From assembly GCA_003670925.1 (NCBI GenBank), contig QWQG01000086.1, positions 1 through 43,129 of the forward strand: a stretch of 43,129 bases of DNA, given 5' to 3'. Positions 1-43,129 of the stretch are shown piece after piece. The notes under the pieces are model-generated. The model did not search any database, was not told where the DNA came from, and worked only from the letters and a program-made list of their open reading frames with translations. Numbering within the stretch: the stretch's first letter is position 1; every line of letters starts with the position of its first letter. This DNA comes from Planctomycetota bacterium (lineage in GTDB: Bacteria; Planctomycetota; Planctomycetia; Planctomycetales; Planctomycetaceae). Both the position numbers and the translations under genes were made by a program.

Positions 1-40
1 AATTCAGCTACAGTAAATGCATTTCTGCCGCTCGCCTTTT
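1..40. repeat. Partial copy of the AATTCAGCTAC palindromic repeat family, cut by the window edge
   Basis: The first 11 bases (AATTCAGCTAC) are the outer end of the arm found complete at 28340-28394 and 39790-39845. The bases after it (TTTCTGCCGCTCGCC) also match the flank of the single arm at 26257-26300 (TTTCTGCCGCTCACC) at nearly the same distance. The repeat family therefore has a second conserved module beyond the palindrome. It lies just downstream of the thermonuclease-like gene. Confidence 0.6.
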
Positions 41-55
41 CACACCACATGTCAC

Positions 56-592
56 TCACTTTCGCTTTGGTGCCCACAACCCGATCTTCCGAATTCTAGC
101 TTCGCTTTCTGCCTGACGAAGAGCCGGCTCCAGATCGACCGGTAATCCAAAAGCGGCCAGCAACTTGACGCGACCTGCCAGCAACATCTGTTGATTCACC
201 AATGTGCCGTCTGGTTCAAAGACCCATGCCAACGTTCGTCCATAGCGATCCGTTTTTGGATAGTCGATTCGCAATTCCACTTCCCGGCCTTCGATCTGAG
301 TTCTTAACCAGTTCGTGGCTTCGACCGCAAAAGGCTCCGGTAACTTGCCACGGAATCCTGCTTCCGGTGCGTCAATCCCCAGCATCCGAACATGTCGCTC
401 GTCGTCCAGAACAAACGTGTCGCCATCGATCACATGCTGCACGACGGCTTTTGAACGTGGTTTTCCGTCGCTTGCCAGTTCGGGCCTGAACACAGCGATT
501 CGCACCACGGCCAGCACCACAAAGATCAGCATGGCCGCGGTGGCGGGCGTGAGCGGACGGCGAGTTCGCGGCTTCTGATCCTTTGCGCCCAT
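56..592 (-). CDS. Thermonuclease (SNase-like) family protein, membrane-anchored or exported
   Basis: A 178-residue protein with one N-terminal hydrophobic segment (about residues 18-35, after a basic RTRR stretch), followed by a staphylococcal-nuclease-like OB-fold domain. The visible signature is VIDGDTFVLDD (metal site), then HVRMLGIDAPE, which carries the equivalents of the catalytic Arg and the acidic residues. YGRTLAWVF carries the second catalytic Arg. Members of this family cleave DNA or RNA phosphodiester bonds using Ca2+; with this N-terminus it probably acts outside the cytoplasmic membrane. It is the last gene of the minus-strand series that starts at sufR. A 209-bp gap containing an inverted-repeat element separates it from trpB, so co-transcription is uncertain. 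The ATG at 592 has a GGAGG stretch somewhat far upstream. Confidence 0.88.
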   Translation of the reverse strand: MGAKDQKPRTRRPLTPATAAMLIFVVLAVVRIAVFRPELASDGKPRSKAVVQHVIDGDTFVLDDERHVRMLGIDAPEAGFRGKLPEPFAVEATNWLRTQIEGREVELRIDYPKTDRYGRTLAWVFEPDGTLVNQQMLLAGRVKLLAAFGLPVDLEPALRQAESEARIRKIGLWAPKRK

Positions 593-630
593 GATTCAGT
601 AACATCCTCCGGCTCGTGGACGAGAAATGT

Positions 631-773
631 AACCGTTCACGCCTCAGAGCGAAACCTGCACAAAGAACCACAGATAAACACAAATTTACGCAGATAGAAA
701 TCAACAATCAATCGGTGTTCATCCGTGTCCATCTGTGGTGTAAACTGTCATTCTCAAAATGTCGTGAACGGTT
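631..773. repeat. Nested inverted-repeat element between trpB and the thermonuclease gene
   Basis: An outer perfect 11-bp inverted repeat (AACCGTTCACG at 631-641, CGTGAACGGTT at 763-773) encloses an inner imperfect one (ACCACAGATAAACAC at 667-681, GTGTCCATCTGTGGT at 725-739). No coding frame is evident. The nested palindromes look like a small non-autonomous intergenic element. A half-like match, CACCACAGAGAACACAAAT, occurs near 8667. Confidence 0.7.
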
Positions 774-801
774 CCCTAGAAAAAGACAGCCGCCGCCTCG
801 G

Positions 802-2049
802 TTACATTTCTTGATTAGTCAACCTCGCCACTTCGTTGACATCTTTGTCGCCGCGACCGGATAGACAAACGACGATCACGTCTTTCGCACTGCGCTGCGC
901 AGCAGACTTCATCGCGTAAGCAATCGCATGAGACGTCTCAATCGCCGGGAGAATGCCTTCTGTTTTTGCCATCGTGCTGAACGCACTCAGTGCCTCATCG
1001 TCCAGAATATTGACGTAATTCACACGGCCTGTGTCTTTCCAGTAACTGTGTTCCGGGCCGACACCCGGATAATCCAGTCCGGCAGAAATTGAATGCACAT
1101 CGGACGTCTGGCCATCAGGATTTTGTAAGACGTAACTGTAACTTCCGTGCAGAATTCCGGGCTGCCCGTGAGTCAGTGTACTCGCGTGGTCCCCCGGATT
1201 TGATCCGCGGCCGCCCGCTTCCACTCCCGTCAGCTCGACACCGACATCATCGACAAACGGATAAAACATCCCTGCCGAATTTGAACCGCCACCGACACAG
1301 GCAATCACTTCATCTGGAAGTCGCCCAACCTGATCCAGACACTGTTCCCTTGCTTCACGTCCGATGATCGACTGAAAATCCCGAACCATCATGGGAAATG
1401 GATGCGGCCCTACGACACTGCCAATGATGTAGTGTGTATCGCGGACAGACGACATCCAGTCGCGCATTGCCTCATTGATCGCATCCCGCAAAGTACGTGA
1501 TCCTGTTGTCACGGGGCGAACTTCAGCGCCCATCGTACGCATGATGAACACATTCAGCTTCTGACGCCGCACATCTTCTTCACCCATGTAGATCACGCAG
1601 GGAAGTCCAAACCTTGCGCACGCAGTCGCAGTTGCCACACCATGCTGACCGGCTCCGGTCTCAGCAATGACGCGAGTCTTGCCCATCCGCAGCGTCAATA
1701 AGACCTGCCCCATCGTATTGTTGATCTTGTGCGCACCGGTGTGGTTGAGATCTTCGCGCTTAAAATAGATTTGCGCCCCGCCACATTTCTCCGTGAGCCG
1801 TTCCGCAAAGTAGAGCGGATTAGGACGACCCACGAAATGTTTCAGCAGATCCCGCAACTGCCGATCAAAATCTGGATCCTGCTGGGCATCCCGATAGGCT
1901 GCCGTGAGTTGGTCCAACGCGAACATGAGCGTTTCAGGTACATACCTTCGACCATACTCACCAAACCGTCCACGTTCATCCGGGACGGCACTCACGGGTG
2001 CACCACTGACAAACTGTGATTGTGATCCAGAAACCGGGGACATCGACAT
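802..2049 (-). CDS. trpB: Tryptophan synthase beta chain
   Basis: A 415-residue PLP enzyme of normal TrpB length that condenses indole with L-serine in the last step of tryptophan synthesis. The PLP lysine is K108 in HTGAHKINN. The phosphate-binding loop [10 protein letters not shown] and the C-terminal CLSGRGDKD, whose serine contacts the pyridine nitrogen of PLP, are all present. The N-terminus [16 protein letters not shown] is typical of the alpha-partnered TrpB1 class rather than the longer TrpB2. No trpA or other trp gene lies in the window, so the alpha subunit must be encoded elsewhere. The gene follows sufD with a 113-bp gap on the same strand. Two in-frame ATGs (2049 and 2043) are possible starts; the first was taken. 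Confidence 0.97.
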
Positions 2050-2162
2050 GAATCTTCAGCCTTACCAAGGCGCTACGGTCAGGGCAACCTGATGGGAGAA
2101 CCCACGAACAATCTCTCGCACTATAGCAATCGTCTCCCGCCTGGCCAACGGCCCGAATACAT

Positions 2163-3494
2163 TCACACGGCGACTGCTTCAATTCCTAGTTTGCCTTGGA
2201 CGGTGCGACTGAGTGTCTCGCGGACAACTTCGACCGGGATCCGGTCGTAGACCTGCTGGAAGAATCCCTCCACAATCATGTGCATAGCTTCTTTCCGAGA
2301 AATCCCGCGACTCATGCAGTAGAAAATTTGGTCCTCATCTACGCGGCCTGTCGTTGCACCGTGAGTACATCGAACATCGTCGGCTTCAATCTCGAGGCCG
2401 GGAATCGAATCGCAGCGTGCGTGGTCACTCAGCATCAACGCATCACTGCGCTGATAACCGTCCGTCTGCTGCGCGGCGGCATCAACTTTTATCATGCCGC
2501 GCCAAATGACACGAGCATCATCCCGCAGCACTTCTTTGTACAGCAGATCGCTGTGCGTTCCCTGCGCTTGATGATGCTGTTGGGTGTAATAACTGATCTT
2601 CTGCCGATCACTGGCAAACGTGACGCCGTTCACTTCGGCAGTGGCAGCGCGACCGTTCAGATTGATGTCTTGATGAATGTGGGACAATTTGCTGCCCAGA
2701 CCGACGACCGTCCATTGCAAAGAAGCGTTGCTGCCTACGACACCCGCCTGATGGGCAAAGTGCCAAGAATTCTGATTCCAATTCTGCAATTGCACATATC
2801 GTAAATTCGCATTTTTCCCCACGATCAGTTCCACACAGCCAACATGCAGACCAGCGATGCTCTCGGAAGCGGAAGAGGTCTCTTCCAACAGCGTCGCACT
2901 GGCTCCGTCCTCAAGGACGATCAGGGTGTGGCTGAATTCCGCGACCCCATTGCGACTGTGAGCGATTAGGCTGTGCATCGGCAGTGCCACTTCCACGTTC
3001 CGTGGCACAAACAGAAGTGTCCCCCCAGTCCAAAACGCTGCATGCCATGCCGAGAATCTATCTGAATCTGGTCGCACAGCTTGCGTCATGAAGTAGGGTT
3101 CGAGCAATTCGCGATGGCTCGTCAGCAACGTCTGCAATTCCCCGAATAGCACTCCCTGCGATTGGATTTCATCCGACACTTGTGAAAAAGTTGACTGCCC
3201 GTTGACATGGGCGATTGACCCACCAAATTCCGTCTTATCACTCAACAGCGTGGCGATCGCGGTGGAATCTGCTGGCTCGGCAGTGGGCCGAAACTTGCCT
3301 GCATTGAAAACCCGCAAATCCACCCGTTTGAATTCCTCCGGATCCAAGTCGACTTGGAGCAAATTTTGATATGTCTCAAACGCGGCGCGGCGCGCTGCTG
3401 TGATCCAAGTGGGTTCGCTGCGTGTTGCAAGGAACGCCTCAAAGGTGGCGGAATCAAAACCAATGCGGCGCGTATCGACGGTGGCTATAGACAT
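2163..3494 (-). CDS. sufD: Fe-S cluster assembly protein SufD
   Basis: A 443-residue SufBD-superfamily scaffold subunit. With SufB and SufC it forms the SufBC2D complex that builds and hands on Fe-S clusters in the cytoplasm. The N-terminal helical part is variable. The C-terminal two-thirds is the beta-helix core, ending in VRCTHGATTGRVDEDQIFYCMSRGI and the C-terminal helical part (KEAMHMIVEGFFQQV) that contacts SufC. The His in CTHGAT corresponds to the conserved SufD histidine. It differs from the SufB paralogue upstream by shorter length and by this CTHGAT signature. It follows sufB by 111 bp on the same strand. The ATG at 3494 has only a weak ribosome site (CCAGAC). Confidence 0.95.
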   Translation of the reverse strand: MSIATVDTRRIGFDSATFEAFLATRSEPTWITAARRAAFETYQNLLQVDLDPEEFKRVDLRVFNAGKFRPTAEPADSTAIATLLSDKTEFGGSIAHVNGQSTFSQVSDEIQSQGVLFGELQTLLTSHRELLEPYFMTQAVRPDSDRFSAWHAAFWTGGTLLFVPRNVEVALPMHSLIAHSRNGVAEFSHTLIVLEDGASATLLEETSSASESIAGLHVGCVELIVGKNANLRYVQLQNWNQNSWHFAHQAGVVGSNASLQWTVVGLGSKLSHIHQDINLNGRAATAEVNGVTFASDRQKISYYTQQHHQAQGTHSDLLYKEVLRDDARVIWRGMIKVDAAAQQTDGYQRSDALMLSDHARCDSIPGLEIEADDVRCTHGATTGRVDEDQIFYCMSRGISRKEAMHMIVEGFFQQVYDRIPVEVVRETLSRTVQGKLGIEAVAV

Positions 3495-3605
3495 GTCTGG
3501 AAAAACTTCTGATGGAGGATGAGCCGAACGGTGCCATCCGTGAGTTTTAAGTGGGCAAATATGCTGGTCGGAATCTCAATCGACGGCGAGACTGTGCGAC
3601 GATAA

Positions 3606-5036
3606 TTACCCGACGCTACCTTCCATCTGCAGTTCGATCAAACGATTCATTTCCACTGCGTATTCCATCGGCAGTTCTTTGACGAGTGGTTCGATAAAGC
3701 CCGTCACAATCATGGCGGAGGCTTCGGCTTCAGTCAGACCGCGACTCATCAGATAGAAGAGTTGTTCTTCGCCAATTTTTGATACGCTGGCTTCGTGCTC
3801 AATCGCGACGTCCTGTTCTTCGACTTCAATGTATGGATAGGTATCGCTCCGGCTGGCAGGGTCCAGAATCAACGCGTCACAGACAACGTTTGAACGACAG
3901 TTCTTCGCGTTTTTATGAATCTTGACCAGACCGCGATAGCTTGAACGCCCACCACCGCGAGAAATGCTCTTGCTGATAATCCGACTGGACGTGTTGGGTG
4001 CACAGTGAACCATCTTGGCTCCTGCGTCCTGATGCTGTCCCGGCCCGGCAAACGCAATCGACAGAGTTTCACCACGAGCTCCAGGTTCCATCAGCCAAAT
4101 TGCGGGATACTTCATGGTCAGCTTGGAACCGAGATTTCCGTCGATCCATTCCATCAACGAATCACCATAAGCCATCGCACGCTTTGTCACCAAGTTATAC
4201 ACGTTGCTCGACCAATTCTGGATCGTGGTGTACCGGCAACGCGCGCCGCGCTTGACGACGATTTCAACCACCGCTGAATGCAGGCTGTTACTACTGTAGG
4301 TTGGGGCCGTGCAGCCTTCGACGTAGTGCACGGAGGCACCTTCATCGACGATAATCAGGGTGCGTTCAAACTGACCCATGTTCTGGCTGTTAATTCGGAA
4401 ATATGCCTGCAGCGGAAACTCAATTTTCACGCCTTTCGGAATGTAAATGAACGAACCGCCGGACCAGACTGCTGAATTCAATGCGGCAAATTTATTGTCG
4501 CCGGGTGGGATGATCGTTGCAAAATATTCACGAAACAACTCAGGATGATCGCGCAACGCGGAATCGGTATCCGTGAAAATCACACCTTGCTTTGCCAAGT
4601 CTTCCTGCAAGCTGCCATAGACAACTTCAGAATCGTACTGAGCCTTAACCCCGGAGAGATACTTCTTTTCGGCTTCCGGAATTCCCAAGCGATCGTATGT
4701 GCGCCGGATGTCTTCCGGAACATCATCCCACGATGTTTCCTGTTCATTCGCAGCTTTCATGTAGTAGAAAATGTCTTGGAAATTTAGGTCGCTCATGTCG
4801 CCACCCCAATTCGGCATCGGGCGTGATTCAAAAATGGCGAGTGAATCTAGGCGGAAGTTCGTCATCCACTCCGGTTCACCCTTCATTTCCGAAATCTGGC
4901 GGACAATCTGTGGGTCTAGCCCTTTGCGACTCTTGAACGCATAGTTGTCCATCGAGTCATGGAATCCGTACTTGTACGAACCAAACTCAACGTCTGACTT
5001 CTTGGCATCAGGCTTTACTGGAGCATCTGTTGACAT
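3606..5036 (-). CDS. sufB: Fe-S cluster assembly protein SufB
   Basis: The 476-residue SufB scaffold has the typical family length when started at the ATG at 5036 ([13 protein letters not shown]). Hallmarks are GSYKYGFHD near the N-terminus, [27 protein letters not shown]-like and [10 protein letters not shown] segments of the beta-helix, and the C-terminal [20 protein letters not shown], followed by the SufC-contacting helix. The frame stays open upstream to 5252, but that extension would overlap sufC by 134 bp and add a basic, unfamiliar 72-residue leader, so it is rejected. The gap to sufC is 82 bp and holds a run of eight A (5045-5052 region) just before the start. Role: nascent Fe-S cluster scaffold of SufBC2D. 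Confidence 0.95.
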
Positions 5037-5118
5037 GACTGACTCACTTTTTTTTGCTGACACTAACTTAAGAACTTGGATGATCGCGGGGACGGCGTTC
5101 AGACTGTTCGGCATTCGC

Positions 5119-5928
5119 TTACGAAGCAACCGCTGCCGCTTCCGCTTTTGTATTTTCCGCTTCGGGATGTCGCGCTCGCACGGTGGCATATCCGTTGGCG
5201 TGCAGATCATGTGCCAACGCTGCGTCACCGATCTCAACGATGCGCCCACCAAGCATGACGTGGGTAAACTGCGGGGGATTAAATTCTAGTAACCGTTTGT
5301 GATGCGTGATAATCAGCACGCCCATGAGCGGCCCAGCAAGCTTCGCAAGCCCTTCACTGACAACGCGCACAGCATCACTGTCCAGCCCACTGTCTGTCTC
5401 GTCAAGAATCGCAAATCGCGGCTGAAGCATTGCCAATTGCAGGATTTCCATCCGCTTCTTTTCGCCACCAGAAAATCCATCGTTCAGGTAGCGCCGCGCG
5501 AACTCGTGGTCCATCCCCAATTCTGTCATGCGTTCGCGAATTTCCTTGCGAAACTCCCGCATCCCAATCAGTCCTTCTCCTTCTTTGCGCTCAGGATTGC
5601 GGACATTCGATACCGCGTGGCGCAGAAAATCGGCAACCTTCACGCCGGGAATCACAACGGGATATTGAAACGCAAGGAACATCCCCAGACGAGCTCGTTC
5701 GTCAGCTTCCATTGCGGTGACGTTTACGCCATCGATCTCAATGCTGCCTGCCGTGACGTTGTAGTTTGGGTGGCCAGCCAATGCGTAGGCCAGCGTACTC
5801 TTGCCAGAACCGTTCGGCCCCATCAGAGCGTGAACTTCGCCTTGGCGAATCTCCATGTTAACGCCGTTCAGAATTGGTGTCTCTCCAACCGAGACGTGCA
5901 GGTCAGAGATTTTCAATACACTGGTCAT
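5119..5928 (-). CDS. sufC: Fe-S cluster assembly ATPase SufC
   Basis: A 269-residue ABC-type ATPase that powers the SufBC2D scaffold. It is cytoplasmic and not a transporter. Walker A is GPNGSGKST (37-45), the ABC signature is FSGGEKKR (152-159), Walker B is RFAILDE (171-177), the D-loop is SGLD, and the H-loop histidine lies in IITHHKRLL. SufC-specific traits are the [14 protein letters not shown]-loop region and the DETDSGLD sequence. The C-terminal 20 residues ([14 protein letters not shown]) are an unstructured, family-variable tail. A GAGGAA ribosome site lies 11 bases before the ATG at 5928. It is followed by sufB (82-bp gap) and preceded by nuoB (132-bp gap). Confidence 0.97.
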
Positions 5929-6060
5929 TGCGTTCGCACTTCCTCACAGACAAAAAAGCGGGGGCTAACTCTTGAGCCTGAGCGCTGGGAAAAATGTTCA
6001 ACGAAATTCTGTCACGCTTATCTAGATTGATCATACCCGCAGGCGTCATGCCCGCTTTTA

Positions 6061-6597
6061 TTAGACATTCAGAGCCGAATAACCCGAATGATGGGGGACC
6101 GGCAATGCCGTTTCACCCCGCGTCACCTTGCGGGCCTTAATCTTGTCTTGGATTCTCATCAGGCCTTCCAGCAGAGCCTCCGGCCGCGGAGGACATCCGG
6201 GAATATAAACATCCACAGGAACGACAAGGTCTACGCCCTTCACAACGTGATAACCGTGTTTGAAATACGGACCCCCGCCGACCGTGCAAGCCCCCATCGC
6301 GATCACATATTTTGGGTCCGGCATTTGTTCATAGAGACGACGGACACGACTGGCCATCTTGAAGGTCACAGTCCCCGCCACAATCATGAGGTCAGCCTGA
6401 CGAGGAGTCGCGCGAAACGCGCCTGCACCGAAACGGTCAAGGTCGTACTTACTCGCCCCAGCTGCCATCATTTCAATTGCGCAACATGCGAGACCGAATG
6501 TCATCGGCCAGATGCTTGATTGCTGACCCCAATTCAAGGCCTGCTCCATCGTGGTCGTAATCATGTTTTCTTCGAATCGACCTTCAATCCATGTCAT
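6061..6597 (-). CDS. nuoB: NADH-quinone oxidoreductase subunit B (NuoB/NuoB-like)
   Basis: A 178-residue protein of normal NuoB length. In complex I this subunit carries cluster N2, the last 4Fe-4S centre before quinone. All four cluster cysteines are visible: the tandem pair in [10 protein letters not shown] (C38, C39), [10 protein letters not shown] (C104) and [10 protein letters not shown] (C135). The segments [10 protein letters not shown] and [17 protein letters not shown] are conserved. No other nuo gene is in the window; the gene sits alone between the predicted Fe-S regulator sufR and sufC. It may serve complex I from a dispersed locus, or be an extra NuoB-like subunit. AGAGG lies 9 bases before the ATG at 6597. 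Confidence 0.94.
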
Positions 6598-6714
6598 GTC
6601 GCGAAACCTCTTGTATGAAACTGGCTTTCAACACCAAAAAACACTGACTCACACACCCGAAATTGCCTCGCCATCGGCTCTGCAGCCCGGACTCTATCAG
6701 CATGTTTTTGTCTT

Positions 6715-7383
6715 TCAATCGCCGCCGGAACTTTCCAAACTCTGACCAGCCATCACGGGCACTTCCAAAACCTGAAATTCGCAACACCCGTGACCGTCGC
6801 GACAGCGTGACCGAAACTGCACGGGAGCTCCCAATACTTGTTCCAGAACCCGCCGCTCCACCTGACAAATTGCCTCGTCCACATCTGCCAGCATCGGGAA
6901 CGGACATGAAGTCTCCCGCAGAATCCGCAACCCGCCAGAATGATCACTTTCCATGTTGAAGCCGCTGGACTTCATCTCATCAGCCAACTGATCTAACCGC
7001 TCATCGAGCGACTCACAGCCACTCAGTTGCTTGCGAAAACGTTCCGCCAACGCATTCTGAACCCGACCCATCAGTGATTCGCGCACACTGGTGTCTTCAT
7101 AACCCGCAATTGCCTCCCATAAAACCACCGCTAACTCGCGGTAATTTTCACCCAATTCGTGAAGTCCTTCCGGCGTCACATGGTACAGATGTCTAGGCCT
7201 TCCCCTTAATTGGCCTTGCAGTTCAGATGCCACAAAACCAGCCGACTCGAGACGCGCGATCCGCTGCCGAATGGCGTTTCGTGTTACACCCAACACTTCG
7301 CAGAGCTTTTGCACATCACCACTTGCCGCTTGGTGGAGGTGCTCAAGAATCTCGCGATCCCGTGCATCAAGTGGTGAAGACAT
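6715..7383 (-). CDS. sufR: SufR-type iron-sulfur-dependent transcriptional regulator
   Basis: A 222-residue DeoR/ArsR-like winged-helix regulator. The N-terminal helix-turn-helix (about 8-50) includes VLGVTRNAIRQRIARLESAG, followed by GRPRHLYHVTPEG, the wing typical of SufR. The C-terminal half carries cysteines arranged C160-X12-C173, then C194 and C200/C201 (SRCRDGHGCCEF), which are suited to hold an Fe-S cluster. In cyanobacteria SufR represses the suf operon when its cluster is present. Its position upstream of nuoB-sufCBD on the same strand supports that role here. Start at ATG 7383 with GGAG 8 bases upstream. Its own promoter overlaps an inverted repeat, which suggests autoregulation. 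Confidence 0.88.
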   Translation of the reverse strand: MSSPLDARDREILEHLHQAASGDVQKLCEVLGVTRNAIRQRIARLESAGFVASELQGQLRGRPRHLYHVTPEGLHELGENYRELAVVLWEAIAGYEDTSVRESLMGRVQNALAERFRKQLSGCESLDERLDQLADEMKSSGFNMESDHSGGLRILRETSCPFPMLADVDEAICQVERRVLEQVLGAPVQFRSRCRDGHGCCEFQVLEVPVMAGQSLESSGGD

Positions 7384-7459
7384 CTAAAAAACTCCGGAAA
7401 TTGCCTACTGGCTTGCTCCTCGCGATCGCGGGCATGTTTCTTCATCCCTAATCCCGCTG

Positions 7460-7487
7460 ATCATAGGTAGAATTTTAATTTTGGCAA
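7460..7487 (-). promoter_or_regulatory. Predicted sigma70-type promoter of sufR
   Basis: On the minus strand, TTGCCA (7487-7482) and TATGAT (7465-7460) are separated by 16 bp, a close match to -35/-10 consensus. The predicted transcription start falls near 7452, about 70 bases before the sufR start codon. The -35 hexamer is part of the dyad at 7481-7500. Confidence 0.55.
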
Positions 7488-7500
7488 TTAACGATGCCAA
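7481..7500. promoter_or_regulatory. Candidate SufR operator: TTGGCA-N8-TGCCAA dyad
   Basis: A perfect 6-bp inverted repeat with an 8-bp spacer overlaps the predicted -35 box of sufR. The right half-site (CGATGCCAAT, 7492-7501) is repeated exactly at 7530-7539. The size and position fit an operator for a dimeric winged-helix repressor. Assignment to SufR is inferred from position only; the sequence does not match the cyanobacterial CAAC-N6-GTTG site. Confidence 0.5.
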
Positions 7501-7551
7501 TAATGCCTGAAATTGAGAGAGCCCAATTTCGATGCCAATTTCGGCACACTG

Positions 7552-7573
7552 AATGTTGAGGAAATGCAACATT
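7552..7573. promoter_or_regulatory. Second dyad, AATGTTG-N8-CAACATT
   Basis: A perfect 7-bp inverted repeat has the same 8-bp spacing as the dyad at 7481-7500. It lies in the gap between the diverging genes sufR and the STAS-like gene. A further CAACATT half-site occurs at 7601-7607. It may be a second regulator site acting on either gene. The rest of the 7384-7791 gap shows nothing else recognisable. Confidence 0.4.
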
Positions 7574-7791
7574 TCGCACCTTGAGATAGTGGAGTAATCA
7601 CAACATTCCAGCCACAGGCGGTGCTCAGGCTTCAGCGTTCTTTTTGCGCAAGTTACTTGCTCAGAGACACTTACGCCAATGTTAGGTTGAGGGTTGGCAA
7701 ATCGTCTTGGTTCGGTTCACGCTTTGCATCGTGCTTTGAGTTCCCGTATTCACGATGCACTATGGCCGCCTAAGATTGGAAGTAAGCCAAG

Positions 7792-8286
7792 ATGGTTTCA
7801 CAAAAAAAACAACGTTTAACTGTCTGTATCGAGGAAGATTTGGCGATCGTATCGCTGGACAGGATGGAAATCTGGGACGGAGCAGATTTGGCACTCATTC
7901 GCGAAACACTTACCAGTCTCATCGAACAGGATGGGTACCGTGCGATTGGGATTAATCTGTCGGCGGTGAAGTACATTCCGAGTGGTTTTTTTGGCATGCT
8001 GTTTGAATGGTATGAGCAGGGCTTAAAAGTTTGCTTGTATGACCCTCAAGTGAATGTGGCCCAAATGCTCTGGTTTCGCATGTTCTTCATCAGCGAAGAT
8101 CATGGTTCCTATATCCTCAACGATCACGAAATGCGTGGCAATTCGCCTAGCGAGCAGGTCGCCTACCGGCGACGGGAATTCATGTCCCAAGACGAATCGA
8201 ATGATGATGATGATGATGATGATGTAGAAGTTGAAGTCGAAGTACATCGCAAATCTGCGCACTACGCCGTTCGTGGGCAGGTATGA
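7792..8286 (+). CDS. STAS-like domain protein with acidic repeat tail
   Basis: A 164-residue protein. Residues about 8-110 read like a STAS/anti-sigma-antagonist fold: a beta strand (LAIVSLDR), a helix (DLALIRETLTSLIEQDG), then INLSAVKYIPSGFFGMLFEW, the place where antagonists carry the phosphorylatable Ser/Thr (here S and G), and KVCLYDPQ. Such proteins work in partner-switching regulation or as simple regulatory domains. Residues about 130-155 are a low-complexity acidic stretch encoded by seven GAT codons (8203-8223) and then alternating Glu-Val. It starts at an ATG with GGAAG 9 bases upstream and is divergent from sufR. The STAS assignment rests on pattern only. Confidence 0.6.
   Translation: MVSQKKQRLTVCIEEDLAIVSLDRMEIWDGADLALIRETLTSLIEQDGYRAIGINLSAVKYIPSGFFGMLFEWYEQGLKVCLYDPQVNVAQMLWFRMFFISEDHGSYILNDHEMRGNSPSEQVAYRRREFMSQDESNDDDDDDDVEVEVEVHRKSAHYAVRGQV
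8203..8223 (+). repeat. (GAT)7 microsatellite inside the STAS-like gene
   Basis: Seven tandem GAT units encode seven aspartates, followed by a GAAGTN-type repeat that encodes EVEVEV. Changes in copy number would lengthen or shorten the acidic tail without a frameshift. Confidence 0.9.
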
Positions 8287-8710
8287 TTGTATTTCCGGCG
8301 CGATCAACTTCTCCGAGTCTGCGTCTATTGGTGAATTCGCCTCGAATCGACAAAATAAAAATCATTTTGTGGGCGTCGAGCCCGTGAAATGGATGCGTTT
8401 ACTGCCGTGCGAGCAGGTCATACGACAAAAAGGAAGCTTTAAGATCTCCCCCAAGATTTCAAGGTACGCCAAGAAATCCCCAAACTTGTGAACGTGAAAT
8501 CTAATTCATTAACGACAGGTTCAGTCTTGGGAGATGAATTGTGTGGCGAGGGCGAGTCGCTGAAACAGCGTCACTCACGTGGAACAACTTCCGTCGATGG
8601 CTTGCCGAACTCAGGGGGTTGGCGTTAGATTTCGTCAATTGAGGTGGTTTACTGGCTCTAGTGAAGCACCACAGAGAACACAAATGACAAAGGGCAGGAG
8701 GCCGTTTCTT
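8287..8710. other. Intergenic gap without a recognised gene
   Basis: A 424-bp stretch between two plus-strand genes. Short open frames here have no recognisable features. A small hairpin (CGCTG-AAA-CAGCG) lies at 8558-8570, and CACCACAGAGAACACAAAT near 8667 resembles one arm of the element at 631-773. The ribosome site of the next gene is at its end (GGAGG, 8697-8701). Confidence 0.5.
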
Positions 8711-10318
8711 ATGACAACTTCACACGGGCGCAGAATCCAGACGCGCCGCGCGTTGGCCATGCTGGCGTGGGTGTCACTGGTGATGATTGCCGGGCTGCTC
8801 TGGTATGGGCAGGAAGAAGATATCATCCGGATTCAGGCATGGGAACCAGCAGCGTTGCTGCTCTCGGCATACTCAGCATTTTTGGCGATTTTTGGCTGGT
8901 TGCTGTTCGCACCTGAGAGAAAATCGGCTGAAGGATCGGCTGCTCTATTTTTTTCAGGCATGCTAACACTCATCCCGCCTTGCTTCATCGCTTACCACCT
9001 AATGCCACCGTCGTCACCACTCCGGGGCTGGCTGACACTGAGTGTGTTTGTGTTTGGATTGTTTGCGATTCTGAGTCCGCTGCCGGCTGAAGTATTTGCT
9101 GTGCCACGTGATCGCAAGTCCTATTTGCAACCGCTCACGGATTGTTACCTTTCTGTCATTGATGTTGAAGGCCGGCAACTTGACCTCCAGAGCTTGGTTC
9201 CGCGTTCCTATCACACGCTTACCACGCCAGACATCGCGCCGACGGCGGCGCCCGGCAGCCCTTCGCGCGATCCGTGGGCCGATCCGTTTTATGGGACAGG
9301 GCGTGCGCTGAGCGAAGTTGGGGCCTCGCGGCGATCGCAGTATTCTGAAGACCTCTCTCGGGGTTCTGATCGCCATTCGGAGTCGGCGCTCTTGCGCGAG
9401 TCTGTTGTGCAAGACACAAGTCATCAGGCGGACTACCGCGATGAACGTGATCACAACATGAAAAGGCATAACTTAGAAAAATCTGACCGCACACAGAAAG
9501 ATGATCATGAACGTCAGTTTGCTCAAGCTCGGGTAACGCAGCATGCATCTGGTCTGGGATATCCGATGCCTCGAACTAGCGTATCACCTGTGTCAACAAT
9601 GCCACTTGTATTACCGCTCCCGACTGTAATTGCATCCAGTCCTGCGATTCCGATAAGTTCTGGTTCGTCGCGTCCTCCGATGATTGCGCGTTCTGCTTTC
9701 GCCCCACGCGAATCCAGAACACCTAATTATCAACCGACCTCTCCAGCAGCCGTGACCAGAACACCGTTAGCCGATCCTGCTTTCGGACTTGGAACAATAG
9801 CGGCGGAGACTCCATTGGCGTCACTGGTAAGTTACGACGATGTTTTGAAGTTGGCCGTGTCCGACACTCAGCCAGCGCGCGCGGCAGGCGTAGATTTGCG
9901 CGAAATGGATCGGCGGATCAAGGAATTGGAGGCGCATGACGAGCAAGATGAGGATTTTCCCAGCGACTCCGTTGTCCAGTCTGCGATGTCACCCGCGCCG
10001 CCCACATCGTCACTGAACGATGTAGAAATGGAACGGCTGAAAGATAGTCTCGGCGGAGAAACGCTCAACGGCACGATTCGCGTCGTCTTTGGAGTCGGTC
10101 AGAAGCGGGCTCATCTGCATGTTCCGTTTTCTCCGCCGCTCGCTGGGTTGCCGGAAGTGGAGTGTGAAGCCGTGAGTGACGATTCTGTACGTTGCAAAGT
10201 CGCAGTCCGCCAGCCGTATGGGATTCGCATCGAGGCTCGCCGATCGGACGCATCAAGCATCCTCAATACCGAGATTAGTTTTGCTGCGGTCTACACACCA
10301 ACGCCCCGTCGCGGGTAG
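8711..10318 (+). CDS. Four-TM membrane protein with long disordered linker and C-terminal beta domain, unknown function
   Basis: A 535-residue protein of unrecognised family. The N-terminus has four predicted transmembrane segments (about residues 13-32, 47-67, 78-98 and 106-124). Next comes a Ser/Pro/Ala/Arg-rich low-complexity region of about 300 residues with a charged patch (DRHSESALLRESVVQ onward). The compact C-terminal domain (about 445-535, GGETLNGTIRVVFGVGQKRAHLHVPF onward) looks all-beta. This layout suggests a membrane anchor holding a sensor or binding domain on a flexible tether. The ATG at 8711 was chosen because GGAGG lies 9 bases upstream. An upstream frame to 8579 lacks such a site. 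It is convergent with the sigma-factor gene, 24 bp away. Confidence 0.75.
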   Translation: MTTSHGRRIQTRRALAMLAWVSLVMIAGLLWYGQEEDIIRIQAWEPAALLLSAYSAFLAIFGWLLFAPERKSAEGSAALFFSGMLTLIPPCFIAYHLMPPSSPLRGWLTLSVFVFGLFAILSPLPAEVFAVPRDRKSYLQPLTDCYLSVIDVEGRQLDLQSLVPRSYHTLTTPDIAPTAAPGSPSRDPWADPFYGTGRALSEVGASRRSQYSEDLSRGSDRHSESALLRESVVQDTSHQADYRDERDHNMKRHNLEKSDRTQKDDHERQFAQARVTQHASGLGYPMPRTSVSPVSTMPLVLPLPTVIASSPAIPISSGSSRPPMIARSAFAPRESRTPNYQPTSPAAVTRTPLADPAFGLGTIAAETPLASLVSYDDVLKLAVSDTQPARAAGVDLREMDRRIKELEAHDEQDEDFPSDSVVQSAMSPAPPTSSLNDVEMERLKDSLGGETLNGTIRVVFGVGQKRAHLHVPFSPPLAGLPEVECEAVSDDSVRCKVAVRQPYGIRIEARRSDASSILNTEISFAAVYTPTPRRG

Positions 10319-10342
10319 GGCTGAATGTGGCCAGTTGGGAAT

Positions 10343-11011
10343 TTACGCTTCGTCCGCCAAATAGCCTGGCATGGCAGTGAGCGTCGTCTTGAGTCGTGCC
10401 AATGCGCGGATGTAGCGGTCACTGGCAGCTTGTTCGGAAACGCCAAGCACTTGGGCGGCTTCTCGGTTGGTGAGTTGTTCGAAATGTCGCAAGGCGAGGA
10501 CTTCGCGGTCAATCTCTTTCATGTCGGTCAGCGCTTCATTTAGCTTCTGAGACATTTCTTCCCGAACTACGACTTCGCTGGGGCTGGTGAGATTATCCAG
10601 CAGATGAAACGACAACGATGTGGAAGTAGACGATGAAGACCAGCCGCGATCTATCGAAAATTCAGCCCCTGCGTTGCGCTTCTGGGTGATGAGGTGCCGA
10701 CGATGAATATCGACCAGCGTCTGACAGGTGATCAAACGAAACCACACAAAAATTGAACGCGAAGCATCAATCAAAAAATGATCAATCCGCTGCACTGCTG
10801 ACAACCATGCTTCCTGCAGCACGTCATCGGCATCGACGCGACCATGAAGTCGAGGGTCCATCCGAAACGTCACCATCCGCCAGAGTCGATCACGATGCTC
10901 TGAAAATAATGCAGCCAATGCGTCTTGGTTGCCGTTGGCTACCAAGGCAATCAGTTGTGATTCGGCTGAGCTGTTCGGCACAATGACGGTGATCCCAAAA
11001 CGGGACTTCAA
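10343..11011 (-). CDS. ECF-type RNA polymerase sigma factor (planctomycete type)
   Basis: A 222-residue sigma70-family protein. Region 2 is seen as ALFSEHRDRLWRMVTFRMD...VDADDVLQEAWLSAVQRI, and region 4 as DREVLALRHFEQLTNREAAQVLGVSEQAASDRYIRALARLK with a clear helix-turn-helix. The linker is longer than in classical ECF factors, as is common in planctomycetes. It directs RNA polymerase to a small regulon. No anti-sigma factor is adjacent; the nearest same-strand gene is the secreted SH3-domain protein upstream (71-bp gap). The start is unsettled: 11011 is a TTG without a good ribosome site, and a GTG at 10981 is an alternative that keeps the sigma domains intact. Confidence 0.88.
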   Translation of the reverse strand: MKSRFGITVIVPNSSAESQLIALVANGNQDALAALFSEHRDRLWRMVTFRMDPRLHGRVDADDVLQEAWLSAVQRIDHFLIDASRSIFVWFRLITCQTLVDIHRRHLITQKRNAGAEFSIDRGWSSSSTSTSLSFHLLDNLTSPSEVVVREEMSQKLNEALTDMKEIDREVLALRHFEQLTNREAAQVLGVSEQAASDRYIRALARLKTTLTAMPGYLADEA

Positions 11012-11082
11012 ACTGATAATGAAACAAGTCTCCGTTGTATCCTCGCGAGACTCGGAAATAAAGCGAAGTCGCTTCCAGCGGA

Positions 11083-12516
11083 TTATTGCCGCAACTGTAC
11101 CTGCTCGACAGCACTGACCTCGATGATGTCGCGTTTCTCTTTTTCGGAGAGCCGCGTGCCCTGAACTCCGACCTGCTGTCCAAGGTATGCGTCTAAGCTG
11201 ACATTGCCCGTTGTTTTTAAATTCGCGAGCACCTTTCCGGCAGGTGACATGAGCACATATCCGGAACCCTGAGTCGCATCGGTCGCACGCTGCACAATTC
11301 CCGCGCCGACGAATCGATTCTGCGGACTGCCAGGTGTGATCACCGACGCTGATGCTGGCAGAGCATGTTCGGCCACGCCGCCAGCCGGAGTGTCGCTGGT
11401 CGCAGCATCCTGCGAGGCCCCAGCCTGATCGCCCGACGCAAGGGCGGATAATTGGTTTTGATCGCTCTGCACGTATGCATTAAATGCTTCCGCAAGTTGA
11501 GTCGGCTGGCCAGCAGCGACTCCTGTATCCGGGCCAGCGGCAGCAAGAGCTGGTGTCAGAGGCTTTGAGAATGTGTAAGAGTTTTTTGAGATCAGGGCAG
11601 CGTCTCGTTGTTCAGTTTGCGATGTCAGCTGTCTAAGCTCAAGCAATTTGGTGAGACGACGACGGTAACGGTCGATCGCCGGATAACGCATGTCAATGGT
11701 TCCGGACAGAGACTTCTGGGTCGCACCCTGCTGCAGCATTTTGTACTCAGTTTCAATTGCATCCAGATTCCATGTGGCAGAATCCTGACGCAACATTTCT
11801 CCAAAGCGGCGGTCGATATCGGCGAGTTGCTGACGTTCCGAATGTTTCTGCTGCGCCGCTGACAACGCTGCACTCGGAGCGACCACAGGCACATCCGTGA
11901 CGCCAGCTTTGGTCGGGGCAATTCCCGCGATTGATGGGAACACCTGCACGCCTTCAGGACGAGCGGCATTGCCCGGTACCGCGTAAGGATCCGTGTTCAA
12001 TTGGGCGCGATGTTCGGCATCAATCGGCACCAACGCGGAACCGGGTATCCAGCGACGCTCACGTGTGGGTGGTGTGATCTGGAGCATCGACTGAGGACCA
12101 CTGCTTGTCACTATTTGACGTTGTCCCATGATGGTCAGTTTTTCGCCAGTCTTTAGCCGGCGCTGAAAGACGGATGCTTCGTCGCCAAATTCACTGCCCA
12201 CAAAAGCAATCACACTTTCTTCCGCGACTTCCCCCGTCGTGTCATTCACGCGTTTGACATAGCGTTCAGGGATCCAGCTGAAACTGCCCTGTGGCGGATT
12301 GATCATATACCAGCCACCGGGATCGTGCCGATGCACGGTGACGACCGTCTCACGCGGAAGTTTCTGCGTCGGATAGTACGAGTCTCCCGCGCCGCTGCGG
12401 ACAAAAACTTCATCCACCACGACTTTTGCGTCATAGGGAAAGCTCTTGATCTGGGCTGCGGCAAATTGAGCAGACAGCGTGGAAATCAGGAATGTGACGA
12501 CGGCGAATGCACGCAT
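11083..12516 (-). CDS. Secreted protein with bacterial SH3-like domains
   Basis: A 477-residue protein with a signal peptide (MRAFAVVTFLISTLSAQFAAAQ, cleavage near residue 22). Two SH3b-like segments follow: residues about 26-88 (VVVDEVFVRSGAGDSYYPTQ ... GSFSWIPERYVKRV) and about 95-170 (ending RERRWIPGSALVPID). The middle is helical and probably coiled (DIDRRFGEMLRQDSATWNLDAIETEY). A C-terminal small beta domain (about 395-477) contains FVGAGIVQRATDATQGSGYVLMSPAGKVLANLKT. SH3b domains usually bind cell-wall or surface ligands. The start at 12516 is set by GGAGG 7 bases upstream plus the signal peptide. The upstream extension to 12654 would bury both. Confidence 0.8.
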   Translation of the reverse strand: MRAFAVVTFLISTLSAQFAAAQIKSFPYDAKVVVDEVFVRSGAGDSYYPTQKLPRETVVTVHRHDPGGWYMINPPQGSFSWIPERYVKRVNDTTGEVAEESVIAFVGSEFGDEASVFQRRLKTGEKLTIMGQRQIVTSSGPQSMLQITPPTRERRWIPGSALVPIDAEHRAQLNTDPYAVPGNAARPEGVQVFPSIAGIAPTKAGVTDVPVVAPSAALSAAQQKHSERQQLADIDRRFGEMLRQDSATWNLDAIETEYKMLQQGATQKSLSGTIDMRYPAIDRYRRRLTKLLELRQLTSQTEQRDAALISKNSYTFSKPLTPALAAAGPDTGVAAGQPTQLAEAFNAYVQSDQNQLSALASGDQAGASQDAATSDTPAGGVAEHALPASASVITPGSPQNRFVGAGIVQRATDATQGSGYVLMSPAGKVLANLKTTGNVSLDAYLGQQVGVQGTRLSEKEKRDIIEVSAVEQVQLRQ

Positions 12517-13222
12517 GGCGATGCCTCCGATGAGACTGAATTTTTTTGCAGACGAATGACACGCAAAGTGACGTTCATCTGCCGAAACTGCCGGAGGGGA
12601 AATCAACCGGCACGAATTACTGATTGTGACTCGAGGAAATGAATGCGGAGACATTGAAACAGTGGCACTTCAAGTTGGCTGCCGGCTGTCTGACAGCGGA
12701 GAATTGACAAACCAACAATAGGGAACGAGGGGTCGATGTAGAGAGAAAACTGAGTGTTTTCAGTTATTTTCTGCGGTTCACTGACGAAGCAAAGCAAAAC
12801 CTGCCGCAGTCGGAGTCTCTTGAACTTACCCCGTCCCGGATTTCTTAACCAATCCTCAAATCTTCCTCAAGTCCGATTTTTCGGATGTATCAACCGCGAC
12901 GCCATCCCGCGCGGTTGACGATATCACATGTGTGGAAACCCGGTGGCAAGCCCCCGCGTGCTGAAATTCATGCAGTGAAATGCTGCGCGCGGCCCGCCGG
13001 ACATGCCGTTACACCCCTCCCGGACACCAGGGGAACGTAGCCGGTTTCGCAAGAATTCGGAGGTGTGCCTTGTTGATCGCGGAATTCTCACGAATCCAGC
13101 TCCAGCAAACGTTCGAAATCAAACACGCGTGGAGGATAGACGAGCCCATGCCAACCGCGTGCCGTTCAACGAAGTTCATCTCTCCGCCGACTGAGATTCC
13201 CCGGTGCAAACGTCCCTCCGCC
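12517..13222. other. Long intergenic gap with one degenerate palindromic repeat
   Basis: A 706-bp gap between the alcohol dehydrogenase stop and the SH3-protein start, both minus strand. The only structure seen is the degenerate palindrome at 13037-13103. Plus-strand frames here (for example from 12980) show no family features. Confidence 0.5.
13037..13103. repeat. Degenerate copy of the GTAGCTGAATTCGCAAG palindromic repeat
   Basis: The left arm begins GTAGCCGGTTTCGCAAG at 13037 and the right arm ends CGAATCCAGCTCC at 13103, with about 20 bases between them. Both arms carry several changes from the better copies at 28340 and 39790. It lies 120 bp downstream of the alcohol dehydrogenase stop. 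Confidence 0.6.
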
Positions 13223-14263
13223 TCAAATCATCCGCTCGATCACCGTGACACCGTTGCCTGGAAACAGGTGCATTTTGGGCAACAACTCTGCGGCCTGAGT
13301 CAGTGTGACTCGATCGCTGATCAGTAAGTCGGGACGTAGCACGCCTGAAGAAATCATGCGTAACATGCGGCTGTATTTAAACGCCTGCATTCCGTGACTG
13401 CCAACAATTTCCAGTTCATTCCCGATGACGGCACTCATGGGAACCGGCGGATCGGCGTCCGATCCAAGCATCAGCCCGATTTGCACATGACGTCCACGTT
13501 TGCGAAGGCATTTTATGGAATTCCAACAAGTCGCCCGACTCCCCAGTGCATCCAGGGAGACCTGTGCACCACCGCAGGTTGCGTCTTTGATGGCCGCGAT
13601 CGGATCCGTTTCCGAAGCATCGATAACGACGGCCGCTCCGCAGCGTGCGGCGAACTCAAGTCGGTCACGCCGAATATCCACCGCAATGACTTGGGCGCCC
13701 ACCGCGGCCGCGATCATCACGGCAGACAGCCCCACACCCCCACATCCGTGCACCGCCACCCAGTCGCCGGGCTGTGTCCGCCCTTGGTCAACAACCGCTC
13801 GAAAAGATGTGGCAAATCGACAGCCCAAACTGGCCGCCGTCACGAAGTCGATCTCCTCGGGCAATGCGACGAGATTTACGTCCGCGTGTCGGATGGCCAC
13901 AAACTCGGCAAACGCTCCCCACTGTGTGAAACCCGGCTGTGTGTAACGATCACAAATCTGCTGATTGCCGCCCACACATTGTGCACAAGTGCCGCAGCCA
14001 CAACAGAACGGAACGGTCACGCGTTGACCGCTTGACCAACGTTTGACTGTATTTCCGACCGCGACGACTTCGCCGGCCAGCTCGTGTCCCGGCACATGGG
14101 GGAGGTGCACATCGGAATCATGTCCCATCCAGCCATGCCAATCGCTGCGGCACAGTCCACAGGCGCGAACAGCGATGACCGCAGCGTCCGCTGCCGGGAT
14201 AGGATCATGCACGTTTCGAATTTCTAATGGCGTTCGAAACTGTTCAAAGACGGCGGCCCGCAT
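13223..14263 (-). CDS. Zinc-dependent medium-chain alcohol dehydrogenase
   Basis: A 346-residue MDR-superfamily oxidoreductase that should convert an alcohol to an aldehyde or ketone with NAD(P). Catalytic zinc ligands are C38 (GLCRSDWHG), H60 and E61 (PGHELAGE), and C148 (LGCRFATSF). Structural zinc ligands follow the canonical CxxCxxCx7C pattern at C90, C93, C96 and C104. The nucleotide-binding loop is HGCGGVGLS (172-180), and an acidic residue ends the second Rossmann strand ([10 protein letters not shown]), which favours NAD. The substrate cannot be read from the sequence. It follows dapL on the same strand with a 27-bp gap and is probably co-transcribed with it, although no shared pathway is obvious. 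Confidence 0.93.
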
Positions 14264-14289
14264 GGCGTTGACTCAGGTGTGCGAGAGGA

Positions 14290-15522
14290 TCAACCGATGA
14301 CCTTAAAGATGCGTTCCAACGCTTCCTCAACATTTTGTCGGCTGTTAAAGGCACTCAGCCGGAAATAACCTTCCCCCGCTGCACCAAAGCCACTGCCGGG
14401 TGTTCCAACAACGTGCGCTTGGCTCAGCAGCAGGTCAAAAAAATCCCAGCTCGACATATTCTTCGGCGTCTGGAGCCAGACATAAGGAGCATGTACACCA
14501 CCGAAAACCTTGATTCCTACTTTACTGAACCCTTCCCGCAGCAGGCTTGCATTCGCCATGTAAAAATCAATCAAGCTCCGCATTTGAGCTTTTCCGTCCG
14601 GCGTGTATGCCGCTGCTGCACCTTTCTGGACGACGTACGACGCACCATTAAATTTCGTTGCTTGACGACGATTCCAGAGTTGATGCAACGACACTTTCTC
14701 ACCCGACGCAGTTGTTCCCATCAATTGTTTTGGCACCACAGTCAGACCGCAACGCACTCCCGTAAAACCAATACTTTTACTGAAACTGCGGAATTCAATC
14801 GCGACATCTTTCGCACCTTCGATTTCGAAGATACTGTGCGGAATCGTCGCGTCAGAGATAAACGCTTCGTAGGCTGCGTCAAACAGAATCAAGGCATTGT
14901 TAGCGCGTGCGTAATCGACCCAGCGTTTCAGTGTCTCCTTGGACGCAACAGTGCCCGTAGGATTGTTCGGATAACAAAGATAAATGAGATCGACAGGGAC
15001 TGACGGCAGGTCTGGCACGAAGTTGTTGGCTTCGTTCCCCGGAAGATAAACAAGCCCTTCAAAGCGTCCGCTGGCATCCGCCGAGCCGGTATGGCCAGCC
15101 ATGACGTTCGTGTCTACGTAAACCGGATACACTGGGTCGGAAATGGCAATCCGATTGCCCGCGCCAAGGATGTCGAGGATATTACCCGAATCGCATTTTG
15201 AGCCATCGGAAATAAAAATTTCGTCTGCCGAAATATCGATGCCACGCGAGACAAAATCATGCTGTGCAATTGGCTCCCGCAGAAAAGCGTAGCCCTGCTC
15301 CGGTCCGTATCCTTTAAATGTTGCATGCTGCGACATGTCATCGACAGCGTCGTGCATGGCCTTGATAATAGCTGGCGGCAGGGGCTCGGTGACGTCGCCA
15401 ATTCCGAGGCGAATGATTTTTGCTGAAGGATTGGCCTGTGAAAATGCCGTCACTCGACGACCAATTTCCGGAAACAAATAGCCAGCTTTCAGTTTGAGAA
15501 AGTTTTCGTTCACTTGAACCAT
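14290..15522 (-). CDS. dapL: LL-diaminopimelate aminotransferase
   Basis: A 410-residue class I/II PLP aminotransferase that makes LL-diaminopimelate directly from tetrahydrodipicolinate. This is the one-step DAP route to lysine and peptidoglycan used by planctomycetes, chlamydiae, cyanobacteria and plants. The N-terminus ([20 protein letters not shown]) and [13 protein letters not shown] are DapL hallmarks. [16 protein letters not shown] and the PLP lysine in [11 protein letters not shown] (K249) mark the active site. ATG 15522 is preferred because AGGTG lies 9 bases upstream and the length fits. A GTG at 15534 would add four residues. The upstream gap carries the 15545-15628 inverted repeat. 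Confidence 0.95.
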
Positions 15523-15544
15523 GAGATCATGCACCTGAGCTAAA

Positions 15545-15628
15545 CGAAAAGGGGTCTGACCCTTTAGGAGGAGGGGAGTCGATGATGTTGGTGCGTCCGT
15601 TTGCCGGAGAGGGTCAGACCCCTTTTCG
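15545..15628. repeat. GGGGTCTGACCC inverted-repeat element
   Basis: Two perfect 19-bp inverted arms (CGAAAAGGGGTCTGACCCT at 15545-15563 and its complement at 15610-15628) flank a 46-bp spacer. Each arm also contains an internal near-palindrome (GGGGTCTGACCC). This shape matches the paired REP-like sequences often linked to RAYT (Y1) transposases. No transposase is in the window. It lies between the DUF1501 gene stop and the dapL start. Confidence 0.85.
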
Positions 15629-15707
15629 GATAGCTTCTGAGGACGGCACCGTGCCCGCGCGACGCGAGTTGTGACAGGTCAGCCGGTGATTTTCAATGCA
15701 GCCAGCG

Positions 15708-16988
15708 TTACGAAAGCAACGCAGCCACCTCTTTGCCGCCATCCACAATCTTGAGTGGTCGCCCTTGAGGACTCATGTTCTCATGGTCTGGATTGACCTG
15801 CAGAGCCTTACAGAGAGTGCGCAGCAGGTCTGGCACCGCGATGGCATTTTCTGCGACTTCCATGCCGTCTGCTGTGCTCGCACCATAGACCTGACCACCG
15901 CGAATGCCGCAACCGGCCATCATCATGCTGAAGACGCGAGGATAGTGGTCGCGGCCTTCCCGAGGATTGATTTTCGGCGTGCGTCCAAATTCACCCATCC
16001 AGACCACCAACGTGTCCTGCAACATCCCCCGGTCTTTGAGATCCCGCAGCAGTGCGGCCGTTGCCGGATCGACTTCTCCGGCGTTTCGAGCACAGGCTTC
16101 AAAATTGTCCTGATGCGTATCCCAATTGCCGGAACGAACCTCGACAAACGAAACACCTTTTTCCACCAAGCGGCGTGCCAGAAGACAGCCTCGTCCAAAA
16201 TTTGTATCGCCATATTCCGTTCGAAGAGTTTCCGGTTCTGACGAAATGTCGAAGGCATTCATCTCCGGGGTCAAAATCAGGCGCGAAGTTTTTCCGTAAA
16301 GAGACTTATGCGTCTCGGCTAGTTGAGCCGATTCGTTCTTCGCGAATTCCGCCGTGAGCTTTGACATTAACTCCGTGCGACGATCAAATCGTTCCCGTGG
16401 GACACTCAGGGCTGCGTTTTCAGGAATTTGACCAGGCCGTCCAACCACGAATGGTTCGTAATCCATCCCTAAAAAGCCGGCTCCCTGAGTTGCTCCTATT
16501 GAGACAAACGATGGCAGTTGAGAATCGACGTGCCCGATTTGCTGCGCAATACATGACCCGAACGCAGGATGCTTAACGCTGCCCGCCGGTACGTAGCCAG
16601 TGTGTAATTGATAAGTCGCGCGGGGATGACTGCCCTCTTTGTTCGTCATCGAACGCACAACAGCAATGTCAGCCATCATCTTTGCGACGTGCGGAAAGTT
16701 GTCGGCAATTCGAATGCCGCGGACAGCCGTTTCAATCGCTTCCGTCGGTCCGCCGTTTTCGTGTCCGGGTTTCGGATCGAGTGTTTCAAACTGACTAGGG
16801 CCACCCTGCATCCACAGCAATATCATGGACTTGCCATGTTGGCGGAGTGTTGCCGCTTGTTCAGCCATCACGTCGCGAAGCCCAAGGCCGGCCGAAGCTA
16901 CTGTCAGAATGCCGGCCGTCTTCAGAAATCGTCTTCGCAGAAACCCGCCACGCACAGCCGCAATCGCATCGAAAATCTGAGTTGTCAT
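15708..16988 (-). CDS. DUF1501 family protein, Tat-exported
   Basis: A 426-residue DUF1501 protein, a family abundant in planctomycetes and related to the alkaline phosphatase/sulfatase fold. A twin-arginine signal is visible (RRRFLKTAGILTVASAGLGL). Family motifs are SMILLWMQGGPSQFETLDPKPGH, LLARRLVEKGVSFVEVRSGNWDTH, VVWMGEFGRTP and GRDHYPRVFSMMMAG. The conserved Asp/His/Glu residues resemble the metal ligands of the phosphatase clan, but no substrate is established. It follows another DUF1501 gene with a 12-bp gap, clearly an operon. The usual planctomycete partner (DUF1549/DUF1553 cytochrome-like protein) is absent from the window. Confidence 0.93.
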   Translation of the reverse strand: MTTQIFDAIAAVRGGFLRRRFLKTAGILTVASAGLGLRDVMAEQAATLRQHGKSMILLWMQGGPSQFETLDPKPGHENGGPTEAIETAVRGIRIADNFPHVAKMMADIAVVRSMTNKEGSHPRATYQLHTGYVPAGSVKHPAFGSCIAQQIGHVDSQLPSFVSIGATQGAGFLGMDYEPFVVGRPGQIPENAALSVPRERFDRRTELMSKLTAEFAKNESAQLAETHKSLYGKTSRLILTPEMNAFDISSEPETLRTEYGDTNFGRGCLLARRLVEKGVSFVEVRSGNWDTHQDNFEACARNAGEVDPATAALLRDLKDRGMLQDTLVVWMGEFGRTPKINPREGRDHYPRVFSMMMAGCGIRGGQVYGASTADGMEVAENAIAVPDLLRTLCKALQVNPDHENMSPQGRPLKIVDGGKEVAALLS

Positions 16989-17000
16989 GTTGCTTGCCTT

Positions 17001-18428
17001 TCACCCCGTAACCAACCGCTTGAAAAAATCACCCTCATTCGTGGTGGGGCGTTCGGGACGCCCTTTAAAGAACCATGTGAGTTGTCGATTGTCGAGCCCC
17101 AGAAGATGCAGCATCGATGCGTGCAGATCATGCACATGGAGGCGATCTTCAACGGCACGCAAACCAAGTTCGTCAGTGGTGCCAATCGTCTGCCCGCCCC
17201 GCACTCCGCCACCAGCCATCCACATCGTAAAGCCGGTGGGGTTGTGATCGCGACCGTTGCCTTTTTCTGACATCGGCGTGCGTCCGAATTCGCCTCCCCA
17301 GACCACCAACGTCTGATCCAGCAAACCACGCTGTTTCAGATCCTTTAACAGTCCTGCTACGGGCTGATCACTGGCCTGACAGAGTTCTGTGTGATTGGCT
17401 TCAATGCCTGCATGCGCGTCCCATTTGCTGCCCGCACCATGATACAACTGAACGAAACGTACGCCGCGTTCAACCAGCCGCCGCGCGAGCAGACACATCC
17501 GTCCAAATGTTGCCGTTTCTTTTCGATCCATCCCGTACATTGCCTGTGTTGCGGTTGTTTCCTGATCAATCGCCACTGCTTCCGGGGCTTGGACCTGCAT
17601 CCGAAACGCCAATTCATACGCGGCTATCCGGGCTTCCAGTTCTGACTGTTCAGGATGCTGATTTGCGAAGTCGCGATTGAGCCGATCCAGCAGGCGGAGT
17701 TTACCACGTTGCTGATTTAGCCCCGAGCCTTGGGGAGGATTGAGGTTTGGAATGGGTTCAGAGCCTTCGTGCAGACGCACACCCTGATACATGGCCGGCA
17801 TAAATCCCGCGCTCCAGTTGCGCGGGCCGTTCACCACCGACGATTTATTGTCTTGCAGGACAATGAAAGACGGCAGGTTTTGGTTTTCAGATCCCAGACC
17901 ATACGAAACCCAACTTCCCAGCGACGGACGTCCACCAAGGATTGAACAGGTATTCATCTGACAAACACCGGACGAATGATTGATACCATCCGCCCAGCAG
18001 CTGCGAATCACGGCGATGTCATCCATACATTGAGCCGTGTGGGGCAACCAGTTGGAAACCCATGTCCCCGCTTCACCGTGCTGCTGCCATCGTCTCTGTG
18101 ACGCCAGCAGCGGTGAATGTGATTCACCCATCGGCGTGATCACATCTCCAAAACTGTCCGGCATGCGTTGGCCAGCCAATTGGTTAAGCAATGGTTTTGG
18201 ATCAAATAAGTCGAGATGACTAGGACCACCTTCCATAAACAAAAAGATGACACTCTTTGCCGTGGCGGGAAACTGCGTGACACTTCCTGCAAATTTAAGA
18301 CCTGACGTGACCGCTGACTGTTCGGGGGACTCGCCAAGTAACGCGGCCGCCGCCGTCGCGACAAACCCCGCGCCACCTGTCTGCAGAAATCGCCGCCGGG
18401 CGATCGATGAGAGTCGTTCGGGATTCAT
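17001..18428 (-). CDS. DUF1501 family protein, Tat-exported (paralogue)
   Basis: A 475-residue DUF1501 protein. The Tat signal RRRFLQTGGAGFVATAAAAL is close to the N-terminus when started at ATG 18428, which has GGAGG 7 bases upstream. A start 36 bases further up is less likely. Motifs: SVIFLFMEGGPSHLDLFDPKP, LLARRLVERGVRFVQLYHG, VVWGGEFGRTP, GRDHNPTGFTMWMAGGGVRGG. These align with the downstream paralogue at 15708-16988, so the pair probably arose by duplication. It carries an extra helical segment (LDRLNRDFANQHPEQSELEARI region). Probably periplasmic or surface; function unknown. The upstream gap to the FGE-like gene holds an inverted repeat. Confidence 0.93.
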   Translation of the reverse strand: MNPERLSSIARRRFLQTGGAGFVATAAAALLGESPEQSAVTSGLKFAGSVTQFPATAKSVIFLFMEGGPSHLDLFDPKPLLNQLAGQRMPDSFGDVITPMGESHSPLLASQRRWQQHGEAGTWVSNWLPHTAQCMDDIAVIRSCWADGINHSSGVCQMNTCSILGGRPSLGSWVSYGLGSENQNLPSFIVLQDNKSSVVNGPRNWSAGFMPAMYQGVRLHEGSEPIPNLNPPQGSGLNQQRGKLRLLDRLNRDFANQHPEQSELEARIAAYELAFRMQVQAPEAVAIDQETTATQAMYGMDRKETATFGRMCLLARRLVERGVRFVQLYHGAGSKWDAHAGIEANHTELCQASDQPVAGLLKDLKQRGLLDQTLVVWGGEFGRTPMSEKGNGRDHNPTGFTMWMAGGGVRGGQTIGTTDELGLRAVEDRLHVHDLHASMLHLLGLDNRQLTWFFKGRPERPTTNEGDFFKRLVTG

Positions 18429-18496
18429 GGGTTTTCCTCCAGTGTTTTCATCCGCATACGGCACCGATTGACTGGGCGATTTTAATGTTGAAATCG

Positions 18497-18570
18497 TTTA
18501 ACGGCGAGCCGCAGGCGGAGGCGAATTTTGCCCTTGGTTGGTCCGCTTGCGCCTACGGCTCGCCGTTAAA
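18497..18570. repeat. AACGGCGAGCCG inverted-repeat element
   Basis: Perfect 15-bp arms (TTTAACGGCGAGCCG at 18497-18511 and its complement at 18556-18570) continue inward as an imperfect palindrome to about 18524 and 18543, with a short A/T-containing loop. It fills most of the gap between the FGE-like gene stop and the DUF1501 start. There is no T-run on either strand, so a Rho-independent terminator is not supported. Confidence 0.8.
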
Positions 18571-18619
18571 AAACGAAAAGACGCGAGGAACTACTGCACA
18601 GACAATCCGGTAGACTCAG

Positions 18620-19783
18620 TTACTTCTGCAGGTCAAGAATTGCCTGTGGCAAATCTTTATCGACTAATCCAAGCACCCCACGACCTCCGCTAATGCGATC
18701 ATGCACATCAAACTCGATATCCTCGCTGTCGATCTTCCAGAATTCTTCGATTTGCTCACGCGAGAGTGGTTTCAACGCCCGCAACAGCCGAAACCCTACG
18801 CCCCGCGCTGGATCAGTGGTGTACCACCACGGACTGCGGGGCCGATTGGGATCATAAGCTTTCCATTCCAGATCGTTCGAACCCAAACGCGCGGATGACC
18901 GGCATTCGGCAGCAGGAAATTCCCACATTCCGCCGCGGACCACGCGCGGGTCTGGTTTGTCGGTTCGGACCCAATCCGTAGCGGCATCAACAGGCTTGCC
19001 GGCGGCAGCGTAAGGGCCGTACCCATCAATGCACCACTCAGCGGCGTTGCCGTGCATATCGTACAACCCCCAAGGGTTCGGCTTCTTCTGCCGCACATTA
19101 TTTGTACCTTCAGCAGCGGTGTTGTCCGCAAACCATCCGTAGTCGTCTAACGGTGCGGGATCGTCCCCGAAAGAGTATGCTGTGCTGCTGCCAGCTCGGC
19201 ACGCATACTCCCATTCCGCTTCAGTCGGCAGACGAAACTGCTGGCCAGTAATCCCGGTCAGCCACTTGGTGTACTGCTTGGCAGCATACTGTGTCATCGA
19301 GACCGCTGGCTGCTTCGGATCTTCGCCGTACTCAAACGTAAAGTCCGGTTCGTAGAGCGGTGTGGGAGCAGTCACGGCATCAACCTTGTTTTCATCCGTC
19401 ACCGTCCGAATCCGGAGTTCTTCGAATTCTTTGAGTGACCGATACAACTGCATGAAGAGCTTATACTCTTCCCACTTCACTTCGCATTCCGCCATCCAGT
19501 ACGGTTCAACAAGCACTCTCCGCGTCGGCCCTTCGTCGTCTTTGCGGCCTGCTTCGGCGGCGCTGCTGCCCATGACAAATTCTCCGGCCGGAATGGGCAG
19601 CATGCGAAACCTGATTTCCGTGCCGGGGATCGTGACATCATACGGGACCATCCAGCCTTGTTCTGTTTTGACGAAAAAACCATCCCCCGGCTTTTCCGTG
19701 ACAATACCTGGCAGTTCATCAGCGTTGGTGAAACCGAAATTCAGGTAAAGACAGATAAGGACGGTGAAGCAACATCGAAGCAT
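18620..19783 (-). CDS. Formylglycine-generating enzyme (SUMF1/FGE-sulfatase) domain protein, secreted
   Basis: A 387-residue protein with a signal peptide (MLRCCFTVLICLYLNFGFTNA). The SUMF1 domain spans about residues 50-340: PIPAGEFVMGS, GPTRRVLVEPYWMAECEVKWEEY, PAVSMTQYAAKQYTKWLT, RLPTEAEWEYACRAGS, GLYDMHGNAAEWC and VVRGGMWEF ... GVGFRLL. True FGEs oxidise a sulfatase cysteine using two copper-binding cysteines about five residues apart. Here only one is seen in the matching place (AAECRSSAR, with Phe five residues before it), so oxidase activity is doubtful. The fold may be used for binding. ATG 19783 was chosen; TTG 19792 is an alternative. It lies upstream of the DUF1501 pair on the same strand. 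Confidence 0.85.
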   Translation of the reverse strand: MLRCCFTVLICLYLNFGFTNADELPGIVTEKPGDGFFVKTEQGWMVPYDVTIPGTEIRFRMLPIPAGEFVMGSSAAEAGRKDDEGPTRRVLVEPYWMAECEVKWEEYKLFMQLYRSLKEFEELRIRTVTDENKVDAVTAPTPLYEPDFTFEYGEDPKQPAVSMTQYAAKQYTKWLTGITGQQFRLPTEAEWEYACRAGSSTAYSFGDDPAPLDDYGWFADNTAAEGTNNVRQKKPNPWGLYDMHGNAAEWCIDGYGPYAAAGKPVDAATDWVRTDKPDPRVVRGGMWEFPAAECRSSARLGSNDLEWKAYDPNRPRSPWWYTTDPARGVGFRLLRALKPLSREQIEEFWKIDSEDIEFDVHDRISGGRGVLGLVDKDLPQAILDLQK

Positions 19784-19848
19784 GTGATGCAATTTTTCGT
19801 TGGTAAGTTTTAAAATTCCTCAACGAGGAGGCGCACATTCGTATTTGA

Positions 19849-19873
19849 GATTTGAAATTTGAAATTTGAAATA
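19849..19873. repeat. TTTGAAA tandem repeat
   Basis: The 7-bp unit TTTGAAA occurs three times in tandem, in the gap upstream of the FGE-like gene. The same 273-bp gap (19793-20065) holds the palindrome arm at 19935-19957. Confidence 0.75.
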
Positions 19874-19934
19874 CAAAGCGGGGGGTTGCCCGCGCGGTTA
19901 AGCGATTGTGCCATCGTCAACCGTGTGACGTATC

Positions 19935-19957
19935 GTAGTCGAATTCGTGAGAATTTA
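19935..19957. repeat. Single degenerate arm of the GTAGCTGAATTCGCAAG repeat
   Basis: GTAGTCGAATTCGTGAGAAT matches the left arm of the family with a few changes. No right arm is recognisable. It lies 109 bp downstream of the HAD-like gene stop. Confidence 0.45.
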
Positions 19958-20065
19958 GATCGTCACAACATTCTGGATGCTGCTGGGTCTCATAGAGACG
20001 CAGCCCGAACGGATTATCCTCGCGCGGTTCCTTGGATTCAAGTCGTTTCGAGAAATCAATGTTGC

Positions 20066-21022
20066 TCAAGTGCCAAACAGCATGGGGCCTAATTGGCTCA
20101 GCTCAGTCAACAGCCGATCGGGCTTCTTGGCAGGATCCTTTAACATGGCCGCATCGACTTCCAATCCGGATTTTTCAGCGACCAAAAGAGCCGTCTTCAT
20201 ACCGAGAGCCCGTGCGGGAACAAGATCAGTCGTCAGGCGGCAACTGACATGCAGGATTTCACGCGCCTCAACACCAAGCGTTCTCAATCGATCGATAGCA
20301 TACGTGTATAGGGACCGCGACGGTTTCTTGACGCCGACGTCGTGGGACAGAATAATGGTCTGGGGACGGAAGAGTTCATACAACGGAGGCAGCGAACCTT
20401 GCAACGCCAACGCACGCAGCGTCTGCACCAGCGTAAACGATTGGCCGTTCGATAGAAATCCCTGCAGCAGTTGATTGCCCCCGATGTCAGTCATGGCCTG
20501 CACGGCACCCGACCGGGCTGTCGTGCCTTGCAGGCAACTGTGAAAAAAATAAGCCACCTTTTCACTGAACTCGTCCAGATTGCCATATAGCCCTTCGTCG
20601 AACTTATACTCCTTTTCAAACAACCGCATGATGATGCTGCCCCAGGTTTCGACCAGATTCACCTCCGTCACGTCGCCGCGCGCCGCACTCTGCATCGCTT
20701 GCCGCTCGATCGTGCTCTTGTAGAGTCCAATCATGGATTGCCATGGCGGCCCAGGCTTCCGGTACATGTGATTCCACATGTTAAATTCGTGAATCGTTTT
20801 ATCGAGCGCAATCTGTAAGCGAACTTCATCATCCGGAAACAGGGTAAAACGCCCGTCGGAAACTCGCAGCAATGTCCCATATACATCCCACAGGACAGCT
20901 CGAATGTCGGGAAGATGTTTGACGAAGGGCGTCGCCGGTACTGCTTTTGGTGCAGGAACCTGCGGCCAAATGAGTCGGCGTTCGTCCAAGTGGTCAGCGT
21001 ATTCGGCCAGAGGCTGCGGCAT
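20066..21022 (-). CDS. HAD-like hydrolase with degenerate motifs
   Basis: A 318-residue protein. Motif I is AVLWDVYGTLL; the first Asp is the expected nucleophile, and Tyr stands where the second Asp of phosphatases sits, as in dehalogenase-like HADs. Motif II is GFLSNGQS, and motif III contributes Lys in HDVGVKKPS. The motif IV region reads ILHVSCRLTTDLVPARALGMKTALL, so the usual GD of VGDS is replaced by SC while the later Asp and the GM-T-LL strand remain. A large cap insert (about residues 65-190) includes FHSCLQGTTARSGAVQAM. It is probably a hydrolase with unusual chemistry, or a non-catalytic member. It follows agmatine deiminase on the same strand across a 190-bp gap with an inverted repeat. 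ATG 21022 and GTG 21040 are both possible starts. Confidence 0.7.
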   Translation of the reverse strand: MPQPLAEYADHLDERRLIWPQVPAPKAVPATPFVKHLPDIRAVLWDVYGTLLRVSDGRFTLFPDDEVRLQIALDKTIHEFNMWNHMYRKPGPPWQSMIGLYKSTIERQAMQSAARGDVTEVNLVETWGSIIMRLFEKEYKFDEGLYGNLDEFSEKVAYFFHSCLQGTTARSGAVQAMTDIGGNQLLQGFLSNGQSFTLVQTLRALALQGSLPPLYELFRPQTIILSHDVGVKKPSRSLYTYAIDRLRTLGVEAREILHVSCRLTTDLVPARALGMKTALLVAEKSGLEVDAAMLKDPAKKPDRLLTELSQLGPMLFGT

Positions 21023-21141
21023 GAGAGATTTTGGAAACACGAAGGTCGTGACGGACAGTAATGGGTCGAGGGTTTATACAGTACGCTGCTTTAAATGTTT
21101 AGCCTCCACACCATCGGCGTGAGTGAAGCGGGTTTCCTGTA

Positions 21142-21218
21142 CCTTGGACATTCATGTCCGAGTTCTCCCCAGTCCGTATCCCACGGCCAAGCGACGGACA
21201 TGAATGTCCATCCTAAGG
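21142..21218. repeat. GGACATTCATGTCC inverted-repeat element
   Basis: CCTTGGACATTCATGTCCG (21142-21160) pairs with CGGACATGAATGTCC plus ATCCTAAGG (21195-21218). Each arm is itself a palindrome. The right arm covers the stop of the agmatine deiminase gene (21213-21215), so the element supplies its last codons. A degenerate relative lies at 29711-29772. Confidence 0.75.
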
Positions 21219-22283
21219 AAGAATTTGCGACGCCGACGGTTGTTGCTGCGTCATGCAATGAAAGGCTCCCAGGCCCCAGATCAGGTCAATGGCGTCCACG
21301 CCTGTGATCGTTCGATCCGGATAACAGTCCTGCAGCAACTGCATTGCAGCATCGTCCGCAGGATCACCAAACGTGGGCATGATCACGGCACCGTTGGCAA
21401 GGTAATAGTTGCAGTAACACGCCGGCAGACGGTTACCGTCCAGGAACTTCGGCTGCGGCATAACTAATGGAATCGGCTGCAGTGATTGACCGACGCTGTT
21501 GCGACCCCCAGCGACAGCTTCAAAATTGGCTTGCAGATCCACCGCCTCCGGTGCGTCAGAATGATACGGGGCCGCCACAAGCACCCGACTTTCGTCTACA
21601 AATCGTGCCACCTGATCGATGTGCCCGTCCGTGTCGTCACCGATGATGCCATGCCCAGGAATCCAGACGATATTGCTGGCTTGCAGCCACTGCTTGAGCA
21701 CTGCTTCCATCGATTCACGAGTGGCTCCGGCATTGCGATTCGGATTCAGGAGACAGCTTTCTGTCGTGAGGATCGTGCCCGCCCCGTTGCCTTCGATGGC
21801 ACCGCCTTCCAGAATCAGGTTGGGCCGCAGACTGCGAATTTGCAGCAACTCACCAATTCGTCGCGCCGTCAACTCGTCAAAATCCCATGGAGGATATTTG
21901 CCTCCCCATGCGTTGTAGTTCCAGTCAATGATCACACTTCCGCCAGCGACCGCCGTGCCCTTGCGACCTGTCAGAAAAATCGGTCCATGGTCGCGGCACC
22001 ACGAATCATTGACCGGGATGTCGATCAACTCGGGAACAAATCGACTTCCGTGGCGACTGCATGCCACATCGATCAACGGACGAGCGGATTCGGCCACACC
22101 CTCGCCTCCGGCAAGGATCCGCACGGGTTCAAAGCGTGCAATTGCAGCGACAAATTCGGCAAACGCCGCAGGAATCCGTTCAAAGATTCCCGGCCAGGTG
22201 TCTGGATTCACAGGCCATGCGACCCATGTCGCGTCATGCTGTTCCCATTCCGCTGGCCAGCGATAGTTGGAAAGCGTGTTCAT
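21213..22283 (-). CDS. aguA: Agmatine deiminase family protein
   Basis: A 356-residue member of the guanidino-modifying (PAD_porph) fold. Agmatine deiminase converts agmatine to N-carbamoylputrescine plus ammonia in polyamine synthesis or arginine use. The catalytic Cys is C343 in GAFHCMTQQQP. The His/Asp residues lie in GDDTDGHIDQVARF, and LILEGGAIEGNG and VNDSWCRDHGPIF are conserved. It is a little shorter than some AguA proteins. Related peptidyl-arginine deiminases remain possible, but there is no signal peptide. The ATG overlaps the stop of the upstream zinc-ribbon gene (ATGA, 22280-22283), which indicates translational coupling. Confidence 0.88.
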   Translation of the reverse strand: MNTLSNYRWPAEWEQHDATWVAWPVNPDTWPGIFERIPAAFAEFVAAIARFEPVRILAGGEGVAESARPLIDVACSRHGSRFVPELIDIPVNDSWCRDHGPIFLTGRKGTAVAGGSVIIDWNYNAWGGKYPPWDFDELTARRIGELLQIRSLRPNLILEGGAIEGNGAGTILTTESCLLNPNRNAGATRESMEAVLKQWLQASNIVWIPGHGIIGDDTDGHIDQVARFVDESRVLVAAPYHSDAPEAVDLQANFEAVAGGRNSVGQSLQPIPLVMPQPKFLDGNRLPACYCNYYLANGAVIMPTFGDPADDAAMQLLQDCYPDRTITGVDAIDLIWGLGAFHCMTQQQPSASQILP

Positions 22284-23500
22284 TCAACCTGCATCTTTGG
22301 TTTTTCGGGTATCATCTTGTCGTCGGCCGACTTTTCCTTCATCGGTTCCGCATCCTTCATTTCTACGTCAGGATCCGACATTTCAGGCTTGTCGTCGGAC
22401 ATCTCTGGTTCGCCCCCCGGCATCGACTTTTCTGGTTTCGGATCGTCGGCCGCAGGCTGCGACTCAGTGGTCACGGTTTCGCCTGAAACCGTCACATTGT
22501 AATCCCCAGCGAACCCAATTGTGCCGTCTGCCAATGTTCGTCCTTGGATCTTGAAACTTTGCACAGTCTTCGGCAGGCAGAAGTACAACTGTCCCTGTTC
22601 ATCTTCAGCGGCACATGGAAATATCGTGGTGTCCGCAACGGCATGGATCGCATAGCTCAGCGAACGGCCGCTGGCGTTCAAAGCAACTTTGTCCCGCACC
22701 GCCACAGCGTCGATGGCGATCTGTTCGCCGTTGATTTTCAGGAGTTTATCTTTGGCATACTGTGTCACGGCCGACTGAAATTCATCCAGCCGACGACGAT
22801 TCAGGTTAGGACCTTCTTTTCGCCGCCAGAGGGCCAGCGGTTTGTCCGCAGCCACATTGACCACGATCCACTGACTCTCCGGCTGGGCCGCCAGCGTCAC
22901 GAGAATACCGTCTTCGCTTGCCGAGAGACGGCAGGTCATGACTTGACTGGCAAGTGTTTCAGGTTGGGTTGTCAGAACCTCCTGCAGGATTTTGCGTTCG
23001 TCTTCGTGGAGACTGATATCCTTCCATGCAATCACGGATTTCGGAAGACTCAAGCCATCCAATCTTCGCCCCGTGAGTTCTCCATCCAGTTGCGGCAGAC
23101 TTGCCGTGAGACTGTAAGCAATGATGCCGAACAAGACCAGAAAACAAATCACTGGCACACCGATCACCAGCGCTCGACTGGGCCGCCGCCGTGCATTTCT
23201 GCGACGCGACTTCACGACCGACGTCGTCACTGGGCGGACGGCAAACGGATCTTCTGGAGCAGACCCGTTGACGTTCGTGACGACAGGAAGCCCTTCCGCC
23301 GCCACCGATCTCCCATCATTTGGAGTCACAGGCGCGGTTTGCACTACGGGCTGCTGCGGAGCGGCAGTCTGATTCGGTAGTGGCACATAGGGAATCAACA
23401 GCTTCGTATCACATTTCGGACACCGCCCCTGCTTTCCAGCATATGCATCCGGCACCCGAATGGCCGCCGTGCAATACGGACAGTTAAATTCAATTGCCAT
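22280..23500 (-). CDS. Zinc-ribbon (MJ0042-type) single-pass membrane protein, unknown function
   Basis: A 406-residue protein. The N-terminal zinc ribbon has four cysteines, C7, C10, C27 and C30 (NCPYCTAAIRVPDAYAGKQG then RCPKCDTKLLIP). A Pro/Val-rich linker follows, then a basic patch (SRRRNARRRPSR) and one transmembrane helix (about 107-128, ALVIGVPVICFLVLFGIIAYSL). The outer domain of about 230 residues has no recognised family. The tail (from about 360) is rich in Glu, Asp, Lys, Pro and Met (KPEMSDDKPEMSD). This cytosolic-ribbon, outer-domain layout is common in planctomycete hypothetical proteins. The stop overlaps the agmatine deiminase start by 4 bases. A diverged copy of its 5' end lies at about 23951-24082. 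Confidence 0.8.
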   Translation of the reverse strand: MAIEFNCPYCTAAIRVPDAYAGKQGRCPKCDTKLLIPYVPLPNQTAAPQQPVVQTAPVTPNDGRSVAAEGLPVVTNVNGSAPEDPFAVRPVTTSVVKSRRRNARRRPSRALVIGVPVICFLVLFGIIAYSLTASLPQLDGELTGRRLDGLSLPKSVIAWKDISLHEDERKILQEVLTTQPETLASQVMTCRLSASEDGILVTLAAQPESQWIVVNVAADKPLALWRRKEGPNLNRRRLDEFQSAVTQYAKDKLLKINGEQIAIDAVAVRDKVALNASGRSLSYAIHAVADTTIFPCAAEDEQGQLYFCLPKTVQSFKIQGRTLADGTIGFAGDYNVTVSGETVTTESQPAADDPKPEKSMPGGEPEMSDDKPEMSDPDVEMKDAEPMKEKSADDKMIPEKPKMQVE

Positions 23501-23600
23501 AACACAGATCTCGACTTTTTCGAAGACTCAATTCAACGATGTTTCAGATGTTCGACATCCCTGTTCGCAGCCAGAGTCGGAATCGTACTACGTTACCTTT
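23469..23600. repeat. Copy A of a diverged direct duplication (5' end of the zinc-ribbon gene)
   Basis: The stretch starting GTGCAATACGGACAG and running through CGAAGACTCAA matches 23951-24082 along about 130 bp with many substitutions. It contains the first codons of the zinc-ribbon gene and its upstream region. Confidence 0.65.
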
Positions 23601-23796
23601 GGATTTTCGAGCAAAGCTTGACACCTGCTTTTCATCCGATGCAACACATCCCATTCTAAGTTGGGACTTGTCGCCCGCAGCCGACGGTGGCAAGTCCAAG
23701 GAGCAGACGGTATTCCCTACGTCTTCGAAGTTAGGCTCGCCGGTGAGCCGCTTAACCGGCATTTGCCGCTCTTGGTTTTCGTCGGGTACATGCACC

Positions 23797-23915
23797 ATGG
23801 GATTGGGAATCGATCCGACAAATGATTATGGATTTCGACTAGCGTTCGGGGATCCGGCGAATTCGGATCTGCTTATTCAGCTTTTGAATGCCATCCTCGA
23901 ACTGCCATCATCGGG
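23797..23915 (+). pseudogene. N-terminal fragment of an Rpn-family (PD-(D/E)XK nuclease/transposase) gene
   Basis: From the ATG at 23797 the reading is MGLGIDPTNDYGFRLAFGDP, then ANSDLLIQLLNAILELP. This matches the conserved opening of Rpn-family proteins (typically GIDPxxDxxFKxLFG followed by NKDLLIxLLNAIL). After about 40 residues the similarity ends, and the frame stops at 23949, whereas intact members run about 250-300 residues and contain the PD-(D/E)XK core. It is therefore a truncated remnant. It sits between the two duplicated segments at 23469 and 23951. Confidence 0.65.
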
Positions 23916-23950
23916 ATACCGTCGATGCCTCGGTAAGCACAAACTGTGAC

Positions 23951-24082
23951 GTGCAAAACGGACCGTCAAATTCAACCGCCAAAACACAACTCTTCACTGT
24001 TCCGAAGACTCAAGTCCACCGAATTTCAGGTGTTGCACATGCTGGCTCGCGGACACAATGGCAACAGTACTTCGTTACTCGA
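23951..24082. repeat. Copy B of the diverged duplication: remnant of a second zinc-ribbon gene start
   Basis: Read on the minus strand, the copy gives LAVEFDGPFCT, which parallels MAIEFNCPYCT of the intact gene but with a TTG in place of ATG and one lost cysteine. The region upstream of the start is also conserved (CGAAGACTCAA, ACGTTACC/TCGTTACT). The copy appears to be non-functional. Confidence 0.6.
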
Positions 24083-24216
24083 CAGCATGGTGTGGTCAGG
24101 AAACGAGACATTTCGTCCACGAACGAGCGCTCTTTGCATGCTGCCCGCATTTTTCCCTGCCGTCCGCTTGTCCAGAATTTGTGTGTTCCGATCGAGATTA
24201 CTTCCTGCCAAATTAT

Positions 24217-26133
24217 TTAGTTATCGACAGGACGCAATTTCCAACCACCCACGTCCAGCAAACGAGGCTTCACCGGTTCTGGCAGCGGTTCCCCAATCAT
24301 CCCAAGAGACCATCGCGCACTTTCAGGAATGAAGGTGTCGGGAAGATCAGTCTGATAAGCTTTCACTAGACTCGGTACAGCGGATTCCGCCTGCATCAGC
24401 CCCAACGCGATGGCCGATATGCGAAACACTTCCGGCTTTTCCGGCGGTATCCCAGCTCGATCTGCCAAACGTTCAAGAAAAGCTTTCACAAGGTCAGGAG
24501 CAGGATCGTTTTTATGGAACAGCCCCAACGTCCACATCGCGGCGGCACGCTTGATTGTTCCACCCGGCATCGTCTTACTGAAATGGGGTTGCAGGACCGC
24601 ATCCAAGTCCTTCAAACGCATTAGACCAGCATATTGGATCAGGTACGATGACTGCTCCCCAATGTCGGCTCCAACAGGGGCTGTGGCTGGATTCTTCAGC
24701 ATCTCCTCGTTCCGCAGCAGATGCTTCCTGACAGCCGCTTCTACTGCTGGGTCCGGGAACAGATGCAGCAGCCATGCCGCTGTGACCAGCACTTCGTTAC
24801 GCGGATGTTCAAGCAACGGAAGACAGCGATCCGAAAACTGTGATGCGCGAAGTTGGCCCAGCAACAGCAGACGCTGTTCAATCCCCTGCCAGTTTTCGCT
24901 GTTTGCATTGAGCGTGTCACCGGACAACGCAATGATCCCATCACGCAGTGGAGCCTGTTCTTCCGCAACGAGAAATAACATTTCACGCGATACGTTGCGG
25001 ACTTCAAGATGGTTGTCGCTCAAGAGTTCGTTGAGCCATCCGCTACGTGTCGCATCCGGAAAAAGGCCCATGATACGGGCGGCTGTCATGCGGACAATTG
25101 CATCGTGATGATTTCGTCCAGTGGGTACAGCGGTGACGAGTAGATCCGGATTCAGTCGAAACAGTGTCGTCCATGCAGCAGACGCAACGGCATCTGACGA
25201 GTCTTCGCAAAGTCGCAACAATCGGGCATGTGCTTCTGGATTTGCGCAGGACAAAAGTTCGATTCCCAGCAGACGCTCCTGCACACCCCCAACGACAAAT
25301 GATTCCGCCGCGGTGAGTGCCATGTCCGGGGTGAGCGTACAAACCGCCTTTGCCGCTGCCCTGCGCTTCTCATAAAACACCAACTTGCCTTGCAGGACTG
25401 GCATGAGAAGATTGGAAACTTGGGGATCCCCCAACGCCGCGAGACCATCACAGGCCAGAGAAACTGCGACTGTAGTCTCGTAGTCGGCGGTCAGACGTTG
25501 CTTCCAGACTTCCGCTGCGGGCACACATTTCCAACTTGCAAGCGCAGGTTCGAGCCAAAGGCGTTGAACGTCAGACGCGTGTTCATTCAGCGTCAAAACG
25601 CCATCAGCAGCTTCAGAGACATCAGCCTCCACGAGGGCTCGGGCACAGGCAAAACGCACACGCAGACTTGAATGAAACGCCAAGTGTTTCTGCAGAATGT
25701 CAGACGAACCGCTGATATCCTGGAGTTTTTCGTGCGCGACTCGCGCTAAACTCAAAGCTGCCGTTTCTAGTAATTCCTCATCGTCGAATTCACGGAGCGT
25801 CTTGTCAAACAATGCCACAAACCTCGGTCCCAGTATTTTGAGACTTTCAGGTCCACTCACATTCGGCTCGAGAAACATCCGTCGCGGCAGATGATTAAAG
25901 CGTGCGATGTGCGCAAGATCCAGCGGGCCGAGAAACGGACCGGACGGGGAGAATTCAGGATTGGGAAGTTCACTCTGCAGCACCTGAATGTCGCGATCAT
26001 TGTCTGCACTGTTACGCTCATTGGGCTGAGCCACAGCGCCATGGAGCGGGATGACACTTAAAACCCCAAAGGCATGCCATGCTAAGCAGGCACACAGCAC
26101 ACGGCGTGACCGAGATGTCATAAGGTAACTCAT
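24217..26133 (-). CDS. HEAT-repeat protein, exported
   Basis: A 638-residue alpha-solenoid. The N-terminus carries a signal-like segment (MTSRSRRVLCACLAWHAFGV ... GAVAQ) when started at 26133 or at the second ATG, 26121. The body shows repeated HEAT-type units: VRFACARALVEA, VSLACDGLAALGDPQV, AVASAAWTTLFRLNPD, IVRMTAARIMGLFPDA, VLVTAAWLLHLFPDP and FRISAIALGLMQAESAVPSLVKAY. Such solenoids act as protein-binding scaffolds. It is the last minus-strand gene of the TPR/propeller cluster, after the CRTAC1-type gene (297-bp gap). A start at 26202 is open, but the signal-like segment would then be internal. Confidence 0.8.
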   Translation of the reverse strand: MSYLMTSRSRRVLCACLAWHAFGVLSVIPLHGAVAQPNERNSADNDRDIQVLQSELPNPEFSPSGPFLGPLDLAHIARFNHLPRRMFLEPNVSGPESLKILGPRFVALFDKTLREFDDEELLETAALSLARVAHEKLQDISGSSDILQKHLAFHSSLRVRFACARALVEADVSEAADGVLTLNEHASDVQRLWLEPALASWKCVPAAEVWKQRLTADYETTVAVSLACDGLAALGDPQVSNLLMPVLQGKLVFYEKRRAAAKAVCTLTPDMALTAAESFVVGGVQERLLGIELLSCANPEAHARLLRLCEDSSDAVASAAWTTLFRLNPDLLVTAVPTGRNHHDAIVRMTAARIMGLFPDATRSGWLNELLSDNHLEVRNVSREMLFLVAEEQAPLRDGIIALSGDTLNANSENWQGIEQRLLLLGQLRASQFSDRCLPLLEHPRNEVLVTAAWLLHLFPDPAVEAAVRKHLLRNEEMLKNPATAPVGADIGEQSSYLIQYAGLMRLKDLDAVLQPHFSKTMPGGTIKRAAAMWTLGLFHKNDPAPDLVKAFLERLADRAGIPPEKPEVFRISAIALGLMQAESAVPSLVKAYQTDLPDTFIPESARWSLGMIGEPLPEPVKPRLLDVGGWKLRPVDN

Positions 26134-26256
26134 GTATAAAATTTGAGGCAAAGGGAAATCAGTCAGATTGAGAAATGCGGCGCAACCACAAAAACTACTC
26201 ATCTAGCAGTAAACTTCCCCAGCAAGCGATGGATCAAACCATCCCGGTCCCGTCGC

Positions 26257-26300
26257 TGAATTCTCACAAATTCAGCTATCGAAATTTTTTTCTGCCGCTC
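26257..26300. repeat. Arm of the palindromic repeat plus second conserved module
   Basis: TGAATTCTCACAAATTCAGCTA (26257-26278) is a right arm of the family. The following TTTCTGCCGCTCACC resembles bases 20-37 of the window. The left arm is not recognisable. It lies between the CRTAC1 stop and the HEAT-repeat gene. Confidence 0.5.
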
Positions 26301-26430
26301 ACCTTCGAATCGAACCACGCAGTTGGAAAACGCCGAATGTTGACAGAAAATGGGATACGAATATGCCGTGAAGAGCATACCACCGGACATCCCCGCCCGC
26401 TATCCAATCCAGTTTTAGACTTGAATTGGT

Positions 26431-28281
26431 TCAATCTGCGACTGTCTCCGAATGATTTGTGGGCCAAGCCCGGTGATCTCCCTGGCGAATCGTCCAGTAA
26501 CCGGGGGTAACGTCAGTTACGATTTCTCGATCACCACCAGGCCAGAGAATCTCAAGATCGACGCTTCTTGCATCGGCTAGGCCAAAATGAATTTCATTCG
26601 CACTGGCCGATTGAAAGCTACCTCCACCAACGAGATATTCACAGGCTGTTGGTTCAGTATTCATGAGCGTCACACGAGCGGTGACCGGCGTGCGACAGCA
26701 GGTTCGCCCAATGAGTCGCAGGAACAACGAAGAGCCCGCAGACTTCGTTTTATTTTGCAGAATGACGGAGGGGTCGATCTGCTGTGAAACCACCGCATCC
26801 ATGCGTCCATCTCGATCAAGGTCACCCATTGCCATCCCGCGCCCGAGCAACTCGCGATGGAAATAGTCCCCTGCTGCGTTGGAAACATCGACAAATAAGG
26901 CGTTACCCTGATTTTCAAAGAGTTGTGGCGTCATGCGGTAGGGAGCGCTGGGGCCAGACCATGTTCGATCGTTCGTATGCCCGTTAGCGACTAGCAAGTC
27001 TTTCCAGCCGTTATTGTCAACATCAAGGGAGACGACGCCAAAAGCAAGTTTCCTTAGACTTGGAGGGCCCAGCGCTGAGACTCTTGTAGCATCCTGAAAT
27101 ACAAGAGAGTCAGATGTCGAATGATTCAGGTACAGGGTATTTGACTCTCCAAAAAAATGCGTCAGGAAAATGTCAACCAGACCGTTGCGGTCCAGATCTG
27201 AGGCTGCGACTCCCATACTGGCCTGCGCGAAGCCCTGTTCGTTGAGTGCGACATTGGCGAAGACCGCCCGTTCTCTCAGAGTCACGTGATCCGGGCATAC
27301 GGGCTCTCCCTGGCTAGGCTTAATTTCAAGGCTGAAGAGAAAATTCGCCTCTCCATCATTCGCCACATAGATTTCCGGAGCAGGGTCTCCCCCAAAGTCG
27401 CAAATGACAACCCCCAATGCTTTCCCGGGTAAGGTTGATAATCCGGCCGCTCCAGAACCGTCAAGAAACCCGCCGTGTCCGTCGGAGAGCAGCAAACTGT
27501 CTGAAACACCATCAAAAAAAGACGGCGAGCAGCCTGTGTCCCCGACGTCTGGCTTGGAATCGTGACAAAGTTTGGGGTGTGTATCAGATTCCGCAACGTA
27601 GTTGGCAACATAGAGATCCAAGGTGTCGTCGGCATTCAGATCAGCAAATGCCACGCTGGAACTCCACTCAGGGACCGCCGGAATATCTGTCCCTGAGACG
27701 AATGAAAACGTGCCGTCTCCGTTGTTCACCCAGAACTGGTTCGGTCCAAATGCCGCAATGTATAGATCCTCGAACCCGTCCTCATTTGTATCTCCCACGG
27801 CACAGCCGGTGCCATAACCGTACTGCATCAGACCGGAAGCCTCGCTGCAATCACGAAATTTCATGTGCTGATGGTTGCGAAAAAGTCGACCGGGAGTTTC
27901 TTTTGACTGCAACGCGAGTGGGACACGGCATCCGTTGGTCATAAAAATATCCAGCCACCCGTCCGCATCGAAATCAAATATCGCAGATCCTCCGCCATTC
28001 ACTTCAAACAGCCGCTCCTGTCCATGCATATCGTCGTTCCTCACGAATTCGAAACCGGATTCTGCAGTGAGCATTCGGAACGACAACGAAGTGACAACGG
28101 ACGGTCCCGCAACAGGATCTGCCGAGGATTTCTCGATGATCCGAGGTGCCACAGCTGACGGAAAGGACTTTTCGGCTGGGGCGGGATCGGAGGGTAATCG
28201 CTGCTTCCCGCATCCGGCGGAAAACAACGCCAGTCCGATGAACATCGCAAACGGGCGAAAGTGTCCGCAACGAAATATCAC
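26431..28281 (-). CDS. CRTAC1-type propeller lipoprotein (FG-GAP/VCBS plus ASPIC/UnbV)
   Basis: A 616-residue protein. The start is a GTG (28281) giving a signal peptide with a likely lipobox (ALFSAGC, Cys24). Calcium-binding FG-GAP motifs recur: DFDADGWLDIF, DTNEDGFEDLY, DLNADDTLDLYVANY, DLDRNGLVDIFLT, DVDNNGWKDLLVANG and DLDRDGRMDAVVS, which predicts a beta-propeller. The C-terminal ASPIC/UnbV domain is seen as GGGSFQSASANEIHFGLADARSVDLEILWPGG. It resembles the propeller half of the fusion protein at 34631-37336 closely enough (shared segments ASMGVA, ESNTLYL, LLVANGH, ELLGRG) to be a paralogue. It is envelope-exposed by inference. It lies downstream of the TPR gene at 28427-29623. Confidence 0.9.
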   Translation of the reverse strand: MIFRCGHFRPFAMFIGLALFSAGCGKQRLPSDPAPAEKSFPSAVAPRIIEKSSADPVAGPSVVTSLSFRMLTAESGFEFVRNDDMHGQERLFEVNGGGSAIFDFDADGWLDIFMTNGCRVPLALQSKETPGRLFRNHQHMKFRDCSEASGLMQYGYGTGCAVGDTNEDGFEDLYIAAFGPNQFWVNNGDGTFSFVSGTDIPAVPEWSSSVAFADLNADDTLDLYVANYVAESDTHPKLCHDSKPDVGDTGCSPSFFDGVSDSLLLSDGHGGFLDGSGAAGLSTLPGKALGVVICDFGGDPAPEIYVANDGEANFLFSLEIKPSQGEPVCPDHVTLRERAVFANVALNEQGFAQASMGVAASDLDRNGLVDIFLTHFFGESNTLYLNHSTSDSLVFQDATRVSALGPPSLRKLAFGVVSLDVDNNGWKDLLVANGHTNDRTWSGPSAPYRMTPQLFENQGNALFVDVSNAAGDYFHRELLGRGMAMGDLDRDGRMDAVVSQQIDPSVILQNKTKSAGSSLFLRLIGRTCCRTPVTARVTLMNTEPTACEYLVGGGSFQSASANEIHFGLADARSVDLEILWPGGDREIVTDVTPGYWTIRQGDHRAWPTNHSETVAD

Positions 28282-28314
28282 GTGTGAGTCCCTGTCAGAA
28301 ACATGGTGAAATTC

Positions 28315-28418
28315 AGAACCCCTAACAAAACCGCTGTTTGTAGCTGGATTCGCAAGAATTCAGCCCATTTTTGAATTCTTGCGAATTCAGCTACTTGTTT
28401 TGATTTGATAGGGGTCCT
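28315..28418. repeat. MITE-like palindromic element with AGAACCCCT ends
   Basis: Terminal repeats AGAACCCCT (28315-28323) and AGGGGTCCT (28410-28418, one mismatch) enclose a 55-bp palindrome (28340-28394). Its 23-bp arms differ at one base and the loop is 9 bases. Each arm contains GAATTC. The element sits between the CRTAC1 gene start and the stop of the upstream TPR gene, and it matches the element at 39770-39870. Confidence 0.85.
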
Positions 28419-28426
28419 TGGCTGGT

Positions 28427-29623
28427 TCACGGTGTTCCGTCCGGCATCCTAGCTGCAAAGAATTCCAAAATGGCTGCGGCATCCTCCATCCCCAGTTGCC
28501 GCGCCGAGCTGGCAACAGACCGGGCTCCCTTCGGATTGTCATGAGTAATCGCCGAAAGATCGACTCTCAATTTTGCAACCAATAGCGAACGCTGGCGTAT
28601 GATCTCACGTTCCTTTGACTTTTTTTGCCCAGCTAAGGCTCTGCCGAGACCCATCAGGCACACCGCATTTGGTGGATCGGTTTCCAGCATATATTGAAAA
28701 TACTCTTCTGCTTTAAGCCAGTCATTTTGATGAAGAGCCCACTCGCCCCGCAACTGTGTCAGCAGCCAAGGCTCATCTTTGCTGAATTCTGGAGCACTGG
28801 CAAACTCTTTCGCGAAGGCCGACCAGTCGTGCATGTCATAACAACTTTCGAGCAGCACGGCCAGTGTGCGCAGCTCTTTGGGGTCTTCACTGCGAAGTAT
28901 GCCAAGCTGTTGGCGAGCCTCCTTCAAACGGCCTTCGCCGATGCAGTATCGAGCGGCGGCTACCCGAAGATGGCGATTGTCCGGGTCCTTTTTAAGAAAG
29001 TCACGAACCCTCTCGCTCCCAAAGGCCGTCTGCCAGATTAACAGCGATCCAAAATAATACTGTTTCACATCATGGATGTCGGCCTGATGGTCCTGCAGCA
29101 AGCTGTGTAGCACAATTCGCCGGTCCTCCTGCCGAACCTCGACACCATAAATCAGGCTCAGCCAGTGCCTTGAATGGGCAACCTTACTGTCTGGAAGCTG
29201 ATGTCCCTGCTCCAATAATTTCAGGAATTCCTGAAAGCTGTCCTCTGCTCGTTGAACTTGATCTGTCTCTGCAAAAAGCAGTGCTTCCTGATAACGGGCT
29301 GATGGCCCATGACGGACATGTTTTGTAGGAATCTGCTGGTAACAGGCAATTGCAGTGGCGGAGTCTTTTTTCTGGGCAGCCATTTCCGCAAGTGTCATTA
29401 GCACATCAAAATCATCTCCAGGGCGGTCGTATTCTTCCTTAAACTCGGCTGCAGCTTTTTCAAAGTCCACTCGTGAGACACCTAGCGGCAACTGAGAGTC
29501 CATCGATCGAAACGTGATCAGACCACCAACCAAGACAAGAATGCACATGACTAGCAATAACAGTTGTCGCTTGCGCCGCCGCCTGACTGATTCTTTGTTC
29601 ACGCCAGTGATTGCTTCGGTCAT
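28427..29623 (-). CDS. Membrane-anchored TPR protein
   Basis: A 398-residue protein. A basic patch (SVRRRRKRQ) precedes one transmembrane helix (about 20-38, LLLLVMCILVLVGGLITF), so the C-terminus should lie outside the cytoplasmic membrane. TPR-like helical pairs follow: DFDVLMTLAEMAAQKKDSATAIACYQQIP, SARYQEALLFAETDQVQRAEDSFQEFLKLL, HLRVAAARYCIGEGRLKEARQQLGIL and EYFQYMLETDPPNAVCLMGLGRALAGQ. Such proteins scaffold complexes. It starts at ATG 29623 (a GTG at 29632 is possible) with a weak GGTG ribosome site. The CRTAC1-type gene follows on the same strand, with the element at 28315-28418 in between. Confidence 0.8.
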   Translation of the reverse strand: MTEAITGVNKESVRRRRKRQLLLLVMCILVLVGGLITFRSMDSQLPLGVSRVDFEKAAAEFKEEYDRPGDDFDVLMTLAEMAAQKKDSATAIACYQQIPTKHVRHGPSARYQEALLFAETDQVQRAEDSFQEFLKLLEQGHQLPDSKVAHSRHWLSLIYGVEVRQEDRRIVLHSLLQDHQADIHDVKQYYFGSLLIWQTAFGSERVRDFLKKDPDNRHLRVAAARYCIGEGRLKEARQQLGILRSEDPKELRTLAVLLESCYDMHDWSAFAKEFASAPEFSKDEPWLLTQLRGEWALHQNDWLKAEEYFQYMLETDPPNAVCLMGLGRALAGQKKSKEREIIRQRSLLVAKLRVDLSAITHDNPKGARSVASSARQLGMEDAAAILEFFAARMPDGTP

Positions 29624-29710
29624 ATTCGACACCGATCGTTTCGCGACGCTGAGTTCTCAAACAATGCCGTAGATGAGTCAAGTTTAGGCTGCGATGCCAA
29701 AACGATTAAA

Positions 29711-29772
29711 TGTAGGCTGGACATTTATGTGCGTCGCATGGCCAATATCTTGGACATGAAATCCAAGCTACA
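29711..29772. repeat. Degenerate GGACATTTATGT inverted repeat
   Basis: TGTAGGCTGGACATTTATGT (29711-29730) faces CTTGGACATGAAATCCAAGC then TACA (29749-29772). The arms are imperfect complements and resemble the element at 21142-21218. Confidence 0.55.
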
Positions 29773-29854
29773 GGAATGGCAACTGTGGATCGCGGAACGG
29801 CAATTTACAATCAATTGGTCTGAGGCGAGCGTCAGGATCCTTATAACCAAAGTT

Positions 29855-29918
29855 GTGACTGATTCGCAATAATTTACATGGCCGAGCAAGAGGACTGAAT
29901 TCTTGCGAATTCAGCTAC
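29855..29918. repeat. Palindromic repeat copy with one degenerate arm
   Basis: A degenerate left arm (GTGACTGATTCGCAATAAT, from 29855) faces an intact right arm that ends GCGAATTCAGCTAC at 29918. It lies 25 bp downstream of the TPR gene stop at 29943. No AGAACCCCT ends were found. Confidence 0.6.
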
Positions 29919-29942
29919 GTACATTCATATCGACCGCGAGCC

Positions 29943-31139
29943 TTACATCGGCGATTTTTGAGGGGCTTGGTTAGCCCCTCCAGTTCCGCGGCAGGCATTG
30001 GCCGCCAACTGCCAACGCTTGGCCACCTCCCGCTTTCCAAGACTGGCCGCAATCGCGGCCAATTGTTCGCGAATCTCGACATTTGCAGGCTCAGTGGATG
30101 CCTGCTTAGCAGCGGCATAATATTGTTCATGAAGTTTGGTCGATGCATCTCGCGCGTCCATCTCGCGCTGCCCGGCCTCTGTCTGTCCCAGTTTCAAATA
30201 CGCCATCCCCAATTGGTAGCGCGCCTTGGTGTCATGAGGATCCTGTTGAAGGACCTTCTGGAGGGGGACTATCGCATCCTGAGCATTACCATCTGCCACC
30301 TGTTGAGCGCCATACAGCCGCAATGCCTTTGGATTATCCGGATCCGATAATAGCGATTTTTCGACGGCATCCCGTGCTTCGTCCGGTTTTCCAAGCCCGT
30401 CGTAACAGTCGGCCCTGAGAGCCCAAACAGTGGCGGTTGGCTCAGCCGCCGCCAACACTTCCAATGCCTCGGGAAATCGGTTCCGCTGGATCAACACGAT
30501 CGCGAGATCGGCTTGAATATCTGGCTGAGGAATATCCTTCCCGAGCTTTAATGCCGTCCGATAATGCTCGATCGCAAGACCAAACAGAGACTCGTCCGTG
30601 CAAATCAGCCCTAGCAGCCGATGAGGACGATGGTCGAGTGGACGAAGTTCAGCCGCTTCTGTTAACTCAAGCACGGCTTCTGACGGACTGCCGATGTCGT
30701 AATAAATTGCCCCAAGCCAACGATGCGCCTCAGCATTGGTCGGATCTTCTTGGGCTAACAAAACCAAGAGATCAGCAGCCTCTAAAATCCGACCTACTCT
30801 GTACAGAGCCTGAGATGTGAACTGCAGAACCGGAAATCTCAACTCTCCCTCGGGCCTAGTTTCAGAGAACTCCCGTAGAGCTTTTGAAACTTTTCCCGAA
30901 TCCAAAAACAAGCATCCCCTAACGAAGTGCGCGTGACTCTCAAATTCTCGGTGTCGTTCAATCTTCGCTAATGCCTCAGCAACGTTTTCAAAGTCACCTT
31001 TTCCAATGGCAGCCATGGCCCGCGAAAAAACGACAGCGGGGAGATTCTGATAGTACCAAGAGAAAACGCCGGACAAACAAACTCCACCAACAGCAATCAC
31101 GCTAAGTGTTTTGAAAGTCCGGGCAGTAAACGTCATCAT
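29943..31139 (-). CDS. Membrane-anchored TPR protein
   Basis: A 398-residue protein. One hydrophobic N-terminal helix (about residues 10-27, KTLSVIAVGGVCLSGVFSWY) is followed by multiple TPRs: AEAHRWLGAIYYDIGSPSEAVLELTEAAELRP, PHRLLGLICTDESLFGLAIEHYRTALKL, QADLAIVLIQRNRFPEALEVLAAA, WALRADCYDGLGKPDEARDAVEKSL and KARYQLGMAYLKLGQTEA. It parallels the TPR gene at 33350-34603 along most of its length (for example RRWLASTYYDLG against HRWLGAIYYDIG), so the two are paralogues. ATG 31139 was chosen: a start at 31241 would overlap the upstream lipoprotein gene by 83 bases and hide the membrane helix. It follows the lipoprotein gene with a 19-bp gap, clearly one transcript. Confidence 0.85.
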   Translation of the reverse strand: MMTFTARTFKTLSVIAVGGVCLSGVFSWYYQNLPAVVFSRAMAAIGKGDFENVAEALAKIERHREFESHAHFVRGCLFLDSGKVSKALREFSETRPEGELRFPVLQFTSQALYRVGRILEAADLLVLLAQEDPTNAEAHRWLGAIYYDIGSPSEAVLELTEAAELRPLDHRPHRLLGLICTDESLFGLAIEHYRTALKLGKDIPQPDIQADLAIVLIQRNRFPEALEVLAAAEPTATVWALRADCYDGLGKPDEARDAVEKSLLSDPDNPKALRLYGAQQVADGNAQDAIVPLQKVLQQDPHDTKARYQLGMAYLKLGQTEAGQREMDARDASTKLHEQYYAAAKQASTEPANVEIREQLAAIAASLGKREVAKRWQLAANACRGTGGANQAPQKSPM

Positions 31140-31158
31140 ATAGCAATAATTCAAAATT

Positions 31159-31644
31159 CTACTCGGTGAGCTCGAATTTGAAGCTGTTACCTTCGGTAGC
31201 AGAGACCGTCCTTTTTTCTCCCGATGTTTTTGCATCTGCATATTTGACAGGCAATACCGATTCTGGTTTCATCTCAGACGTTTTTCCACCGGACATCATC
31301 CCAATATTCTTCGACATCATCTCCTTAGCGTTCTCTTGGGTCATTACCCCAGAAGCAGAACCAGCAGATGCAGATTTCGAGATCGTGATAATGTGCTCAC
31401 CTACGATTGCGCCATCGTTCGTGTCGTAACTCGTCAATCGGAAATTCCCACTAGAGTCGGTCATGCCAGTTGCGCTTCGAGCAGCCGCAGCCGAAGAAAA
31501 TGTTACGGTGGCGCCTTCGACGGGGGCTCCCTTGAAGTTCACAACCCCATCCACAGCGAATAGGTCCGGCTTACTACTGTCTCCTCCACATCCAATAAGA
31601 CAAGCCGTTACGAGAACCATTGATCCAACCAGAACTCGAGTCAT
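31159..31644 (-). CDS. Small lipoprotein with a carboxypeptidase-regulatory-like (Cna-B type) beta domain
   Basis: A 161-residue protein. Signal peptide with lipobox LIGCGG (Cys19), then a beta-sandwich-like domain (FAVDGVVNFKGAPVEGATVTF, RSATGMTDSSGNFRLTSYDTNDGAIVGEHIITISK), which is the pattern of planctomycete carboxypeptidase-regulatory-like proteins. A Met/Ser-rich segment (TQENAKEMMSKNIGMMSGG) comes next, with VLPVKYADAKTSGEKRTV at the end. It is predicted to be lipid-anchored to a membrane and exposed outside. It follows the DUF1559 gene; a strong terminator hairpin lies between them, so read-through or a separate promoter must express it. ATG 31644 has AAGGG 10 bases upstream. A TTG at 31665 is an alternative. 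Confidence 0.85.
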   Translation of the reverse strand: MTRVLVGSMVLVTACLIGCGGDSSKPDLFAVDGVVNFKGAPVEGATVTFSSAAAARSATGMTDSSGNFRLTSYDTNDGAIVGEHIITISKSASAGSASGVMTQENAKEMMSKNIGMMSGGKTSEMKPESVLPVKYADAKTSGEKRTVSATEGNSFKFELTE

Positions 31645-31696
31645 GTTGGCGCTACCCTTTATCAAATATGCAAAATGAAAAGTTTAAATCATGACG

Positions 31697-31729
31697 AAAA
31701 AAAATCTGCAGGTCACCAAGACCTGCAGA
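31697..31729 (-). terminator. Rho-independent terminator after the DUF1559 gene
   Basis: On the minus strand a perfect 10-bp stem (TCTGCAGGTC, loop of 5, GACCTGCAGA; 31729-31705) is followed immediately by eight T (31704-31697). It stands 27 bp after the DUF1559 stop and 52 bp before the lipoprotein start. It may work as a partial terminator that sets a high pilin-to-downstream ratio. Confidence 0.88.
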
Positions 31730-31756
31730 CTATCAACAATTCACTAAGTCTCAGTC

Positions 31757-32773
31757 CTAATGGTCACCGACCGGTTTACCATCTCTACGAGAGCCTAATT
31801 TTTGATAAGTATCGTAGGCTATATTTTCACTCAGAAATCCTACCGAACCGTCGGCATACAGAAATGTAGCACCGCCGACATGATCAGATTTGAAACCCCG
31901 CGCCGTTGGCCAAGAATTAGTGTCACCGCAAGGACCAGGTGCACGCGTATAGCCGTGGCCAGAACTGCAAGTTTTGAAATTGATCGGTGACGTCGTGGCA
32001 AACCACCCATTATTTGTAGTGAACGCACCATAGTGACCATGATCAGTGCATTCGAGCGTCGGAAGAACCTCACCCATCATAATCGTATTTGCCGTCCCGT
32101 CAGGGATATTACCAAAATTCGCAGCCCAGCCCATGCGAGAAAACAGACCGGACGTCTCATTTCCACTGTTGGTATTTCCATGTCCAGCTGGACCGTCGTT
32201 GAAATAACCACTCTGGTTTCCAAGTTGCTCGACGGACCCCGGACTGTATGGGATACAACCATTGTGTTGATCCATCCTTTGAGCACCCATTGACATAGCA
32301 TAGTTTGAAGTTGTCATGTCCCAGTCCCATGACTCAGTTGTCGGACATGCACTACTCGGGCAATGAAACCCCCCTATCTTAGCCTGCATCCATTTTTGGA
32401 GAGTACCACCTTGCGTACCAAGTGTGCTGTTCGGACTGCACCACCAATCTGCACCTGGACTTGAAAAATTGATTTTCGAATACAACGCATTATGCTCAAT
32501 GAATGGCAAGAGTTGCGTTAAGTTTGAACCCTTGTAGTCCTGCTGGGTCCAACCACTCATTCCATTGGCGGTAAATTGGTTGTGCACGTCATGGTAGTTG
32601 TGCAATGCCAACCCGAATTGCTTCAGGTTATTTTTACACTGCGTGCGTCGTGCTGCTTCTCGAGCCTGCTGCACCGCCGGCAACAATAATGCGACCAGAA
32701 TTGCAATGATGGCAATCACCACCAACAACTCGATCAGAGTGAAAGCCTTCCTTAGACCCCGAACTTTTTTCAT
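31757..32773 (-). CDS. DUF1559 prepilin-like protein
   Basis: A 338-residue protein of a family greatly expanded in planctomycetes. The N-terminus is a type IV prepilin/pseudopilin cleavage and membrane motif (RKAFTLIELLVVIAIIAILV), followed by LLPAVQQAREAARRTQCKNN. The globular DUF1559 domain ends with DHVGGATFLYADGSVGFLSE, the H-X9-DG motif typical of the family. The protein is expected to be processed by a prepilin peptidase and may assemble into a pseudopilus or surface structure. ATG 32773 has GGGAG 6 bases upstream; a start 18 bases earlier is possible. It opens its transcript: a 576-bp gap lies upstream and a terminator follows. Confidence 0.95.
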   Translation of the reverse strand: MKKVRGLRKAFTLIELLVVIAIIAILVALLLPAVQQAREAARRTQCKNNLKQFGLALHNYHDVHNQFTANGMSGWTQQDYKGSNLTQLLPFIEHNALYSKINFSSPGADWWCSPNSTLGTQGGTLQKWMQAKIGGFHCPSSACPTTESWDWDMTTSNYAMSMGAQRMDQHNGCIPYSPGSVEQLGNQSGYFNDGPAGHGNTNSGNETSGLFSRMGWAANFGNIPDGTANTIMMGEVLPTLECTDHGHYGAFTTNNGWFATTSPINFKTCSSGHGYTRAPGPCGDTNSWPTARGFKSDHVGGATFLYADGSVGFLSENIAYDTYQKLGSRRDGKPVGDH

Positions 32774-33349
32774 TTGACTCTCCCGCCTCAAAAAAGATAA
32801 AAATACAACGACATCGGTGTTGCTTAAATTCGACCACGCAGCAAAGGCTCGAGTGACTTTTACTTATAACAAGATTTGACTGAAAATTAAGAACTGTTGA
32901 CTGCGCGTTCGGTCAACCGTCTTCTATGTTCGTCAATTTTTTTAACAAAGTCAATGCTATGGCTTCTCAAAGTTCGGGAAAATCTTAGCGGCAACTGTAG
33001 TTTGTTGGCTTTCATCGCGTGAACTCTGGAGAAGTCGTGGCCACGCTATGGCCTCGGGGTCTCTGCGAGGCGTGGCACATGTACTGGTATTTGACGCGTT
33101 TGATGGATGCGTGTTTTGTCCCACGTTTCATGAAAACCCTTCAGATATGTCCATTTTCCACCGGGATCTGGGCAGACACTCTAGGCTGGACAGCGGGGTT
33201 GTCCGGTGTGGCACTTGTCAAAAAAGCCCGCCACTCTGCCCACATCACAAAACAATTCGTTCGCTGCGATGCTACCTCGGACGAGAGTCGGCAGGCACGC
33301 AAACCAATTGAGGGAGAGGAGACCGTTTGTTGTTGATGGAATGGTCGCG
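32774..33349. other. Long gap upstream of the DUF1559 gene, probable promoter region
   Basis: 576 bp without a recognised gene. It contains an A/T-rich stretch near 32850-32960 and the dyad at 32896-32917. The large gap and the downstream terminator suggest that the DUF1559 gene has its own promoter here, but no clear -35/-10 pair was found. Confidence 0.5.
32896..32917. promoter_or_regulatory. GTTGAC-N10-GTCAAC dyad upstream of DUF1559
   Basis: A perfect 6-bp inverted repeat with a 10-bp spacer, about 125 bp before the DUF1559 start codon. It may be a regulator site. The position suggests this, but nothing in the sequence names the protein. Confidence 0.35.
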
Positions 33350-34603
33350 TTACCTCGCCTCATTCAGTTCTCTGAGCAAATTCCTGGCACTTACGAAATT
33401 AGGATCGATTGCCAGTGCGGCTTCAAGCCATGATCGAGCAAGTTCGGGGCGTCCCATGCGTTGTGCAAGTTCACCAAGTTGAAATCGCAGGTCGGCATTT
33501 CCAAGGTCACTGAAAGCGTTTGTGTTCAGCCTCGCGAATTCATCGACCAGTGTTTCAAGTTCCGCAAGTCGTGCAGACTGTGCTTCCGCTTCTGCGTTTC
33601 GCCCTACCAAGCGGAGGGCCTTCACCAGCTGAAATAGGATTTCAAAATTGCCTGGATGGGATGCCGTGGCGTCTTCGAGCAAACCAATCACGTTTTCGGC
33701 TTTACCCACTTCCATCTCGATCGACGCCCTTGTCAGAATGGCCGAAATAAGATGCGGATTAAGTTCCAGCGCACTGTCGGCCTTGGCGATAGCTTTTACT
33801 GGATCCCCGAGCGCGGCGTAGCACGTGGACTGCAGTGCAAAAACCGATGCAGAAGGTTTGGCATCTTGTAAAGTATCCATCGCCTTTGAATATTGCAGTT
33901 GATGAACGAGACATTCGGCGAGTTCTTCTGTGACAGCATCTCTTTCTGAGGCTGGAAGATCGCGGTGCAACGCCTCACGATAATCAAGAATGGCTTCTGC
34001 ATGACGATGAAAATCTTTTTCAATCCGGCCGCAGAGCCGAAAAGGCCGCCCATCTACAAGATCGATCTTACCAATGATTTTTAGGTGCTCAAGCGCCAGT
34101 GACATCGCGCCGAGGTCATAATATGTGGATGCCAGCCAGCGTCGTGCATCAGAGTTGTCTGCGTCCAGTTCCAATGCCTGCAGCAGCATTTGTTCAGCTT
34201 TGACAAACTGATGCATCCTGTAGAAAGCTTCTCCGCGACGGGTATATGCGGCAAGCCTTGTGTTTGGATCGTCTGTCGCCAGACCAAATTCGGAGGCCGC
34301 TGCGGCGAGTTCTTGTGATTTCAGAAACCATGTACCACGCAGCATGTGCCCGTACGATTCGAAACCTGGCGTCTGCAGCAGGAGACTGGCTTCATGCAGA
34401 ACCTTTTGTGCGTCTCCATCCGTGGCGGCAGTCATCCCATATTGGAAACGAAGCAGCGGATCTCGTCCCGTCCAAGGTAGCACCAGAAAAGTTGCGATTA
34501 GCACACCGATTGCCGCAAAAATCTTCCAGCGTCGAAGGACCCGTATCAGGGGAGTCAGCCACAACCATTTGAATTGAGTTTTGTGCACGGGAACGTATTT
34601 CAT
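33350..34603 (-). CDS. Membrane-anchored TPR protein
   Basis: A 417-residue protein. A transmembrane helix lies at about 27-44 (WKIFAAIGVLIATFLVLPW) after a basic segment. TPRs follow, including ARRWLASTYYDLGAMSLALEHLKIIG, GRIEKDFHRHAEAILDYREALHRD, VFALQSTCYAALGDPVKAIAKADSALELNP and LRFQLGELAQRMGRPELARSWLEAALAIDPNF. It is a paralogue of the TPR protein at 29943-31139. It follows the TPR-propeller fusion gene with a 27-bp gap, so the two are co-transcribed and probably work together at the membrane. The bulk of the protein should face away from the cytoplasm. Confidence 0.88.
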   Translation of the reverse strand: MKYVPVHKTQFKWLWLTPLIRVLRRWKIFAAIGVLIATFLVLPWTGRDPLLRFQYGMTAATDGDAQKVLHEASLLLQTPGFESYGHMLRGTWFLKSQELAAAASEFGLATDDPNTRLAAYTRRGEAFYRMHQFVKAEQMLLQALELDADNSDARRWLASTYYDLGAMSLALEHLKIIGKIDLVDGRPFRLCGRIEKDFHRHAEAILDYREALHRDLPASERDAVTEELAECLVHQLQYSKAMDTLQDAKPSASVFALQSTCYAALGDPVKAIAKADSALELNPHLISAILTRASIEMEVGKAENVIGLLEDATASHPGNFEILFQLVKALRLVGRNAEAEAQSARLAELETLVDEFARLNTNAFSDLGNADLRFQLGELAQRMGRPELARSWLEAALAIDPNFVSARNLLRELNEAR

Positions 34604-34630
34604 TGCAAACTGCCGTTCATACCTGATAAG

Positions 34631-37336
34631 TCAGCGATCATCGGTGCTCAGCGATGCACGACCCTCGATCGCGACCAGCGATTGGCTTGTGGCAAGATGG
34701 TGGTACGATTGGGTTTCACCAGACGGCCACTCGATCCGCAATTCATCAATTGTTGCGGCGTCTCCCAAACCACAGTGGACGAATCGCTCACTTGACGACG
34801 CATAACTGCCGCCTGCAGCTAGTTCAAAAAAAGCGGTCTGACCATCGATCATCACTCGAATCCGAGTTCCGACGCCATCGCGGCAACTCCGAACACCGCA
34901 AAGTCGCAGCGCAAGAAAATGCCCCACAGCGGCAGTTTCGTTTGTCAGCAAGGATACCGGGGTATCCAGATGCGACACGCAAAAATCTGGCTGCCCATCC
35001 CGATTCCAGTCGAGCACCGCTAGCCCGCGGCCGAGCAGCTCAGATTCGAAATACCCGCCAGCATCCGATGATGATAATTCTTCGAATTCAGGCGCGAAAT
35101 TTGTGCCCGTATTGCAAAAGAATTGAGGTCGCATCCGATACAGGTCACCAAAGGCTCTGTGGTCCCCAATGTGGCCATTCGCGACAACCAGATCGAGCCG
35201 CCCATCAAGGTCTGCATCCAAGAATGCTGTTCCAAAGCCTAGCATCGGATAACTTGGTTTTGCCAAGCCGCTGACCAACGTTGCATCTGCGAAGATCCCG
35301 TTCGGCTGACTAAGATAGAGAGTATTCGATTCATTGGAAAAGTTAGTCACAAGCAGGTCCGAGAATTCGTCACCATTCAGATGACCGATAGCGACACCCA
35401 TACATGCTTGGGATTTTCCATCCCGATCAAAAGCCAAACCGATATTGACTGCCTGTTCACTCAGATGAGTCACGCGACTGTCAGGGACGGATTCATTCAG
35501 GAAGCAGAAGTTGGGCTGCTGATCATTCGCGACAAAGAGGTCCAGTAAGTTGTCGGCGTTGAGGTGAGCGGCAACGACCCCGAACCCGGGACCTTGAGAG
35601 ACTTGGATGCCTGAGGTTGCGGACTGATCTTCAAAGCGTCCGTCACCGAGGTTGATCAGCAGGCGATCTTGGGTGGCGTCAAAACTTGACGGAGAGCAGG
35701 TCACTTTCACGTTCTGGTTTTCACAAATAGTCTCGAATACCAATTTCCCTTGGATGTAGTTGGAAACGTACAGGTCTGGGAACGCATCTCCGTTGAAATC
35801 TCCCGACGCACAACTGCTGGTCCAAGCATCTCCAGCAGCAGTTTCCGGGCTCGTCATCTCCGTAAAAGTCCCGTCGCCGTTTCCCTGATACAGCCGATTG
35901 GGCCCGATGTTGCCAAGGTACACATCATCGAACCCATCGTTGTCAAAATCGGCTACGATCACACCTTGACCGAATCCAGTGTCACCGAATCCCGATGCGG
36001 TCGTTGAATTCCGGAATGAGCGGCCTCGCAAATTTCGAAACATTTGATCTTCAAAGCGACCATCGGTCCCCGGGGGCCAAGTACATCCCTGAGGGAAATA
36101 CAGATCGGGCCAGCCATCGTGATCAACGTCCAGAACCCCCACGCCACCTCCTGTGAATTCCTGCATACGTTGTCCTTCCGTACTTGGGTCATCTGCGTTG
36201 AAGTAGCCAAAATCAACTCCGACCACTGTGGCGTCATTCCGGAAGCGAATCTTTCTGTTTGCCCTGATTCCCTCAGAAACTGACGCATCTGTAGGTGGGC
36301 GCCATCCGGGAAAAGCTTCGCGATTGAATTTCAAGGCCGGGTTTAAGTCCGTGGTGGTGTTCGCGGCTGCGATAATTTGGCGATATTTGTCGGCAAACTT
36401 AAGATCCGATGTCATCCGCAGCATAAGTCGCGCATCCGAAATCATCGCCGTCTGACCCCATTGTGCGGCTTCCGGGAACCGACCAAGAGTATACAGGGTT
36501 TCGACGAGTCCCCAGAGGAGGGCCGGGGATTTGCTTGTTTTCGTGTTTGCCACGGTATTAAAAGATTTTCGCAGAGTTTCGGCACGCTTTAGAAATGGCT
36601 TGCCTTCGTCCTTACCTAGGAGTTGTCCCAATCGCAGATTTAGATTGCGATCAAATGGATTCAGGCATACGCCCTCCAAGAAACAACGGGTGGCCATTTC
36701 GGGATTGCCGGACTGCTGGCACCAATCACCCCTGACAAACCAAATTCCCGGATGGGATGCGGCATCTTCGGGAAGGTTCCGGTTCCAGTCGGGAAGCCGC
36801 GACAGGCTAGTTGCGAGTTCTGCGTACCCCTTAACCACATGGGCTTCCAGATCATGTGGGGATGAGGCAAGAAGCCTCTCAATCAATTCACGTGCCTCAT
36901 CTGTTTTGCCATTGCGGAAAGCAATTTTGGCGAGTCCAATCAGGGGAGCCAGATCCTCAGGCGACTCGCGATGCCAATCCTGCAGCATGGATTCATCCAA
37001 CAATTGATTTGGATCCCCAGTGAACTGGAACAAACTGTCCTCACGCACTTTCTGCTGCGACAGAATCTTGCGGATCAAAGGCGCAGCTTCCCAAGAGCGG
37101 CCCGATCGAATGAGGAGCAAGGCCAATTGTTCGCTGGCCATGGGTTGCTCCGGTACCAGCCGAAGTTCTTCGAGAAAATTCTTGTGGGCCATTGAAAATT
37201 TTCCTGCAGCAAGTGCCTTAAGCCCTATCTTCAATTGATCTCCCGGAAGGACCGGCACAGTCCGAAATCGGAGCCAGATACAGATCCCGACGACTGCCAC
37301 AGTAACAAGCCATTTCAAAGGATGACGACGGAACAT
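34631..37336 (-). CDS. Natural fusion of TPR and CRTAC1-type propeller (FG-GAP plus ASPIC/UnbV)
   Basis: A 901-residue protein. An N-terminal hydrophobic helix (about 8-22, KWLVTVAVVGICIWLRF) is followed by TPR-like units up to about residue 330 (LKIGLKALAAGKFSMAHKNFLEEL, SEQLALLLIRSGRSWEAAPLI, LIGLAKIAFRNGKTDEARELIERLLA, LVETLYTLGRFPEAAQWG). A propeller region then carries DVDHDGWPDLYFPQG, DFDNDGFDDVYLGN, DFNGDAFPDLYVSNY, DADLDGRLDLVVANGH and DWNRDGQPDFCVSH. The C-terminal ASPIC/UnbV domain reads LAAGGSYASSSERFVHCGLGD and LRIEWPSGE. ATG 37336 has GAGGTG 5 bases upstream. It joins in one chain the two protein types encoded separately by its neighbours. Confidence 0.9.
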   Translation of the reverse strand: MFRRHPLKWLVTVAVVGICIWLRFRTVPVLPGDQLKIGLKALAAGKFSMAHKNFLEELRLVPEQPMASEQLALLLIRSGRSWEAAPLIRKILSQQKVREDSLFQFTGDPNQLLDESMLQDWHRESPEDLAPLIGLAKIAFRNGKTDEARELIERLLASSPHDLEAHVVKGYAELATSLSRLPDWNRNLPEDAASHPGIWFVRGDWCQQSGNPEMATRCFLEGVCLNPFDRNLNLRLGQLLGKDEGKPFLKRAETLRKSFNTVANTKTSKSPALLWGLVETLYTLGRFPEAAQWGQTAMISDARLMLRMTSDLKFADKYRQIIAAANTTTDLNPALKFNREAFPGWRPPTDASVSEGIRANRKIRFRNDATVVGVDFGYFNADDPSTEGQRMQEFTGGGVGVLDVDHDGWPDLYFPQGCTWPPGTDGRFEDQMFRNLRGRSFRNSTTASGFGDTGFGQGVIVADFDNDGFDDVYLGNIGPNRLYQGNGDGTFTEMTSPETAAGDAWTSSCASGDFNGDAFPDLYVSNYIQGKLVFETICENQNVKVTCSPSSFDATQDRLLINLGDGRFEDQSATSGIQVSQGPGFGVVAAHLNADNLLDLFVANDQQPNFCFLNESVPDSRVTHLSEQAVNIGLAFDRDGKSQACMGVAIGHLNGDEFSDLLVTNFSNESNTLYLSQPNGIFADATLVSGLAKPSYPMLGFGTAFLDADLDGRLDLVVANGHIGDHRAFGDLYRMRPQFFCNTGTNFAPEFEELSSSDAGGYFESELLGRGLAVLDWNRDGQPDFCVSHLDTPVSLLTNETAAVGHFLALRLCGVRSCRDGVGTRIRVMIDGQTAFFELAAGGSYASSSERFVHCGLGDAATIDELRIEWPSGETQSYHHLATSQSLVAIEGRASLSTDDR

Positions 37337-37616
37337 GAACACACCTCAGACGCTTGAAAAGTACTGACTCTACCGTTTTCTTTGTGACAGACAACCCGCA
37401 AGGCAGGCACTCATACTCCCCGCGACCGAAACTGAGTCCGGCGAGCGGAGCGGCGTAAGCACTTCGGTACCTTGTTTTTTTGGTACCGGCAAGCTGACGC
37501 ATGCCGTTCACCAATTGCCTCACTCGTGACCGCGCGAAGTCTGGAGGCAAATCGATATCAGCCGTGAAACGCAAGCACCGGTTTTTCCCGCATTTAACAT
37601 CGTCTTAAACCGTGGT
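37337..37616. other. Gap with a CGGTACC hairpin
   Basis: 280 bp between two propeller genes. A perfect 7-bp inverted repeat (CGGTACC, 37465-37471; GGTACCG, 37482-37488) has a 10-base loop that is almost all T on the plus strand. The hairpin is short, and no T-run follows on the minus strand. No gene is seen here. Confidence 0.5.
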
Positions 37617-39470
37617 TTAGCGGTCGGGGTTGGGCTCACGAAGGACGAGAGTTTCCTGGATGTCAACATCGCTTAAATTCTGTGTGACTCCTGAAGGCCA
37701 GTGAATCTCAACGCTGGCGACTGATGGCGCATTGCCGACGCCGAAGAAAAGTCTGGGGTCATTCGCTGAAGCATAGCTGCCGCCGGCCTTAACCAGACGG
37801 ATCATTTCTGGCTGCTCCGCTGCGACCCGGATTTTGACATATGCACCGACGGCGTCGCGATTACTCCTAATGCCGATCAGTCGAATGACCAGCGAGTGAT
37901 TTGTGCCGGAGTGATTTTCAAGGACGGCCACCGGTTCATTGTTGCACGAAACCACGAGATCCTGATCGCCATCATTGTCAAGGTCACCACAGGCCACTCC
38001 CCGTCCCATATGTGGCGTCTGCATGTAATCTCCTCCTGCCGGAGCCACGTTATGGAACCGAGGTCCGGGGTCATTCTGAAACAAGAGCGGCGGCTGTCGC
38101 AAAGGGGCATTCTTCGGGTAGCGGATCACATGCCCATTCGACACAAAAACGTCTTCGTCTCCGTCGCGATCGAAATCAAGGAAGACAGTTCCCCAGCCGA
38201 CCGCCAGTCCCCCGACTGCCGTGACACCCGTCGAACGGCTGACATGTTGAAAGAGGAAGTTGCCGTCGTTGCGATACAACGAGAAACTCTCCCGTTCAAA
38301 ATTTGAGACCCAAAGATCAGGCCGACCGTCCAGATTGTAGTCGCCCACATCAACCCCCATGCTGCCTTCAGGCGTCCCAGAATCGCTGAGACTGGTACCA
38401 CTTCTCGTCGAGGCATCTTCCAGATTGCCATCCCCAGTATTGCGATACAGAAAGTTGGGCACAGTGTCGTTCGCCACATAGATGTCGATGTGGCCGTCAA
38501 GATCGACGTCTGCCATCAGCACTCCCAGCCCCTTGCCATCCGTGCGTAACTGCAGTTTCGTGCTGTAATCAGAAAATGTGCAGTCGCCGTTGTTATGATA
38601 AATTATGTCCGGCAGGGGTTCGAATCTGCGCGGAGGACAGACTTCTCGAAGGCCAATCTCAGGACCGTCACAGATCGGATTGTTGTCCGGTGACCAGTTG
38701 ACGTAGTGAGCCACATAAAAATCCGGATTGCCATCGCCATCCACATCGCCACAGGCCGCACTGCTACTCCATTGGTCGTCCGTCAGACCTACTTGGTGAG
38801 CAATCTCGACAAAAGTGCCGTCTCCGTGATTCTGGAAAAACAACAGGCCACCGTACCCGGTCACCAGCACGTCCCCAAAGCCGTCGTTATCAAAGTCCGT
38901 GATCGACGCCCCGTGACTATACCAAGGTGCGGTTGCCACTCCGGCCGCGTCAGTTGCTGCCGAAAACTTCCAGTCCCCGTGATTTCTGAAAAGACCCGGC
39001 GACAGCCCGACAACTTTCTTTTCGGATTCGTACTTTCCGCCACCGGGAACAAACAGATCGACATCACCGTCGTTGTCGTAGTCGATCATTCCGACGCCTC
39101 CTCCAAGAGACTCCAGAATTGCGAAATAGCCGGATTCTTCACCGTTGTGATAAGTGAAATTGATTCCGGCCTTGTCCGCCATCTCAGAAAAGGCGGCGAT
39201 CGAGGGGACAGTTTCGACTGGCCCTGGCTCACTGACTTTCGGAGTCCGGTTGTTCTGTGATTCGGTTTGCTGCTTCGCTGGTGCCTTCGGTGAATCCGGA
39301 GTGCATCCGAGGAATGCCATGACAAGACAAAAGACGATGAACAGATTGGACGATGATCGTAGGCAATCTCCACCATCCGCTGCAAAACCGCACTCGCGCG
39401 ACGCGAGCGCCAAGATGTCAGCAACGGTCTTCAGAGTCGCGGACGACAGTTTCTTTTTGAATTCCTCCAA
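37617..39470 (-). CDS. CRTAC1-type propeller protein (FG-GAP plus ASPIC/UnbV), probable lipoprotein
   Basis: A 617-residue protein when started at the TTG at 39470. Seven or more calcium-binding FG-GAP motifs are seen: DYDNDGDVDLFVPG, DFDNDGFGDVLVTG, DVDGDGNPDFYVAHY, DVDLDGHIDIYVAND, DYNLDGRPDLWVSNF, DFDRDGDEDVFVSNGH and DLDNDGDQDLVVSC. The ASPIC/UnbV domain follows (KAGGSYASANDPRLFFGVGN, VEIHWPSGV). A hydrophobic segment with a lipobox-like LVMAFLGC lies at about residues 43-56, after an odd charged lead of about 40 residues. The true start may therefore lie further in, but no ATG with a ribosome site is in frame there. The TTG itself overlaps a GGAGGA sequence. It is preceded by the TPR gene at 39860. 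Confidence 0.85.
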   Translation of the reverse strand: MEEFKKKLSSATLKTVADILALASRECGFAADGGDCLRSSSNLFIVFCLVMAFLGCTPDSPKAPAKQQTESQNNRTPKVSEPGPVETVPSIAAFSEMADKAGINFTYHNGEESGYFAILESLGGGVGMIDYDNDGDVDLFVPGGGKYESEKKVVGLSPGLFRNHGDWKFSAATDAAGVATAPWYSHGASITDFDNDGFGDVLVTGYGGLLFFQNHGDGTFVEIAHQVGLTDDQWSSSAACGDVDGDGNPDFYVAHYVNWSPDNNPICDGPEIGLREVCPPRRFEPLPDIIYHNNGDCTFSDYSTKLQLRTDGKGLGVLMADVDLDGHIDIYVANDTVPNFLYRNTGDGNLEDASTRSGTSLSDSGTPEGSMGVDVGDYNLDGRPDLWVSNFERESFSLYRNDGNFLFQHVSRSTGVTAVGGLAVGWGTVFLDFDRDGDEDVFVSNGHVIRYPKNAPLRQPPLLFQNDPGPRFHNVAPAGGDYMQTPHMGRGVACGDLDNDGDQDLVVSCNNEPVAVLENHSGTNHSLVIRLIGIRSNRDAVGAYVKIRVAAEQPEMIRLVKAGGSYASANDPRLFFGVGNAPSVASVEIHWPSGVTQNLSDVDIQETLVLREPNPDR

Positions 39471-39859
39471 AGTTGCACGTACCCTTTTTCTTCAACGGTC
39501 TTTTCGTGGTGTGAACATTTTCAGGAAATCCTGCAGCAGTCGTAGTCTACGGAAAGCGGAGACGTCGAACCGTGCGATTCTGCAGAGCCGGCTCCGCTGA
39601 GTACGTGGGCGACAAGCGGATATTCCCGACTCCTTGTGACAATTTCCCGTTTTTTCAGGCCACAACCAGATTTCTCAACTCATGCCCGTACTTCGGGACT
39701 ACGGAATCCTCGCCGACATTGCTAAACAAGTTTGCAGATTTTCACGGCCGAATCGAACTCTTCAGCTTCAGAACCCCTCACAAAAACAGGTAGCTGGATT
39801 CGCAAGAATTCAGCCCCAATTCTGAATTCTTGCGAATTCAGCTCCGAAGAGCGGTTATT
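39471..39859. other. Gap between propeller gene and TPR gene, mostly repeat
   Basis: The gap holds the element at 39770-39870 and about 300 bp of unassigned sequence upstream of the propeller gene. No gene is seen. Confidence 0.5.
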
Positions 39860-39870
39860 TCAGGGGTTCT
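39770..39870. repeat. MITE-like palindromic element with AGAACCCCT ends, overlapping a gene stop
   Basis: Perfect 9-bp terminal repeats (AGAACCCCT 39770-39778; AGGGGTTCT 39862-39870) enclose a palindrome with 23-bp arms (39790-39812 and 39823-39845) and a 10-base loop. The right end overlaps the stop of the TPR gene, so its last residues (KNP) are read from the element. It is the best copy in the window. Confidence 0.9.
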
Positions 39871-41134
39871 TAGTCTCAGCGAGAGCCTTTGCGAGTTCGC
39901 GGTGTATCTTCTCTTTTTCCAGTCTTCCGATGCGGTGATAGTGATCGGCGAGCGCATTGTGAGCTGCCGCGTAACGTGGATTGAGATCAATAAGATTCTG
40001 CAGCCAGCGAAGACCTTCCGCAGGCGATTCATGATTCATTGCAATCATGGCAATTTCGTAGAGCACATCAGACTTGTTAGCCGTCTGATCAAGGCTATCG
40101 ATCAATTCCTGTTTCCGCCGCAGTTGTTTTTCTGCTGCCGTAACCTGCTTAAACATCTCGGCAGCCTGTTCGGTCATTCCTGAAGCCTGCAGCGCCGATG
40201 CCAGCGAATACTGAATTTTGGAATCGCTGGGTTTTTCATCGTGCAGTTGCTGAAGAGTCTCCAAGGCCTGCTTGACGTCGCCGTCCATCAAGAGAGTTTT
40301 GGCCATCGCAAACTTGGCGTCCTGATTTTCAGAGTCCACGTTCATAATCTTTTGCAGCACTGATTTTGCTTCGTTTACTTTGCCATTCGACAGAAGCCAT
40401 TCGGCCCATTGAATCAGCAGTTGACTGTCGTCAGGCGTTTCCTTAAGACACTGAAGGAACTGTATTTCCGCCTTGTCGTATTCATGCAGTTCGCGAAGAC
40501 AAACAGCCATGGCGCGGCGAATTCGTGTCTTACCAGGAACTAGGCTGAGGGCTTTCTCGTAGCATGTTGCAGCCTCGCCCCAGCGTTCCGTGTCCTGTAA
40601 CCAAAGTCCTCGCAGTTCGTGGGGCCTTGGGTCCTCCGGAAAGTCCGCTTCCCATACATTGAGGAGTGAGGCGGCTTTTGCAAACTGAACATTAACGAAA
40701 TACCCCGTGACGAAGGATTCACAGATTTCCTGCCCGTCATCACGCGGATCCAGCATCAGTTGTTTCAGATGAAGTTCTGCCTCGCGCGTCTGCCCGGACT
40801 TTGCCAAAGCCAACCATTGCTCTCGTTCAAGCTGCTCGCGGGGTACGCCAGAGTCCCAAGCGGTCTGCAGGTTTTCTCGCACGAGGTCGAATTTGCCTTG
40901 TCGTCGGTAGGCTTTTACAAAGAGCAAGTGTGTCTGCCCTAAGCGGTCCCACTCCGGAATCGACTCTAACCAACCGAGAGCCAACTCGGCATTTCGCTCT
41001 CTCAGGGCTCGCTCGGCAAAAAACGTCCGAATAGTCCGGTTGAGGTTCGGGTAGGCAAAAAATAAGCCGACAGCCATCAGGCCTATGCACACCCAGCGGA
41101 CTGGTTTTCTACGAAATGATCTGAACAGCCGCAT
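39860..41134 (-). CDS. Membrane-anchored TPR protein
   Basis: A 424-residue protein. A basic patch (RSFRRKPVR) and one hydrophobic helix (about 13-27, RWVCIGLMAVGLFFAY) come first. TPR units follow: ERALRERNAELALGWLESIPEWD, FVKAYRRQGKFDLVRENLQTAW, GLWLQDTERWGEAATCYEKALSLVPG, RAMAVCLRELHEYDKAEIQFLQCL, AEWLLSNGKVNEAKSVLQKI, AKTLLMDGDVKQALETLQQL and AAAHNALADHYHRIGRLEKEKIHRELAKAL. It probably works with the propeller gene downstream. ATG 41134 was chosen (GGAG 8 bases upstream); a start at 41245 would place 37 unlikely residues before the helix. The last codons come from a repeat element. Divergent from the haem/propeller gene at 41543. Confidence 0.87.
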   Translation of the reverse strand: MRLFRSFRRKPVRWVCIGLMAVGLFFAYPNLNRTIRTFFAERALRERNAELALGWLESIPEWDRLGQTHLLFVKAYRRQGKFDLVRENLQTAWDSGVPREQLEREQWLALAKSGQTREAELHLKQLMLDPRDDGQEICESFVTGYFVNVQFAKAASLLNVWEADFPEDPRPHELRGLWLQDTERWGEAATCYEKALSLVPGKTRIRRAMAVCLRELHEYDKAEIQFLQCLKETPDDSQLLIQWAEWLLSNGKVNEAKSVLQKIMNVDSENQDAKFAMAKTLLMDGDVKQALETLQQLHDEKPSDSKIQYSLASALQASGMTEQAAEMFKQVTAAEKQLRRKQELIDSLDQTANKSDVLYEIAMIAMNHESPAEGLRWLQNLIDLNPRYAAAHNALADHYHRIGRLEKEKIHRELAKALAETKNP

Positions 41135-41542
41135 TCCAACAGCTCCAACATCGCCTTTTGCCCGAGACGGCTGCTCCGAACAGTCTGGTAAGGCGAGTGT
41201 AACAGACGCGATGTCGGAAGCGAATGACTGACTCCAGAAAAACATTCGTGTTCTTAGGCAATTGGCCGAGAAATTCTTCCTAGTTCCGTCGCTAAATGCG
41301 TACGACTCCGCAACCTCCCTGCACCCTTGCCAATCGTCTGGTCACTGAAATTCGATCACGCTCGGAATTTATCCTCGGCGGGGCTATAATTCAAAAAGTC
41401 AGCGTACGTCATGCGTCAACTTGGCGATACAAAACGAGGTGCTATTGGGCTAACGACGCGTGCACGATCACTCGACAACTGCGTTTGTTCAACAGGATTC
41501 TTCCCGGATGACAACATTCGATTACATCATAAGTACGGTGAA
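41135..41542. other. Divergent intergenic region
   Basis: 408 bp between two diverging genes, so promoters in both directions are expected. On the plus strand a perfect TATAAT lies at 41385-41390, but no good -35 box stands 16-18 bp upstream. An in-frame ATG at 41411 could extend the plus-strand gene by 44 residues. Confidence 0.45.
41385..41390 (+). promoter_or_regulatory. Candidate -10 box (TATAAT)
   Basis: A consensus -10 hexamer in the divergent gap, 153 bases before the preferred start codon of the downstream lipoprotein gene. The -35 region is poor, so the call is tentative. Confidence 0.3.
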
Positions 41543-43129
41543 ATGACAATTGCCCCGATTAGCTTCGTTGCCGTCAGACGACGTCTTCACGCTATTGTGC
41601 TCTGTGCTGCGATCCCGCTGTTTTCTGGCTGTATCGAACACCCACAGGATCAAGGCCTGACAGAAGGTGCCGAGGAGACGTCGAATGGGGGGGGGCCCAG
41701 CGAGGTTGCTGTGCCAGACGCGGAGGTGGCTCAGCAGGTGAAAGTTTTCTGCGGTGCCTGCCATGCGGTGCCGATACCAGACAGCTTTCCAAGGCAGGCG
41801 TGGTACGACGAAGTCAGACAAGGGTTCAATTTTTATTACGAATCCGGTCGGACGGATCTCATCCCGCCACGTCAGGCTTCCGTCGTCGCGTGGTATCAGC
41901 AACGGGCGCCCGAGAAACTTGCGGAACCGGACGAGTCAGAAACAGGCGAGTCGCCGGTCAAGTTCGAATTGCGTCCGATCGACGTCGTTGTGGACTCGCC
42001 TGAACTCGTGGCCGTCTCGGTGCTCCGCATGGCGGATTCTGACTCAGGTGCCTCGCAATTGTGGGTCAGTGATATGCGACGCGGCGTCGTCGTGAAATGT
42101 GATGTGAATGATCCAACGCATGCCGAGGTGCTGCGGATCGGTTCAAATCCCGCCGGAACATGTGACGTTGATCTTGACCAGAACGGGAGCCTAGATCTCG
42201 TCGTGGCAGACCTTGGAAGTTTTCTTCCGGAAGATCACAGCAAAGGTCAAGTGCTCTGGTATCCGGACGGTAAGAGCAACGATGTACAGGCGGGGCCTCG
42301 CGTGATCCTAGATTCAATCGGACGTGTGGCCGACGTGCAGCCCGGTGATCTGGACAATGATGGCGACCAAGATCTTGTCGTGGCTGAATTCGGGTGGCAT
42401 AAAACGGGGGGTATCCATGTGCTGTTCAATGATGTGAGCCCGACTGGTGAGCGTACATTCCGCGATCTGAAAGTGGACTCAAGGCCCGGTACGATTCATG
42501 TTCCCGTGAGAGACCTAGATGGTGACGGGCGACTGGATTTCGTCGCTTTGATCAGTCAGGAGTACGAAGTCATTGAGGCGTTCATGAATCGAGAATCAGG
42601 TTTCGAGAAAATTCAAATCTACGCCGCCCCTGATCCGTCGTATGGGTCGAGTGGGATTAAGCTCACTGACTTTGATGGTGACGGTGACGGCGACATCCTG
42701 TATACCGTTGGTGATACTTTCGATTCGTATCTGATCAAACCTTACCACGGCATATGGTTGCTGCGAAATGAGGGTCAGCTCAAATTTAAACCACAGCGGA
42801 TTGCTGCGATGCCTGGGGTGCTGCGGGCCGTGAACGCCGATCTAGACGGTGACGGCGATCAGGACATCATTGCTGCCGCACTCCTGTCACCAATTGCTGT
42901 GTCTGGAAAAGCACCAACGGATTTGCAAGCGTTGATCTGGCTGGAACAAACCGCTGACGGCGAGTTCGCGCGGCACGTGATTCAGCGAGGACTGCCGATC
43001 TATGCGTCGTTAGCGGTCAGCGATATTGACGGTGATTCGGATCTGGATATTGTGGCAGGCTGCTTCCATGCGGAACTGGTTGACCCACCTTCACTGCTGC
43101 ATGTGTTTGAGAATCTGAGACAGGGGAAG
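41543..43129 (+). CDS. Partial lipoprotein with a CxxCH haem motif and FG-GAP/VCBS repeats
   Basis: The frame is open to the right edge (529 codons seen, no stop), so the gene is partial. The signal peptide has a lipobox-like LFSGC (Cys30). A Gly/Pro-rich linker containing a G9 run follows. Next is a single c-type haem motif, CGACH (70-74), in a short cytochrome-like segment (VFCGACHAVPIPDSFPRQAW). Propeller repeats start near residue 210: DLDQNGSLDLVVADL, DLDNDGDQDLVVAEF, DLDGDGRLDFVAL, DFDGDGDGDILYTV, DLDGDGDQDIIAA and DIDGDSDLDIVAGC. A haem-plus-propeller protein in the envelope could be an electron-transfer or redox-sensing surface protein. A start at 41411 is also in frame, but it would hide the signal peptide. 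Confidence 0.85.
   Translation, partial: MTIAPISFVAVRRRLHAIVLCAAIPLFSGCIEHPQDQGLTEGAEETSNGGGPSEVAVPDAEVAQQVKVFCGACHAVPIPDSFPRQAWYDEVRQGFNFYYESGRTDLIPPRQASVVAWYQQRAPEKLAEPDESETGESPVKFELRPIDVVVDSPELVAVSVLRMADSDSGASQLWVSDMRRGVVVKCDVNDPTHAEVLRIGSNPAGTCDVDLDQNGSLDLVVADLGSFLPEDHSKGQVLWYPDGKSNDVQAGPRVILDSIGRVADVQPGDLDNDGDQDLVVAEFGWHKTGGIHVLFNDVSPTGERTFRDLKVDSRPGTIHVPVRDLDGDGRLDFVALISQEYEVIEAFMNRESGFEKIQIYAAPDPSYGSSGIKLTDFDGDGDGDILYTVGDTFDSYLIKPYHGIWLLRNEGQLKFKPQRIAAMPGVLRAVNADLDGDGDQDIIAAALLSPIAVSGKAPTDLQALIWLEQTADGEFARHVIQRGLPIYASLAVSDIDGDSDLDIVAGCFHAELVDPPSLLHVFENLRQGK
41687..41695 (+). repeat. Run of nine G in the haem/propeller gene
   Basis: Nine consecutive G at codons 49-51 (AAT GGG GGG GGG CCC), between the signal peptide and the haem motif. 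A one-base slip would cut the protein off before the haem motif. Confidence 0.9.

Follow-up and report, generated by a model that had tools for sequence, protein, structure and literature searches.

The gene studied here lies on the minus strand (34631..37342) of a stretch of planctomycete DNA of 43,129 nucleotides, referred to below as the window, and encodes a TPR-CRTAC1 fusion protein of 903 aa. According to the open reading frame list, the frame starts with GTG at 37342 and contains no internal stop codon. The boundary given previously, 34631-37336, does coincide with an in-frame ATG at 37336, but the open reading frame extends beyond it to the GTG. From the N- to the C-terminus, the chain consists of a membrane helix, a TPR solenoid, a seven-bladed FG-GAP propeller and an ASPIC/UnbV domain. 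The helix (residues 8-26, 37265..37321, minus strand) is predicted from the AlphaFold2 model and a hydropathy of 1.95, and is devoid of a lipobox. The solenoid (residues 35-326, 36365..37240, minus strand) is recognized by Pfam TPR families at residues ~70-300 (TPR_16, TPR_19) and forms consecutive helices in the model. The propeller (residues ~365-815, 34898..36250, minus strand) has four FG-GAP_3 matches (E 4e-33), matches the CRTAC1 structure 9etn and carries four DxDxDG calcium-type motifs, found by a motif scan at residues 405, 465, 709 and 778. The UnbV_ASPIC domain (PF07593, residues 823-889, 34676..34876, minus strand; E 2e-16) scores 60.1 bits, above the Pfam cut-off of 23.4. The proposal of the sequence-only reading that one gene joins TPR and a CRTAC1 propeller is thus borne out by a single 903-aa frame with Pfam domains of both types.

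The fusion is located within a cluster of minus-strand genes, named here by their lower coordinate, in the order 39860 (TPR), 37617 (propeller), 34631 (the fusion), 33350 (TPR), 31757 (DUF1559), 29943 (TPR), 28427 (TPR), 26431 (propeller) and 24217 (HEAT). The same reading held that these neighbours encode both protein types as separate genes, and Pfam confirms it, as 28427 (28427..29632) and 39860 (39860..41245) contain TPR only, and 26431 (26431..28281) and 37617 (37617..39470) contain FG-GAP and UnbV_ASPIC only. Each split pair is arranged with TPR ahead of propeller, as are the domains of the fusion. Both split propellers have a lipobox (at residue 24 in 26431). The TPR-only gene 33350 (33350..34603) directly follows the fusion after a gap of 27 nt and is a paralogue of another TPR-only gene, 29943 (29943..31241), with which it pairs in the TPR tree (100/98). 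Between 33350 and 29943 lies a DUF1559 pilin-like gene (PF07596, 31757..32791), of a family often found near fusions and split propellers in relatives. A terminator-like hairpin with a T run (31703-31731) directly downstream of this gene would divide a fusion-33350-DUF1559 unit from 29943-28427-26431. Genes 28427 and 26431 are separated by 145 nt that include a strong inverted repeat of 20 pairs (28344-28390), which makes their co-transcription in the window uncertain. A further FG-GAP gene (41411-43129), divergent from 39860, runs off the contig end, and no ASPIC domain was seen by Pfam in the part present. The genome as a whole holds 13 UnbV_ASPIC genes, about 42 TPR frames and 33 DUF1559 matches.

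The fusion was matched in 27 of 30 relatives, and a frame of ~970-1050 aa encoding a full-length homologue is present in most genomes of the genus. Full-length homologues, often several per genome, were found in the genus, in the family (several in genome G018) and in Pirellulaceae; named records with them include Rhodopirellula baltica, Roseiconus, Neorhodopirellula, Rubripirellula, Fuerstiella and Pirellula. In the whole phylum, 89 of 118 genomes gave a propeller match, and full-length fusions were found mainly in 5 of the 7 other own-family members and in genome G122, these phylum-wide fusion counts being lower bounds with few candidates scored per genome. Since the same architecture recurs in ~970-1050-aa homologues of many species, the gene is no chance join; it belongs to an old family with multiple copies, and is not a rare join. 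In many same-genus genomes (L059-L069, e.g., L063:8852-10108), a divergent TPR-only gene on the opposite strand, collinear with the fusion TPR domain, adjoins the fusion.

The FG-GAP propeller, the UnbV_ASPIC score and the CRTAC1 fold place the fusion in the CRTAC1/ASPIC-UnbV family, with which it shares the seven-bladed FG-GAP propeller followed by a C-terminal ASPIC domain. Murine CRTAC1 (9etn) superimposes on the fusion model with Z 40.7 and an rmsd of 2.4 over 458 residues. However, the alignment with the CRTAC1 chain is confined to residues 362-895, and the fusion differs from this family by its N-terminal membrane helix and by a TPR solenoid predicted to pack on the propeller. In the PVC superphylum, membrane-coat-like proteins also combine a propeller and an alpha-solenoid in one chain in Planctomycetota, but they require the propeller to be N-terminal to the solenoid (PMC2799638). 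We rejected this assignment for the fusion, in which the order is reversed (solenoid 35-326, propeller 365-815). Bacterial integrin-type propellers resemble the fusion in their seven blades with Dx[DN]xDG calcium motifs (PMC3192720); the fusion differs by its ASPIC and TPR parts, neither of which is mentioned in the text of that paper. A planctomycete CRTAC1/FG-GAP gene was also described between hydrazine-synthase-like alpha and beta-gamma genes, in clusters where the haem subunit of one clade has cytochrome c554 domains (PMC12758564), and split propellers of our set likewise neighbour c554-type multihaem genes. In contrast to those clusters, neither the neighbourhood of the fusion nor the cluster in the window yielded a hydrazine-synthase-like gene, and the term TPR is absent from the text of that paper. 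In the literature searched, we found no functional study of bacterial ASPIC/UnbV proteins in connection with TPR, Planctomycetes or multihaem cytochromes.

The sequence-only reading interpreted the fusion as a Rosetta stone, that is, as a sign that the separate partners bind each other. TPR has been named among the promiscuous domains that confound this method, as has WD40 (PMC2248599), thus Pfam labels alone are insufficient for such a conclusion. We compared gene neighbourhoods at about 120 loci, annotated with a TPR profile for which reversed sequences yielded no match at a score of 15 or more. In the own-class set, a co-directional TPR-only gene was found within 400 nt of 21 of 29 split propellers, of 3 of 31 fusions and of 13 of 302 other genes. 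When all Planctomycetota loci were considered, the co-directional adjacent TPR gene was present for 26 of 42 split and 3 of 58 fused propellers (Fisher 4e-10, an optimistic value as the genomes counted are related). Many split TPR and propeller genes even overlap, by 1-46 nt. Among the three fusions that depart from this pattern is the one in the window, which is followed by 33350. Fused TPR domains and neighbouring separate TPR genes are nearly mutually exclusive.

The TPR halves were then compared beyond the level of the shared repeat. A profile built from the TPR domains of 27 fusions covers 28427 in one stretch, profile positions 9-365 of 421, with 87 bits, and it behaves similarly with split partners from other loci (L058:3035, 3-383, 108 bits; L078:5986, 10-399, 149 bits; L073:10616, 2-366, 79 bits). 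By contrast, for 15 control TPR proteins encoded in the same genome away from propellers, no match was longer than 160 profile positions. The TPR-only proteins stop approximately where the fusion passes from TPR into the linker. The product of 39860 gives only two overlapping, out-of-order pieces, the best of 34.5 bits. As regards the propellers, that of the fusion is 40% identical to 26431 and 35% to 37617. Thus, for 28427 and 26431 both halves are homologous to the fusion beyond the repeat type, through the collinear TPR and through propeller identity and tree position, while for 39860 and 37617 this does not hold, the TPR similarity being repeat-level and non-collinear. A Trp motif in the last TPR, GRxxEAxAW, was considered as a signature of a common interface and rejected: it is kept in the main fusions, but occurs in 6 of 30 split partners versus 3 of 15 controls.

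A carefully built propeller tree unites 27 of the 29 fusions (98/95), with L077 and L081 standing apart, and places 26431 together with its G006 homologue as the sister of the 27-fusion clade (91/86). A quick tree of wider sampling puts 26431 among the fusion lineages instead (86 SH-aLRT), so that this propeller may either descend from a time before the fusion or have split off afterwards. The propeller 37617 is distant from the fusion propellers. In the TPR tree the same core appears, with 24 fusions (100/98), and 28427 pairs with its G006 counterpart (100/100), which mirrors the propellers. A separate outside group (99) consists of four TPR-FGGAP proteins from Acidobacteriota and Verrucomicrobiota, which suggests an independent fusion in the same domain order. 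Across 27 non-redundant split pairs, moreover, propellers that resemble each other tend to have TPR partners that do so as well (Mantel rho 0.33, p 0.0015), the signal being weak within the own class (p 0.046).

AlphaFold2 modelled the fusion from a 52-sequence alignment with a pLDDT of 92.0 and a pTM of 0.90. If the two domains were free to rotate, a pTM of about 0.62-0.65 would be expected for a chain of this length; a pTM of 0.90 requires the inter-domain error to average ~3-5 Å. On the basis of this value, the TPR and propeller domains are predicted to be packed tightly in a fixed orientation. The structural matches listed, which single-domain hits fill, included no prominent solved structure that shares the TPR-propeller arrangement. 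According to a survey of solved structures, contact across separate chains is also made by 71% of domain pairs less than 30 residues apart on a chain, and by 38% of those further apart (PMC529437); the linker in the window fusion, of ~38 residues, is above this threshold.

Adjacency and overlap of the split genes, the near-absence of a TPR neighbour of fusions, end-to-end TPR homology, the propeller tree and the predicted packing lead us to accept the Rosetta-stone reading in part, as a functional link, at the family level and for 28427/26431. That TPR and propeller belong together as a functional unit is well supported for the family. A specific link was not upheld for 39860/37617, where the propeller is homologous but the TPR similarity is that of generic repeats. 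Our preferred reading, to which we assign a probability of roughly 0.6, is that the fusion is the single-chain form of an envelope unit that occurs as two proteins in relatives and, in the window, as 28427/26431, the two binding through the same interface, and that this unit serves as a docking scaffold. The N-terminal helix would anchor the fusion in the cell envelope, and the TPR solenoid, presumably facing outward, would pack on the putatively calcium-binding CRTAC1 propeller with its C-terminal ASPIC domain to give one rigid, two-lobed body. The split form would pair a TPR protein anchored in the membrane with a propeller that is itself a lipoprotein, meeting at the surface that is internal to the fusion. 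Other envelope proteins might dock on the unit, the candidates being DUF1559 pilin-like proteins and, for some split forms, multihaem cytochromes.

It is possible, though in our view doubtful, that the two parts share a pathway or compartment without binding, the TPR of the fusion being an anchor with an extended arm and the split lipoprotein propeller anchoring itself. This would agree with the window, where the fusion carries a membrane helix but lacks a lipobox and both split propellers have lipoboxes. We considered lipobox versus membrane anchor as a clean difference between the classes, and rejected it, as in the whole set the lipobox separates them poorly (18 of 59 fusions, 24 of 94 split). 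A low-confidence TPR-propeller linker at 200-228 in the model of an Acidobacteriota fusion, L169 (pLDDT 67.8, pTM 0.53), would also fit; this model, built on a thin alignment with four fusion rows only and with its C-terminal ~480 residues poorly predicted, yielded no sign of packed domains. The fixed orientation implied by the pTM of the window fusion and the near mutual exclusion of a fused TPR and an adjacent TPR gene both argue against independent parts.

Another alternative, which we judge unlikely, is that the TPR lobe mainly partners a third protein, either a multihaem cytochrome or a DUF1559 pilin-like protein, with the propeller riding along. Multihaem cytochromes, a number of which end in a C-terminal TPR of their own, are encoded in split propeller operons of several phyla, and in Planctomycetota such cytochrome genes lie within three co-directional genes of 14 of 42 split propellers. 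However, the corresponding number for fusions is 0 of 58, and the window cluster has no multihaem gene. DUF1559 genes, abundant in the own genome, were found within three genes of 39 of 58 fusions and 28 of 42 split propellers, but also of 55 of 248 background genes of the same loci. The remaining explanation, an artefact of promiscuous domains in which common TPR genes land anywhere and the fusion is uninformative about its neighbours, is favoured by the named confounders TPR and WD40, by the many TPR frames of the genome and by the generic similarity of 39860, but it is improbable and largely refuted for the family by the enrichment of TPR genes next to split propellers relative to the other genes at these loci, by the end-to-end homology of 28427 and others and by the apparently independent fusion in the same order, and it stands for 39860/37617.

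If the envelope unit we prefer exists, the multi-copy planctomycete CRTAC1/ASPIC propellers would have a dedicated TPR partner, fused or separate, which offers a concrete interaction to test, and the pairing would link the ASPIC/UnbV, DUF1559 and multihaem-TPR families in one envelope system. It is conceivable, if rather speculative, that TPR-CRTAC1 is the core of an undescribed one- or two-chain envelope complex in Planctomycetota and Acidobacteriota that holds DUF1559 proteins and, when split, multihaem-TPR cytochromes, perhaps for extracellular electron transfer or surface recognition.

Several other loci deserve mention. In Acidobacteriota and Verrucomicrobiota (L158, L168, L169 and partly L167), a five-haem protein of ~960 aa with a C-terminal TPR is followed by a propeller of ~590-620 aa and then by a TPR-FG-GAP protein of ~1120-1220 aa. 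A seven-gene cluster (TPR, multihaem, propeller, a protein of ~190 aa, DUF1559, propeller, TPR) is present in the own genome (L045, contig C229) and in L138, and is kept gene by gene at 44-58% identity. Two nearby genes are 86-93% identical, and these near-identical flanking genes make the Candidatus Kuenenia label of the L138 record doubtful. Ammonium-transporter genes that overlap split CRTAC1 propeller genes were noticed at L044:7850-9148 and 13289-14917 and at L068:14300-15601. The overlaps on contig C171 of the own genome measure 4 and 32 nt, and the first of these pairs is kept in a same-genus genome at 85% identity.
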